Part shown: piece after piece, positions 1-64,000 of the stretch
Position numbering within the stretch: position 1 is the first letter of the stretch
Layout: each line of letters opens with the position of its first letter
From: an uncultured Dongia sp.
GTDB lineage: Bacteria; Pseudomonadota; Alphaproteobacteria; Dongiales; Dongiaceae
Reading direction: 5' to 3'
DNA length: 64,000 nucleotides
Assembly (NCBI RefSeq): GCF_936916975.1
Contig: NZ_CAKZGO010000020.1
Span: forward strand, 124,001 to 188,000
Notes under the pieces: model-generated
What the model was told of the DNA's origin: nothing
The model's input: only the letters and a program-made list of their open reading frames with translations
Database searches by the model: none
Made by a program: the position numbers and the translations under genes

Positions 1-1
1 G

Positions 2-880
2 ACCGCCGGCTCGCCCGATCTGCAGCCGATGTCGGCGATGGGCACCGAGACCGCATCGGCGCCGGCCAAGCAGCTGGTGCTGACGCCGCTGGGACCACAG
101 GAATTGCTGGCGGCACGCCCGGCACCGCAATCGATGCGCCTGGTGCCGGGTGAATTCGATCTGCCGCCGGTGCAGCGCTTTGCCAGGCCCGCCTTGTTTC
201 TGGGCACCAAGCCGCGCATCGGTGTGGTCGTCGTTGGGCTCGGCCTCAACCGGGGTGTGACCGGTGCCGCCATCGCCGATCTGCCGCCGGAAATCACCTT
301 GAGCTTCAGCCCCTATGCGCCGGATCTTGCCGCCTGGATCGACGCCGCCCATGCATATGGCCATGAGGTGATGATCGATCTGCCGCTGGAGCCGCGCAAT
401 TATCCGCAGGACGATCCGGGGCCGCTCGGCCTGCTCACCGCCCTCAACGCTGCCGAGAATTTGCGGCGGTTGGATCAGCTGCTGGGCCTGGGCGAAGGCG
501 TCGTCGGTGTTGCAACACCGTTCGGTGACCGCTTTCTTGGCGACAGCACGGCGCTGAAACCGATCCTCTCCGAGCTTGGCCAGCGCGGTCTCGGCTTCAT
601 TGCCACCAGTGCCGGCAGCGTTGAGACGGCCAGTGCAGGCCTTGCCGATGCGCCGCTGCGCAGCGTCGCCGACATTGCCATCCCGCAGGATGAATCGCGT
701 CTGGCATTGGCCGGCCGGATCGATGCCGTGCTGGCCCAGGCGCGCGACAAGCAGCGCGTTCTTGTGGTGGTGCAGCCCTATCCGCTCAGCATCGCGGCCT
801 TGACGAGCCTGGCGCCGGCCGCCAAGGATCGCGGCCTCGTACTGGTGCCTGCCAGTTCGTTTTTGACCAAGGACAAGTGA
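2..880 (+). CDS. Divergent polysaccharide deacetylase family protein, 5' partial
   Basis: The reading frame is open to the left edge, so the N-terminus lies outside the window; 292 residues are visible. The first visible ATG is at position 29, but in-frame codons precede it. From about residue 70 the protein reads like the divergent polysaccharide deacetylase family (YibQ/DUF610): a beta strand with [11 protein letters not shown], then a barrel-like alternation with [17 protein letters not shown] and FGDRFLGD. Members are usually exported, membrane-anchored proteins linked to the envelope, and their substrate is mostly unknown. The stop TGA overlaps the ATG of rppH (TGATG), so the two genes are translationally coupled, an arrangement common in alphaproteobacteria. 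Family assignment is by fold and motif recognition; enzymatic activity is inference. Confidence 0.75.
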
Positions 881-1371
881 TGACGCGCAAGCCTACCGAT
901 GCGGAGATTGACGCACTACCCTATCGCCGCGGTGTCGGCATCGTGCTGCTCAATCCCGCCAACCAGGTGTTCGTGGCACAACGTATCGACAGCGCGGAAC
1001 CGGCCTGGCAAATGCCGCAAGGCGGCATCGACAAGGGCGAGGAACCGCTGGCGGCCGCTTGGCGCGAACTTCATGAGGAAACCGGCGTCAAATCCGCGGA
1101 GCTGCTGGCTGAGACACCCGGATGGCTGCGCTATGACCTGCCCCGCACGCTGGTGCCCAATATCTGGAAGGGCCGCTACCGCGGGCAGGAGCAGAAATGG
1201 TACGCGTTCCGCTTCACCGGCGATGACAGCGAGATCGTCATCGATGGCGAACATGCGGAGTTCAGCGAATGGCGCTGGGCGGATCTGTTGCAGGCACCGC
1301 AATTCATCGTCGGGTTCAAGCGTCCGCTTTATGAGGATGTGGTGAAGGCGTTCGCGTATCTGGTGCGCTGA
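880..1371 (+). CDS. rppH: RNA pyrophosphohydrolase (Nudix)
   Basis: RppH removes pyrophosphate from 5'-triphosphorylated RNA, or hydrolyses dinucleoside polyphosphates, and so primes mRNA for 5'-end dependent decay in the cytoplasm. The 163-residue length is normal for RppH. The Nudix box is complete at residues 48-70: GG at the start, then E54, the REL and the EE-TG ending (RELHEETGV). The opening [13 protein letters not shown] and the later WQMPQGGI are typical of the RppH/NudH subgroup. I chose ATG 880, which shares one base with the upstream stop; a GTG at 877 in the same frame would add one residue. It is the last gene before a convergent acs. Confidence 0.93.
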
Positions 1372-1401
1372 GAGGTACCCGTCCGCGATTAAGACAAACA
1401 C

Positions 1402-1433
1402 CGTCATGCCCGGACTTGATCCGGGCATCCACG
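1402..1433 (+). repeat. Palindromic intergenic repeat, copy 1
   Basis: A perfect 9-bp stem, ATGCCCGGA and TCCGGGCAT, encloses a 5-base loop and is flanked by CCGTC on the left and CCACG on the right. It lies between the convergent rppH and acs genes. The same flanks with a different stem recur at 1447-1495 (opposite strand) and 52902-52933, so this belongs to a family of REP-like elements rather than being a chance hairpin. It may also act in transcript termination or end protection. Confidence 0.7.
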
Positions 1434-1446
1434 CTCTCAACTGCCG

Positions 1447-1495
1447 CAGTGGATCCCCGGGCCCGCTTGATTCAAGGCTGGGCCCGGGGATGACG
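1447..1495 (-). repeat. Palindromic intergenic repeat, copy 2 (inverted to copy 1)
   Basis: Read on the minus strand this starts CGTCAT and ends ATCCACTG, the same borders as copy 1. Between them is a 12-bp stem, ATCCCCGGGCCC and GGGCCCGGGGAT, and a 15-base loop that itself contains TTGAATCAA. It sits 18 bases past the acs stop codon and faces copy 1 tail to tail, so it could also help end the acs transcript. Confidence 0.65.
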
Positions 1496-1513
1496 ACAAC
1501 AAGATTACCCGCC

Positions 1514-3451
<1,938 letters not shown>

Positions 3452-3596
3452 ACATGTCGGGCCTCCCAAGCCCCGGAATCGGCTCATTTTTTGGCGCCCA
3501 AGATAAGCGGACGCTCTGTTCGAGACGGATTATCGACAGAAGTCCTGGCTGTTACAAGGCTTTGACGCACCGGCCTATAGCAGCCGGAACGGACAC

Positions 3597-3625
3597 AAAA
3601 GAAAATCCCTCCTTTCGGAGGGATT
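3597..3625 (-). terminator. Rho-independent terminator of the chemoreceptor gene
   Basis: On the minus strand the stem AATCCCTCC, loop GAAA, stem GGAGGGATT is followed by TTCTTTTG. It starts about 30 bases beyond the stop codon at 3653. The tetraloop, perfect 9-bp stem and T-rich tail make this a convincing intrinsic terminator. Confidence 0.85.
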
Positions 3626-3652
3626 CCTTTGACCAGTCTATGTGGTGCGGGA

Positions 3653-5728
3653 TTACCGGGCCTGAACGCGGGTCAGGAACTCTTCCACCGCGTGGCGCAG
3701 ATTGCCCTGTTCGCGCAGCATGTCCTCGAGCGACGCGGTCACGTCGGTAGCGGCAGAGCCGGTCCGTTGGCTCGATTCGGCGACGATGGCGATGGTATGG
3801 GTGACTTCCTGGGTGCCCTGGGCGGCCTGCTGCACACTATTCGCAATCTCACCGGTCGCGGCACCCTGCTCTTCCACCGCCGCGGCGATGGCGGTGGCGC
3901 CTTCGCTGATGGCGTTAATCGAGACAGTGATGTCGCGGATGGCGGTGACCGCAAGATTGGTGGTCGATTGGATTTCGGTCACCAGTTCGGAGATTTCCTG
4001 CGTCGCCTTGGAGGTCTGACCGGCAAGGTTCTTCACCTCGGAGGCGACCACAGCGAAGCCCTTGCCGGCATCGCCAGCACGGGCCGCTTCGATCGTGGCG
4101 TTGAGGGCCAGCAGATTGGTCTGCGCCGCGATCTCGGAGATGAGACCGAGCACGTCGCCGATGCGCTGTGCCGATTTGGCCAGGGCGTCAAAGGTACGAT
4201 TGGTTTCTTCGGCCTTGGAGACGGCAGCGCGCGAGCCGTCGGCGCTGGTGGTGACACGCTGCGAAATCTCGGCGATCGAGGCTGACAATTCTTCGGTGGC
4301 AGCTGCCACTGTCTGCACGTTGCCGGCAGCCTGGTTGGCGGCATTGGCCACCGTCTGGGCCTGGGTGCTGGAGCTGGTCGCCGTGTCGCGCATGGTGTCG
4401 GCGGTCGTGCGCAGCGAATCCGTCGATTGGCCGATGGCGACCAGCGACTGCTTCACCTGGCTGTCGAACTGACGGCACATCTCCTGCAGTTCGCGGGCCT
4501 TCTGCAATTCTGCCTGCGACCGTTCGCTGGCTTCATGCTCCAGGCGCTCAGCTTCCTGCGCACTGAGACGCAGGCTTTCAAGAGCCACGGACAGCTTGCC
4601 GAGTTCATCGGGCTGCTTGGGCGCCGGGACGGGCTCGACGAAGTTGCGTGCGGTCAATTTGCTCACCGCGTCCATCAACACCGTGATCGGCTTCGAGAAG
4701 CGATTGAGGACAGAAAGCACACCGATGATCGAGAGCACAATGGCGATCGCGAGGCCAGCAATGGCGATCCCAAGCATATAGGTGGCATGCGTGCGCAAAC
4801 CTGCCACATGCACCTTGGCCTTGTCGAAGGCGACGGCAGTGATGGCGAGGGTGGCTTTGAACGGGGAATTGCAGAGATCGCTGAATTCCTTGCCGTCCAT
4901 GGCAGGCTGGCCGCTGCCATCCAATTTGGCAGCAATATCGATCAGCTTGGCCTGCGTCTCAGTAATCTGGGACCGCGCGGTTTCGACAGCCTGCCTGATC
5001 TCGGGCAGCGTGCCGGGCGTCGCCAGCAGTTCATCAAGCACCATAAAGCCGCCCTGATAGACACCGATGCCTTGGTTCCAGGCGACGATCTTTTCCGGCG
5101 GCAGCGGCTCGCTCTTAGCGACCTGTGTGCGCAAAAGCGTACATTGCGGACCGTATTTGTCGCGCAGCATCCAGCCCAAACGGCGGACCTGCACCATTTC
5201 AGCAAGGAATGGATCCTGCAAGCGCACCACATTGCCCATCACGGTGGACATCGCGTTCAACGCATCCAGGGTCGCATAGACGGCCGTGCGCCAATCCATC
5301 GTCTTGGCAAGTTCACGTTGGTCCTTGGGCAAGGCCGCTTGCTCGTAAAGCGTCTTCTCAAGGCCCTTCATGGCTTTTACCTTCGCATCGAGATTCTCCA
5401 GCAACGCTTCCTTGCCATCCAGGTCGATGCCCTGAACCTGGGCTACAGCCGTCGCCAAGGTGGCATCTGCGGTGGCGAGGACTTCGTCGATCTTCGGCTT
5501 GGCATCATCCTGCGTCTGGATACTGGTTTGCGCCGGGCTAATCTGGTTGCGCTCGTCGATCACGGCCTGGAACACAGCGTAATCCGTATCCACGGCGATC
5601 TGCGACGCGGTCGCCGCCCGATAGTCCTGCCAGGCATTGACTGCGAAGGTGCCCATCGCGGCCACCAGGCCGGTCAGAATCACGATCTGCAAGGTGATCA
5701 GCAGGCGGGAAATCGATGTGCGAAACAT
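3653..5728 (-). CDS. Methyl-accepting chemotaxis protein
   Basis: A 691-residue transmembrane chemoreceptor. It has an N-terminal membrane segment (about residues 8-30), a long helical periplasmic sensor region without recognisable Cache or PAS signatures, and a second membrane helix at about 312-336. A HAMP region follows, then the cytoplasmic signalling coiled coil with the hairpin tip around residues 532-556 ([19 protein letters not shown]). Such proteins control the CheA kinase. No che genes are next to it, so it is an orphan receptor that must use a signalling array encoded elsewhere. No CheR-docking pentapeptide is evident at the C-terminus (TRVQAR). A GAGGA sequence precedes the ATG. 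The ligand cannot be told from the sequence. Confidence 0.93.
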
Positions 5729-5839
5729 GGTGATCCTCGTCGACGTAAAGACCGAGGCAGTCGCCCCGAATTATCAGACGATTGATATGGGGCAATTCTA
5801 TCGATTTCGTTAACTTTTCCGCGAGGATGATGAAAGATC

Positions 5840-5869
5840 ACGGGCAGGCATCATTTGATACCTGCCCGT
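5840..5869 (-). terminator. Hairpin downstream of creD, probable terminator
   Basis: Perfect 9-bp arms ACGGGCAGG and CCTGCCCGT enclose an inner ATCA/TGAT pairing. The hairpin lies 37 bases past the creD stop and upstream of the chemoreceptor start. The tail on the minus strand (GATCTTTCATC) is only weakly T-rich, so termination is likely but not certain. Confidence 0.55.
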
Positions 5870-5905
5870 TCGGTCAAAGACGGCGTTTTGACCCTGTTTT
5901 TGGGT

Positions 5906-7330
5906 TCAAGCGGCCGGTTGCCGGCCGTTCCGCGACCCAGCGGGTTCCTCGCCGATCGCGTACCAATCGACCTTTCGGGTCGCCACCATGATCAGCACCA
6001 GGATCAGCAGCAGGCCGATTGTACCGGAGAGGAGCGCATAGCTCTCCATCTGCAGCAGCACGAACATGTAGCCGTGGAGAGCCGCCAGGATGAGCCCGGT
6101 GAGCAATCCCACAAGGCGCCGGATGGTCGCCCCGGCGTAACCGGCGACGATGGCGATATCGACCAGGCTGGCGATGAGATAGGCGCGGGCGAAGGACATC
6201 TGCTCGGCCAAGGACAGCAGCAGCAGATAGAACAGTGAGATCGCTGCCCCGATCAGCAGATATTGCACCAGATGCACGCGGTCGCGTTTCAGCAGGCCGA
6301 TGATGAAGATGGTGCCGAAGGTGAGCGATACCACCAGCAGGCCATATTTCACGATACGGTCGGTCTGCTGATGCACATCGCCCGGCTCGGCGAGACCGAC
6401 GCCGACCATGTCGACGGCGGTGGGTTCCAGCGTGAATTCGCCATCGCGCCAGGAGAGCGGAATACCGGTCGCCAGATGATTGATCGACCAGCGCCCGACA
6501 AAGCCGTCCTTGTCGATCTCCCGCGTCGCCGGCAAAGGCGAGCCGAGGAAATTGGGATGCGGCCAATCGCTCGACATCTCGATTTCGCTCTGGCCACCGA
6601 GCGGCAATACGCTCAGGGCATCGCGGCCGTTGATCGCCAGCTTGATCGAGAAGGTAAGTGGCCGCGGCCCGCTCAGCTTGAGATCGCTGCGCAGTCCCTG
6701 CCCGCGCGGATGCTGTGGCAGGAGGCCGGCATCGACGGTCTGTGGCTTGCCGTCGACCAGCAGTTCGATCGATTGCAGTGCGCGGGCGCCCGGCAGCAGG
6801 ATGGCAAGGCTCGCCTCGTTCCAATGAATCTGATCGGGCGGCACATTCCAGCGGCTGAAATCCGGGCTGGCAAAACTGCCGGTGACGTCGATCTTGGCGC
6901 CATAGACGAGGATTTCATAGATGCTCTTGTGCCGCTTTTCGACCTTGCTCTGTGCGGTCATGCGCGTCTTGGCCGGCAGGAACGTGGCGAAATGGCGAAC
7001 CCGGAACAGCGCTTCACTGCCATCGGCCTTGGGCCGGGTTTCCAGCATGTCATAGGGCACCACCAGAATCGGCGCACTGACCGATTGTACCGGCCCCCAT
7101 TGCTCGCCGACTTCGTCCATCACCTGCTGTTTGCGCCAGCTGCGTTCCTGCACCACGCCCTCGACCATGCCGAGCGGGATCAGCATCAGGAGGATCAGCG
7201 CGCCGAGGAACAGGATGCGCTTGGCAGCCTCGAAGCCGGAGCCGCGCCAGCGGTCACGCCATTGGCGCGGGTCGTATCTGCCCCGTTCCGACGGTCGCAT
7301 GGCACCAAAGTCGTCGTTGAGATCGGTCAT
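5906..7330 (-). CDS. creD: Inner membrane protein CreD
   Basis: A 474-residue CreD (Cet) family membrane protein. There is one N-terminal membrane helix (about 38-58, ILFLGALILLMLIPLG), a long periplasmic beta-rich domain including the family-typical GVVQERSWRKQQV and ILVVPY stretches, and then a run of about five hydrophobic helices from residue 330 to near the C-terminus. In enterobacteria creD is controlled by the CreBC two-component system, and its overexpression changes envelope properties and colicin E2 tolerance; its biochemical activity is unknown. No creB or creC homologue lies nearby. It appears to be a single-gene unit bounded by hairpins on both sides. Confidence 0.88.
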   Translation of the reverse strand: MTDLNDDFGAMRPSERGRYDPRQWRDRWRGSGFEAAKRILFLGALILLMLIPLGMVEGVVQERSWRKQQVMDEVGEQWGPVQSVSAPILVVPYDMLETRPKADGSEALFRVRHFATFLPAKTRMTAQSKVEKRHKSIYEILVYGAKIDVTGSFASPDFSRWNVPPDQIHWNEASLAILLPGARALQSIELLVDGKPQTVDAGLLPQHPRGQGLRSDLKLSGPRPLTFSIKLAINGRDALSVLPLGGQSEIEMSSDWPHPNFLGSPLPATREIDKDGFVGRWSINHLATGIPLSWRDGEFTLEPTAVDMVGVGLAEPGDVHQQTDRIVKYGLLVVSLTFGTIFIIGLLKRDRVHLVQYLLIGAAISLFYLLLLSLAEQMSFARAYLIASLVDIAIVAGYAGATIRRLVGLLTGLILAALHGYMFVLLQMESYALLSGTIGLLLILVLIMVATRKVDWYAIGEEPAGSRNGRQPAA

Positions 7331-7332
7331 GG

Positions 7333-7366
7333 AAAAACCCCTGTCATGAGAATGAACAGAGGTTTT
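7333..7366 (-). terminator. Terminator of the tsaD-yciI-EVE operon
   Basis: On the minus strand AAAACCTCTGT pairs with ACAGGGGTTTT across a 10-11 base loop, with one T-G wobble, and a T-run closes the element. It lies 63 bases past the EVE gene stop and directly before the creD start codon, so it could equally shape the creD leader. Confidence 0.55.
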
Positions 7367-7429
7367 CTGGCCTCATATCTGGGCGCGGCCGCGACCGGAT
7401 CATGGCGGGATCGCGGCCATCCTGCGATG

Positions 7430-7843
7430 CTACGGCTTGATGCCGCCCATCTTGCAGATCAGCTTCCATTGCGGCGCCGTGATCGGCATGACCGAGAGGC
7501 GCGACTGGCGGATGAGGGCGACGTCGGAAAGCTCCGGTTCGGCCTTGATCGCGGCCAGGGTCACCGGATTCTTCAACGGCCGCACCGGCTTCACATCGAC
7601 CATGCCGAACTTGCCGGTGGCATCAGTGTGGTCCGGGTAATATTCCTTGGCGATCTCACAGATGCCGACGATCTCCAGGCCTTCGTTGGAGTGATAGAAG
7701 AAAACCTGGTCACCTTTCTTCATCGCCTTCAGATTGTTGGCGGCCTGATAGTTGCGGACACCATTCCAGAAGGTCTTGCCGTCCTTGACCAATTGGTCCC
7801 AGGCGTATTTGACGGGTTCCGATTTCACCAGCCAGTGATTCAT
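7430..7843 (-). CDS. EVE domain protein
   Basis: A 137-residue protein made of a single EVE domain, a PUA-like fold that in eukaryotic and some bacterial members recognises modified bases. It begins MNHWLVKSEP, and NGVRNYQAANNLKAMKKGD with FFYHSNEGLEIVG is the standard EVE core. The ATG at 7843 is preceded by AAGGAGG, part of which overlaps the stop codon of yciI, so the two genes are coupled. It is the last gene of the tsaD operon. The actual ligand of stand-alone bacterial EVE proteins is not established. Confidence 0.9.
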   Translation of the reverse strand: MNHWLVKSEPVKYAWDQLVKDGKTFWNGVRNYQAANNLKAMKKGDQVFFYHSNEGLEIVGICEIAKEYYPDHTDATGKFGMVDVKPVRPLKNPVTLAAIKAEPELSDVALIRQSRLSVMPITAPQWKLICKMGGIKP

Positions 7844-7853
7844 ACGCGCCTCC

Positions 7854-8144
7854 TTATTTCGCCGCGCGCGGGAAGACGTTGCGATAGGGCGTGACGGTGA
7901 CCGATTGGAAGAGGCCTGCCTTGCTATAAGGGTCGGCTGCCAGGAAGGCATCGACGGCAACGCGGTCCGGCATATCCACCACGAGGAGGCTGCCGATCAT
8001 GGTCTCGCCATCCGGCGTCAGAAGCGGGCCACCGCTGATCAACTGCGCTTCATGTTTGATGAGGTGTTCGACATGTGCCGGCCGGTTGGCCATGCGCACC
8101 TCAAGGTGATCGGGCTTGTCGAGACAATAGATCATGAACGCCAT
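7854..8144 (-). CDS. YciI family protein
   Basis: A 96-residue YciI-like protein with a small ferredoxin-like alpha-beta fold. It opens with FMIYCLDKPDHLEVRM, has RPAHVEHL containing the conserved histidine, and ADPYSKAGLF near the end, all usual for the family. YciI proteins are proposed enzymes with a His-Asp pair, but their substrates are mostly unknown. It is co-transcribed between tsaD (37 bases upstream) and the EVE gene (10 bases downstream). In many alphaproteobacteria gpsA lies between tsaD and this gene; here it is absent. Confidence 0.88.
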   Translation of the reverse strand: MAFMIYCLDKPDHLEVRMANRPAHVEHLIKHEAQLISGGPLLTPDGETMIGSLLVVDMPDRVAVDAFLAADPYSKAGLFQSVTVTPYRNVFPRAAK

Positions 8145-8181
8145 ATCGGTTTCCTCATCCCTTGCAAAAGATCGGTCTTCA

Positions 8182-9243
8182 TTATGCTTTTACTCCGGCA
8201 CCGGCAAGAACCGGTGCCGCTTCGTCAAGCGGCCAGCGCGGGCGCGGCGCATAGTCGAAGCCGCTGCGTTCCCCGGCCTTCAAGCGCTCGATCCCGGCCC
8301 AGGCAATCATGGCGGCGTTGTCGGTGCACAGACGCGGCGGCGGTGCCACCAACGCCACACCGAAATCGGCGGCCGATTTCACCAGGCTCGCCCGCAGATG
8401 CTGGTTGGCGGCGACACCGCCGGCCACGACGAGGGCACTCAAACCGGGATGTTCCGCCTTGGCTATCTTGAGGGCATGCCGTGTGCGGTCGATCAGACAA
8501 TCGACCACCGCCTGCTGGAACCCGGCGGCAAGATTAGCGCGGGTCGTGTCATCAAAAATGTTGTCGGCACGCAAGGCATCGACGCGCTGGCGCAAGGCGG
8601 TCTTCAACCCGCTGAAGGAGAAGTTGCAATCCGGCCGGCCTTTCATCGGGCGCGGCAGATCGCGATAGGGAGCGGTCGCACCCTGTGCCGCTGCAGCCAC
8701 TGCCGGGCCACCGGGGAATCCGAGACCCATCAGTTTCGCCGCCTTGTCGAAGGCCTCGCCGGCGGCATCGTCGATAGTGGCGCCGAGACGGCGATAGCGC
8801 CCGACACCCTCCACCACCAGCAGTTGGCAATGACCGCCGGAAACCAGCAGCAGCAGGTAGGGAAAAGCCACATCGTCGGTGAGACGTGCGGTCAGCGCGT
8901 GGCCTTCCAGATGATTGACGGCGATGAACGGCTTGTTGTGGGCGAGGGCAATGGCCTTTGCCATCATCACGCCGACGATCACCCCGCCGATAAGGCCGGG
9001 ACCGCCGGTGACCGCGATGCCGTCGAGCTCGCTGAAAGCCATGCCGGCCTGGCGCATGGCGGCGGCGATGGTGTCGTCGAGATGGTCGAGATGGGCCCGG
9101 GCGGCGATTTCCGGCACGACGCCCCCAAACGGGGTGTGCTCGGCAATCTGGGCGAAAATGGTATCGGCCAGGATGCGCCGGTCGTCGGCGACCAGGGCCG
9201 CCGCCGTCTCGTCGCAGGATGATTCGATACCTAAAACAATCAT
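8182..9243 (-). CDS. tsaD: tRNA N6-threonylcarbamoyladenosine transferase TsaD
   Basis: TsaD moves the threonylcarbamoyl group from TC-AMP onto A37 of tRNAs that read ANN codons, working with TsaB and TsaE. The 353 residues match the family. The start MIVLGIESSCDET is the family signature, and HLEGHALTARL supplies the metal-binding histidines. The Kae1-type ATPase core continues with LLLVSGGHCQLL and VVAGGVAANQHLR. It diverges from hemC across a 76-base gap, a conserved alphaproteobacterial arrangement, so both promoters must lie there. TsaB and TsaE are not in this window. Confidence 0.96.
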   Translation of the reverse strand: MIVLGIESSCDETAAALVADDRRILADTIFAQIAEHTPFGGVVPEIAARAHLDHLDDTIAAAMRQAGMAFSELDGIAVTGGPGLIGGVIVGVMMAKAIALAHNKPFIAVNHLEGHALTARLTDDVAFPYLLLLVSGGHCQLLVVEGVGRYRRLGATIDDAAGEAFDKAAKLMGLGFPGGPAVAAAAQGATAPYRDLPRPMKGRPDCNFSFSGLKTALRQRVDALRADNIFDDTTRANLAAGFQQAVVDCLIDRTRHALKIAKAEHPGLSALVVAGGVAANQHLRASLVKSAADFGVALVAPPPRLCTDNAAMIAWAGIERLKAGERSGFDYAPRPRWPLDEAAPVLAGAGVKA

Positions 9244-9319
9244 GTCGCCAGCATCACGCTATTTGCAATCCAGGGCCTTGGCCGCTAGGAAAGGGCGGCC
9301 AGCAGGAGGCGGGGTAGTT

Positions 9320-10291
9320 ATGGCCGGTTCGCAAGCGGGGATCAACCAAGGGACGCAGCTCACGCGTGGGGCCGGCGTACGCATCGGCACGCGCGGATCG
9401 CCCCTGGCGCTTGCCCAGGCGGAAATGGTGAAAGCCGCCCTGGCCGCGGCCCATGCCCCCCTCGCCCAGCATGGCGCCATCGAGATCGTCATCATCAAGA
9501 CCACCGGGGACCAGATCCAGGACCGGGCATTGTCCGAGATCGGCGGCAAGGGCCTGTTTACCAAGGAAATCGAGGAAGCCCTGCTGGCGGATGCCATCGA
9601 CCTCGCCGTCCATTCCATGAAGGATGTGCCGACCCGCCTGCCCGACGGTCTGGAAATCTGCTGCCTGTTGGAACGCGAGGATCCGCGCGACGTGCTGATC
9701 AGCCGCAGCGGCAATTCCATCGCCACCCTGCCGCAGGGTGCCGTCATCGGCTCGGCATCGCTGCGCCGGCAGGCGCAATTGCTGGCCCTGCGCCCGGACC
9801 TCAAGGTCGTGACACTGCGTGGCAATGTCGGCACCCGCCTCGCCAAGCTCGCCAAGGGCGATGCGGATGCGACACTGCTGGCGCTGGCCGGGCTGAAGCG
9901 GCTGGGCAAGGCCGATGTCGCTACCGCGATCCTCGATATGACGGAAATGTTGCCGGCGGTGGCCCAGGGCGCCATCGGCATTGAAATCCGCGCGGCCGAT
10001 CGCCGCATGCGCGATCTGCTGCAGCCCTTGCATCATCGGGCAACCGAAATCGCGGTCACCGCGGAACGGGCCTGCCTTGCCGAACTGGAAGGTTCCTGCC
10101 GCACGCCGATCGCCGCCTATGCCGAGATTGCAGCGGACGGCCAGTTGCATCTCCGCGCCCTCATCGCCAAACCGGATGGCAGCGCTGTCCATCGCGACGC
10201 GCGCCAGGGCCCGGTCGCCGATGCCGAACGCCTCGGCCGCGACTCGGGGCGATACCTTAAGTCACTAGCCGGGCCGGACTTCCTGGCTTAG
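9320..10291 (+). CDS. hemC: Porphobilinogen deaminase (hydroxymethylbilane synthase)
   Basis: HemC joins four porphobilinogen molecules into hydroxymethylbilane in the cytoplasm. The first residues after a short leader, VRIGTRGSPLALAQAEMV, are diagnostic, HSMKDVPTRLPDGL follows, and C-terminally LEGSCRTPIAAYAEI holds the cysteine that carries the dipyrromethane cofactor. I chose ATG 9320, with AGGAGG at 9304-9309, giving 323 residues; the open frame extends further upstream but those codons overlap tsaD. The next gene supplies the next step in the pathway (HemD), 10 bases downstream. Confidence 0.96.
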   Translation: MAGSQAGINQGTQLTRGAGVRIGTRGSPLALAQAEMVKAALAAAHAPLAQHGAIEIVIIKTTGDQIQDRALSEIGGKGLFTKEIEEALLADAIDLAVHSMKDVPTRLPDGLEICCLLEREDPRDVLISRSGNSIATLPQGAVIGSASLRRQAQLLALRPDLKVVTLRGNVGTRLAKLAKGDADATLLALAGLKRLGKADVATAILDMTEMLPAVAQGAIGIEIRAADRRMRDLLQPLHHRATEIAVTAERACLAELEGSCRTPIAAYAEIAADGQLHLRALIAKPDGSAVHRDARQGPVADAERLGRDSGRYLKSLAGPDFLA

Positions 10292-10301
10292 TTTTGGCCT
10301 T

Positions 10302-12467
10302 ATGCGCATTCTCATCACGCGACCCAAGCAAGATGCCGACAGTTTCGCTGCAACCCTGATCGCTCAGGGGCAGGACGTCACGGTTGAACCGCTGCTGACC
10401 ATCCAGCCGACCACCGCGCCCGCGATCGATCTCGACGGTGTCCAGGCGATCCTGTTCACCAGCGCCAATGGCGTGCGCTGCTTTGCCGCTGCCAGCCCAC
10501 GCCGCGATCTCAGGATCTTCGCGGTCGGAGACGCCTCAGCCGAGGCTGCCACAGCCGCCGGTTTTGCCAAGATCGAGAGTGCGGCCGGCGATGTCGGCAG
10601 CCTGGCGACACTCGTCACCGATCGGCTGCACCCGCGCGACGGCGCCCTGCTGCATGCGGCAGGGTCGAGCCTGGCCGGCGACCTCAAGGGCCAGCTCGAA
10701 GCGGCCGGCTTTGTGGTCCGGCGCGTGGTGCTTTACGATGCCGTGCCAGCGGCGGAGTTATCGCCCAGCACGCTGATGAATCTGCGTCTGGGCGGGATCG
10801 ATGCCATCGCCCTGTTCTCGCCTCGCTCGGCGCGCAATTTTGCCACGCTGTGGCGCAAGGCGCAGACGGCGGAAACGGCGGGACTGCAGAAGGTGACGGC
10901 GCTCTGCCTCAGTGCTGCCGTGGCGCGCGAAGTGAAGGATCTGGACTGGCGCCGCAACGAAATCGCGGCTCGTCCTGACAGCGAATCCCTGTTGGCCCTG
11001 GTTGCGGCCGAACAGCAAAGGAGAGATGCGGAGATGGCAAGTTCAGCCCAGGATGCCACCGACCGGTCGCCCGAAAGCGGTGCCAGCTCGGCCAAGATCG
11101 ATGCCGAGATGCGCGCGGCGGCCGCGAGCGACGCCGCCGCAGGTGCTGCGATCGTGGCAGCGATGCCCAAGCCCGCCAGTGGTGGCCGTGGTGGCAGCCT
11201 GGTCCTCGGCCTCATTGCCGGCGCCATCGCCGGTGCGGGCATGGTGGTAGCCGAGCCTTATTGGCGCCCGTATCTGCCGCTGCAGGCCGCCACCGAGAGC
11301 GGGCCAAGCCTGGCCGGCATCTCCGAGGAACTTGCCAATCTCAAGCAGCAGGTAACCGGCAAGCAAGCGGTGGACGCCGAAGCGCGCCAGAACATCCAGG
11401 CGCTGCAAGCTGAGATCACCAATTGGAAAGACCAGCTGGCGCAGGCAACCGGCAAAAGCGGCAGCGCGCCAACACCGATCGACTTCGGCCCGATCGAGAT
11501 GCGGCTTGCGGCCCTTGAGGAGAAGCTCAACGCCCTGCCGGCGACGACAACCGAGCCGACAAGCACCGACACCACGTCACCCGAGACAACACCCGAGACA
11601 ACACCGGCACCGGTCGCCGATATCAGCCCGCTCATCGCGCGCATTGCCGAGCTGGAAGGCCGCCTTGCCGCCATGGGCGACGCTACCACGCGGCTCGATT
11701 TCCTCAGCAGCGAGACAGCGACGCAGAAAGCGGAGATCGAAACGGCAAAGGCAAAGCTGGAGAACGTGTCGGCCCTGACCGATCGCCTGGCAGCGCTCGA
11801 AGGCGAAGCCAAAACCTTGGGCGCCGGGCTCGATGCGATGAGCCAGAACAATGCCGACGTTGCGTTGAAGCGGCAGCGTGCCGCAGCTCTCGTGCTCTCA
11901 CTCGGCCAGTTGCGCGGGGCCTTGTCGAGCGACAAGCCATTCTCCGCCGAGCTGGCAGCGGCCGAAGATCTCGGCCGTGCTGATGCTGATCTCGCGGCGA
12001 AACTTGCGCCTGCCCTGGATGCCTTGCGACCCTTTGCCAATGACGGTGCGCCGACACTGTCGCAATTGCAGGCCGAATTGCCGGTGGCAAGCATTGCCCA
12101 GGCGGCGTCCGCCGATGCAACCGGCGAGGCGCTCGGCGTGGAGAGCGGTTGGATGCAAAAGACCCTCAATCGCCTCTCGGAACTGGCGACCTTGCGCCCG
12201 GTGGGCGAGGTCGAAGGCGAGGGTGCACTGGCCCATCTCGCGCGCGCCGAAACGCGCCTCGCTGCTGGTGATCTTGCCGCTGCGGTGGCCGAGTTGAAGG
12301 GCATGAGTGGCCAGGCCGCGACCGCGGCTGAAACTTGGCTGGTCCGCGCCGAAGCGCGCCTCACCCTCGATGAGACCGCCGGCCGCCTCGCCAGCCTTTC
12401 GGCCGAAGCATTGGTGCCGGCGGTCGACGCGACCGAGGGCCCCGCATCGCCCGAACCATCGAATTGA
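10302..12467 (+). CDS. hemD: Uroporphyrinogen-III synthase fused to a mitofilin/Mic60-type membrane protein
   Basis: A 721-residue fusion. Residues 1 to about 240 are a complete uroporphyrinogen-III synthase (MRILITRPKQDADSFAATL, then ILFTSANGVRCF and IALFSPRSARNF), which cyclises hydroxymethylbilane. From residue 245 the sequence is that of the separate alphaproteobacterial mitofilin/Mic60 protein (COG4223 type): an acidic, Ala-rich cytoplasmic segment, one membrane helix at about 298-316 (VLGLIAGAIAGAGMVVA), a coiled coil at about 335-555 broken by a Thr/Pro/Glu-rich linker, and a helical C-terminal domain. No stop separates the parts. A ribosome-site-like AAAGGAGAG at 11017-11025 and an in-frame ATG at 11034 sit exactly at the junction, so a 477-residue Mic60 might also be made separately. 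The stop is 13 bases before hemY. Confidence 0.88.
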   Translation: MRILITRPKQDADSFAATLIAQGQDVTVEPLLTIQPTTAPAIDLDGVQAILFTSANGVRCFAAASPRRDLRIFAVGDASAEAATAAGFAKIESAAGDVGSLATLVTDRLHPRDGALLHAAGSSLAGDLKGQLEAAGFVVRRVVLYDAVPAAELSPSTLMNLRLGGIDAIALFSPRSARNFATLWRKAQTAETAGLQKVTALCLSAAVAREVKDLDWRRNEIAARPDSESLLALVAAEQQRRDAEMASSAQDATDRSPESGASSAKIDAEMRAAAASDAAAGAAIVAAMPKPASGGRGGSLVLGLIAGAIAGAGMVVAEPYWRPYLPLQAATESGPSLAGISEELANLKQQVTGKQAVDAEARQNIQALQAEITNWKDQLAQATGKSGSAPTPIDFGPIEMRLAALEEKLNALPATTTEPTSTDTTSPETTPETTPAPVADISPLIARIAELEGRLAAMGDATTRLDFLSSETATQKAEIETAKAKLENVSALTDRLAALEGEAKTLGAGLDAMSQNNADVALKRQRAAALVLSLGQLRGALSSDKPFSAELAAAEDLGRADADLAAKLAPALDALRPFANDGAPTLSQLQAELPVASIAQAASADATGEALGVESGWMQKTLNRLSELATLRPVGEVEGEGALAHLARAETRLAAGDLAAAVAELKGMSGQAATAAETWLVRAEARLTLDETAGRLASLSAEALVPAVDATEGPASPEPSN
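11017..11036 (+). promoter_or_regulatory. Possible internal ribosome-binding site and start inside the hemD fusion
   Basis: AAAGGAGAG is followed 8 bases later by ATG (11034), in frame with the fusion and at the boundary of the two domains. It looks like the start signal of a formerly separate Mic60 gene. Whether it is still used is unknown. Confidence 0.45.
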
Positions 12468-12480
12468 CGAGGAACGGATA

Positions 12481-14013
12481 ATGACTTTTTTCCGAATCCT
12501 CTGGTTTGTCATCAAGCTTGCCCTGCTGGTCGGCGTCGCGGTCTATCTCGCCAATCGCCCTGGCAATCTGTCGCTGGTCTGGTTCGGCTACCGGCTCGAC
12601 CTTCATCCGATCGCCCTTTCCTTGCTGGGCGTGCTGCTGTGCTTGGGAATTCTCTATGTGATCGGCCGCCTCGTTGCGCGCGTCGTCGCGGTGCCCGGCG
12701 ATATCGGCGCGATGCGCGGCCATGCGCGGGAGGCCAAGGGTTATCAGGCGCTGACGCGCGGCCTCGCAGCCGCGGCCGCCGGTGATGCACGCGAGGCCAA
12801 GCGTCTTTCCGTCACTGCGCGCAAGCTGCTGAGTCATGGCGGCAAAGAACCGCCGATAACGCGCCTGCTTGCCGCCCAAGCGGCGCAATTGGAAGGCGAC
12901 GATGTCGCGGCGCAGGTGCATTTCAAGGCGCTTGCCGAAACGCCGGAGACGGCCATTCTCGGCCTCCGCGGCCTGGCGCTGGGTGCGCTCAAGGACGGCA
13001 ATGTTGTTGAAGCGCGGCGCCTCGCTGAACGAGCGCTCGCCGCCAATCCGAACGCGCAATGGGCCGCCGAAACAGCTTTGCGCCTGCAGGCCAAGGCTGG
13101 GCGTTTCGATGCCGCCGATGAAAGCCTGAAGGCAGTCGTCCGCGCGGGTGCCCTCAACGCCAAGACCGGGCAGCGCCGCCGTGCCGCGCTGCTCACGGAG
13201 AAGGCGCGTCAGGCGCTGATCGTCGATGGCACGGATGTGTCAGCCGATATCGCCATGAGTGCCGCGCGCGAGGCCGTGAAGCTCGCCGGCGATTTCGCCC
13301 CTGCCCGCTTCGTGCTGGTGCGCCTGATGGTGCGCCAGGGCAAGCGCAAGGAGGCAATGCGCCTCATTGAGCAGATCTGGGACAGTCATCCCCATGAGAT
13401 CCTTGGCGAAGCCTATCTCGCTGCCGGCGACAATGAACGCCCGCTCGAACGGACCCAGCGCCTTGAGCGCCTGCAGAAGCAGAATCCGGATCACCCGGAG
13501 AGCCACCGCATCCTCGCGGAGGCCGATATTGCTGCAGAGCTGTGGGGCGAAGCCCGCCGCCATATCGATCGCTTGATGGTGATCGAAACCGATGCCTTGG
13601 GTGGTTTTAGCCGTTCCACCTGCCGCGCCTTGGCCCAGATCGAGGAACGCGAAAAAGGCGACCAGGCCGCCGCCCGCCGCTGGTTGGATGCCGCCAGTTC
13701 CGCCAGGCCCGATGCTGCCTGGATATGCCGGCAATGCGGCACCCCTGGCGATGCCGGGCCGGAAAGCGGCCACTGGCAGCTGATCTGCCCCCATTGCGAG
13801 TCGCTCGACAGCCTGGAATGGCGCCATCCTGCCGGCGGCCGGGCCGGCGGCACCGCCTTGGCCCCCATGATTGCACCCAGCCAACCGGCTAACCTCGTTG
13901 ATCGACCAGCGGAATTTGAAATTCTGCCAGCACCCGTCAATAGCCGGGTCGAGAGCGGCAGCCAGCCAATTTCCTCTGCCGCATCAGTTGACGCGGCCCG
14001 ACTGATAAACTAG
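12481..14013 (+). CDS. hemY: HemY-type TPR membrane protein with C-terminal zinc ribbon
   Basis: A 510-residue HemY_N family protein (not the protoporphyrinogen oxidase that shares the name). Two N-terminal membrane helices, at about 2-22 and 40-62 (FRILWFVIKLALLVGVAVYL; LLGVLLCLGILYVIG), are followed by a long TPR-like helical solenoid. Near the C-terminus a zinc ribbon has two CxxC pairs (WICRQCGT and LICPHCESL, about residues 420-440), resembling LapB/YciM. The product is thought to organise heme synthesis at the membrane, but no enzymatic step is assigned. ATG 12481 was chosen for the GAGGAA upstream and the family-typical membrane start; the frame is open further upstream inside hemD. 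Last gene of the hem operon. Confidence 0.9.
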   Translation: MTFFRILWFVIKLALLVGVAVYLANRPGNLSLVWFGYRLDLHPIALSLLGVLLCLGILYVIGRLVARVVAVPGDIGAMRGHAREAKGYQALTRGLAAAAAGDAREAKRLSVTARKLLSHGGKEPPITRLLAAQAAQLEGDDVAAQVHFKALAETPETAILGLRGLALGALKDGNVVEARRLAERALAANPNAQWAAETALRLQAKAGRFDAADESLKAVVRAGALNAKTGQRRRAALLTEKARQALIVDGTDVSADIAMSAAREAVKLAGDFAPARFVLVRLMVRQGKRKEAMRLIEQIWDSHPHEILGEAYLAAGDNERPLERTQRLERLQKQNPDHPESHRILAEADIAAELWGEARRHIDRLMVIETDALGGFSRSTCRALAQIEEREKGDQAAARRWLDAASSARPDAAWICRQCGTPGDAGPESGHWQLICPHCESLDSLEWRHPAGGRAGGTALAPMIAPSQPANLVDRPAEFEILPAPVNSRVESGSQPISSAASVDAARLIN

Positions 14014-14067
14014 CTTCCGGCCGCGTTGTAAGCGGTGGGGTGAATTCGGCCCCGACGGCTTGTCGGC

Positions 14068-14142
<75 letters not shown>

Positions 14143-14213
14143 TTATCTTCTTGAAATAATTTATTATTTTCTTAGCCTCACACTCCTTGGGAAGGCTGGC
14201 GGTGCACGTGTCT

Positions 14214-14241
14214 TTGCGCGCCATGCATTACGGCCTATAAT
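14214..14241 (+). promoter_or_regulatory. Candidate promoter for the Flp pilin gene
   Basis: A perfect TATAAT at 14236-14241 is preceded, 16 bases upstream, by TTGCGC. It lies 61 bases before the pilin start codon in an otherwise unassigned gap. A perfect -10 box is uncommon in this high-GC sequence, but the -35 match is weak. Confidence 0.4.
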
Positions 14242-14302
14242 TCGTCGATCCAATCGCAATGACGACCCGGTGACGCCTCTGAGACAGGATCGAAAGTTCG
14301 CG

Positions 14303-14512
14303 ATGAAGCCTGTTCGCCTTCAGCGCCGTCGGCTGGCCCGATCGGAGTCCGGTGCGACGGGCGTCGAGTACGGCATTATTGCCGGTCTGGTCGCTCTCCT
14401 TATCGTCGGTGGGGCGCAGGCTTCCGGCTATGGGCTCGATCGAATGTTCCAGGTCATCGGGTTCTTCATGGAGAACGCCGCCGATGCTGCGCAATCGGCC
14501 GGCGGCAACTAG
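14303..14512 (+). CDS. Flp/Fap-type pilin
   Basis: A 69-residue pilin precursor. After a basic leader (residues 1-17) comes the prepilin peptidase site SESG/ATGVEYG, where cleavage follows the glycine, and then the hydrophobic helix GIIAGLVALLIVGG that packs in the pilus core. The glutamate five residues after the cut (ATGVE) and the adjacent tyrosine are the Flp signature. Flp pili are assembled by the Tad system for surface attachment, but no tad or cpa gene is in this window, so the pilin is an orphan. ATG 14303 was chosen; a GTG at 14270 would add 11 residues. Ribosome site is weak. Confidence 0.85.
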   Translation: MKPVRLQRRRLARSESGATGVEYGIIAGLVALLIVGGAQASGYGLDRMFQVIGFFMENAADAAQSAGGN

Positions 14513-14533
14513 AGCAGGCCGTATCGGCCGCCG

Positions 14534-15028
14534 CTAAGTCGCGTCCTCGCCATCCCAATATTCCATCGTCGCGGCCTTGCTGTAGCCTTCGCCCGTCAGG
14601 CGCACGCCGACCCGACCTGTGTCAGGATAGACAATGACGTCATGGGGATTGCGCTCGCCGATCAGAAGATAACGGCAGATGGCAGTCCCGTTATTGAGCA
14701 GTGCATGCCCGGCCTTCTGGCCGGCCGGGAAGCAGACATAGCTGCCGGCCGACATCTCATGCCGATCAGCGCCGAGCAGCAAGGTGAGGCTCCCCTCCAG
14801 CACGAGCACGTGTTCTTCCTCCAGCATATGATAGTGGCGCATGTTCGACTGCTTGCCGGGCGCCAGTTCTTCCATCATGACTCCGACATGGCTGCCGCCG
14901 CCGAATGTGCTGAGCTGGCGAAAGCTGCTGGCGAATTTGCCGTGTGCAAATTCCTCGCGCGGTGCCTCCTCGAGGCGGAACGGTTCGAAAATGCCGTCGG
15001 CATTGACGCTGTTCTTGCGGCTGGTCAT
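14534..15028 (-). CDS. Cupin domain protein
   Basis: A 164-residue single-domain cupin. The first cupin motif is at about residues 60-80 (NMRHYHMLEEEHVLVLEG, with H and E metal ligands), and the second around 97-115 (SYVCFPAGQKAGHALLN, with the last histidine). It therefore keeps the likely metal site (His, His, Glu, His). Relatives are sugar isomerases, dioxygenases or sensory proteins, and the sequence does not say which. ATG 15028 has GGAG upstream, and the gene starts 14 bases after the PAS gene stop, so the two are probably co-transcribed at the end of the bamD-recN-ligA transcript. Confidence 0.8.
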   Translation of the reverse strand: MTSRKNSVNADGIFEPFRLEEAPREEFAHGKFASSFRQLSTFGGGSHVGVMMEELAPGKQSNMRHYHMLEEEHVLVLEGSLTLLLGADRHEMSAGSYVCFPAGQKAGHALLNNGTAICRYLLIGERNPHDVIVYPDTGRVGVRLTGEGYSKAATMEYWDGEDAT

Positions 15029-15042
15029 GGCGGTCTCCGTCT

Positions 15043-15516
15043 TTACGTGACGTTCCTGTTGCCGATGAAGTCGACGAAGAACATCAGCATGTCGACTGTC
15101 TGGCCATTGTCGGCCAGCGGCAGGATGATGCTTTCGACATAGAGGAATTCCTTGTGCGGCCCGACATAAGGCGGCCGGGCCAGAAGGGGCGCTCGCTGGA
15201 GCGTCACCAGATGATTGTTCTGCCACACGGTCGAGCCCGCGCGCTGAAACGGAATCTCGCTCAGCCATTGCCCGGTCCAATCCTGCGCCATGTGACGGCG
15301 CAAAGCGGTGCCGACCAGGCGGTAGCGGAAATCGAGCGGGTCCTGCTGGACATCTTTCAGCATCATGCGCGGAGCGAGACGAGGAACTTCCATCAAGGGA
15401 TCGAGGTCACGGCGGGCCGGCAACATATCGGGGTCCGCAAGCATGCGCTGCTTGCCCAGCCAATAATCATAGCCGGCAAGGACATAGGAAGATTTAATGT
15501 CGTCCCGGTCGACCAT
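15043..15516 (-). CDS. PAS domain protein (PAS_5 type)
   Basis: A 157-residue protein of the alphaproteobacterial PAS_5 (PF07310) type: LAGYDYWLGKQRMLA near the start, then the PAS core DFRYRLVGTALRR, and the C-terminal strands KEFLYVESIILPLAD and VDMLMFFVDFIG. No output domain is attached, so it is a stand-alone sensor or ligand-binding module of unknown function. ATG 15516 starts 9 bases past the ligA stop; a GTG at 15549 would overlap ligA and add 11 residues. The likely partner is the cupin gene just downstream. Confidence 0.82.
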   Translation of the reverse strand: MVDRDDIKSSYVLAGYDYWLGKQRMLADPDMLPARRDLDPLMEVPRLAPRMMLKDVQQDPLDFRYRLVGTALRRHMAQDWTGQWLSEIPFQRAGSTVWQNNHLVTLQRAPLLARPPYVGPHKEFLYVESIILPLADNGQTVDMLMFFVDFIGNRNVT

Positions 15517-15524
15517 GCCTGAGC

Positions 15525-19306
<3,782 letters not shown>

Positions 19307-19323
19307 GGCCTGCCACTCACGCG

Positions 19324-20460
19324 CTATTGCGCCGGGGGGGCATCTTCACCGAACGGGATCTGGAATTGATCGCCGCTCGGCGCGCTCCCCGGCTCGGGTT
19401 CCATCAAATCATCCGGCGAATTGGTGGTCAGCTCCGGACCATCGGTGGGTGCAGGTGTTTCCGCCGGCGGCAGAATAGTTGCGGCCGGTGCCGCATCCGG
19501 CAACGGCAGGCCGGTGACCGGGTCAACCGGGACGGCATCGGGCGCCGGGGCAAGATCCGAGCTGGGCGCTGCTTCAGCCGGTGGCGCCGCGAGTTCGGCC
19601 GAGGGCTCGGCGCCCTTCACGAAGCTCTGATCGACCAAGGCGATCGGCGGCTCCGCTTCACTGCCTTCCGGCGTCACGCCCTTGCTGACCAGCAGATCAT
19701 AGGCATCCTGATACCAGGGCGAACCCGGATAGTTATAGCCGAGCACGGCGGTGGCCTTCTGCGCCTCAGCAAAGACACCGAGTGCTACATAAGATTCGGT
19801 CATGCGCTCGAGCGCTTCTGGCACATGGCTGGTGGTCTGGAACTTGTCGACCACGACCTTGAAGCGGTTGATCGCCGCCAGGTACTGCTTGCGCTTCAGG
19901 TAATAGCGGCCGACATCCATCTCCTTGCCGGCGAGATGGTCGCGCACGAGATCGAGCTTCACCGTGGCGTCGCGCGAATAGGGCGTGTTGGGAAAGCGTG
20001 CCACGACGTCGGACAGCGCACGCTGCGCCAGTTCGGTATTGCCCTGGTCGCGTGTCACATCCTCGATCTGTTCGTAATAGCAAAGGGCGCGCAGGTAAAA
20101 GGCATAGGCGGCGCTGCGATTGCCGGGATGGAGTTCGATGAATCGCTCCAGCGCCGGAATGGCATCGTCATAGGCATCGACCAGATAATAGGAATAGGCC
20201 GACATCAGCTGTGCCTGGGTCGCCCATTTCGAATAGGGATGCTGACGCTCGACCTCGTCGAACAGCTTCGCCGCGCGGCGTGTTTCGCCCTGCTGCAACG
20301 CGTCCTTGGCGTTGTTGTAGAGGATTTCGACCGGCGTCTCCGGGATCTCAGGATCCGGGGTGGAGCAGGCTGCCATCAGGTACCCGGCGAAAACGGCCGC
20401 CAGAACCCTGGCGACACTATTCCGCCAAGCGTTTGATTTGTAACCGTTTCGAATCGCCAT
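19324..20460 (-). CDS. bamD: Outer membrane protein assembly factor BamD (long C-terminal tail)
   Basis: BamD is the essential lipoprotein of the BAM complex that inserts beta-barrel proteins into the outer membrane. A signal peptide ends in a lipobox at LMAAC (Cys32). The TPR domain (about 40-250) has ILYNNAKDALQQGETRRAA, HPYSKWATQAQL and LERFIELHPGN. The usual length is about 245-290 residues; this one has 378, because of a roughly 120-residue tail rich in Pro, Ala and acidic residues. ATG 20460 begins a standard signal peptide. lpxC, expected upstream, is missing; ftsZ with its own terminator lies there instead. Confidence 0.93.
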   Translation of the reverse strand: MAIRNGYKSNAWRNSVARVLAAVFAGYLMAACSTPDPEIPETPVEILYNNAKDALQQGETRRAAKLFDEVERQHPYSKWATQAQLMSAYSYYLVDAYDDAIPALERFIELHPGNRSAAYAFYLRALCYYEQIEDVTRDQGNTELAQRALSDVVARFPNTPYSRDATVKLDLVRDHLAGKEMDVGRYYLKRKQYLAAINRFKVVVDKFQTTSHVPEALERMTESYVALGVFAEAQKATAVLGYNYPGSPWYQDAYDLLVSKGVTPEGSEAEPPIALVDQSFVKGAEPSAELAAPPAEAAPSSDLAPAPDAVPVDPVTGLPLPDAAPAATILPPAETPAPTDGPELTTNSPDDLMEPEPGSAPSGDQFQIPFGEDAPPAQ

Positions 20461-20570
20461 TTATCCAATTTCCCCGGGCCGAAGCGGCTCGACTATAGGC
20501 GGGCAGGCCGTCCTGCTCAAGCCCAAGGGCTGGTCATGGCCAGCTTTGGCCAAGTTATTGTTCGGCGGAC

Positions 20571-20609
20571 AAAAAAGGGGCCTGGAATGGCTTTCGCCAC
20601 CCAGGCCCT
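20571..20609 (-). terminator. Rho-independent terminator of ftsZ (end of the dcw operon)
   Basis: On the minus strand GGGCCTGG and CCAGGCCC enclose a second inner stem TGGC-GAAA-GCCA, and six T residues follow. It lies about 60 bases beyond the ftsZ stop. The element is strong and separates dcw from the bamD transcript. Confidence 0.92.
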
Positions 20610-20668
20610 GCAAAGTCTAAAGGCACCTAGAAAAGGTCGCCCGAACGACCCTTACGCGTAAATCAGCC

Positions 20669-22480
20669 TCAGTTCGCCTGACGGCGCAGGAAAGCCGGGA
20701 TATCCAGCATTTCCTCCTCCTGGCGGTTCTGGCTCAGGCGATCCGTGGGATCGAGGTTGAGCGAGGGCTGGATCGGCAGCTGCGGCACTTCCTGACGGCT
20801 GACGCGCGGCTCCGGACGCTGCACGCCGGCTGGCACCGCATCACGACCGGGCATCCCCGCCTTGTTCTGACCGGCAAAACGGCTGGTCATCTTTTCGAAC
20901 AAGGTCGGCGCCTTCTTGCGGGTTTCCGCCTGCAGGATGGGCGCTGGCTGCAACGCCTGGGGCGCCAGAGGCTCCGCGGCGAAACGCGGCTGCTCGCTTG
21001 CCGCGGCAACACCCAGGCTAATACTGGGCATGGGCTGCGGGGCGGGCTGCTGCTGCTGAACGACAGGTTGCGAGACGGCCGGCTGCGAGCGGGCTTCCAT
21101 CGCCGGCGGGGCGACGAAGTTGCCGGCCTGGGGCTGGCGTTCGCTCATCTGCTGGCCGGCCGGCTTGGCGGCGATCCGATCCAGTGCCGACATTTCGTCA
21201 CGCAGGATCGGCCGGGCCGGATGGGCCTGCAGCGCGTTGGCGCCCATGGTCGGCGTCATCATGCTGGTATGACCCATTTGCGGTTGACCCATGCTGGCGG
21301 CACGCTGCGCCGAGGCCGTGACCGACTGCATGCTGACCGGCTGAGCGGTCATCGTGCTGGAGCCGACCGCATCGACGCGGCCGCCCTCGCCCTGATAGCC
21401 GCCGGCTTGATGTCCACTGGCCTGAAGTCCACCGGCCTGCGGGTTCGGGTTGCGGGCGACGATCGAGAGGTTGGTACCGCCCATGATGCCGGGACGCGGC
21501 TGCACCTGGCTGATCGATTCGATGCCGGTCGCCACCACCGAGATGCGGATCTTGCCATCCAGTGCCTGGTCGAAGGTCGAGCCGAAGATGATGTTGGCAT
21601 CGGGATCAACCTCGTCGCGGATGCGATTGGCCGCCTCGTCGACTTCGAACAAGGTCATGTCCATGCCGCCGGTGATGTTGATGAGGACGCCACGGGCGCC
21701 CTTCATGCTGACTTCATCAAGGAGCGGGTTGGAGATCGCAGCTTCCGCGGCGGCGATGGCGCGGTTCTCGCCGGTGGCTTCGCCGGTCCCCATCATCGCC
21801 TTGCCCATCTCACTCATGACGGCGCGGATATCCGCGAAGTCGAGGTTGATGAGGCCCGGCATGACGATAAGATCGGTGACGCCGCGCACGCCCGAATAGA
21901 GCACTTCGTCGGCCATCTTGAAGGCGTCGGCGAAAGTGGTCTTTTCATTGGCGATGCGGAACAGGTTCTGGTTCGGAATGATGATCAGCGTATCGACGAA
22001 TTGCTGCAGTTCCTGGATACCCGATTCCGCCAGGCGCATGCGGTGGGCACCTTCGAAATGGAACGGCTTGGTCACCACGCCGACGGTGAGGATGCCCTGC
22101 TCACGGGCGATCTGCGCAATAACGGGTGCTGCACCGGTGCCGGTACCACCACCCATGCCCGCGGTGATGAAGGCCATGTTCGAACCCGCCAATTGCTCGG
22201 CGATCTCACGCACGGCTTCCTCGGCCGAGGCGCGGCCGATATCGGGACGGGCGCCGGCACCAAGACCCTTGGTGACCGTGTTGCCAAGCTGAATGCGGCG
22301 TTCGCACAAAGATTGCTGCAGGGCCTGGGCGTCGGTATTGGCGACCATGAACTCGACGCCTTCCAGCTTCGAGCGGATCATGTTGGACACGGCATTGCCG
22401 CCCGCCCCACCGACACCGATCACGGTGATCTTTGGCCGGATGTCGAACGGATCTTGGGGCAATGAAAGATTGAGTGTCAT
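20669..22480 (-). CDS. ftsZ: Cell division protein FtsZ
   Basis: FtsZ is the tubulin-like GTPase that forms the cytokinetic ring. The GTP-binding tubulin signature [11 protein letters not shown] is at about residues 107-117, and the T7 catalytic loop region is intact ([11 protein letters not shown]). After the globular domain (to about 320) there is a very long Gln/Pro/Met-rich linker, giving 603 residues in total, as in Rhizobiales and Azospirillum-like species. It ends with the conserved peptide [11 protein letters not shown] that binds FtsA and other partners. A strong AAAAGGAGG lies before the ATG, 39 bases after ftsA. Confidence 0.97.
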
Positions 22481-22519
22481 AGGTGCCTCCTTTTGAGTTT
22501 GCTTATTCGGGTCGCAAGG

Positions 22520-23776
22520 TCAGAAATTGTCTTTGAGCCAGGTACCGAACCGGCCGATGAAGCCGGACGACGCCTGTTCACGTGGTTTGCCGGGGCGCAA
22601 GGCATCGGCATCGGTTTCGAGCGCGTAGGAAAGCAGGCCGGACGCAGTGGCAAAGGCCGGGCCGTTGGTCGCATCGGCGAGGCCGTGAATGCGCAAGGGC
22701 CTGCCCATGCGCACCTGTTTGTCGAGCACGAGAGCGGATAGCTCGCGTACCCCGGAAAGTTGGCTGGCGCCACCGGTCAGCACGACGCGGCGGCCGGCGA
22801 CCTTGTCGAAGCCGGAGCTTTCCAGGCGCGAGCGCACCAGCTCGAAGGTCTCCTCAAGGCGCGGCTGGATGATGCCGATGAGGATCGAGCGCGGAATGGC
22901 GTTCATCAGCCCGTTCTCTTCCTCGCCCACCTGCGGCACCTGAATGATCTCGCGTTCATCGGCCGGGGTCGCCAGGCAATTGCCATAGAGCGTCTTCATG
23001 CGCTCGGCATGGGTGAGCGGTGTCGACAAGCCGCGGGCGATGTCGTTGGTGACATGACCACCGCCGATCGGCACCGAATCGGTATAGACGACATGGCCGT
23101 CGAAGAAGACCGCCAGCGAGGTCGTGCCGGCACCCATGTCGATCACCGTGACGCCAAGATCCATTTCGTCATCCACCAAGGTCGACAGACCGGAGGCGAA
23201 AGGCGATACCACGAGCGCCTTGATATCGAGGTGACATTTCGCAACGCAATTGGTGAGGTTGCGTACTGCACCAGCCGCTGCGGTGATGACATGCATGTCG
23301 ACACCGAGTCGCTCGCCGAACATGCCGCGCGGATCGCGGATGCCCTTGGAGCCGTCGATCGAATAGCCGACCGGAATCGAGTGAATGAGGCGCCGTTCCG
23401 AATTGCCGTTGATCTGGCTGCCATGCATCAGCACGCGCTCGAGATCATGTTCGCCGACCTCGCGCCCGGCGAGCGGCACCTCGACACCGACCGTCTGCGA
23501 GGCGGGATAGCCACCGGACAGATTGAGCACCACCTCGTGGATCGTCTCACCCGCCATCTGCTCGGCCGCGTGCACGGTCGAGAGCACAGCCATTTCCGCC
23601 TGCTCCATGTCGACGATCGACCCCGCCCGAACCCCGCGCGAAACCTGGTGGCCGATGCCCACGACATTCGGGCGGCCGTCATCGGCGACGCGCGCGATGA
23701 AGCAGCAGATCTTGCTGCTGCCGACATCGATGGCGGCGATCAAGCCGTTCTTGGGGGCGATGCGAGGTTTCTTCAT
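22520..23776 (-). CDS. ftsA: Cell division protein FtsA
   Basis: FtsA is the actin-like protein that ties FtsZ filaments to the inner membrane. The 418 residues contain the phosphate-binding loop AAIDVGSSKICCF near the start, the inserted 1C domain, the second phosphate loop VIDMGAGTTSLAVF, and the adenosine motif VVLTGGASQLSGV. The C-terminal amphipathic helix (FIGRFGTWLKDNF) is the membrane anchor. The start at 23776 (MKKPRIAPKNG) agrees with the family; an open frame continues upstream across ftsQ but is a shadow. Confidence 0.96.
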   Translation of the reverse strand: MKKPRIAPKNGLIAAIDVGSSKICCFIARVADDGRPNVVGIGHQVSRGVRAGSIVDMEQAEMAVLSTVHAAEQMAGETIHEVVLNLSGGYPASQTVGVEVPLAGREVGEHDLERVLMHGSQINGNSERRLIHSIPVGYSIDGSKGIRDPRGMFGERLGVDMHVITAAAGAVRNLTNCVAKCHLDIKALVVSPFASGLSTLVDDEMDLGVTVIDMGAGTTSLAVFFDGHVVYTDSVPIGGGHVTNDIARGLSTPLTHAERMKTLYGNCLATPADEREIIQVPQVGEEENGLMNAIPRSILIGIIQPRLEETFELVRSRLESSGFDKVAGRRVVLTGGASQLSGVRELSALVLDKQVRMGRPLRIHGLADATNGPAFATASGLLSYALETDADALRPGKPREQASSGFIGRFGTWLKDNF

Positions 23777-23796
23777 GGTCCTATCTGTCTCGCCCG

Positions 23797-24813
23797 TCAG
23801 GTTGCGTTGTTCTTGCCGGCCGGTGCCGACAAGGGCGTTGCCGCCGGGGTGAGAATCGGTTGCTCTTCGGGCGCCACTTTCCCAGCCGGCGCCTTCTGAT
23901 CGGATTTCTTCTTGCCGCCTTCGGCGTCCTCGGCCACAGCCGGATGCGCCTGGCGCACGATCAATTTGTCGTCCTGCCGCAGGTCGATGACGCTGATATC
24001 CTTGTCGAGCAAATGATGCTTGCGCTCCAGGGCGGCAAAGCGCGCCCAGGCTTCCTGCGCGGTCTCTTCCGGCAATTTCACATCGACGCCGTTGTCGAGG
24101 CGCAGATTCCAGCGGCGATTGCCGACCAGAACCGCTGCGGCGACGCGCGGCTGCAGGCTGGGCTCTGACGCCAGCATGGCGAAGAGTTCGCCGGCCTTTT
24201 GCGGCGCCGCCTCGCCGACGATCACCGGCAACTTGCCGAAGCGCGCAACGTCCTGCACCGCGAGCACGTCGCCGGAGCGGCTCACCAGATAGAAAGTGCC
24301 CTTCTTCTGCCACAGCGCCAATGGCTCGGCCTCGGTCAGCGTCACGCGCAGGGTACCGGGCAACCGCCGTTCCACGACCGCCGCCGTCACCCAGGGCAGA
24401 TCGACGATGCGCTGGCGTACCGCTTCAAGGTCGATGTCGAGGATGGGATCGCCCTTCAGAGCTCCCAGGGCCAGCATGACGTCCTGCTTGGGCGTTTCCT
24501 TGCGACCCTCGACTTCGAGTGTGGCGAGCGTGTAGCCGGCGCCGGCGGTCGCTGCGACAAAGCGCTGGCTGGCGAGTGCACCGAGATAGCCCACCCAACC
24601 GCTGCTGATGCTCCAATAGCCGGCACCGCCCACCGAGATAGCAATGCCGAGCACAATGCCGATAGTCATCAGATGCCGTTCCAGCGCCGACTTCGGTCGC
24701 TTGCGCACCGGCACGCGCTGCGTGCTGCTGATCGGTCGCTTGCGCAGCATGCCGCCCGCCAGCGGCATGGTCGCTGCGGCAGCACCCCGTGGCGTGGCGC
24801 TTACGCGTCGCAT
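23797..24813 (-). CDS. ftsQ: Cell division protein FtsQ
   Basis: FtsQ is the bitopic divisome scaffold that binds FtsB and FtsL. A basic cytoplasmic N-terminus (about 1-45) is followed by one membrane helix (LMTIGIVLGIAISVGGAGYW), a POTRA domain (LATLEVEGRKETPKQDVM; LPWVTAAVVERRLPGTL) and the beta domain. A charged, Pro/Lys-rich tail of some 45 residues extends past the beta domain. The start overlaps the end of ddl by 13 bases. 338 residues. Confidence 0.94.
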   Translation of the reverse strand: MRRVSATPRGAAAATMPLAGGMLRKRPISSTQRVPVRKRPKSALERHLMTIGIVLGIAISVGGAGYWSISSGWVGYLGALASQRFVAATAGAGYTLATLEVEGRKETPKQDVMLALGALKGDPILDIDLEAVRQRIVDLPWVTAAVVERRLPGTLRVTLTEAEPLALWQKKGTFYLVSRSGDVLAVQDVARFGKLPVIVGEAAPQKAGELFAMLASEPSLQPRVAAAVLVGNRRWNLRLDNGVDVKLPEETAQEAWARFAALERKHHLLDKDISVIDLRQDDKLIVRQAHPAVAEDAEGGKKKSDQKAPAGKVAPEEQPILTPAATPLSAPAGKNNAT

Positions 24814-25724
24814 TGGGCGTGCTCCACCATCCAGGACACCAAAGCGGGATACGAAATACCGGCATGACGGGCCATTTCCGGCACCAGGCTGAGCTCGGTC
24901 ATGCCCGGCTGGGTGTTGGTCTCCAGCAGATAGATTTCGGTGACACCACCCGCGCCGGTGTCGTCATAGCGGAAGTCGGAGCGCGAGACGCCGCGGCAAC
25001 CCAGCGCCTGATGCGCCAGTACCGCCATGCGCTGTACTTCGGCATAGACATCCGCCGGCAGCGGTGCCGGAATCAGGTGGTCGGTCTTGCCGCCGGTGTA
25101 TTTGTTGGCATAGTCGTAGAAGCCCGAATGCGGGCGCAGTTCAGTGACCGCCATGGCCTCGTCGCCCATCACGCCGCAGGTCAATTCGCGACCCGGAATG
25201 AAGCGTTCCGCCAGGACGACATCGCCGAACGGCCAGTCGATGCCGGCAAACGGTTTCGCGTTGTCGCCTTCCTTGATAATGGTGACGCCGACGCTGGAGC
25301 CTTCATTGAAGGGCTTCACGACATAGGGGCGCGGCATAGGATCGCCGGCGATCGCCTCGGCGCGCGACAGCAGTTTGCCTTGCGGCACGCGCAAGCCGAC
25401 GGTTTCAAAAAGGCGCTTGGCCACCGGCTTGTCCATGGCGAGCGAGGAGGCCATCAGGCCGGAATGGGTATAGGGAATTTTCAACAGATTGAGGACGCCC
25501 TGAATGTTACCATCCTCGCCGAAGCGGCCATGAAGGGCATTGAACACGACGTCGGGTTTCTGCGCCTTAAGCTGCGCGATGACCGTTGCGAGATCGGCGC
25601 CGGCATCCAGCGTCTCGACCGCGTAGCCGGCTTCCTTGAGTGCCGCCGCGCAATTGACGCCGGAGGCCAAGGAGACCTCGCGCTCTGCCGACAAACCACC
25701 CATGAGGACCGTGACGCGCTTCAT
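24801..25724 (-). CDS. ddl: D-alanine--D-alanine ligase
   Basis: Ddl makes the D-Ala-D-Ala dipeptide for peptidoglycan precursors using ATP. The 307 residues show the ATP-grasp organisation: VLMGGLSAEREVS at the start, VFNALHGRFGEDGNIQG, the glycine-rich loop FNEGSSVGV, and the metal/catalytic end LLETNTQPGMTELSLVPEM. I chose ATG 25724 (MKRVTVLMGG) for the exact family start. It sits between murB (19 bases upstream) and ftsQ (overlapping). Confidence 0.97.
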   Translation of the reverse strand: MKRVTVLMGGLSAEREVSLASGVNCAAALKEAGYAVETLDAGADLATVIAQLKAQKPDVVFNALHGRFGEDGNIQGVLNLLKIPYTHSGLMASSLAMDKPVAKRLFETVGLRVPQGKLLSRAEAIAGDPMPRPYVVKPFNEGSSVGVTIIKEGDNAKPFAGIDWPFGDVVLAERFIPGRELTCGVMGDEAMAVTELRPHSGFYDYANKYTGGKTDHLIPAPLPADVYAEVQRMAVLAHQALGCRGVSRSDFRYDDTGAGGVTEIYLLETNTQPGMTELSLVPEMARHAGISYPALVSWMVEHAQCDA

Positions 25725-25743
25725 CTTCAAAACAACTCCAGCT

Positions 25744-26700
25744 TCAAGCTTCAGACTTTGGTGCGATGGCAAGCGAACTGTCCGCCGGGACGCCGATACG
25801 CTTGATTTCCCAGGCGAGTTCCACGCCACTCGTTTCCTTGACCCGGCGGCGCACCGTCTCCCCCAGTGTCTCGATATCGGTGGCGGTCGCAGCGCCGGTG
25901 TTGATCAGGAAATTGCAGTGCTTCTCCGAGACCATGGCGCCACCGACGGTGAGGCCGCGGCAGCCAGCTTGGTCGACCAACGCCCAAGCTTTCTGACCCG
26001 TGGGATTGACGAAAGTGCTGCCGCCCGTGCGGGCGCGCACCGGCTGGCTCTCTTCGCGCGCCGCCTGGATCTCGTTGAGGCGCTGCTGAATGACGGCGGG
26101 GTCGCCGGCATGACCGACCAGTTCCGCGCCACAGAAGATCCAATCCTCCGGCACGGCGCTGTGACGATAGGTGAAGCCCATGCCATCCTTGTCGAGACGA
26201 TGCAGCGTCCCGGTGCGGTCGACAGCGGTAGCCGACACGAAGACTGCCGCGAGATCGCTGCCATAAGCGCCGGCATTCATGCGGCAGGCACCGCCCATGG
26301 TACCGGGAATGCCGGACAGGAATTCGAGACCGGCAATGCCGGCACCGCGCGCGGCCAGGGCGACATTGAGGTCCAGCGCCGCAGCGCCCGCATAGACGCG
26401 CTGGCCATCGGTGCGGATTTCGGCAAAGGCGCGACCCAGACGAATGACGACGCCGGGAATGCCGCCATCGCGCACCAGCAGGTTGGAGCCCACACCCAGC
26501 ACGGTGATACCGACGCCTTTCGGGCAACCAGCCAGGAACGCTTGCAGATCGGCGACATCGGCCGGCTTGAACAGCACTTCGGCCGGACCGCCGACGCGGA
26601 ACCAGGTGACCTTGGCCAGGCTCGCACCCTCGCTGAGCCGGCCGCGCACCGCGGGCAGTCTTTCGAGCAGGGTCGATTGTCTGGTCATGGCCGTCCTCAT
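25744..26700 (-). CDS. murB: UDP-N-acetylenolpyruvoylglucosamine reductase
   Basis: MurB reduces enolpyruvyl-UDP-GlcNAc to UDP-MurNAc with FAD and NADPH. FAD-binding features include TWFRVGGPAEVLFKP and VLGVGSNLLVRDGG, with IPGTMGGACRMNAGAYG and the catalytic-serine stretch RTGGSTFVNP. The start could be ATG 26700, which overlaps the murC stop as TGATG with GAGG seven bases upstream, or ATG 26688, also with a GAGGA. I give the former, which encodes 318 residues. Confidence 0.95.
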   Translation of the reverse strand: MRTAMTRQSTLLERLPAVRGRLSEGASLAKVTWFRVGGPAEVLFKPADVADLQAFLAGCPKGVGITVLGVGSNLLVRDGGIPGVVIRLGRAFAEIRTDGQRVYAGAAALDLNVALAARGAGIAGLEFLSGIPGTMGGACRMNAGAYGSDLAAVFVSATAVDRTGTLHRLDKDGMGFTYRHSAVPEDWIFCGAELVGHAGDPAVIQQRLNEIQAAREESQPVRARTGGSTFVNPTGQKAWALVDQAGCRGLTVGGAMVSEKHCNFLINTGAATATDIETLGETVRRRVKETSGVELAWEIKRIGVPADSSLAIAPKSEA

Positions 26701-28130
26701 CACTTCGCCTCGAGCAGTGGTTTGAGTTCAGCGGGCAAGACATGTGCCCAGTTGGTGATGGTGCCGGCACCCAGGCATACGACCAGGTCACCGCTATGCA
26801 CCAGCGGCGCCACCATGGCGGCGAGATCCTTTGGGTCGGCCAGATGTTCGACATGGCGATGGCCACGTTCACGCAGGCCCTGCACCAGCGCCGCACCATT
26901 GATACCTTCGATCGGTGCTTCGCCAGCGGCATAGACGTCGGCGATGATGACGTGATCGGCGTCGTTAAAGCAGGTGCAGAAATCCTCGAACAGGTTCTGC
27001 AGGCGCGAATAGCGGTGCGGCTGCATCACGGCGATCACCTTGCCCGGCGCCGTAGCGCTTGCTGTCGCTTGGCGTGCGGCTTTCAGCACAGCGCTGATCT
27101 CGACCGGGTGATGGCCATAATCGTCGATCACCGTGACGCCAGCCACTTCGCCGGTGCGGGTGAAACGGCGCTTCACACCGCCGAAGCCGGCCAGGCCTTT
27201 GCGCAAGGTGTCGTCGTCGACGCCCATCTCATTGGCGACCGCAATTGCCGCAAGACTGTTCTGTACGTTGTGCTGACCGACCATGGGCAGCTTCATGCCC
27301 TTGATCTCGCGTTCGGTCTCGCGGAAGCGGTCGCTTACCACCACGGTGAAGGTCGAGCCCGAGGTCGCCATTTCCAGATCGATGGCGCGGATGTCGGCCT
27401 GTGGCGAGAAGCCGTAGGTGATGATGCGCCGGTCGGCGAGGCGCGGGATCATGGCCTGCACCACCGGGTGATCGATGCAGAGTGCCGCAAAGCCATAGAA
27501 CGGGATGTTCTTGACGAATTCCTCGAAGGCACGGTTCATCGCCTCGACCGAGCCGTAATGGTCGAGATGTTCCGGGTCCATATTGGTCACGATCGCGATA
27601 GTCGCCGGCAGCTTCACGAAGGTGCCGTCGCTTTCATCCGCCTCGACCACCATCCAATCGCCGGCACCGAGGCGCGCGTTGGTGCCGTAATTGTTGATGA
27701 TGCCGCCATTGATGACCGTGGGGTCGAACCCACCGGCTTCCAGGAGCGCCGCCACCAGCGAGGTTGTCGTGGTCTTGCCGTGGGTTCCGCCGATGGCAAC
27801 CGACCATTTAAGGCGCATGAGCTCGCCCAGCATTTCGGCACGGCGCACCACCGGCAGTAACTTGGCACGTGCGGCCAATACTTCGGGATTGTCGGGCTTC
27901 ACGGCCGAGGAGATGACGATGACGGCGGCATCGGCCAGATTCTCGGCCCGATGGCCGATCTCGACGGGGATGCCTTTGTCTTTCAGCCGCTTGGTATTGT
28001 AGCTGTCGGCGATATCCGAGCCGCGCACCTTGTAGCCGAGATTATGCAGAATCTCGGCAATGCCGCTCATGCCGATACCGCCGATACCGACGAAATGGAT
28101 GACGCCAATGTCGAGTGGTAGGGCGCGCAT
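26700..28130 (-). CDS. murC: UDP-N-acetylmuramate--L-alanine ligase
   Basis: MurC adds L-alanine to UDP-MurNAc. It opens [17 protein letters not shown] (the Rossmann UDP-binding loop), has the ATP loop [12 protein letters not shown], and the Mur-ligase centre [11 protein letters not shown] with the histidine in [11 protein letters not shown]. 476 residues. ATG 28130 overlaps the murG stop by one base (TGATG), and murB follows with the same kind of overlap. Confidence 0.97.
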
Positions 28131-29272
28131 CAAACTTGCTCCACTTGAAGAATTTTCTGCCGGCTCGCCGGGACGAGGTTCATCACCACATCGGCGAGGC
28201 GCTCGGCGGCATCGCGCCGCCCCAATTTGCGCGCTGCCGACGCGGCAAGATCGAGCCGGTCGGGATGGCTGAGGATGGTGGTGAGCCGCTCGGCGATCGA
28301 GGCCGGCGACAAGGCTGTTTCGGTCAGCACCCAGCCGGCGCCGGGACCTTCGAGCGCACGGGCATTGGCCAATTGATGATCGTCGATGGCACCGGGCAGC
28401 GGCACCATCAGCGACGGGCGGCCGGCGGCCGTCAGTTCGGTGACGGTCGACGCACCGGAACGGCACAGCACCAGATGGGCAATGGCAAGGCGCGCCGGCA
28501 TATCGTCGAAGAACGGCTTCAACTCAACGGTGAGGCCCGTTGCACGATACGCATCGGCCACCGCGTCAATATCTTCCGGCCGGCACTGCTGCACGACGCG
28601 CAGGCGATTGCGCAACTCACTGGAGATGAGGGCGATCCCGGCCGGGATATGGCGCGAGAAGGAGCGCGCACCCAGGCTGCCGCCGAAGATGAGAAGATTG
28701 ATGGGCTCGAAGCCACGTGGCGCACGATAGCCCTGTTCGGCCAAGGCCGCGATCGCCGGACGGACCGGATTGCCGGTGACGATGCGCTTGTCATCAGGCA
28801 GGTCGTCGGCAAAGCGCACCTTCGGGAAGCTCAAGGCAACCTTGTTGGCGCGTTTCATCAGGAAGCGGTTAGCGCGGCCGGCAACGGCATTCTGCTCATG
28901 CAGCACCGTACGGCTCTCACGCTGCTGGGCGGCGAGCAAAGGTGGCACGGACGGATAGCCGCCGAAACCGACGGTGACGAGAGGATCGAGACGCTTGATC
29001 AGGCTGCGGCACTGGAAGTAGCCCAGCGCCAGACGCGCGATGTTCTTAAGTTTCGGTACGATGCCCTTGCCGGCCACACCGCCGGAAGACACATGATGAA
29101 CTGTCACCTCGGGCAAGCGCCCCCCAAAGCCCTGACCGCGCTCATCGGTGATGAGATCGACGCGGCAGCCACGGCGCAGCAATGCTTCGGCCAGCGCTTC
29201 CGCAGGGAACATGTGGCCGCCGGTCCCACCTGCCGCGAGCACCACCTGGATGCGATTGTCGTTCGCGATCAT
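28130..29272 (-). CDS. murG: UDP-GlcNAc:lipid I N-acetylglucosaminyltransferase
   Basis: MurG converts lipid I to lipid II on the inner leaflet of the cytoplasmic membrane. The GT28 fold shows the N-terminal lipid-binding glycine loop [13 protein letters not shown], a second glycine-rich loop [14 protein letters not shown], and the UDP-GlcNAc site [17 protein letters not shown]. The 380 residues match the family. The start overlaps the ftsW stop as ATGA. Confidence 0.97.
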
Positions 29273-30393
29273 GGCTCGACGCTCCCTGGGAAGCGCCGGC
29301 GGGTCAGCGCCAACAACATGCCGATGCCGAGCCCGATCGCCACGATCGAGGACCCGCCATAGGAAATGAACGGCAAAGTCATGCCCTTGGTTGGCATGAG
29401 ATGCAGCGTGGACGCCATGTTGACGATCGCCTGCAGGCCGAACGAGGTGATGAGGCCCGTGGCCGCCAAAATGATGAAATGGTTGTGCTCGCCCAAAAGC
29501 CTGGACAGCGCGCGGAGCACGATGAAGGCAAACAGCGCCACCAGGATCAGGCAGACGATGAGGCCGAATTCCTCCCCCGCCACCGCAAAGACGAAATCGG
29601 CATGGGCATCGGGCAGGACCAGTTTGACCGACCCTTCGCCTGGGCCCTTGCCATAGAGGCCGCCATTCTGGAACGCCTCCAGCGCGCGGTCGATCTGATA
29701 GGTATCGCCACTGGCCGGATTGAAGAACTGGTCGATGCGCTCAGTCACATGCGGCAGCGCAAAATAGGCGCCAACCAAACCTGCGGCACCGGCACCCACC
29801 AGCAGCAGCACCCAGAAGATGGGCAAGCCGGCGATGAAGAACTGCGCCGCCCAGGTCGCTGTGACGACGGCGGTCATGCCGAGATCTGGCTGCTTGAGGA
29901 GCAGCAGTACGACGGCGAGATAAGAGAGGATCGCGATGATGTTGCCAGGAATACCGGGGGAGGTCTTCTGCAGCGAGAACATCCAGGCGGCAAAGATCGC
30001 AAAGCAGGGCTTCAGGAATTCCGAGGGCTGCAGTGACAGCGGCCCCAGCGCGATCCAGCGGGTAGCACCCTTGATCTCGGCGCCGATGAACAGGGTCATC
30101 GCCGTCAGGGCGAAGAATACGAAGAACAGAATGACACCGAGGCGCCGCACCTGCTTGGCAGACAACATGGAGACGAACACCACCGTGCCAAGAGCCAGCG
30201 GCAACATCGCGTAGTGGCGCCGCACCAACGCGAAACTATCCATGCCGATGCGCGTGGCCACAGCGGGGCTCGCTGCCAGCACCAGGATCGCGCCGATGAA
30301 GGCCAAGGCGATGATCGCTGCCAGCATCCAGCGATCGACCGTCCACCACCACTGGGCCACCATAGACCGGTCGGTGCGCGCAAAGCCCCTCAT
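29269..30393 (-). CDS. ftsW: Septal peptidoglycan glycosyltransferase FtsW (SEDS family)
   Basis: FtsW polymerises lipid II at the septum together with FtsI. The 374 residues have about ten membrane helices and the SEDS landmarks: GATRWIALGPLSLQPSEFLK, LLKQPDLGMTAV, and the C-terminal loop PTKGMTLPFISYGGSS. ATG 30393 overlaps the murD stop as ATGA; the open frame continues upstream but inside murD. Confidence 0.96.
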   Translation of the reverse strand: MRGFARTDRSMVAQWWWTVDRWMLAAIIALAFIGAILVLAASPAVATRIGMDSFALVRRHYAMLPLALGTVVFVSMLSAKQVRRLGVILFFVFFALTAMTLFIGAEIKGATRWIALGPLSLQPSEFLKPCFAIFAAWMFSLQKTSPGIPGNIIAILSYLAVVLLLLKQPDLGMTAVVTATWAAQFFIAGLPIFWVLLLVGAGAAGLVGAYFALPHVTERIDQFFNPASGDTYQIDRALEAFQNGGLYGKGPGEGSVKLVLPDAHADFVFAVAGEEFGLIVCLILVALFAFIVLRALSRLLGEHNHFIILAATGLITSFGLQAIVNMASTLHLMPTKGMTLPFISYGGSSIVAIGLGIGMLLALTRRRFPGSVEP

Positions 30394-31790
30394 GCGGCCC
30401 CCTTCTTCCCGGCGAGGTCCTCGACCAGGGTACGGAAGCGATTGCCGCGGATTTCGAAGTTCGGGTACTGGTCGAACGACGCACAGGCCGGCGACAGCAA
30501 CACGACGGCGCCAGGCTTCTTCTCGCGCTGCGCCAGCGCATGGGAATCGGCCACCGCCTTTTCCAGCGTGCCGCTCATCGTGGTTGGAAAGGCTCGATTG
30601 ATCTGCTTGGTGAAGGCGATCGCCGCCTCGCCGATCAGGAAGCCGTGGCGGATTTTGCTGTAATAGGGTTCGAGCCCCGTGAGGCCGCCATCCTTCGGCT
30701 TGCCGCCGAGGATCCAATAGATGTTGTCATAGCAGGCCAGCGCCTTTTCGGCGGCATCGGCGTTGGTAGCCTTGCTGTCGTTGATGTAGCGGATGCCGTT
30801 CAGGGTCGCGACCAGCTCCTGGCGGTGGGCGAGGCCCGGATAGCTCTGGAAGCCGAGGATGATCTCGTCCGACGACAGGCCCAGCGCTTTGCAGGCGACA
30901 TAGGCAGCGGCCGCATTCTGCCAGTTATGCTTGCCCGGCAGCGCAGCGATAGTGTTGAGGTCGATGATGTTGCGCGGTGCGTCCTTGATCGCGTCGACCA
31001 ATTGGCCGTCCGCGGTCACATGGACTCCGTTCTCGACTTTCTTCTCCGCCGAGATCGGTACCAGCCGACGACCTTTATCCTTGAACGCAGCGAAGGTCGC
31101 ACGGCTGGGGGCGTCATCCATGCCGACGATGCCGAGGCTCGACTTGCCCTTGGGCACCAGGATTTTCTGCTTAGAGGCGATATAGCCGTCCATGCCACCA
31201 TGACGATCAAGATGGTCAGGCGTGATGTTAAGCAAGATGGCGACATCCGCGATCGGCGATGGCGTGATGTCGATCTGGTAGGAGGAAAGTTCCAGCACAT
31301 AGATGCCGTCATGACCCACGGGTGCCAGCGACAATGCCGCCTGACCAAGGTTACCGCCCACTTCGACGCGGCGGCCGGCAGCCTTCAGGACATGGGCGAT
31401 CAGCGTCGTCGTGGTCGACTTGCCATTGGTGCCGGTAATGCAAACGAAGCGTGCCTGAGGCTGCGCCCTCACCAGCATCTCGATGTCGGAAATGATCGGC
31501 TTGCCAGCTTCCCGGGCGGCAGCAGCCACCGGATGTGGCACCGGGAAGGTGGTGGGAATGCCTGGGCTGATCAGCAGCGCTTCGATATTCGCCCAATCGG
31601 CGTTCTTGAGATCGAAGAGGATGTCCGCCGGGGCCGCGGCGCGCGCGGTCTCGGAATCGTCCCAGGCCAACACATGCGCTCCCGAGCCGATCAGCGCTTC
31701 CGCCGTCGCAGCACCGGAACGGCCGAGACCCAGCACCGCGAAGGTGTGGCCGGCAATTCCAGGAATGCGCAGGCTGAGCTCGCTCATCAT
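30390..31790 (-). CDS. murD: UDP-N-acetylmuramoyl-L-alanine--D-glutamate ligase
   Basis: MurD adds D-glutamate to UDP-MurNAc-L-Ala. Present are the N-terminal FAVLGLGRSGAATAEAL, the ATP loop ITGTNGKSTTTTL, the centre VLELSSYQIDI with LNITPDHLDRHGGMDGY, and the C-terminal VLLSPACASFDQYPNFE-type ending. 466 residues. Two ATGs in a row (31790, 31787) follow GAGG, and the first is given. It starts 3 bases after mraY. Confidence 0.97.
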   Translation of the reverse strand: MMSELSLRIPGIAGHTFAVLGLGRSGAATAEALIGSGAHVLAWDDSETARAAAPADILFDLKNADWANIEALLISPGIPTTFPVPHPVAAAAREAGKPIISDIEMLVRAQPQARFVCITGTNGKSTTTTLIAHVLKAAGRRVEVGGNLGQAALSLAPVGHDGIYVLELSSYQIDITPSPIADVAILLNITPDHLDRHGGMDGYIASKQKILVPKGKSSLGIVGMDDAPSRATFAAFKDKGRRLVPISAEKKVENGVHVTADGQLVDAIKDAPRNIIDLNTIAALPGKHNWQNAAAAYVACKALGLSSDEIILGFQSYPGLAHRQELVATLNGIRYINDSKATNADAAEKALACYDNIYWILGGKPKDGGLTGLEPYYSKIRHGFLIGEAAIAFTKQINRAFPTTMSGTLEKAVADSHALAQREKKPGAVVLLSPACASFDQYPNFEIRGNRFRTLVEDLAGKKGAA

Positions 31791-31793
31791 GCC

Positions 31794-32900
31794 CTACCTC
31801 AGCTTCAAGGTGGCAAGGCCGACCAAAGCGAGGACGGCAGCGACGATCCAGAAGCGGATCACGATGGTGGGCTCGGCGAGGCCCTTCTTTTCATAGTGAT
31901 GATGCAGCGGCGCCATGCGGAAGACGCGCTTGCCGGTCAATTTGAAGCTCGCCACCTGAACGATCACGGAGACGGTTTCCAGCACGAACAAGCCGCCGAT
32001 GATGGCAAGCACGAGTTCATGCTTGGTGATGACGCTGATGGCGCCCAGCGCACCACCCATGCTCAGGCTCCCGGTATCACCCATGAACACCATGGCCGGC
32101 GGCGCGTTGAACCACAGGAAGCCGAGACCGGCACCGCACAGTGCGCCGCAGAAAACCGCAAGCTCGCCAGAGCCCGGCACGAAATGCAGCTGCAGGTATT
32201 CGGCGAACACCGCGTTGCCGACGAGATAGGCGATGAGCGCGAAGCAGGCGGCGGCGATCATCACCGGCACGGTTGCAAGACCATCCAATCCGTCAGTCAG
32301 GTTGACGGCGTTGGAGGCGCCCATCATCACCAGCGCGCCAAAAATAAAGAACCCAAAGCCCAGCGGGATGAGCACATCCTTGAAGAAGGGCAGCGCCACG
32401 CTGGTTGCAAGCCCGACCGGCTGAGGGATCGTGGCGTTCTGGTGATAGACCACGACGATGGTGGCGATGAGACCGATCGACGCTTGCCCCACAAGTTTGA
32501 AGCGGCCGTTGAGGCCTTTGCTGTTGCGCTTGGTGAGTTTCAGGAAATCGTCGGCAAAGCCGATGCTGCCATAGCCGATGGTGACGAACAGCACGACCCA
32601 GACATAAATGTTGGTGATATCGGCCCACAGCAAGGTGGTGATGCTGGCCGAGAGCAGGAACATGAGGCCGCCCATGGTGGGCGTGCCCTTCTTGGTGAGG
32701 AGATGGCTTTCCGGCCCATCGCTGCGGATCGGCTGACCCTCGCGCTGCAGCTTCTTCAGCCAGCGGATCATGCCTGGGCCAATCACCAGCGTGAGGAAAA
32801 AAGCGAACAGAATCGCCCCGCCGCTCCGGAAGGTGAGATACCGGAACAGATTGAAGATGCGCAGATCTTCAGCCAACGGTGCGAGCAGATTATAGAGCAT
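31794..32900 (-). CDS. mraY: Phospho-N-acetylmuramoyl-pentapeptide transferase
   Basis: MraY makes lipid I by joining UDP-MurNAc-pentapeptide to undecaprenyl phosphate. The 368-residue polytopic protein has about ten membrane helices and the catalytic motifs [13 protein letters not shown] and [13 protein letters not shown], plus the histidine-rich loop [12 protein letters not shown] near the C-terminus. GTPTMGG with the preceding KKG is the usual cytoplasmic loop 1. It follows murF by 27 bases. Confidence 0.97.
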
Positions 32901-32927
32901 GCCTCCCCTTTTTCCCCTCTGGTCTCG

Positions 32928-34372
32928 TCAGTGACCGTTCGCGGCTTTCGGCCGCGCTGTTGCATGAATGTCCATGTCGCGGATCGCCTCGACGATCGGC
33001 GCCATGCGCGTGCCCAGTGACCCTTTCACCAGCACGATGTCACCCACCCGGATATCGGCCGTCGCCGACGCCACCATGGCTACGGAATCCGCCGTATGGA
33101 CGGCGCGCATCGCTGCCGGCAGCAAATCAAACAACTCGGCCATCAAGGGGCCGATCAGAAAGGCGCGGTCGATGCCTGCGGCTACCAGATCTTCCTTGAG
33201 CCCGCGATGGAGCACCGGACCTTCGTTGCCCAGCTCGCGCATGTCGCCGAGGATCGCGATACGGCGGCCACCCGGCGCGATCGGCAGACCGGCCAGCACG
33301 GTGAACGCCGCGCGCATGGCAGCGGGGCTCGCATTGTAGGATTCGTCGATGAGCGTGAAGCTTCCTTCAGCGAGATGGATTTCCTCGCGGTGGCCACGGC
33401 CTTTCAGCGCCTTGGCGCCGGCCAGATCCCGTGCGGCCCGCGCCACATCCGCACCGATCGCCTGGACGGCGGCCAGGACGGAAAGCGCGTTGATCGCCTG
33501 ATGACGACCCGCAAGCCCGGTTGCAAACTCGATGCGCGCACCGAATACATCGGCGGTCACCTGATTGCCGCTGGGCGTCGTCCGGCAATCGATCAGCCGC
33601 ACGTCGCTCGCAGAATCGACCCCGAAGCCAATGACGTGAGCGACACCCAGTGCTGTGGCGCGCGCGGCCATGCGGGCGAAATGCTCATTGTCGCGCGGCA
33701 GGATCGCGGTGCCGCCGGGTACCAATCCTTCCAGAATCTCCGCCTTGGCATCGGCAATCGCGGCCACTGAGGCGAAGAACTCGATATGGACGGCCTCGAC
33801 AATTGTGATAATGGCGGCATGGGGCCGCACCATCTTGGCCAGCGGCCGGATCTCGTCGGCATGGTTCATGCCGAGTTCGAAGATGCCAATCTCCGTGTCG
33901 CGCGGCATACGGGCGAGCGAGAGCGGCGCCCCCCAATGATTGTTGAGATTGCCCTCCGAGGCGAAGGTCCGTGCCTGGGCGGACAACACCGTCTTCAGCG
34001 CTTCCTTGGTGCTGGTCTTGCCGACACTGCCGGTGACGGCGATGAACTTCGCCGACGAACGGTTGCGCGCGGCGGCCCCCAGCGCCTGCAGGGCCACCAG
34101 CGTGTCGCTGACCAGCACGATCGGCGCATTGGCGGAGACACCGGCAGGCATGCGATGCGCAATGATGCCGGCCGCGCCTCCTGCCAGAGCGCCCTTGATA
34201 TAATCGTGGCCGTCGAAAGTCGGGCCCTGCAGCGCGATGAAGAGATCGCCCTTCGCTACCTTGCGGCTGTCGATCGACACACCCGTCGCGTTGAACGGCG
34301 CCTGCGCCACGCCGTTGACGGCGGCGGCAATCTCGGTGGATGTCCACAATGCTTGCGCCACGGAAGGCTGGC

Positions 34373-34376
<4 letters not shown>
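32928..34376 (-). CDS. murF: UDP-N-acetylmuramoyl-tripeptide--D-alanyl-D-alanine ligase
   Basis: MurF adds D-Ala-D-Ala to complete the pentapeptide. The Mur-ligase features are GVSIDSRKVAKGDLFIAL at the start, the ATP loop VTGSVGKTSTKEAL, NLNNHWGAPLSLARM, and ELGMNHADEIRPLAKM. 482 residues. The start overlaps the murE stop as ATGA. Confidence 0.97.
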
Positions 34377-35834
<1,458 letters not shown>

Positions 35835-35863
<29 letters not shown>

Positions 35864-37769
35864 CTGCCGCCCCGGCAGGCGTGTCCTCCGCCGGGGGCAT
35901 CGTCACACCATCACCTTTTGCCGAGACCGGTGTCGCACCGAACGGCTTGGCCTTCATGATCGGTTCGCCGTCCGAATCAATCATCGGCACGGCCACCGGA
36001 ATGATCTTGGATTTCGCCTTTTTTGAGGCGGCTGAGTCGTAATCGGCGACCATCGCAACCAGTGGGTTTTGTGCCAGCGGCGAATCATCCGGAATGGGTG
36101 AAATGCCCATCAAGGGCGCCATGCGCTGCACCAGGGCGCCAACCACCGGCGCCGCTACCCAACCGGCTGTGGCATAGCCATAAGAATGGGCATTGGGCTT
36201 GGGCTCGTCGACCAAAACCACCACCGCATAGCGCGGCGCGCTCATCGGGAAAGCGGCGACGAACAACGCCATGCGCGAATTGTCGCTATAGCCCTTGCCG
36301 ACCTGCTTGTCGGCGGTCCCGGTCTTGCCGCCGACCAGATAGCCCGGCGCATTTGCCTTTTTCCCCGTACCGACCTGCACGACGAGGCGCATCAGCTGGC
36401 GGAGTTGCGCCGAGGTCTGCTCGGCGATAACCCTGGTGCCGGTTTCAATTTCGTGAGCAGCGCGCTTCAGAAGCGTCGGTTGGCGCAGGATGCCGCCATT
36501 GGCAATGGCCCCCAGCGCGGATACGACCTGGATCGGCGCCACCGAAATGCCATGGCCATAGGAAATGGTCATGGTGTTCACGCGGCGCCAATTCTTCGGA
36601 TATTGCGGCTCGCCCACCTCGGCAAGTTCAATCGAGGATTTGGTGAGCAACCCCAAGCGCTGCATATAGGTCTTCTGCACCTCTGCGCCGAACGCGTCGG
36701 CCAGCTTCGCGGAGCCGATATTGGAGGAATAGGTGATGATCTCCGGAATGCTCAGCCAGCGATGCTTGCCGTGATAGTCGTCGATCGAGAAGCGACCGAT
36801 CTTGATGGCATGTGTCGCGTCATAGCCGCCGGCCAGGGTCGTTGTGCCGGTATCGAGACCGATCGCCGTGTTGAACAGCTTGAAGGTCGAGCCCATTTCA
36901 TAGGTGCCGAGCGTTGCACGGTTGAAGCGCGCATCGGCGCTGGCTTCGCCGGGCCGCGCCGGATCGAAATCCGGCAATGACACCAGTGCCAGCATCTCAC
37001 CGGTCTGGATGTCCATCACCATGCCGGCGCCGCCGATGGCGGTGAAGTCGGTGATGGCGCGGGAAATTTCCTCGTGCAGGATGTGCTGGATGCGCACGTC
37101 GATCGACAGCTGCAGCGGCCGCTGGCTGCCGGCGAGCACGTCGTCGAACGAGCGCTCGACACCGGCAAGGCCCCGTGAATCGACATCGGCGAAACCAACC
37201 ACATGGGCGGTGAGATTGCCCTGCGGATAGACCCGCTTGGTCTCGTACTGGAAATAGAGGCCAGGAATACCGAGGCGATTGACCGCCTGCTGCTGCTTCG
37301 GTGTCAAGTTCCGCTTCAGCCAGATGAAGCTTTTATCGGCCGACAGCTTCGCCGCCGTCGGCGCCAGTGGCAAATCCGGCAGCACAGAGGCAAGCTGCGC
37401 GGCGATCGCATCCGGCTCGCGGATCTGATGCGGGTTGGCATAGAGCGAGGCGGTGGTGAGCGACGTCGCCAGCACCACACCGTTGCGATCGAGGATATCG
37501 GCGCGGTCGGCATTGGGCGCCGCGGCTACACGCATCGTTTCATGCTCGCCCGGCACCAAGGTCACCATGGCGAGGCGTGCTGCGATCACCACAAAGGCCA
37601 CCGCAAACAGGCCGAGGCCCAGCATCAGCCGACTATGGCTGACTTCCAACGCCCGGCGCTGTACGCCATCAGGTTCCGGCTGGAGCGCAATGGGGTTGAT
37701 CACCGGCTGGGCGCGCTGCGCCTTGTAGCTGGTCTGCTGGGTCGCGTTATTGCGCAGGCGGCGGATCAT
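35835..37769 (-). CDS. ftsI: Septal penicillin-binding protein FtsI (PBP3)
   Basis: FtsI is the class B transpeptidase that cross-links septal peptidoglycan with FtsW. A short cytoplasmic tail and one membrane helix (about 48-68) precede the dimerisation region and the transpeptidase domain, with STFK (YEMGSTFKLFN), SSN (TYSSNIGSAK) and KTG (VGGKTGTADKQ) all present. The 644 residues are longer than in E. coli because of a Pro/Ala/acidic C-terminal extension of about 60 residues. The start overlaps the ftsL stop as ATGA. Confidence 0.96.
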
Positions 37770-38323
37770 TCGACCCCCGCTTCGTTGGCCGGCAGGCTCT
37801 TGGCCGCGTCGCCGGGCGCGCTGTCGCTGCCCTGGTTCGCCTGCATGTCCTGGAGAATGGCGCGGATAGTTGCATCGTCATCCGCCGCCGGGGCTGCTGC
37901 GTCGGCCGAGGTCTGGAACACCGGGTCGTTGGCGGGCTTCGCAGCAGGTGCGTTCACCACGGCCGAAGCCGGGGTTGCCGCGATCGGCGCTTCGCCGGGA
38001 ATGGCAGCCATCGGCGGCAAGGCCGGCGCTGTCTCGTCGACGTCCGCTGGGCGCGGCACGAGACCTTCAAACGTCGCGATCTGTCCGGCCATCACCGGGG
38101 CGAGATCGGTATGACGACGCGTAAGATCGGCAAGGCGCACCGGATCGTTGAGATAGCTCCATTCCGCCTCAAGCACGCGCATGGCCTCGCGGTCGGCGGT
38201 GATCTGGCGGTTGACGGTGCGCAGCTCGCGCTCCTTCGACTGCACGGCGTATTTGACCTGGAACAGGCCGACGCCGAGCATCGCCAGAACCACGAACCAG
38301 ACGATAGTGCCGATGCGGATCAT
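37766..38323 (-). CDS. ftsL: Cell division protein FtsL
   Basis: FtsL is a small bitopic divisome protein. One membrane helix at about residues 4-23 ([20 protein letters not shown]) is followed by a leucine-zipper-like coiled coil (about 25-65) and the [10 protein letters not shown] motif typical of alphaproteobacterial FtsL. An Ala/Pro-rich tail of roughly 100 residues makes it longer (185) than usual. It is placed between rsmH and ftsI and overlaps both by 4 bases. Confidence 0.9.
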
Positions 38324-39279
38324 GCGGCCACCTCATCGATGAGACGCTCGGCCACACGTAGCCGCGCCGAGCGGGCCCGCGGATTGGCATAAATCTCAGC
38401 TTCCGAGGCGGTAATACCCTGCGGATCAAACAAGCGCAGCGTCGCCACTGTCTCGGAGATTTCCGGCATGTGACGCGAGCCCTTTGGGTTGCGTCCGGCA
38501 TGCTCGCGCATGAAATGCTTCACACGGCGATCTTCCAGCGAATGGAACGAGACGATCGCCATGCGGCCACCCGGCGCCAGCAAGGCTTCCGCCGCCTCAA
38601 GGCCGCGATCGATCTCACCCAACTCATCGTTGACCGCGATACGCAGCGCCTGGAAGGTGCGCGTGGCGGAATCGATGCGGTCGGGACCGCTGGGGCCGAC
38701 CGCGCGGCGCACGATCTCGGCAAGACGGCCGGTGGTGGTGATGGGGGCCAAGGCGCGCGCGGCGACGATGGCCTTCGCCACGCGGCGCGCCTTCTTCTCT
38801 TCGCCGAAGGTGAAGATCAGATCCGCAAGCGGTCGCTCTGCCATCTGGTTGACGATGTCGGCAGCACTTTCGCCGGCCTGTTCCATGCGCATATCCAACG
38901 GACCGTCGAAGCGGAACGAGAAGCCGCGCTCGGCTTCATCAAGCTGCATCGACGAGACGCCGAGATCGAGGGTCACGCCAGCCACCGCGGTGATGCCGCG
39001 TTCCGCCAGCAGATCGACCATGTCGCCAAAGCGGCCTTCGATCACATGCAGGCGGCCGGGGAATTGCCGCACCAGCGCATCGGCGCCGGCAATGGCATCT
39101 GGATCGCGATCGATCGCAAACACCGTGCAATTCGCAGCTTCCAGGATCGCGCGGGAGTAACCACCTGCACCGAAGGTGCCATCGACATAGATGGCGCCGT
39201 CCTGCGGCCCCAAATTATCTGCGCCCAGGGCCGCGACCACTTCGGCCAGCAGCACCGGTTGATGACGTGCGTCGCTCAT
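38320..39279 (-). CDS. rsmH: 16S rRNA (cytosine1402-N4)-methyltransferase
   Basis: RsmH (MraW) methylates N4 of C1402 in 16S rRNA using S-adenosylmethionine. The SAM loop [15 protein letters not shown], the central [19 protein letters not shown], and the C-terminal [14 protein letters not shown]-type motif ([11 protein letters not shown]) are diagnostic. 319 residues. It overlaps mraZ at its start and ftsL at its end, each by 4 bases. Confidence 0.97.
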
Positions 39280-39794
39280 TGCGCACCGCCGCCACTCGAA
39301 TTGCCGCCGTTATTCCCGCTGGCGTTGCCCCCACCTGCGTTACGAAGGGTCATGCCCTTCTCCAGCGCGCGGCGACGCGCTTCGGCGCGATGTTCGGCAA
39401 AAGTCTTGGGATGCCAGATCTCGAAGATCTCGCCACGACCGACGAAAGCGGCCTCGTCCTTCAGCTTCGCGTGATCGAGCAGCATCTCCGGCAGCACGAT
39501 GCGGCCTTCGCCGTCGAAGGCGAGCTGCTTGGTGTCGGAGAACAGCGTGGTGCTGAGATCGTCGTGGATGTCCGAGAACAGATCGACCTTGCCCATCTGG
39601 TCGACCAGCGTTTGCAGCCAGTCGAGGCCGGCGCATTGCAGCGCGTCGTAGCGGAAGGCTGGCAAAGCGGCGATGCCGCTGAAATTCTGGCCGAGACTGT
39701 TGGATGTCGCCAGGGCAGCACGGAACGTCGCCGGGACGGAAACGCGCCCCTTCTTGTCGATCCGGTTGACGAATGTGTCGATGAACAAAGCCAT
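39276..39794 (-). CDS. mraZ: Transcriptional regulator MraZ
   Basis: MraZ is the AbrB-fold DNA-binding protein encoded first in the dcw cluster; it represses its own operon in E. coli. Two SpoVT-AbrB repeats are visible: [19 protein letters not shown] near the start, and [17 protein letters not shown] in the second half. A Gly/Asn/Ser-rich tail (about residues 155-172) is unusual. Four evenly spaced TGGG boxes lie 102-136 bases upstream and are the probable operator. The start MALFIDTF is family-typical. Confidence 0.95.
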
Positions 39795-39895
39795 CGGACG
39801 CCAGACACCCTTTGCGCGCGTGGCCGGCCTGCCACCAAGTTCCCATCCACCCGACCCGCTTTGCCGTGCGGATCTGGGAAATCATGTAGTGGTAA

Positions 39896-39930
39896 TGGGA
39901 TATCATGGGATATCATGGGCGTCAATGGGA
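39896..39930 (-). promoter_or_regulatory. Four TGGGN boxes at 10-bp spacing, probable MraZ operator
   Basis: Boxes TGGGA, TGGGA, TGGGC and TGGGA start at 39896, 39906, 39916 and 39926, exactly one helical turn apart. MraZ is known to bind TGGGN repeats with 5-base spacers upstream of its own gene. Here they read TGGG on the plus strand, so CCCA on the mraZ strand. A weak promoter, ATGACC (39974-39979) with TATTTT (39950-39955), would place them just past the transcription start. The 402-base gap 39795-40196 otherwise holds AT-rich promoter-like sequence. Confidence 0.7.
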
Positions 39931-40086
39931 ACGAGGTGTAAAGCTATGGAAAATATTGGATTTTTCCGTTTTTGGTCATTTTTGCGAAATCCCGATCTTA
40001 ATATTTACAAGGGCTTGGCGGGTACCCCTGACAACGAAAGTTAACGAGTCAAATCAGCCACTTCGAGTTTAAACTCTTTTTGTTTG

Positions 40087-40092
40087 TATAAT
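40087..40092 (+). promoter_or_regulatory. Candidate -10 box for the Sel1-like gene cluster
   Basis: A perfect TATAAT lies 104 bases before the start codon of the first Sel1-like gene, in the AT-rich part of the mraZ upstream gap. No good -35 hexamer is seen at the right distance, so the assignment is tentative. Confidence 0.35.
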
Positions 40093-40196
40093 GTTCTCGT
40101 TTGTTCTGTAATGTTGAGCGCGTCACTTGGGTGATATGTCGGTGACAGGATTCGGGCAAGCGGCCCGTAGGCGCAGCGCGATCTGAGGGGGCGGAG

Positions 40197-40970
40197 ATGG
40201 AACAGGGCTACTTTGAAATACCCGTATTACGAATGTCTTATAACAATATAGAGTCTGATTGCGAGCAGGAACTGCGACACCTCCTTCCTTTAGCAGCGAA
40301 ATGGGATGGAGATGCGCAGTACCGCGCTGGGCAGATTTTAGCCCAGGGGTTAGGCGGCGTGGCGGTCGACCTTCTTGAAGCGGTGAAATGGACCGATCTT
40401 GCCGCGCGCAAATACCATCATTCCGCTGCCGTCGCCTTGCAGGCCATGATCGATCATTGGGGCTGGGATGTCGTCGGCGAAGGGAAGCGCCGCGCCTTCC
40501 GCTGGCAGCAAGAACTTTACAACGCCGAAGACGGCTGGCCGGCCGACGCGCCTGACGAGTTCTTGGCCTTCATGAGGGCTGATGCCTCGCCAGGGACAGG
40601 TCTCGCCTTCGGCACCAAGCTCAACAACAGAGATGGCGGACCATCCGATTACGAAAAGGCTTTTCGCTTCTTCCGCTTCGGCGCAGAGCGCGACGGATGC
40701 GCCGAGTGCGCCCACCGTGTTGGAAACGCCTATTACCTGGGCAAGGGAGTCAAAGCCGACCCAATTCAGGCGCACGTTTGGCTAATGCCCATCGCCAAGA
40801 ATGGACATGCCGGCGCCAATCTTCTGCTCGGCCTGATGGCAGCGCGCGGGCACGGCGTCGCGCGCGACACGACCGCGGCCCTCCACCTCTTACAACGGGC
40901 TGAGCAGGCCGGCGAAACGGACGCGGCGATATTGATCCGGGCCATCAATGATGGCGTGCGGATTTACTAA
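40197..40970 (+). CDS. Sel1-like repeat protein (paralogue A)
   Basis: A 257-residue protein built of Sel1/TPR-like helical pairs, with the consensus seen at AYYLGKGVKADPIQAHVWL and LMAARGHGVARDTTAALHLL. No signal peptide or membrane helix is obvious, so it is probably cytoplasmic. A central stretch (about residues 97-116, with GEGKRRAFRWQQE and NAEDG) is not part of the repeats and is closely shared with paralogue B downstream, so these two form a distinct subfamily. Sel1 proteins are usually scaffolds for protein partners, and no function can be assigned. GAGGGGGCGGAG precedes the ATG. Its first third is poorer in GC than its surroundings. Confidence 0.75.
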   Translation: MEQGYFEIPVLRMSYNNIESDCEQELRHLLPLAAKWDGDAQYRAGQILAQGLGGVAVDLLEAVKWTDLAARKYHHSAAVALQAMIDHWGWDVVGEGKRRAFRWQQELYNAEDGWPADAPDEFLAFMRADASPGTGLAFGTKLNNRDGGPSDYEKAFRFFRFGAERDGCAECAHRVGNAYYLGKGVKADPIQAHVWLMPIAKNGHAGANLLLGLMAARGHGVARDTTAALHLLQRAEQAGETDAAILIRAINDGVRIY

Positions 40971-40994
40971 TCCGACAGCGAGCAGGATAGCAAA

Positions 40995-41168
40995 ATGGAT
41001 AGATGGCGCCAGAAACTGACCTTACTCGGCATCACGGCCGAGCGCGGTCATGGCTCCGAGAAAGACGTCGATCTCGCCCTTACCTATCTGCAGCAGGCGA
41101 TCGACCTCGGCGATCCGGGCGCGCCAATGCTGCACGAAACTATCTCGGCCGGAGCCGAGCCCCGATGA
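40995..41168 (+). pseudogene. 57-residue remnant of a third Sel1-like paralogue
   Basis: A 58-codon frame from ATG 40995 to TGA 41168. Its product aligns with the last 50 residues of both neighbours: LGITAERGHGSEKD and LQQAIDLGDPGAPML correspond to LMAARGHGVARD and LQRAEQAGETDAAIL in paralogue A, and to VMTVRGHGVPAD and FARAVELGDADAALM in paralogue B. Only the final Sel1 repeat remains and no matching N-terminal part is present, so a deletion during tandem duplication is likely. The frame is intact, has AGGA in front, and its stop overlaps the ATG of paralogue B as ATGA, so it may still be translated and couple the two genes. Confidence 0.6.
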
Positions 41169-41950
41169 ACGCCCTTTCTGGCGCAACACATGACGCCCTG
41201 GGCCGTGGCATCGCCTATTACCGGCGCGGTGCCTATGTGCAGGCCTATATCTGCCTGCTGCCATTGGCGCAGGGCGGCGACGGCGATGCCCAATGCCTGA
41301 TCGGCGCCATGCTCGCGCAAGAACCGGCCGGCCTGCCGAAAAGCCCGGTCAACGCCGTGAAATGGCTCGATATCGGCATTCGCTGCCCCAATACGCTGCA
41401 CAGCGAAGGGATGCGGGAGATCTATCACGAACTGATGGCAAGACTGGATTGGCGCGTGATCGGTGAAGGCAGGTACCGCGCCTTCCGCTGGCAGCAGGAG
41501 CATCTCAATGCCGAGGATGGCGAAGCGCCGGAGGCCGGCCCGGAGCGCTTGGCCAGGCTCGACACAATGTCCGCTGACGAGGCGACCTATCTGGGTTCAG
41601 GCTTGAACGAGGGTGCCGACGGGCCGCTGGACTATGAGAAGGCATTTATCTGTTTCCGCCACGCCGCCGAACTTGATCACGCAGCCGCCGCGTTCAATGT
41701 CGGGCTCTCCTACTATATTGGGAAAGGTGTCCGAGGCGATGCGCTGCAGGCGATCCGTTGGCTGGGCCGCGCGGCCGAGCTCGGCTATGCCAGGGCCGCT
41801 CTCATGTTGGCCGTCATGACGGTGCGCGGCCACGGCGTTCCGGCTGACCGCGAGGCCGCCCAAATCCATTTCGCCCGCGCCGTCGAGCTGGGCGATGCCG
41901 ACGCCGCTCTCATGGCGGAGGCCGTCGCTCAGGGTAGCCCGCTGATCTGA
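41165..41950 (+). CDS. Sel1-like repeat protein (paralogue B)
   Basis: A 261-residue Sel1-like solenoid protein. Repeats are clear at LSYYIGKGVRGDALQAIRWL and VMTVRGHGVPADREAAQIHF. The non-repeat core VIGEGRYRAFRWQQE with NAEDGEAPEA matches paralogue A, followed in both by a DGP-DYEKAF junction into the C-terminal repeats. ATG 41165 overlaps the stop of the upstream remnant. An upstream in-frame start at 41003 exists, but its codons overlap the remnant in another frame and look non-coding. Function unknown. Convergent with rnpB. Confidence 0.78.
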   Translation: MNALSGATHDALGRGIAYYRRGAYVQAYICLLPLAQGGDGDAQCLIGAMLAQEPAGLPKSPVNAVKWLDIGIRCPNTLHSEGMREIYHELMARLDWRVIGEGRYRAFRWQQEHLNAEDGEAPEAGPERLARLDTMSADEATYLGSGLNEGADGPLDYEKAFICFRHAAELDHAAAAFNVGLSYYIGKGVRGDALQAIRWLGRAAELGYARAALMLAVMTVRGHGVPADREAAQIHFARAVELGDADAALMAEAVAQGSPLI

Positions 41951-41978
41951 ACGATCAGAACTGAACTGAAAGATAAAA

Positions 41979-42415
<437 letters not shown>

Positions 42416-42466
42416 GGCAGGAGGTAGGGGTTTGCCCGCGCGGAGTCAACCCCAGGAGACCTAGGC

Positions 42467-43435
42467 CTAGCTGAAAAATGGTGCCAGATTCCGCCGGATG
42501 CGCAACAGCACCGGTTCGCCCGCCGGCGGTCGCTGAAACACCTCACCCGTGATGGTCTCATAGGCGTGGATGTAGACCGCTGCCGTCTCCTGGATGAGCT
42601 CCACCGGAATCTCGGGGATGGTATCCTTGTAGGGATCGCAGCGCGCGGCTACCCAACTCCGCACGAAATCCTTGTCAAAGCTCTCCGGCCGCTCGCCCGA
42701 AGCGAAACGTTTGGGATAACTCGAGGCCAGCCAATAGCGACTGCTATCCGGCGTGTGAATCTCGTCGGCCAGGATGATGCGGCCGCTCCTGTCGACGCCG
42801 AACTCATATTTCGTATCGACCAGGATGAGGCCGCGCTTTGCCGCCAGTTCCTGCCCACGCGCGAATAGTGCCAGCGCATAACTTGCCAAGGTCTGCCATT
42901 GCTCTTCCGTCACCAGCTTCTTCGCCACGATCTCAGCCGGCGTCAGCGGCTCGTCATGGCCGCCATCAAACGCCTTCGAGGTCGGGGTGATGATCGGCTG
43001 CGGCAGTTTCTGATTGTCGCGCATGCCGTCGGGCAAGGTGACGCCATACATCCGGCGCTCGCCCTTCTTGTAGAGGGTCAGGATCGACGTGCCCGTGGTG
43101 CCGGCAAGATAGGCGCGCACCACGATCTCCACCGGCAAGATGTCGAGCCGCTGGCCGATGACGACATTGGGATCGGGATAGCCCAGCACATGGTTCGGGC
43201 AGATGTCCTTCGTTGCCTCGAACCAATAGCGCGCAGTCTGGGTCAGCACCTGGCCCTTGAAAGGAATGGCGGCTAGGATTCGGTCGAAGGCAGACAGCCG
43301 ATCGCTGGCGATGATGACGCGCCGCCCGTCGGGCAGATCGTAATTGTCCCGTACCTTACCGCGATAGTGATTGGGGAGTTCCGGAATGGTCGCGTCGGAC
43401 AGAATTTGCGCCGGGTCGAGGGGGATTTGGGTCAT
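42467..43435 (-). CDS. purC: Phosphoribosylaminoimidazole-succinocarboxamide synthase
   Basis: PurC (SAICAR synthase) joins aspartate to CAIR in de novo purine synthesis. [13 protein letters not shown] at the start, the long-form segment [12 protein letters not shown], and the signature [15 protein letters not shown] are present. At 322 residues it is of the longer type (also found in fungi) rather than the roughly 240-residue form. It is upstream of rnpB on the same strand; no other purine gene is adjacent. Confidence 0.96.
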
Positions 43436-43518
43436 GTCATCCGCTGAGAGCTAGAATCGAAAACAGGCGAGAATGGCCCATGTTCTGCGCGGCCCCGGCG
43501 CAAAATGCAAACCCCGGG

Positions 43519-44391
43519 TTAATTCCCCTGGAAAGTCAGGCTGATACCGCCGTCCTGCCCAGCCACCTTGGTCGATTGCTTGCCGAACACGCCCTTCAAC
43601 GGCCCGACCAGGGGCGGCAGCTTCGTGCTGCCGAGCAGCTCGACCTTGGTCTGCCCGGCACCCTTCATCGAACTGGTGCTCGGCAGGGTCACATGGACTG
43701 GCGCCCCAATCTGATAGGTGGTTGTATTGCCGACCGTATCGGTCTCCACAATCACTGCCAGCGCCTGCGGATCGACCGGCGCAGTCCCCTGGACCGTGGT
43801 CGTATCCGTATAGGCGCCATAGCCACCCTCGCCGCCCGGATCGCTGGTGACATAGGTGTCGTTGACAGTCATCTCGCCACTGCAGCTCTGCGGCGACCAC
43901 ATCTGATAGCGCACGGGGCCAAGATCGGGCGTGAGGCCCGCGGCGTCGGCTTTGGCCTGGTCCTTCTTGGCGACCATCCCCTGCACTTCCGCGGTCTGCG
44001 ACATCTTCATGACTTCGGCCTGGATGCAGGCTTCGTCCTCGCCGCATTTGTCCATCATGGCCTGCATGTTCGCCATCATGTTATCGCTGGGCGCATAGTT
44101 CTGCTGAAAGGCCTCGGCATTGCTCTGCGCCTGGGCCATCGCAGCCTCCTGCTCCGGCGTCGGGCCGGCACGGCCAATCGTCGTCGCCGGGCCCGCCACG
44201 ACGATGCATTGCGCATTGAGTACCCGCTCGATCGCGGAACTGGCCCAATCGGATTTGGTCTTTTCCTTCACCGTCATGCTGATATTGACCGTGGCCGTGG
44301 TGCCCTGCGGCACCGGCTCTTTGGCTATGGCGATACCGGCCCCGAGCGGCAGGCTGAGAACGGCGAGAGTCGTGGCGAGGCTATTGCGCAT
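43519..44391 (-). CDS. Secreted protein of unknown function, Met-rich segment
   Basis: A 290-residue protein with a clear Sec signal peptide (SLATTLAVLSLPLGAGIAIA, cleavage likely after the last alanine), so it is periplasmic or exported. I do not recognise the family. The mature part has a strand-rich beginning (ATVNISMTVKEKTKSDW), a helical, Met- and Gln-rich middle (NMMANMQAMMDKCGEDEAC), and a C-terminal half of likely beta structure. Four cysteines in the mature part could form two disulfides. It stands between purC and the aldolase operon with its own GGGGAC ribosome site; no partner is evident. Confidence 0.6.
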   Translation of the reverse strand: MRNSLATTLAVLSLPLGAGIAIAKEPVPQGTTATVNISMTVKEKTKSDWASSAIERVLNAQCIVVAGPATTIGRAGPTPEQEAAMAQAQSNAEAFQQNYAPSDNMMANMQAMMDKCGEDEACIQAEVMKMSQTAEVQGMVAKKDQAKADAAGLTPDLGPVRYQMWSPQSCSGEMTVNDTYVTSDPGGEGGYGAYTDTTTVQGTAPVDPQALAVIVETDTVGNTTTYQIGAPVHVTLPSTSSMKGAGQTKVELLGSTKLPPLVGPLKGVFGKQSTKVAGQDGGISLTFQGN

Positions 44392-44476
44392 CAGGTGTCC
44401 CCTGTTTGGTGGCGCGACAAGATCGTTTACAGTGCCAAAGCCAGCGCGTCGCCGCAGTGACGCCTGTCACACAAAC

Positions 44477-45592
44477 TCAAGTCAGTGCGCCACGACCATC
44501 GATCGGCCAGATCTCGGCGACCTTGCCATCCCGCACGGCGATGATCCAGTCATAGAGATTGACGGTGGGATCGCAATGACCGGGGATAAGGCGCAGCCTC
44601 TCCTCCAGCGCCGGCAAGGCTGCCACCGGGCCACGCAGAATGCCGTGTTCGTCAGACGGTGAATCGAACGTGAGCTCGGGACGCCCAAAGACAGTTGGGT
44701 AATCGGAATCGACCGAATGCGCCTTCAACCCGGCATCGATCACCGCGAAGTCAGCGCGCCGGCTCATCACGGAGGTGAGCACAAACAGGCTGTGCTGAAA
44801 TCGCGGGCCGGCTGGGTCCGGCTGATTGTCGCCGTAATCGCGATCCATGAATATATAGGAGCCGGGCTGGATCTCGTTATAGACGCCGCTCGCAGCCTCG
44901 ATCGGGAATGTGCCCGTGCCGGCGCCGGTGACGACCGGCACCTCGATCCCGCGCGCTTCCAGCGCCGTCTTCAACTCGCTGGCACGGTCGGCGGCAAAAT
45001 CGATCGCCGCCTTGCGCTCCGCCAGTGTCCGCAAATGCTGCGCCCCGCCGTGATAGGCGTGGACGCCACCGAAACGCAATGCAGCATGGGCGTGGATGCG
45101 TTCAACCAGCGCCACGCCATCCGCAATGCGGACGACACCACAGCGGCCGGCGCCGACATCAAGCTCGAGGTAGACGTCGATCGGCCTGGGTGCGAGTCTC
45201 GCCGCCTCGATCAGCCGGTCGAGGCCGAGCGCGCTGTCGACACAAATCCCGATCCGCGCCTGTGCGGTCAACGCCGCCAGGCGCGCAAGCTTGCTGGGCG
45301 CCAAGACCTCATTGGTCACCAGCACATCGGTAACACCACCGGCCACCAGCGCTTCCGCTTCGCTCACCTTCTGGCAGCAAAGACCCACTGCGCCCAACGC
45401 CATCTGCCGCTTTCCGATGAGAGCGCTCTTATGCGTCTTACCGTGCGGTCGCAGACGAATGCCGCGTGCCTTGGCGAAATCCGCCATGGCCATGAGATTG
45501 GCGTCGAACGCAACCAGATCGACGATCAGCGCCGGCGTTTCGATGGCCGCGATCGGATCACCGGGAACAAGAGCGGGACGCGGCACCATCAT
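44477..45592 (-). CDS. PLP-dependent D-threonine aldolase / 3-hydroxyaspartate aldolase family enzyme
   Basis: A 371-residue member of the DSD1/D-threonine aldolase family, with an alanine-racemase-like N-terminal barrel. RPHGKTHKS (residues 48-56) carries the PLP lysine, and HCDPTVNLYD near residue 345 is the usual divalent-metal site. The enzymes split D-3-hydroxy amino acids (D-threonine, D-phenylserine, 3-hydroxyaspartate) into glycine and an aldehyde or glyoxylate. The substrate cannot be fixed from motifs. It is the last gene of a five-gene operon, directly abutting ampD. ATG 45592 and 45589 are both possible. Confidence 0.85.
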   Translation of the reverse strand: MMVPRPALVPGDPIAAIETPALIVDLVAFDANLMAMADFAKARGIRLRPHGKTHKSALIGKRQMALGAVGLCCQKVSEAEALVAGGVTDVLVTNEVLAPSKLARLAALTAQARIGICVDSALGLDRLIEAARLAPRPIDVYLELDVGAGRCGVVRIADGVALVERIHAHAALRFGGVHAYHGGAQHLRTLAERKAAIDFAADRASELKTALEARGIEVPVVTGAGTGTFPIEAASGVYNEIQPGSYIFMDRDYGDNQPDPAGPRFQHSLFVLTSVMSRRADFAVIDAGLKAHSVDSDYPTVFGRPELTFDSPSDEHGILRGPVAALPALEERLRLIPGHCDPTVNLYDWIIAVRDGKVAEIWPIDGRGALT

Positions 45593-46252
45593 TCACCTGT
45601 GGATGAGACCGTTGAGGATCGCCATCAGTTCTGCATCCGGCTGCTCCGTCAACCGGGCCTGCCGGAAGTGGCGGCAGAATGCCCGCGTCACCGCCGGCCG
45701 GTCGCCGACGTCATAGCCATAGCGCTGCAACGCTGCGTAGAAGTCATCATCTGACCATTGCACCGGCTTTGGCTCTCGCCATACGCCGACACCTGCGGCA
45801 GCCAGCCCCTGCCAATCGAACAGCTCGCCCGGATCTTCCTTGCGCAACGGCGCCACGTCGCTATGGCCGATCACGCGCGCAGCCGGGATCGGATGCCGCG
45901 CTAGGATGCCCAGCGACAATGCCAGCACCGCCGCCATCTGCGCCGGCGGAAACGCACGATAACCGAATTCATGGCCGGGATTGACGATCTCGATGCCGAT
46001 CGAGCGCTGGTTGATGTTCGCAGCCCCCATCCAGGACGAAACGCCGGCATGCCAGGCGCGGCGATCTTCCGGCACTAGATGGAAGACTCGGCCATCTTCC
46101 TCGACCACGTAATGGGCGCTGACCTTGGCCGCCGGATCCCGTAGCCGCGCAATCGCCGCCTCACCGCTTTGCATGCCGGTGTAATGCAGCAGCAGGATGT
46201 CGACCGCATGGCCGTCGCGGCTGTCGTGGTTGGGCGATGGCGCGTCGATCAT
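45593..46252 (-). CDS. ampD: N-acetylmuramoyl-L-alanine amidase (AmpD family)
   Basis: A 219-residue amidase_2 domain. LLHYTGM (H23), IGIEIVNPG (E88), and GHSDVAPLRKEDPGELFDW (H130, K138, D140) supply the zinc ligands and catalytic residues of AmpD, which cuts anhydro-MurNAc from stem peptides during wall recycling. No signal peptide is visible, in keeping with a cytoplasmic recycling role. I chose ATG 46252, 2 bases after the upstream exporter gene; the frame is open further upstream but overlaps it. A C-terminal extension of about 70 residues (from WREPKPVQW) is a peptidoglycan-binding-like helical segment. Confidence 0.9.
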   Translation of the reverse strand: MIDAPSPNHDSRDGHAVDILLLHYTGMQSGEAAIARLRDPAAKVSAHYVVEEDGRVFHLVPEDRRAWHAGVSSWMGAANINQRSIGIEIVNPGHEFGYRAFPPAQMAAVLALSLGILARHPIPAARVIGHSDVAPLRKEDPGELFDWQGLAAAGVGVWREPKPVQWSDDDFYAALQRYGYDVGDRPAVTRAFCRHFRQARLTEQPDAELMAILNGLIHR

Positions 46253-46254
46253 GC

Positions 46255-47136
46255 TCAGATACCGGTCTTGGTCGAGGGCGCCACCACGGCCGGGCGCCGG
46301 ATGACGACGATGGCGACACCAGCCAGCGTCGCAAGACCACCCAGCAGCATCTGCCAGGTGATCACTTCGTCGAGGAACAGATGGCCGGAGATGACGCCGA
46401 TCATCGGCAGCAGCAAGGTGAACGGCATGACCTGGTTGACCGGATAGCGCCGCATCATGTTGTACCAGATCCAATAGCTGAAGATGGCGACGATGACCGA
46501 TTGGAACAGCAGTGCGCCCCAACCCATCCAGCTGACATCCATGACCATCGGCCATTGATTGCCTTCGAGCAGGAACGACACCACCAGCAATTGCGGCGCC
46601 GCCAGGATGGCGATGTAGCCGTTGAGGGTCACCGCATCGAATTCATCGCCCAATGCCTTGACCTGCACATTGGCCGCGGCCCAGACCAACGCTGCACCGA
46701 CGACCGAGAGCAGCGGCCACAGATTGCCGATGAAGCGCGGTTCTCCGGCAATCAGCACGACACCGGCGAATGCCACGACCATGCCGGTCAGGCGCCGCCA
46801 GCCCAGTGTTTCCTTGAAGAAGAATGCCGCGAGGATGGCCGCGAACGGCACCTGCAGCTGCACGGCGATCGAACTGGTGGCGGCGTCGAGATAGCGCATG
46901 CCCGTGAAAATCAGGCTGAAATGCATGACACCCATGGTCATGGAGAGCGGGATGAGCTGCAGCAGCTTGCGTTTCGGCAAGCCGACGAAAGGCAGCAACA
47001 GCAGCGCCACGATGCTGAAGCGGAGTGCCACGAAGAACAGCGGCTCGAAATGCTGCAGCCCGATCTTGGCCGCCACGAAATTGACGCCCCAGATGAACTG
47101 GCATAGCAGCATCAGGGCAAGATGTTGCGGCTTCAC
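46255..47136 (-). CDS. EamA/DMT family exporter (copy 1)
   Basis: A 293-residue transporter with about ten membrane helices in two EamA halves: GVNFVAAKIGLQ with LPFVGLPKRK in the first half and VWAAANVQVKALG with VMPFTLLLPMIGV in the second. DMT exporters of this type move amino acids or other metabolites out of the cell. The start is GTG 47136, overlapping the stop of the enolase-superfamily gene as GTGA. It is clearly a paralogue of the exporter at 48261-49145 (both share LDAATSS or VDAATSS, PFVGLPKR and YPV-VMPFTLL motifs), and the two bracket the enolase-like gene. Confidence 0.88.
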   Translation of the reverse strand: MKPQHLALMLLCQFIWGVNFVAAKIGLQHFEPLFFVALRFSIVALLLLPFVGLPKRKLLQLIPLSMTMGVMHFSLIFTGMRYLDAATSSIAVQLQVPFAAILAAFFFKETLGWRRLTGMVVAFAGVVLIAGEPRFIGNLWPLLSVVGAALVWAAANVQVKALGDEFDAVTLNGYIAILAAPQLLVVSFLLEGNQWPMVMDVSWMGWGALLFQSVIVAIFSYWIWYNMMRRYPVNQVMPFTLLLPMIGVISGHLFLDEVITWQMLLGGLATLAGVAIVVIRRPAVVAPSTKTGI

Positions 47137-48236
47137 GCCCTGATCTCCAGAAAGGGCTTGCCCAGGCTGGCTACATCGATCTCCAGCCCAAGGCCGGGCC
47201 CCGTGGGTGTCGACATTTCGCCGTCCAGGCAAGGCGGCATGCCGCGCGCGTTGCTGACCGTGACCCAGTTGTGGAAATCGACCGTGTGAAGGCGATGGCT
47301 CTGCGGCGTGGAGAGCGACAGATGGGCCATGGCGGCGGTGTCGATGTCGCTGCCGCCGGTGTCTTCCACCGTCACCTTGAGGTTGAGGTCGACGGCGACG
47401 TCACGCATCGCACGCGCACGACCGATACCGCCTACCCGCGCGATCTTGATGGTAACGCCGTCGACGCCGTCGCGCTTGGCACGCAGAAGCGCATCGAGGC
47501 TGTCGATGTTTTCATCCAGCACCAAGGGCTGCGCACAAACCGACCGGAGGGAAATGCAATCCTCGTAGGAGCCGCATGGCTGCTCGAGCGTGAAGTCGAC
47601 ATCGCGCACTGCCAGCAGGAACTGCCGAGCCTCGGCTGTGGTCCAACTGCCATTGGCATCGGCGAACAGCACGATGTCGGCGCCGATCGCGGCGCGCACG
47701 GCCAGTAGGCGCTCGATATCCTCGCGCGGGTCGAGGCCCACTTTCACCTGCAGGCGGCGATAGCCCTCGGTCACGTATTTCCGCGCCCGCGCCACCATGC
47801 GATCCGGCTTTTCCTGCGAGATCGAGCGATAGAGGGCGACGCTGGGCCCGAAGCGACCGCCGAGGAATTCAGCCAGCGGCTGGCCGGCGGCGCGTGCCGC
47901 CACATCCCAGCACGCCATGTCGAGCGCCGCCTTGACGTAGGGATGGCCGGCCATGCGATGGTCCATCAGCCGTTCAATGGCCCGCAACTGTCGCGGATCC
48001 TGCCCCAGGAGATAAGGCGCCAATTCGGCGATGCCGGCACGGGCGCCGGCGGCGAAGGCCGGCGCATAGAAGCTTCCCAGCGGCGCCATCTCGCCCCAGC
48101 CGGTGATGCCGCTATCGGTGCCGATCGCGACAATGGTGGAATCGAACCCCTCCGCCGAGCGCCCGCCCGAACAGGTATAGGTGCCGTCCCGGAACGGCTG
48201 GTGCTGCGCGTAGGCGGTGATGCTGGAAATCTTCAT
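47133..48236 (-). CDS. Enolase superfamily enzyme (mandelate racemase/muconate lactonising group)
   Basis: A 367-residue enolase-superfamily protein. The N-terminal capping domain has SGGRSAEGFDSTIV. In the barrel are K165 (LQVKVG), metal ligands D193 (FADANG), E219 (TLEQPCG) and D241 (VLDEN), and the second lysine K264 (TIKIARVGG), followed by VEDTGGSDIDTAAMAHLS. Two opposed lysines fit 1,1-proton transfer: an epimerase, racemase or dehydratase. The SGG and GG-DI-TAA features recall cis-3-hydroxy-L-proline dehydratase and 4-hydroxyproline betaine epimerase. The adjoining ampD would also fit an L-Ala-D/L-Glu epimerase, but its typical motifs are less well matched. It is flanked by two exporter genes. 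Confidence 0.85.
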   Translation of the reverse strand: MKISSITAYAQHQPFRDGTYTCSGGRSAEGFDSTIVAIGTDSGITGWGEMAPLGSFYAPAFAAGARAGIAELAPYLLGQDPRQLRAIERLMDHRMAGHPYVKAALDMACWDVAARAAGQPLAEFLGGRFGPSVALYRSISQEKPDRMVARARKYVTEGYRRLQVKVGLDPREDIERLLAVRAAIGADIVLFADANGSWTTAEARQFLLAVRDVDFTLEQPCGSYEDCISLRSVCAQPLVLDENIDSLDALLRAKRDGVDGVTIKIARVGGIGRARAMRDVAVDLNLKVTVEDTGGSDIDTAAMAHLSLSTPQSHRLHTVDFHNWVTVSNARGMPPCLDGEMSTPTGPGLGLEIDVASLGKPFLEIRA

Positions 48237-48260
48237 GCCGTTTCCTTCAAGCCCCCAACT

Positions 48261-49145
48261 TCACGCCCCGGGCCCGACCGGCTGCGTCACGACCTGTGGC
48301 CGCCGGATGATGATGATGGCAAGGCCCGACATGGTGAGAAGCGCGCCCACCACCATGCGCCAATCCCAGCCTTCGCCCAGCAGCAGCACGGCCGTCGTGG
48401 CGCCGAAGATCGGCTCCAGCAGGGTGAAGGGCATGACCAGGCTCACCGGATAGCGGCTCATCATCGCATACCAGATCCCATAGCAGAGGGCTGTGACGAT
48501 CAGGACCTGATAGGCCATGGCGCCCCAGCCGGCAAGGCCGGCGGCCGACATGGCGGCGAGTTGGCCATCTTCGGTGGCGAAGGAGAGCGCCAGCATCGCG
48601 GGCCCGGCCACCAGCCCCACCCAGGCATTGATGCGCCAGCCATCCATATTCTCCGCCATCTTCTTGATGAGGAGGTTGGAGGCAACCCAGGAGAGCGACG
48701 CCACCAGGATGAAGCCTGTGCCGAGCCATCCGCCGGCAAAATCCGGGCGCCCGACCAGAACGACGATGCCGACGAAGGCGAGCGCCATCCCGCTCCAGCG
48801 CCGCCAGCCGATCCTGTCGCCGAACAGCAGCCCGGCGACCAGGGCCGCAATCGGCACCTGCACCTGGATGAGGATCGAACTGGTGGCGGCATCGACCAGC
48901 GCGAGGCCACGGAAGATGCAGGCAAAATGCACAACGCCAAGGATGAAGCCCAGCGTCAGCACCGGTTTCCAATCCTGGCGTTTGGGCAGGCCGACGAAAG
49001 GGCAGATCAGGGCCGCCACCGCGATCATCCGCAAGGCAGCGAAGAACAGCGGCGGCCAGTCGTCCAGTCCCCATTTGACGACGGCAAAATTGGCGCCCCA
49101 CAGGACCTGGGAAAACACCAGCAAAGCAATGTGGCGGGCAAGCAT
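48261..49145 (-). CDS. EamA/DMT family exporter (copy 2)
   Basis: A 294-residue DMT exporter with ten predicted helices. Landmarks are WGANFAVVKWGLDDW, LVDAATSSILIQVQVPIAAL, SWVASNLLIKKM and YPVSLVMPFTLLEPIFG. The protein is a paralogue of the copy at 46255-47136. It is the first gene of the operon and starts 24 bases upstream of the enolase-like gene. Substrate unknown; genomic context suggests an amino acid or its derivative. Confidence 0.87.
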   Translation of the reverse strand: MLARHIALLVFSQVLWGANFAVVKWGLDDWPPLFFAALRMIAVAALICPFVGLPKRQDWKPVLTLGFILGVVHFACIFRGLALVDAATSSILIQVQVPIAALVAGLLFGDRIGWRRWSGMALAFVGIVVLVGRPDFAGGWLGTGFILVASLSWVASNLLIKKMAENMDGWRINAWVGLVAGPAMLALSFATEDGQLAAMSAAGLAGWGAMAYQVLIVTALCYGIWYAMMSRYPVSLVMPFTLLEPIFGATTAVLLLGEGWDWRMVVGALLTMSGLAIIIIRRPQVVTQPVGPGA

Positions 49146-49265
49146 CGGGAACTCTGGGGCGGAGGTGGGAGATTGCCTGCCATGTCTAGCCGATGGCCGC
49201 GCTCCTTACCACCCGCCCCCTATGCATAGGTGACCGTCGGCCGTGCAGTGGAGAGACACCCCCGG

Positions 49266-49348
49266 CCCTCCCCTTCATGGGGGAGGGAGTTTCCAACGAA
49301 TGGTCGCTATCGGCTCGTTCTAATCCTCTCCCCCCTTGAGGGGGAGAG
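49266..49348. repeat. Pair of GC-rich palindromes in a 324-base gap
   Basis: Two hairpins lie between the exporter operon and amtB: CCCTCCCC-TTCAT-GGGGGAGGG (49266-49287) and CTCTCCCCC-CTTGA-GGGGGAGAG (49326-49348), followed by a G-run with GGTAGG. They resemble one another and look like a dispersed alphaproteobacterial intergenic repeat. The rest of the gap 49146-49469 holds the amtB terminator and nothing else I can name. Confidence 0.5.
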
Positions 49349-49403
49349 CTAGAGAGGGGGGTAGGCGACTGAAGACTCATCGAAATACAACTCACTCCCC
49401 CAC

Positions 49404-49443
49404 AAAAGAAAACGCCGCCGGGGCGTCCCTCCCCGGCGGCGTG
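49404..49443 (-). terminator. Rho-independent terminator of amtB
   Basis: On the minus strand CGCCGCCGGGG pairs with CCCCGGCGGCG around a 7-base loop and is followed by TTTTCTTTTG. It begins 28 bases past the amtB stop. Perfect 11-bp stem and T-tract. Confidence 0.93.
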
Positions 49444-49469
49444 GCAGTCTTTCGCTCTGGGATAACGAC

Positions 49470-50861
49470 TTACTGGACAGCCTCGCCATGGAGGGCCAGG
49501 TCAAGTCCATCACGTTCCGCATCCTCGGCCACACGGCAACCGATGATGAGGTCGACGACCTTGTAGATGATGGCCGTGCCGATCGCGACGAAGACGATGC
49601 TGAACAACACCGCCTGCACCTGGATCCACATCTGGCCGGCATTGCCGTCGAGCAGGCCGACCGGGGCGTCGCCGCCCTTGATCGTCACGGTCGCGAACAC
49701 GCCGGTCAGCAAGGCACCCAGCGTGCCGCCTACGCCATGGATGCCAAAGGCATCGAGCGCGTCGTCATAGCCGAGCTTGTTCTTGATGGTGGTCGAGGCG
49801 ATGAAGCAAACGACACCGGCCGCAAGACCGATGACCAGCGCGCCGCCCGGGGTCACGAAGCCGGCCGCCGGCGTGATGCCGACCAGACCAGCGACGATGC
49901 CGGAGATGATGCCGAGCACCGAGGCCTTCTTGTGCAGCAGCCATTCGGCCGCCACCCAGGAGCAACCGGCCGCCGCCGCCGCGATCTGCGTCACCGCAGC
50001 CGCCATAGCCGCCGTGCCGTTGGCACCCAGCGCCGAGCCGGCGTTGAAGCCGAACCAGCCACCCCACAGCAGGCCCGCGCCAATGACGCTGTAGACCAGG
50101 TTATGCGGGGTGAAGGGCACCTTGCCATGGCCACGACGCTTGCCGATCATGAGCGCCATCACCAGGCCGGAGACACCCGACGCAATGTGGACGACCGTAC
50201 CGCCGGCGAAGTCGAGCGCGCCGAGCTGGAAGAAGTAGCCCGTGCCGGCCCAGACCATGTGGCAGAGCGGCGAGTAAACCAGCAGCGACCACAGAATGTA
50301 GAACAGGATCAGCGCCGAGAACTTCATGCGGTCGGCGAAAGCGCCGGTGATGAGGGCCGGCGTGATGATGGCGAAGGTCATCTGGAAGAAGAAGAAGACC
50401 GTCTCCGGGATCGTGCCCGACAAGGTGCCGACCTCGACACCCGACAGCATGGCCTTCGAGAAATCGCCGATGAAGGCATTGCCTTCGCCAAAAGCGAGGC
50501 TGTAGCCGGCCACCAGCCAGACGATGGTGATGACGCAGCAGGCGGCCAGCGATTGCGCCAGCACGGTCAGCACGTTGTTCTTGCGCACCAGGCCGCCGTA
50601 GAAGAGTGCCAGACCTGGCACCGTCATCAGCAGGACGAGGACGGCTGACGTCATCATCCAGGCGGTGTCGCCCTTGTCGATGGTCGGCACGGCATCCTGG
50701 GCCATGGCCAGCCCCGGCGTCATCATCGCCGCCAAGCCAGCCAGACCGGTCCCGAATGCGCGGCCCCGATTCAAAGCCCGGCCCATTGCCTGGTCCGGCA
50801 TTTTAATATCGACGGCTCCCCCACTTACGTACTGGGCCCCGATTTCCCCATTGGTGCGCAT
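49470..50861 (-). CDS. amtB: Ammonium transporter AmtB
   Basis: AmtB conducts ammonium across the inner membrane. After a signal-peptide-like N-terminus (about residues 15-40) come eleven helices. Seen in order are GLALFYGGLVRKNN, the first pore histidine region DFAGGTVVHIASG, and the second, DAFGIHGVGGTLGAL. The C-terminal cytoplasmic tail, which binds P-II proteins, ends in AEDAERDGLDLALHGE. I chose ATG 50861 (463 residues), where AGGAGAGG is upstream; the signal-like segment could instead start at MPDQAM or MGRALN. No glnK lies beside it, although the two often form an operon. A sigma-54 promoter lies upstream. Confidence 0.95.
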   Translation of the reverse strand: MRTNGEIGAQYVSGGAVDIKMPDQAMGRALNRGRAFGTGLAGLAAMMTPGLAMAQDAVPTIDKGDTAWMMTSAVLVLLMTVPGLALFYGGLVRKNNVLTVLAQSLAACCVITIVWLVAGYSLAFGEGNAFIGDFSKAMLSGVEVGTLSGTIPETVFFFFQMTFAIITPALITGAFADRMKFSALILFYILWSLLVYSPLCHMVWAGTGYFFQLGALDFAGGTVVHIASGVSGLVMALMIGKRRGHGKVPFTPHNLVYSVIGAGLLWGGWFGFNAGSALGANGTAAMAAAVTQIAAAAAGCSWVAAEWLLHKKASVLGIISGIVAGLVGITPAAGFVTPGGALVIGLAAGVVCFIASTTIKNKLGYDDALDAFGIHGVGGTLGALLTGVFATVTIKGGDAPVGLLDGNAGQMWIQVQAVLFSIVFVAIGTAIIYKVVDLIIGCRVAEDAERDGLDLALHGEAVQ

Positions 50862-50913
50862 GCGCCTCTCCTGATTGTCGCGAAATATTCTTGCTGCAAA
50901 GCAGCACAAGGAG

Positions 50914-50930
50914 AGCAACCTTCATGCCAA
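50914..50930 (-). promoter_or_regulatory. Sigma-54 (RpoN) promoter of amtB
   Basis: On the minus strand TTGGCATGAAGGTTGCT matches the -24/-12 consensus, with GG and GC separated by exactly ten bases. Transcription would begin near 50903, giving a leader of about 42 bases before ATG 50861. Ammonium transporter genes are classic NtrC/sigma-54 targets, which supports it. The region upstream to 51126 is AT-rich; no NtrC box was identified with confidence. Confidence 0.8.
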
Positions 50931-51126
50931 TTCATCGAATTATTGATTCATAATAAGAATTTAACCGACCCATCACATGGCCTGCCCGGATTTTAGACAT
51001 TGCACTCCGAATTGCCCAAAATTTAGCCAGACCACCTGACTATCGTCTTAATGGACTGCCACGCGAAGCAAGCTACAGTCGCTGTCTGCTGTGTTGAGAT
51101 CGCCGGCGCCGGCTGAGGGGGGCTTC

Positions 51127-51687
51127 ATGTACGGTCTCGTCAATATTGCCGCCAAGGAGCTGATCGTCGGCGAGTTCGGGGCGACGGTCTGGGACCAGAT
51201 CCGACACAACGCCCATATCGTCGATGACGATTTCGTCGGCATGCAGGAATATCCCGACGACATCACCTATCGCATCATCGGGGCTGCGAGCGATCTCCTG
51301 GCCATTCCCGGCCCGGACCTCCTCAAGGCGTTCGGCCAGTATTGGACGCGCTTCGTTGCCAAGCGCGGCTATGGCGAGTTGCTGGAAGTCTCCGGCAATT
51401 CGCTCAGCGAGTTCCTGGAGAACCTCGACAACATGCACGCGCAGGTGGGCCTCATCTTCCCGGCGCTCCGCCCGCCCTCGTTCCGAGTCAGTGACATTCA
51501 GGCCGACCGCCTGACGCTCCATTATTTCAGCGAGCGCCAGGGACTGGCGCCGATGGTGCTGGGCCTGCTCGAAGGGTTGGAGGCGCATTTCCAGCTCAGC
51601 ATCACGGTGCACCAGATCGCCGACAAGGCCGCCGGCGCCGATCACGACATCTTCGAAGTCCTGTTCCAGCCGCGCGCGGAGTCTTGA
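51127..51687 (+). CDS. H-NOX heme sensor protein
   Basis: A 186-residue stand-alone H-NOX domain, the heme-based nitric oxide (or oxygen) sensor related to soluble guanylate cyclase. The start MYGLVNIAAKELIV is family-typical. The proximal heme ligand is H104 (DNMHAQVG), a proline lies a few residues on (IFPALRPP), and the propionate-binding YxSxR motif is Y133-S135-R137 (HYFSERQG). No distal tyrosine typical of O2 binders could be placed by eye, so NO is the more likely ligand. ATG 51127 follows GAGGGGGG; an ATG at 51091 would add 12 residues outside the fold. Its gene runs into a histidine kinase gene, the usual partner. Confidence 0.92.
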   Translation: MYGLVNIAAKELIVGEFGATVWDQIRHNAHIVDDDFVGMQEYPDDITYRIIGAASDLLAIPGPDLLKAFGQYWTRFVAKRGYGELLEVSGNSLSEFLENLDNMHAQVGLIFPALRPPSFRVSDIQADRLTLHYFSERQGLAPMVLGLLEGLEAHFQLSITVHQIADKAAGADHDIFEVLFQPRAES

Positions 51688-51689
51688 CC

Positions 51690-52883
51690 GTGAGTTCGGT
51701 AACGCTCGACGAAGGAGCGCTGGCCACCCTCTTCCCGTTCCATTTCCGCCTCGATGCCGCGCTGTGCATCGTCGCCCTCTCGCCGGTGCTCGGCCGCCTG
51801 ATGCCGGACCTTCGCGCAGGTGCCGCCTTCGCCGATCATTTCGTGATGGAACGCCCGGTCCTGCGTCCCAGCTTCGCGGCATTTTCGGATTGCCACCGTG
51901 TCATGTTCCTGCTGCGCGCCAAGCGCGGGCTGGATCAGGAGGAATTGCTGCTGCGTGGCCAGATGATGTTTCTGCCCGCGACCGATGAATTGCTGTTTGT
52001 CGGTAATCCGCGCGTGCGGGAACTTGCCGACCTCAAGCGCCTCGATCTCACCATGCGGGATTTTCCGCCGGATTCGACGCTCACCGACTACCTCATCCTC
52101 ATCCGTACCCAGCAGACGGCGCTCGCAGAAGCGCAGCGCTTGGCCTCCGACCTTGCCAAGGCGCGAGATGCGGCGCAAATGGCCTCGAACTCGAAATCCG
52201 AATTCCTCGCCAATATGAGCCATGAGCTCCGTACACCGCTCAACGCCATCCTCGGCTTTTCCGAGATGATCACCGGCCAGATGGCGGGGCCGATCTCCGA
52301 CAACTACCAGGGCTACGCCGCCGACATCCACAAGAGCGGCCATCTGCTGCTCGCCATCATCAACGACGTGCTCGACATGGCACGCATCGAGGCCGGCTAT
52401 CACACGCTTGAAGATGAGAAAGTGCTGGTCGACGAGGTCGTGCGCGACTGCATCCACCTCCTCGAAGCCCGCGCCGAGGAACGCGAGATCACGCTGGGTT
52501 ACCACAGCGATCTCCCCGGCACCCATATCCGCGCCGATGCCCGGGCGCTGAAGCAGATTTGCCTCAACCTCCTCTCGAACGCGGTCAAGTTCAACAAATG
52601 GGATGGCGACGTGCGCGTCCGCTTCACCCGCCGCGGCGACGCCCACCTCGCCCTCATCTTCGAAGACACCGGCCTCGGCATCCCGACCGAAGACCTGCCC
52701 CGCCTGTTCCGCCCCTTCCAGCAAGCCGGCGCCACGACCACGCGCACCTTCGGCGGCACCGGCCTCGGCCTCTCGATCACACGGACTTTGGTGGAAATGC
52801 ACGGCGGCAGGATCGAGCTCGCGTCAACACTCGATCAAGGCTCAATCTTCACGGTGCTGCTGCCTGTGGAGAGGTTGGTTTAA
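51690..52883 (+). CDS. Cytosolic histidine kinase with N-terminal HNOBA domain
   Basis: A 397-residue kinase without membrane segments. Residues 5-140 form an HNOBA (H-NOX associated, PAS-like) domain: LATLFPFHFRLDAALCIV, then RGQMMFLPATDELLFVGNP. A short coiled coil (about 140-165) leads to HisKA with the phospho-acceptor H178 (FLANMSHELRTPLNAIL), then HATPase_c with the N box CLNLLSNAVKFN, EDTGLGIP and GGTGLGLSI. The HNOBA domain is the one found beside H-NOX in soluble guanylate cyclases, so the upstream H-NOX protein should control this kinase. GTG 51690 was chosen because GGAG lies eight bases upstream; TTG 51684 is possible. No receiver domain or response regulator is adjacent. Confidence 0.9.
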   Translation: MSSVTLDEGALATLFPFHFRLDAALCIVALSPVLGRLMPDLRAGAAFADHFVMERPVLRPSFAAFSDCHRVMFLLRAKRGLDQEELLLRGQMMFLPATDELLFVGNPRVRELADLKRLDLTMRDFPPDSTLTDYLILIRTQQTALAEAQRLASDLAKARDAAQMASNSKSEFLANMSHELRTPLNAILGFSEMITGQMAGPISDNYQGYAADIHKSGHLLLAIINDVLDMARIEAGYHTLEDEKVLVDEVVRDCIHLLEARAEEREITLGYHSDLPGTHIRADARALKQICLNLLSNAVKFNKWDGDVRVRFTRRGDAHLALIFEDTGLGIPTEDLPRLFRPFQQAGATTTRTFGGTGLGLSITRTLVEMHGGRIELASTLDQGSIFTVLLPVERLV

Positions 52884-52901
52884 AAACGCGCTTGAAAAAA
52901 C

Positions 52902-52933
52902 CCGTCATGGTCGGCGAAGGCCGACCATCCACG
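52902..52933 (+). repeat. Palindromic intergenic repeat, copy 3
   Basis: CCGTC, then the perfect stem ATGGTCGGC-GAAG-GCCGACCAT, then CCACG. The flanks are identical to those at 1402-1433, but the stem sequence differs while remaining paired. It lies just after the kinase gene and 90 bases from the end of the KAP NTPase gene. Confidence 0.7.
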
Positions 52934-53023
52934 AGTTACTTCTTCAGTCGCGGACAAACTCATAGATGATCCCGCTGCGGCAGCAACAGGTCCGTCAAGA
53001 TCATTTTTTAAAACTATTCGACG

Positions 53024-55120
53024 CTAGGGCAGTCGTGGTGACTGGAGCGCCCTTTGGATTGCGTCAGAAACGATGGGGTCAAGCATGGCAGCTACGCTTT
53101 GGCGTTTAGTCAACAAATCAAAATACAAATCTGCACCGCACAATTTTTCGATTGTCTCTGTTCCTGTTGAGTAATGCCTGCCGAACATCATCACAACTGC
53201 CTTGTCCAGAGCACCAAGGTCACTTTGAATTAGTTCTAAGAACTTTTTGCGACAGAGTTCCGTCCACAGGCCTGTATGAATCATTAAATAAATAGGCATC
53301 AGATCGGCAAGCCGCGGGAATAGCGCTCCCGACAGGTGCATCTTTTGCCAAACATCAATGTGACGTACGACTGTTTCCTCAGTAGCCGGTCTGCTCAAGA
53401 ACCACTCGGTATCGTCAGATTTCGTCGCTCCAGACAGTCCATGAACATATGTATGTTTCCATAGAAAACGGCTAACCAATATTACGTCCTCAGCTTTCTC
53501 TAGTTTCAGAAAGCATTTTTCCGCATTCTCGCGAGCAGACTTATTCCGGCCTGCGCTTTGCAACAGCGTTTCACATAGTTGGTCCACCAATCCAGTCAAG
53601 TTTGTTGGTCTGCTTGCGCAATGTACAACATGTGATGCGATTGATTTGCTTATCGCTATCCAGAGATCCGGGGGATTTTTGATTGAAATCTCGTCGTACA
53701 CCTCTGAGAGTCTGTCAGTGAAGGCGTCAATTTTTTCTGATGAAAACAATTCGGTCAGCTTGACCTCAATTGCTTTCGAGGATCGATTGACCAACGCCTC
53801 CACTGCGCCTTTGCTCCACGCGCCAGGCAACAGGCCAAGACGAAGAGTAGTGAGAAGTGGCCGCCGCCAAGTAAGGCGATCTTTAGGATGGTCAAAGCCT
53901 CCACCGTTTGGCACAAGCTTTGGGAACAACTTCCGAAACTGACGCTTTATCGACGGAGAAGATTCCGTCTCGTCAATGAATTCTGTCAATCGACCTTCTT
54001 CGTCGAGGCCGTCAAAAATTGAGTAGCGCTCGCTGTATGTTAGCGAATCATAAACAATTAGCTCTGGGTCGTGCCTAAGTCTGTCAATACTTCTAGGCGC
54101 CTTGATTTGCAAAACAGAGAATCTTAAAAGATCTATCCAGTCGACCTCTGTGCCAACCATACTACTAAGCACATGAAAGGACCCTACAGTTCTCTTGATG
54201 TCGCGCGGTGTCGCTAATAGGCCGCCGAGTATTTCCTCTTCCATTTCTTGATATTCTGTGATCGTGGCAAAATCTCTTGGCAAATTTACGGTCGTTGAAA
54301 CAGCGTTAAGTTCGGTCTGCCATAATGCACGCAGTTCCTCCGGCAGACTCAAGGGCAACGGTATTTGATATTGAACAATCTTCTCTAGATATGCCTGCCC
54401 ACGCTGCACTATCTTTTTATAATCTGCGCCTCCAGCGCCAAGGGCTTCAACTACACGAGTTGAGTCATAGGCCAATACATAGGATATGCCCGAAAAATCT
54501 AAAACTGATCTTACTAGTTGGGCAATTGTATGCACTTCTGCATCGTCTATACGATCCAGTTCGTCGATTAGAACTACGATTGGAACTTTGACAGACCCTA
54601 GCTCCAAACGTAGCTTAGCTCTCAGATTGGACAGTGACTGTGATTTCTGTTGCAGCTGTTCTGCAAGTTTGAGTGCGCCGCTCGCAGCACCACCCGACAA
54701 TGGGTCTATGACTTTCATGATCGGCGTCAGGTGTTTGCCGTACTGCGCCAACGCGCTGGTTACGCCCTTTAGACGTTTTAGCACTGCGCTTTGAGCCTCG
54801 AACTTTGCGTTCAGTTCATCGAAGAATTCTCTGATTAGATCGTTTCGCCCCGATACGAGCCATGGATCAAATCGAACTACAATAGTATCTTGATAAGATT
54901 TTTCGATAAACTCGTGAAGCAAATTGAGTATCGAAGACTTTCCACTACCCCACGAACCAGTGATCCCAATTACAACGCCAGTCGACATATGCTTTTTGGC
55001 ATTAACTAACGCGGCGGCAAGCCGCTCGACGAAATTCAGGCGATCGAGCGTGTCATTTTCTATCCCGAGGATAGGGCGCTCAGGATAAGGTTCCGTCGAT
55101 TTCTTCTTTGGGTTCGCCAC
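53024..55120 (-). CDS. KAP family P-loop NTPase
   Basis: A 698-residue KAP NTPase. The Walker A is ITGSWGSGKSS (K61), RFDPWLVSGRNDLI (residues 83-96) is the KAP hallmark after it, and the Walker B is IVVLIDELDRID (181-192). After about residue 330 the sequence is a helical region I cannot match to a named domain. KAP proteins often have membrane helices between the Walker motifs; here residues 115-155 are only mildly hydrophobic, so it may be soluble. The start is GTG 55120 with a poor ribosome site. Base composition is clearly lower in GC than both flanks, and codon use differs, pointing to acquisition. PifA of the F plasmid, a phage-exclusion protein, is a family member, so defence is a possible role. 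No second gene accompanies it. Confidence 0.85.
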   Translation of the reverse strand: MANPKKKSTEPYPERPILGIENDTLDRLNFVERLAAALVNAKKHMSTGVVIGITGSWGSGKSSILNLLHEFIEKSYQDTIVVRFDPWLVSGRNDLIREFFDELNAKFEAQSAVLKRLKGVTSALAQYGKHLTPIMKVIDPLSGGAASGALKLAEQLQQKSQSLSNLRAKLRLELGSVKVPIVVLIDELDRIDDAEVHTIAQLVRSVLDFSGISYVLAYDSTRVVEALGAGGADYKKIVQRGQAYLEKIVQYQIPLPLSLPEELRALWQTELNAVSTTVNLPRDFATITEYQEMEEEILGGLLATPRDIKRTVGSFHVLSSMVGTEVDWIDLLRFSVLQIKAPRSIDRLRHDPELIVYDSLTYSERYSIFDGLDEEGRLTEFIDETESSPSIKRQFRKLFPKLVPNGGGFDHPKDRLTWRRPLLTTLRLGLLPGAWSKGAVEALVNRSSKAIEVKLTELFSSEKIDAFTDRLSEVYDEISIKNPPDLWIAISKSIASHVVHCASRPTNLTGLVDQLCETLLQSAGRNKSARENAEKCFLKLEKAEDVILVSRFLWKHTYVHGLSGATKSDDTEWFLSRPATEETVVRHIDVWQKMHLSGALFPRLADLMPIYLMIHTGLWTELCRKKFLELIQSDLGALDKAVVMMFGRHYSTGTETIEKLCGADLYFDLLTKRQSVAAMLDPIVSDAIQRALQSPRLP

Positions 55121-55233
55121 TGGTTTCGACCCCCCACCACCGTATCGGCAAAATTCGTACGGATCTTTAGCAGTAGCATAGCTATCAAACGAGGCGCCGT
55201 TAAGTCGTTACTGAGACGTAACAACTATTCTCC

Positions 55234-56061
55234 TCAATACCCCGCCACAATCCCCTCGATCACCTGATTGATCTCATCATGCTTGTGGCCGTACCAGGAG
55301 CCGTGGCCCATGCCTTCCAGCAAGTGAAACTTCGCGCCGGGGATCAGCTGCGCCACTTCCTCGCCGTCCTGCGGTGGGGCTTCGACATCCTCGGCGAAGC
55401 CCAGCACGTGGCAGGGCACGCGCACCGTTTTCAACGCTTCGCGCTGGTCGAAGCGCAGGCTCGCATCCCATTGGGGCACGAGGGATTCCTCGTTGGAGCC
55501 GCTATCCATCCATTCCAGCATGAGCGCCTTCAGCTTCGGCCATAGCACACGGTCGCCGAGCGCCCGCGCGGGATAGAGCATGGCGGCGTAATGCGTCACC
55601 CCCATCATGCCGTCGAGGCGGCCGCCGGCCTTGCGGAATTCGATCTCCGCTTCCTGGTAGTCCCAGCCCCAGCCGGTGCTCCAGGCGCCAGTCCCCATCA
55701 ACACCGCGACGCGGACGAGATGCGGGTGGTCGATCGCCACCTGCTGCGCGATGGCGGAGCCTAAGGACGTGCCGACGATGGCGACAGGGCCACGGCACAC
55801 GCCTTCAATGAGGTCGGCGACGTCGCGGGCGAAATCCTCGATCGTCCACGGCATGGGTGCGGCACAGCGCGTCTGCCCGATGCCACGATTGTCATAGACC
55901 GTGCTGCGGAAATGCTTGTCGAAATGCGGCGTCTGAAAGCGATGCCAATCCTCGCCCTTGGTGCCACCGCCGCCGATCCACAAAATCTCGCGCGTTCCCG
56001 CCACGTCAGGGCCGCTCTGCTGGTAATGGATCGCTGCGTCGCGCCCCTGGAAATGCGGCAT
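55234..56061 (-). CDS. Alpha/beta hydrolase
   Basis: A 275-residue alpha/beta hydrolase fold enzyme. GGGGTKGEDWHRF is the oxyanion region, the nucleophile elbow is VGTSLGSAIA (serine near residue 98), the acid is probably in GFAEDVEAP, and the histidine is in EGMGHGSWYG. STVYDNRGIGQT is the conserved strand 4-5 loop. The substrate is not predictable. It is a single minus-strand gene between the KAP gene and a divergent acetyltransferase gene. Confidence 0.88.
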   Translation of the reverse strand: MPHFQGRDAAIHYQQSGPDVAGTREILWIGGGGTKGEDWHRFQTPHFDKHFRSTVYDNRGIGQTRCAAPMPWTIEDFARDVADLIEGVCRGPVAIVGTSLGSAIAQQVAIDHPHLVRVAVLMGTGAWSTGWGWDYQEAEIEFRKAGGRLDGMMGVTHYAAMLYPARALGDRVLWPKLKALMLEWMDSGSNEESLVPQWDASLRFDQREALKTVRVPCHVLGFAEDVEAPPQDGEEVAQLIPGAKFHLLEGMGHGSWYGHKHDEINQVIEGIVAGY

Positions 56062-56210
56062 CGGCTGTGGTCTCCCCTAAAATAGGCTATTTCACATTCG
56101 TATAATATTGTTTAGATGATCGTCAATCTCGCCTTGGTTGCGACGACAGGCTAGAACCGGGACCAAGAATTCGCAGAAAAGATTTACAGCAACGATTCGT
56201 GTGATTGCCA

Positions 56211-56753
56211 ATGTCCGAGATACCCACACTGGAAACGCCGCGGCTGCGGTTGCGCGGCCATATCCTTGCCGATCTGGAAGCTTGTACCGCGATGTGGGCG
56301 GATCCTGTCGTCACCCGGCATATCGGGGGGCGCCCTTTCACGCCGGAGGAAAGCTGGGCCCGCGTGCTGCGCTATGTCGGCCATTGGGCGCTGCTGGGCT
56401 TCGGCTTCTGGGCGGTCGAGGAGAAGGCCAGCGGCCTCTATATCGGCGATGCCGGTATTGCCGATTTCAAGCGCGAGATCGACTCGCCGCTGAACGGATG
56501 CCCGGAGGTCGGCTGGGCGATGACCGCGCCCTCACGTGGCAAGGGCTACGCCACGGAAGCCATGCAGGCGATCACGGCCTGGGGCAACACGCGTTTTCCT
56601 GGGGCGACCACGGTGTGCATCATCGATCCCGACAACGCGGCATCGATCCGCGTTGCCGAAAAATCCGGCTACCAACTCGTCGGCACCGTCACCTACAAGG
56701 ACAATCCGATCCTGCTGTTCAGCCGCACGCCGGCCACCGCCGGCGCGCGCTGA
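56211..56753 (+). CDS. GNAT family N-acetyltransferase (RimJ/RimL-like)
   Basis: A 180-residue GNAT protein of the Acetyltransf_3 type: PTLETPRLRLRGHILADL at the start, then VGWAMTAPSRGKGYATEAM with the acetyl-CoA pyrophosphate loop (RGKGYAT), and NAASIRVAEKSGYQLVGT near the end. Such proteins acetylate ribosomal protein N-termini, aminoglycosides or small amines. The ATG at 56211 is preceded by an AT-rich segment and no clear ribosome site; TTG 56205 is the next in-frame start upstream. It is convergent with azoR (gap of 7 bases). Confidence 0.85.
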   Translation: MSEIPTLETPRLRLRGHILADLEACTAMWADPVVTRHIGGRPFTPEESWARVLRYVGHWALLGFGFWAVEEKASGLYIGDAGIADFKREIDSPLNGCPEVGWAMTAPSRGKGYATEAMQAITAWGNTRFPGATTVCIIDPDNAASIRVAEKSGYQLVGTVTYKDNPILLFSRTPATAGAR

Positions 56754-56760
56754 ACGCGGG

Positions 56761-57369
56761 TTAGGCGGCGAGCGCGGCGATCTCGCCCGATGCCTTCTTC
56801 AGGGCCGCTGCCTTCTGGTCGGCGCCGATGGCAAGGCCCTCTGCCGCCACGAACGTGATGTCGGTGACACCGATGAAAGCGAACACCGCCTTCAGATGGC
56901 TTTCCTGATGCTCGAACGCACCCATACCGGATTCCGGTCCATAAAAACCACCGCGTGACAGCGCAACGAACACCTTCTTGGCGCCCGCCAGGCCCTCCGG
57001 ACCCTTCTCGGTATAGCGGAACGTCTTGCCGGCGATGAGGATGCGATCAACCCAGGCCTTCAGCTGGCTGCTGATGCCGAAATTATACATCGGTGCGCCG
57101 ATCACGATGGTGTCGGCTGCGAGAAACTCAGCCAGCACATCACCGCCTGTTTTCAGATCCTGTGCCAGCTCTCCGGTCACTTCCTGCGGACCTTGGGCGG
57201 CAGCCAGCACAGCGCCGGAGAGATGCGGCAGCGGATTGCCACCAATATCGCGATACGTCACCTCAGCACCGGGATTCCCTGCGCGCAGTTTGGCAACGAT
57301 CTCGGCGGAAAGCTGCCGGCTCACCGACGCGCCGCCGAGGATGCTGGAATCGATGTGAAGAATTTTCAT
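56761..57369 (-). CDS. azoR: FMN-dependent NADH:quinone oxidoreductase / azoreductase
   Basis: A 202-residue flavodoxin-like AzoR. LHIDSSILGGASVSRQLS is the FMN phosphate loop, and APMYNFGISSQLKAWVDRI and LSRGGFYG are characteristic of the family. AzoR reduces quinones and azo compounds with NADH, protecting from electrophile stress. It is divergent from a LysR-type regulator gene, with a palindrome between them, so it is the probable regulated target. Confidence 0.93.
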   Translation of the reverse strand: MKILHIDSSILGGASVSRQLSAEIVAKLRAGNPGAEVTYRDIGGNPLPHLSGAVLAAAQGPQEVTGELAQDLKTGGDVLAEFLAADTIVIGAPMYNFGISSQLKAWVDRILIAGKTFRYTEKGPEGLAGAKKVFVALSRGGFYGPESGMGAFEHQESHLKAVFAFIGVTDITFVAAEGLAIGADQKAAALKKASGEIAALAA

Positions 57370-57458
57370 GTGAATATTTTCCTTCTATGCCGAATGGATC
57401 GATGCATTGAAGGTATTCATGGTGCCAATCGCCGATAAGGTGGCTAATTTCCAACGAC

Positions 57459-57478
57459 TTGTTCTATATTTGGAACAA
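57459..57478. promoter_or_regulatory. Likely LysR-type operator between azoR and its regulator
   Basis: TTGTTC and GAACAA form a perfect inverted repeat across an 8-base AT-rich spacer (TATATTTG), 15 bases before the regulator start at 57494. The T-N11-A pattern expected of LysR-family sites fits within it. The 120-base intergenic region would serve both divergent genes. Confidence 0.6.
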
Positions 57479-57493
57479 TGATCGGAGGGAATG

Positions 57494-58456
57494 ATGCGCG
57501 ATCTCAACGACCTCGCCTATTTCGAAGCCGTCGTGCGCCATCGCGGCTTCGGTACCGCGGCCCGCGCCATCGGAATCCCCAAATCGAAACTGAGCCGCCA
57601 CGTGACCAGGCTGGAGGCCGAACTCGGCGTGCGCCTCCTCGAACGTTCGACCAGGCGTTTCGTCGTCACCGAACTCGGCCAGGAATTCTACCGCCACTGC
57701 CAGGCGGTCATCGCCGAGGCTGAAGCCGCCGATGACGTGGCAGCACGTGTCCAGGGTGAGCCCCGGGGCCTGGTGCGCGTCAGCCTGCCGATGGGCATCT
57801 CCCACGCCCTCGGACGGCAGCTGCCCGGCTTCCTGCAGCGCTACCCGAAGCTGCGCCTGCAGCTGGTCATCGCCAACCGCCGCATCGACATCATCGGCGA
57901 GCGCATCGATATCGCCTTGCGCATCCGCCAGCGCCTCGACACCGATGCCAATCTCACTATGCGCGCCTTCGGCGAGAGCGCCAATTTCATCATTGCCAGC
58001 CCGGATCTCATCGCTCAGTTCGGCATGCCGGAATCGCCGGCCGATCTGCGCGCCTTCCCGACCCTCGGCCATGATGAAGACTTTGGCGACAGCCAATGGC
58101 TGCTCGCCGGCCCCGATGGCGCGGAAGAAATCTTCGCCCACCAGCCACGCCTGGCCTGCCATGATTTCAACATGCTGGTCGAGGCGGCGGTCGCCGGCAT
58201 CGGCGTCACCTGCCTGCCGGAGGAAGCCTGCCGCCAGGAATTGGCGACGGGACAGCTGCTGCGCATCCTGCCTGATTGGCATGGCGGTCGCGGCATCCGG
58301 CATCTGGTCTTCACCTCGCGCCGCGGCATGCTGCCTTCGGTGCGCGCGGTCATCGATTTCCTGCTGGCGACCCTGCCCGATATGACGGTCGATCGCGCTA
58401 CTTTGTCTTCGGCGCTATCGTCTCCACCGGCCCGGACGCTGCCTTCCACGCGCTGA
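57494..58456 (+). CDS. LysR family transcriptional regulator
   Basis: A 320-residue LysR regulator. The N-terminal helix-turn-helix (about 3-62) reads LAYFEAVVRHRGFGTAARAI and KLSRHVTRLEAELGVRLLER. It is followed by a periplasmic-binding-like effector domain (ALGRQLPGFLQRYPKLRLQL onward). It lies divergently beside azoR and probably regulates it in response to a quinone or similar electrophile. I chose the second of two tandem ATGs (57491, 57494), because GGAGGG would be too close to the first. The last 59 bases overlap the end of the rhodanese gene on the other strand. Confidence 0.9.
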   Translation: MRDLNDLAYFEAVVRHRGFGTAARAIGIPKSKLSRHVTRLEAELGVRLLERSTRRFVVTELGQEFYRHCQAVIAEAEAADDVAARVQGEPRGLVRVSLPMGISHALGRQLPGFLQRYPKLRLQLVIANRRIDIIGERIDIALRIRQRLDTDANLTMRAFGESANFIIASPDLIAQFGMPESPADLRAFPTLGHDEDFGDSQWLLAGPDGAEEIFAHQPRLACHDFNMLVEAAVAGIGVTCLPEEACRQELATGQLLRILPDWHGGRGIRHLVFTSRRGMLPSVRAVIDFLLATLPDMTVDRATLSSALSSPPARTLPSTR

Positions 58457-58802
58457 ATCCGCCGGTGAGATGCGCCACATCGTCGAGGCCCATATCCTGT
58501 GCGGTCTTCGTGGCGAGCGCCGAGCGCCAACCACTTGCGCAATAGAATACGAAGCGCTTGGGCTCAGCGAAGATCGGTTTGTGATAGGGGCTTTCCGGAT
58601 CGATCCAGAATTCCAGCATGCCGCGCGGGCAATGGAAGGCGCCGGGGATCTTGCCCTCGCGCTCCAGCTCGCGCGGATCGCGGAGATCGACAAAGACCGT
58701 CGCCGCATCATTCTGACGCGCGATGGCCGCAGCCGGCTCCACTGCGGTGATCGCTGCATTGGCCTCTGCCAACAAAGCTTTGTAACCCTTGGTGATCGGC
58801 AT
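58398..58802 (-). CDS. Rhodanese-like domain protein
   Basis: A 134-residue single rhodanese domain. DLRDPRELEREGKIPGA is the first conserved loop, and the catalytic cysteine is in VFYCASGWRSALA. Single-domain rhodaneses transfer sulfane sulfur to acceptors such as cyanide or thioredoxin. ATG 58802 is preceded by a strong 12-bp inverted repeat (58813-58842) that covers the likely ribosome site. It is the third gene of an AraC-VOC-rhodanese series on the minus strand, and its 3' end overlaps the LysR gene. Confidence 0.9.
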   Translation of the reverse strand: MPITKGYKALLAEANAAITAVEPAAAIARQNDAATVFVDLRDPRELEREGKIPGAFHCPRGMLEFWIDPESPYHKPIFAEPKRFVFYCASGWRSALATKTAQDMGLDDVAHLTGGFSAWKAASGPVETIAPKTK

Positions 58803-58812
58803 GATGCTCGTC

Positions 58813-58842
58813 CTGCAGGATGGGTGGGATCCCATCCTGCAG
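58813..58842 (-). promoter_or_regulatory. 12-bp inverted repeat in the rhodanese leader
   Basis: CTGCAGGATGGG and CCCATCCTGCAG are perfectly paired across a 6-base loop. The repeat is between the VOC gene stop and the rhodanese ATG, 11 bases from the latter. There is no T-tract, so it is more likely an RNA stem-loop controlling translation or stability, or an operator, than a terminator. Confidence 0.45.
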
Positions 58843-58861
58843 TCCAGGGTCGAGACGTCAA

Positions 58862-59227
58862 CTATTTCCCCATATAGACCGCTTCGACATTGTTGCCGTC
58901 GGGATCGGTGAGGAAGGCTGCGAAATAGGTCGGGCTGTAATCGGCGCGCAACCCCGCCGGCCCGTTATCCACGCCACCGGCCTTGAGACCGGCCGCGTGA
59001 AACTTTTCCACCGCTTTGCGGTCGGGTGCCGCGAAGGCGATATGAGAACCCGGTCCCTTGGCGCCCTTATGCGCATAGAGCCACAGCACGGCATTACCAT
59101 CCGGGCCGAGGCCAGCGCCGGATTCGTCTTGTGAACAGACCTTGGCACCCAGCGGCGCCATCACGGCTTTATAAAAGGCGACGCTGGCGGCGACGTCCCG
59201 CACATGCAAACCCAAATGATCGAACAT
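58862..59227 (-). CDS. VOC family protein (glyoxalase/dioxygenase-like)
   Basis: A 121-residue single vicinal-oxygen-chelate fold. FDHLGLHVRDVAASVAFY is the usual start, HIAFAAPDRKAV follows, and FLTDPDGNNVEAVY is the C-terminal metal-site strand. Members include glyoxalase I, antibiotic-binding proteins and dioxygenases, and the substrate is unknown. AAGGAGG precedes the ATG at 59227. It is just 28 bases after an AraC-type regulator gene, a pairing often seen. Confidence 0.88.
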   Translation of the reverse strand: MFDHLGLHVRDVAASVAFYKAVMAPLGAKVCSQDESGAGLGPDGNAVLWLYAHKGAKGPGSHIAFAAPDRKAVEKFHAAGLKAGGVDNGPAGLRADYSPTYFAAFLTDPDGNNVEAVYMGK

Positions 59228-59255
59228 GATGACCTCCTTGATTGAGGTCGGGAAA

Positions 59256-60116
59256 CTAGGCCGCGCGGGCCAGTCTTTCTTGGAGGATCTTGCGCTCATG
59301 GGGGCGCATGCCGCTTTGGGCAAGACGGCGGAAGGTGCGCGGCGACATGCCGGCAGCACGGTGGAACGTACGCACGAAATTGGAGAGGTCGCCGAAGCCG
59401 ATCTCAAAAGCGATATCGGTGATCGGTTGGTCGTCTTCGGCCAGCAGCCGAGCCGCCTGGCGCAGGCGCGCACGGATGAGATACTGATGCGGCGTCACGC
59501 CGACGACCTTGGCGAAGAGACGCAGGAAGTGGAAAGCACTGAGCCCGCTCTCGCGCCCGGCAGCGGCAAGGTCGATCTCCTCCTGCGCATGTTCCTCGAT
59601 CCAATGCGCGGCGGCCACGATGCGGCGGCGATCCTTTGCGCGGATTTTGCCCATGCCATGCCGGTCGCCGGTCTCCAGTGAAACGACCTTGGCGACCAAA
59701 GCCAGACCCGCTTCTTCAACGGCAACATTGCTGTCGCCGGCCGCGGCTGCCTCAGCGAGGGCACCCAGCACCATCAATTCCGCCCGTGGCGCCACGGCGC
59801 CGCGCTGCCAGCTTTCGACATCGTCGCCGATGGTCGCGACCAGTTCCGGCTTCAGCTTGAAGCAGAGGCACTCGTCGCCGCCGTCATGATGATCGTGGGT
59901 GCAGCTATATTCCTCGTCCGGACGGCCGATGAGGATCGAGCCCGGTAGCATATCGAAATGACGGCCGCGATTGAGATAGCCGAAACTGCCGCGGCGCACG
60001 AAAGCGACCGAATAGGAATCATGCGCTTCGACAAACGGCTTGTCCTCCGGACCGGCGGTGCACCGGTAGAGGTTGGCCGTGAGGTTCGAGGTGCTGCACA
60101 AGGATGTCAAAAGCAT
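59256..60116 (-). CDS. AraC family transcriptional regulator
   Basis: A 286-residue regulator. The C-terminal part (about 165-275) has the two helix-turn-helix motifs ([20 protein letters not shown] and [20 protein letters not shown]). The N-terminal cupin-like sensor part holds an unusual cluster, [14 protein letters not shown] (about residues 73-86), with three cysteines and three histidines that could bind a metal or react with thiol-active compounds. The VOC gene follows on the same strand 28 bases on, and the rhodanese gene after it, so autoregulation of a small operon is likely. Confidence 0.88.
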
Positions 60117-60189
60117 GATCCGGCAAGGTTAGGACGGCCGAATAGCTTCCGGCAAATCACAATCCGCGACTTGGCAAATCTTGCTGTTT

Positions 60190-60732
60190 TCAGACCGCGA
60201 CCAGGGGCCGATGCGGACCCGTCGGCAGCGTGACCGCGATGGTATCGCCCGGCCGCACATCGCCACCCTTGATCACCACCGCCATGACGCCGGCCTTGCG
60301 GATGAGCGCACCGGCGGCATCCCGGTCGAGCACGGCCGCCATGAGGCCCTTTTGGAAACGGTCGATCTGGACGCAAGGGTTGCGCAGCCCGGTGATCTCG
60401 ACCACCGCCTCAGACCCCAATTGCAGGCGAGTTGCCTCCGGCAGAGCCAGCAGATCGATGCCACGGGTGGTCACGTTCTCGCCCATCTCGGCCGGCGCCA
60501 TACTGAATCCATGCGCCGCCACTTCGTCGAACAATTCCGACTGCAGCAGATGCACCTGGCGGAGATTGGGCTGGTTGGGATCCTTGGCCACACGGCTGCG
60601 ATGCTTCACCGTCTCGCCCATATGCGCGTCACCCGCTACGCCCAACCCGGTCAACAACCGGATCTCGAACGCAGGCTGCTTGGAGAAGTTATGGCCGCGC
60701 GCGAGGCTCACGCCGATAACCGAAGCCGTCAT
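60190..60732 (-). CDS. MOSC domain protein
   Basis: A 180-residue MOSC (molybdenum cofactor sulfurase C-terminal) domain protein. GVAGDAHMGETVKHRS and the conserved cysteine in LRNPCVQID are the landmarks, with GENVTTRGIDLLAL and MAVVIKGGDVRPGD as the typical ending. MOSC proteins are thought to carry sulfur or bind Mo-cofactor, and some act in reduction of N-hydroxylated compounds. It starts at the stop codon of prfB (TGATG, 1-base overlap), so it is co-transcribed with prfB. Confidence 0.9.
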   Translation of the reverse strand: MTASVIGVSLARGHNFSKQPAFEIRLLTGLGVAGDAHMGETVKHRSRVAKDPNQPNLRQVHLLQSELFDEVAAHGFSMAPAEMGENVTTRGIDLLALPEATRLQLGSEAVVEITGLRNPCVQIDRFQKGLMAAVLDRDAAGALIRKAGVMAVVIKGGDVRPGDTIAVTLPTGPHRPLVAV

Positions 60733-61854
60733 CAGGCTTGCTCGCCGTCCTCGCCGCCATGCACCTTGGCCGCAAGCGAGGCCGACAGGAACAGATCGAT
60801 GTCGCCGTCGAGGACACCCTGGCTGTCGCTGGTCTCGGCGCCCGTGCGCAGATCCTTGATCATCTGATAGGGCTGCAGCACGTATGACCGGATCTGGTGG
60901 CCCCAGCCAATATCGGTCTTGGCATCGGCCACGGCCTGCGCCTTTTCCTCGCGGATGCGCAACTCACGCTCATACATGCGGGCTTTAAGCATATCCATCG
61001 CCATGGCGCGGTTGCGGTGCTGCGATCGGTCGGCCTGGCACGAGACCACGATGCCGGTCGGTTCATGGGTGATGCGGATGGCGCTGTCGGTCTTGTTGAT
61101 GTGCTGCCCACCGGCACCGGAGGCACGGAACGTGTCGATGCGCAGATCCTTATCCAGGATCTCGATATTGATATTGTCGTCGATCACCGGATAGACCCAG
61201 ATCGAGCTGAACGAGGTGTGGCGCCGCGCATTGGAATCGAACGGCGAGATGCGCACCAACCGATGGACACCGCTCTCCGATTTCAGCCAGCCATAGGCGT
61301 TCGGCCCCTTGATCTCGATGGTCGAGGATTTGAGGCCCGCTTCTTCGCCAGCACTTTCTTCCAGCCACTCGACCTTGTAGCCGTGCTTTTCCGCCCAGCG
61401 GGTATACATGCGCAGCAGGATCTGCGCCCAATCCTGCGCCTCGGTCCCGCCGGCGCCGGCATGGACTTCAAGATAACAATCGTTCTGATCGGCTTCGCCT
61501 GAGAGCAGGCTTTCGAGCTCGCGCTGCCCGGCCTTGGCCTTCAATTCCTTGATCAGCTTCTCGGCTTCGTCGACGGTGGCGGTGTCGCCTTCCATCTCGC
61601 CCAGCTCAGCCAGGGTCAGCGCATCGTCGAGCTCGCGCTCCAGCGCCTTGTAGCCATCCATGGAACTTTGCAGATGGGTGCGCTCGCGCATCACTTTCTG
61701 CGCCTTCTCAGGCTTGTCCCACAGGGTCGGGTCTTCGGAGAGGACGTTCAGTTCGTCGAGACGACGCAGGGCGTTATCCCAGTCAAAGATGCCTCCTCAG
61801 CAGGGCCAGGGAAGATCGGATCTCCCCCGCCGCCGCCTCGATCTCAGCGCGCAT
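60732..61854 (-). CDS. prfB: Peptide chain release factor 2, with programmed +1 frameshift
   Basis: RF2 recognises UGA and UAA and releases the nascent chain. The gene needs a +1 shift: frame 1 runs from ATG 61854 for 23 codons ([19 protein letters not shown] and on) to a TGA at 61785-61783, and ribosomes slip at CTT TGA C to continue at GAC (61784-61782) to the stop at 60732. The full product is 373 residues. The second part has SPF (RISPFDS, stop recognition) and GGQ ([11 protein letters not shown], peptide release). ATG 61854 was chosen for the family start MRAEIEA; ATGs further upstream exist. Frame 1 and the second frame do not overlap by chance: the site is canonical. Confidence 0.96.
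61782..61797 (-). promoter_or_regulatory. prfB recoding site (+1 frameshift)
   Basis: On the minus strand AGGAGG, spacer CAT, slippery CTT, then TGA C. The Shine-Dalgarno-like AGGAGG just three bases before CTT is the known stimulator. When RF2 is scarce, the TGA is read slowly and the ribosome shifts, so RF2 regulates itself. Confidence 0.95.
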
Positions 61855-61945
61855 GTTCTTCGCCTTCAGATGTTGGTCGATATCGATTTCGGGGCGGAAC
61901 ATGCCCATGGAAGGCCGGGACGTCAACCACCGAGCCCAACAGCCC

Positions 61946-64000
61946 TCAATACAGCCCGGAATCCCCACCGCTGCTGGCGGGAGGCGGGATCAGGACCGGG
62001 GCTTGTTGCTGCTGCACGGGGTATTGCGGCTGTTGCACGGGATATTGCGGCTGCGGCTGGCCCTGTTGCTGCGGCTGAGGCGGGATGAGAACCGGGGCTT
62101 GGCCCTGGACGGTCGGATATTGCGGCTGTGGATAGACCGGCTGCTGTCCATAGGTCGGTTGCTGGCCATAGGTCGGCTGCTGCTGCTGGCCACCCTGATA
62201 GACACCCGTCGAATCAATGATTGTCGTCCCACTGTCGTTATAGACGCCCTGCGCTGCCGCACCGAACGGGCCGGTCGGAATGACCGAGCCATAACCCGCA
62301 TCCTGGCCGTAATTGGCATAGCCTTCGATGATCTGCTGCTGACCGGTGGGCTCTGTCCCGGGCTTGAACGCTTCCCAGATGGCAAGCCCCTCGTCGCCCG
62401 CGACCCAGCGCTCGCCGGTCTTCTCGTTCACCTTTACCAGGCGGACGCCGGGCGGTACGCGGAACGGGGTCGCCGGCTCGTCCTTCAAGGCCTCGATCAT
62501 GAAGTCGCGGAAGATTGGGGCCGACAGACGGCCACCCGTGGCCTTGGCACCCAATGAGCGCGGCTGGTCGAAGCCGAGATAGACGCCCGCCACAAGATCA
62601 GGCGAATAGCCGATGAACCAGACATCGCGCCCGTCATTGGTCGTACCGGTCTTGCCGGCGAGCGGCTTGCCCACGGCTTTCACAGCACTGGCGGTGCCGC
62701 GCTGCACGACACCTTCCATCATCGAGACCATCTGATAGGCATTGGCGGGATCGAGCACCTGCGCCCGCTCATCGGGCAATTCCGGCGGCGGCGCGCCGTC
62801 ATAGCTCGCGGCCTGGCAGCCATCGCATTTGCGTTCGTCATGACGATAGACCGTCCAGCCTTGTGCATCCTGCACGCGGTCGATGAAGGTCGGCACCACC
62901 TTCTTGCCGCCATTGACGATCTCGGCATAGGCACCGACCATGCGCAAGGCCGTGGTCTCCTGCGCACCCAGCGACATCGCCAGGGTCTGCTGCAGTTTGT
63001 CGACGGCACCCATGCGCTCGGCCACTTCGGCGACTTTGGCCATGCCGATGGTTTGTGCCATGCGGATGGTCATCAAGTTGCGCGAATGCTGCAATCCCTG
63101 CCGCATGGTGGCGGCACCCAGGAAATTCTTCTCGAAATTCTCCGGCTGCCACAGCGGCAGGCCCGGCCCCTGGTCGATCGCGATCGGTGCATCGAGAATG
63201 ATGGTCGAGGGCGTGTAGCCGGCTTCGAGTGCAGCCAGGTAGACGATCGGCTTGAAGCTCGATCCAGGCTGGCGCATCGCCTGCGTGGCGCGGTTGAATT
63301 CGCTCTGCTTGTAAGACCAGCCACCGGTCATCGCGAGCACGCGGCCCGTATGGGGATCCATGGCGATCAGGGCGCCCGAAATCTCCGGCACCTGGCGCAG
63401 ATGATAGAGCGGGAGGCCTTCCGCCTTCAGCTGCTTCTCGATCTTGTTGCCGTCGACATCGAGTTCTTCGACATCGTCGAGCTTGTCCTTGTCGGAAACC
63501 TTGGCCTCGACCGCCACGACATCGCCGACATTGAACACATCGGCGGCATTCTTCACGGCGCCACCCAGGCGACCTTCCGGCGACCGACGCCGTGCCCAGG
63601 CGAGGTCGTCGAGCGTGATCAGCCCCTCATGGCCGTCGATGAAGCCGATCTTCGCTTCGTCCTTCTCGACGGCAAGCACCATCGCCGGCTTCCAGTCGTA
63701 GAGCCAGGGAATGGCGCCAAGTTTGGCGAGGCTCGCCTGCCAATCGTCGAGGCTGTCAGCATGACCCAGCGGCCCGCGATAGCCTTGTGTGCGGTCAAAG
63801 GAGACCAGATGCTTGTGCAGCACCCTGTCGGCAATCTCCTGAAGATGCGGATCGACCGTCGCCTTCACCGTCAGGCCCTTCTTGTAGAGCCCGTCTTCGC
63901 CGAAGCGCTGCACCAATTCGCGCCGCACTTCCTCGGCGAAGTAATCCGCCTCGAAGCGTTCCTCGCCGCTGCGCGCCTTTTGCACCAGCGCCGCAGCTTT
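61946..64000 (-). CDS. mrcA: Class A penicillin-binding protein (PBP1A type), 5' partial
   Basis: The C-terminal 684 residues of a bifunctional murein synthase; the N-terminus with the membrane anchor and most of the glycosyltransferase domain lies beyond the right edge. The transpeptidase motifs are SSFK (MRQPGSSFKPIVY), SRN (QHSRNLMTIRM) and KTGTT (GKTGTTNDGRD). The section before them contains the OB-like domain found in PBP1A. After about visible residue 570 comes a long Gln/Pro/Tyr-rich tail with repeats such as PTYGQQ and QYPVQQ, ending SSGGDSGLY. The stop is 91 bases upstream of the prfB start. Confidence 0.94.
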   Translation of the reverse strand, partial: KAAALVQKARSGEERFEADYFAEEVRRELVQRFGEDGLYKKGLTVKATVDPHLQEIADRVLHKHLVSFDRTQGYRGPLGHADSLDDWQASLAKLGAIPWLYDWKPAMVLAVEKDEAKIGFIDGHEGLITLDDLAWARRRSPEGRLGGAVKNAADVFNVGDVVAVEAKVSDKDKLDDVEELDVDGNKIEKQLKAEGLPLYHLRQVPEISGALIAMDPHTGRVLAMTGGWSYKQSEFNRATQAMRQPGSSFKPIVYLAALEAGYTPSTIILDAPIAIDQGPGLPLWQPENFEKNFLGAATMRQGLQHSRNLMTIRMAQTIGMAKVAEVAERMGAVDKLQQTLAMSLGAQETTALRMVGAYAEIVNGGKKVVPTFIDRVQDAQGWTVYRHDERKCDGCQAASYDGAPPPELPDERAQVLDPANAYQMVSMMEGVVQRGTASAVKAVGKPLAGKTGTTNDGRDVWFIGYSPDLVAGVYLGFDQPRSLGAKATGGRLSAPIFRDFMIEALKDEPATPFRVPPGVRLVKVNEKTGERWVAGDEGLAIWEAFKPGTEPTGQQQIIEGYANYGQDAGYGSVIPTGPFGAAAQGVYNDSGTTIIDSTGVYQGGQQQQPTYGQQPTYGQQPVYPQPQYPTVQGQAPVLIPPQPQQQGQPQPQYPVQQPQYPVQQQQAPVLIPPPASSGGDSGLY

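What the first reader, a model, noticed from the sequence alone, without database searches (positions are those of the whole stretch)
10302..12467. HemD fused in frame to a mitofilin/Mic60 homologue, with a relic internal ribosome site
Seen in the sequence: one uninterrupted 721-codon frame whose first 240 residues are a whole uroporphyrinogen-III synthase, and whose remainder is the single-helix, coiled-coil mitofilin-type protein. From established knowledge, alphaproteobacterial Mic60 genes lie in this hemC-hemD-hemY neighbourhood as separate genes. Inference: fusion tethers the enzyme to the inner membrane, linking heme synthesis to membrane shaping. AAAGGAGAG and ATG 11034 at the junction suggest that a stand-alone Mic60 may also be made, giving two products from one gene.
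Basis: partly seen in the sequence, partly recalled or inferred. Interest (0 to 1): 0.72.

Follow-up and report, generated by a model that had tools for sequence, protein, structure and literature searches.

The report
Heme enzyme fused to mitofilin relative
In this bacterium (genus Dongia) a heme-making enzyme (HemD) and the bacterial relative of the mitochondrial membrane-folding protein Mic60 are written as one gene; the fusion is real, runs through the whole family, has arisen or been undone many times in related bacteria, and in this genus it carries a conserved second start site that probably also yields Mic60 alone.

Summary
Window 10302-12467 (+) is one open frame of 721 codons: a complete HemD domain (Pfam HEM4, E 1e-38), a linker, one transmembrane helix, coiled coil and a C-terminal mitofilin domain, in the known hemC-hemD-mic60-hemY operon. 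It is not a sequencing error: all 15 family relatives with a match are fused, and the gene is the genome's only HemD. Nor is it unique: of 153 alphaproteobacterial loci with both domains side by side, 67 (25 families) are fused and 86 split; eight families and two genera hold both states, and the tree needs at least 25 switches (9 forced by supported branches). In a one-per-family sample fusion is the minority (4 against 17). Outside Dongiaceae no such excess is seen. Best reading: stop-codon loss made a membrane-tethered HemD, and in Dongia and its near relatives internal initiation also makes free Mic60. Protein products were not tested.

The parts
10302..12467 (+). fused hemD-mic60 open reading frame, 721 aa, stop TGA
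   Evidence: only HEM4 copy in the genome
10341..10994 (+). HemD (uroporphyrinogen-III synthase) domain, residues 14-231
   Evidence: Pfam HEM4 E 1.2e-38; NCBIfam PRK09189 residues 1-235
11017..11025 (+). AAAGGAGAG, internal Shine-Dalgarno-like site; AAAGGAG ends 10 nt before ATG 11034
   Evidence: 7-base match to the anti-SD (3 of 2121 internal in-frame ATGs reach 7); duplex -8.9 kcal/mol; anti-SD CCTCC confirmed in own 16S
11034..12467 (+). candidate second product: stand-alone Mic60 of 477 aa from in-frame ATG 11034
   Evidence: ATG with SD present in 10 of 16 Dongiaceae; that it is translated is inference
11193..11252 (+). single transmembrane helix (residues about 298-317); the HemD side would be cytoplasmic
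   Evidence: hydropathy (Kyte-Doolittle mean 2.18 over 19 residues) and alignment A1
11310..11921 (+). helical, coiled-coil-like region
   Evidence: generic coiled-coil profile hits; helices in a low-confidence model
11820..12362 (+). C-terminal mitofilin domain, residues 507-687
   Evidence: Pfam Mitofilin E 0.0012 here, over cut-off at the same locus in congeners; 7pv1
9377..10249 (+). hemC, porphobilinogen deaminase domains; its stop (10289-10291) is 10 nt before the fused gene
   Evidence: Pfam E 2.4e-84
12481..14013 (+). hemY-type gene (HemY_N plus TPR), 510 aa
   Evidence: Pfam HemY_N E 1.7e-21
8182..9243 (-). tsaD, divergent neighbour
   Evidence: Pfam TsaD E 1.4e-91
7430..8144 (-). YciI (7854-8144) and EVE-domain (7430-7960) genes of the conserved divergent unit
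   Evidence: Pfam YCII and EVE

Best explanation
The gene is a true, family-wide fusion of two neighbours of the alphaproteobacterial hemC-hemD-mic60-hemY operon, of the kind made by loss of the hemD stop codon. The full-length product is the cell's only HemD, carried on the cytoplasmic N-terminus of an inner-membrane Mic60, so that uroporphyrinogen-III synthesis is tethered to the membrane. In Dongia and its closest genera a conserved internal ribosome-binding site and ATG at the junction also initiate translation of Mic60 alone, so one gene gives two products and Mic60 can outnumber HemD. Shown here: the frame, the domains, conservation, recurrence, and selection-like conservation of the internal site. 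Inferred: stop loss as the route, membrane tethering, and actual use of the second start.
For: Unbroken frame and domains. All Dongiaceae with a match are fused. Only one HEM4 gene in a genome estimated 100% complete. 67 fused against 86 split loci, 25 families with fused genes, eight of them mixed, within-genus switches; at least 25 state changes, at least 9 forced by supported branches. Both halves under purifying selection. Internal site: 7-base SD, reached by 3 of 2121 internal in-frame ATGs and by 4 of 5000 synonymous shuffles of the gene; duplex stronger than 99.3% of internal ATGs and about 92% of predicted gene starts. AGG and AGA are 4.9% of Arg codons and only 9 of 539 Arg-Arg pairs use two of them, yet AGG-AGA is identical in four Dongia species and AGA-AGG stands in a fifth. 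Sister genus g4 keeps AAAGGAG in a different reading register. G004, without the ATG, has CGC-CGC there. In Dongiaceae 7 junction ATGs have an SD of 6 or more against 0.27 expected from synonymous shuffles, 0 of 200 as high.
Against: No protein or RNA data. The genomes of the SD-bearing clade are related, so the counts are not independent. Outside Dongiaceae the junction shows no SD excess over synonymous shuffles (10 observed, 7.6 expected), so dual products are not a general feature of the fusion. Six Dongiaceae lack the internal start, so the family does not need a free Mic60. The structural model was too poor to use (mean pLDDT 43).
Confidence: 0.62

Rival explanations
1. Obligate fusion with a vestigial internal site: only the 721-residue protein is made, and the SD and ATG are leftovers from the time when mic60 was a separate gene.
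For: The site is absent in other Dongiaceae that are also fused (g2, g3, g5, g6 and G004), so it is dispensable; no SD excess in fused genes of other families.
Against: Only 28.5% of conserved degenerate codons are identical across the four Dongia species, yet both rare Arg codons of the SD are; a strong SD occurs only where the in-frame ATG is present.
Confidence: 0.22
2. The SD-like sequence is a translational pause between two domains, giving HemD time to fold before the transmembrane helix emerges, and not a start site.
For: It lies right after HemD and some 55 codons before the membrane helix.
Against: An in-frame ATG at workable spacing accompanies the SD in all ten genomes that have it, and no strong SD is seen at the junction of the six that lack such an ATG.
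Confidence: 0.08
3. The full-length protein is cut after synthesis into HemD and Mic60, so the fusion has no lasting physical meaning.
For: The linker is variable and low in complexity, as cleavable linkers often are.
Against: No conserved cleavage motif is visible in the linker alignment; otherwise untested.
Confidence: 0.08

Closest known systems
Alphaproteobacterial Mic60 in the hemC-hemD-IMMP/mitofilin-hemY operon facing tsaD-gpsA-yciI-EVE (PMC7641849)
   Same: Same genes, same order, same divergent arrangement; same Mic60 architecture (cytoplasmic tail, one membrane helix, coiled coil, C-terminal mitofilin domain).
   Different: hemD and mic60 are one frame here; gpsA is not between tsaD and yciI in this window.
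Fused HemD/HemX of NCBIfam NF005411
   Same: HemD joined to a membrane protein encoded next to it in a hem operon; what it works like is a membrane-tethered HemD.
   Different: The membrane half here is mitofilin-like; no HemX match at the locus in 21 genomes although the E. coli control rings.
Stand-alone HemD and Mic60 of related Alphaproteobacteria (86 split loci)
   Same: Orthologous domains in the same order; in 23 of the first 80 split loci even in the same frame, parted by a stop.
   Different: Two genes instead of one.

Membership tests
HemD, uroporphyrinogen-III synthase (PF02602) | full-length HEM4 domain over the curated cut-off | tested here: met
   133 bits against 27.5, profile 2-230 of 231
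HemD, uroporphyrinogen-III synthase (PF02602) | is the genome's HemD (no other copy) | tested here: met
   one match in G000, completeness 100
HemD, uroporphyrinogen-III synthase (PF02602) | enzyme activity | not testable with these tools
   needs an assay or hemD complementation
Mic60 / mitofilin (PF09731) | C-terminal mitofilin domain over the curated cut-off | tested here: inconclusive
   window protein 18-20 bits against 27.4, but orthologues at the same locus in four of six congeners pass and the family profile hits Mic60 structure 7pv1 at 6e-8
Mic60 / mitofilin (PF09731) | one N-terminal transmembrane helix followed by coiled coil | tested here: met
   coiled coil from profile hits only
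Mic60 / mitofilin (PF09731) | hem-operon neighbourhood of alphaproteobacterial mic60 | tested here: met
   hemC before, HemY_N-TPR gene after, tsaD/yciI/EVE divergent
Mic60 / mitofilin (PF09731) | membrane bending, interaction with BamA | not testable with these tools
   needs experiment
HemD/HemX fusion (NF005411) | HemX domain in the C-terminal half | tested here: not met
   no HemX match at the locus in 21 genomes, E. coli control positive; NF005411 matched only residues 1-89 of the HemD half

The most novel reading that the evidence does not exclude
HemD-Mic60 fusion is a recurrent, selected way to anchor an early heme enzyme at Mic60 membrane sites, and in Dongia the same gene is built, by a ribosome site kept under synonymous constraint, to make both the anchored enzyme and surplus free Mic60.
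Probability: 0.45. Interest if true: 0.6.

Novelty: new variant of a known kind. Interest (0 to 1): 0.45.

Why it matters
Mic60 is the bacterial root of the mitochondrial cristae machinery, and why its gene sits among heme genes has no explanation that I know of. Repeated gene fusion is comparative evidence that HemD and Mic60 can work as one molecule, and perhaps work together. Fused and split species within one genus, and a Dongia gene that seems to make both forms, turn that into a direct test: compare heme flux and membrane shape with the enzyme tethered and untethered.

Tried and rejected
Sequencing or assembly error at the junction: rejected, 16 Dongiaceae genomes agree. A second HemD elsewhere: rejected. 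Dual-start signature in all fused genes: a raw test looked strong (SD of 5 or more before 13.5% of junction ATGs against 1.3% elsewhere), but with synonymous-shuffle controls the excess vanished outside Dongiaceae. HemX homology by Pfam profile: nothing at the locus, although PMC7641849 states a distant HemX relation. AlphaFold on a four-sequence alignment: mean pLDDT 43, so no fold search was made; a deeper alignment would have needed loci the tool does not accept. The first classification of loci ignored strand and was redone. The literature held here has no report of the fusion; key Mic60 papers of 2015-2023 are not held, so prior notice there cannot be excluded.

Full report
Observation. 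Window 10302-12467 (+) is one uninterrupted frame of 721 codons. Pfam places HEM4 at residues 14-231 (E 1.2e-38) and the C-terminal part of Mitofilin at 507-687 (E 0.0012). The mitofilin half of this one protein is below Pfam's cut-off, but at the same locus four of six congeners pass it, 15 of 16 aligned relatives match it, and a profile of the family finds the Mic60 crystal construct 7pv1 as its best PDB match (E 6e-8). One hydrophobic helix (residues about 298-317) separates the HemD side from a helical stretch and the mitofilin domain.

Setting. hemC lies just upstream (its stop is 10 nt before the fused gene), a HemY_N-TPR gene 13 nt downstream, and tsaD, yciI and an EVE-domain gene face the other way. 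This is the known alphaproteobacterial neighbourhood HemC-HemD-mitofilin-HemY opposite TsaD-GpsA-YciI-EVE (PMC7641849). The window's nearest named relative is a metagenome bin labelled Dongia mobilis, placed in the same genus as the window, so the organism is taken to belong to Dongia (Dongiaceae, Alphaproteobacteria).

Not an error. All 15 relatives of the family in which the gene was found have it fused. Both halves are under purifying selection (omega 0.12-0.26 for the HemD and mitofilin parts in three pairs of species). The genome, estimated 100% complete, has no other HEM4 protein, so the fused gene must supply uroporphyrinogen-III synthase.

Not unique. A profile search of 387 alphaproteobacterial genomes, followed by reading of the loci and a strand-aware classification with separate HemD and mitofilin profiles, gave 67 fused and 86 split loci; 17 families were all fused, eight mixed, 34 all split. 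Genera g48 (family f42) and g173 (f97) contain both states. This sample favours fused genes, since the profile was made from fused proteins and the best-scoring genomes were read. In the first search, which drew one genome per family outside Dongiaceae, 4 families were fused and 17 split where both domains were side by side. On a tree of the HemD and mitofilin domains without the linker, the state changes at least 25 times, and well-supported branches force at least 9 (quick tree, weakly resolved at depth, so the direction cannot be told). Among the first 80 split loci, 23 have the two genes in the same frame; that is about the one in three expected by chance, but it means that a stop codon is all that parts them there, so stop loss is an easy route to fusion and stop gain an easy way back. 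This route is inference.

The internal site. AAAGGAGAG (11017-11025) precedes the in-frame ATG 11034. The genome's 16S ends in GGATCACCTCCTT, so AAAGGAG is a seven-base match to the anti-SD. In 258 predicted genes of 364 kb of this genome, 3 of 2121 internal in-frame ATGs have as much; the duplex energy of -8.9 kcal/mol is equalled by 0.7% of internal ATGs and 8% of predicted starts. In synonymous shuffles of the gene it appears in 4 of 5000. In four Dongia species the SD is written in the rare arginine codons AGG-AGA (together 4.9% of Arg codons; 9 of 539 Arg-Arg pairs use two rare codons), identical in all four although only 28.5% of comparable codons are; a fifth has AGA-AGG. The sister genus g4 has AAAGGAG in another register, and the longest run of unchanged codons in its gene lies across it (such a run somewhere in a gene is not by itself improbable). 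G004 and genera g2, g3, g5 and g6 have no in-frame ATG with such an SD at the junction. The site thus looks used, not relic, in one clade of Dongiaceae. In fused genes of other families a first test suggested the same, but against synonymous shuffles there is no excess (10 against 7.6 expected); dual products are not claimed there.

How it most likely works. Translation from ATG 10302, which has no SD of its own and may be coupled to the end of hemC (inference), gives a membrane protein whose cytoplasmic head is HemD and whose periplasmic part is Mic60. In Dongia, ribosomes entering at 11034 add Mic60 without HemD. Tethering could bring the enzyme near later membrane-associated heme steps, or the fusion could simply be tolerated, because HemD's C-terminus and Mic60's N-terminal tail are both free in the cytoplasm. 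The data do not decide between use and tolerance; the many switches argue that the fusion costs little and is not essential.

Known or new. The parts and the neighbourhood are known. HemD fused to a different membrane protein, HemX, is a curated NCBI family (NF005411), so the design has a parallel; this gene is not a member, since HemX was not found at the locus. No paper held here reports HemD-Mic60 fusions, but the main alphaproteobacterial Mic60 papers are not held, and domain databases may well list the architecture (my recollection, untested). I file it as a new variant of a known kind. The recurrence and the conserved second start are what is worth attention.

Limits.

Noticed in passing
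L019, L063, L069, L073, L119, L122 and others: 27 of 153 loci, 13 families: Many alphaproteobacterial Mic60 proteins, fused or not, carry a conserved Cro/YdaS-like helix-turn-helix module (NCBIfam 'carph-isopro' domain NF046037, E 5e-20 and 3e-16, over cut-off) on the N-terminal, presumably cytoplasmic, side of the protein. A DNA-binding-like domain on a membrane-shaping protein is unexpected; it is absent in the window gene.
   Followed up: partly
window 7430-9243: gpsA, usually between tsaD and yciI in the conserved unit, is not there: tsaD (-), yciI (-) and EVE (-) follow each other directly.
   Followed up: no
window 5906-7330 (-): A CreD-type inner membrane protein gene (Pfam E 4e-121) follows the EVE gene.
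   Followed up: no
L021 (G044:C1:388-4152): The fused gene of G044 occurs three times, two of them as an inverted repeat at the contig start and one near its end; probably an assembly artefact at the ends of the contig.
   Followed up: no
G058 (L167; Mic60 match at G058:C4:45574-46293): In this genome HemD and the mitofilin homologue lie on different contigs, so the neighbourhood itself can be broken up.
   Followed up: no
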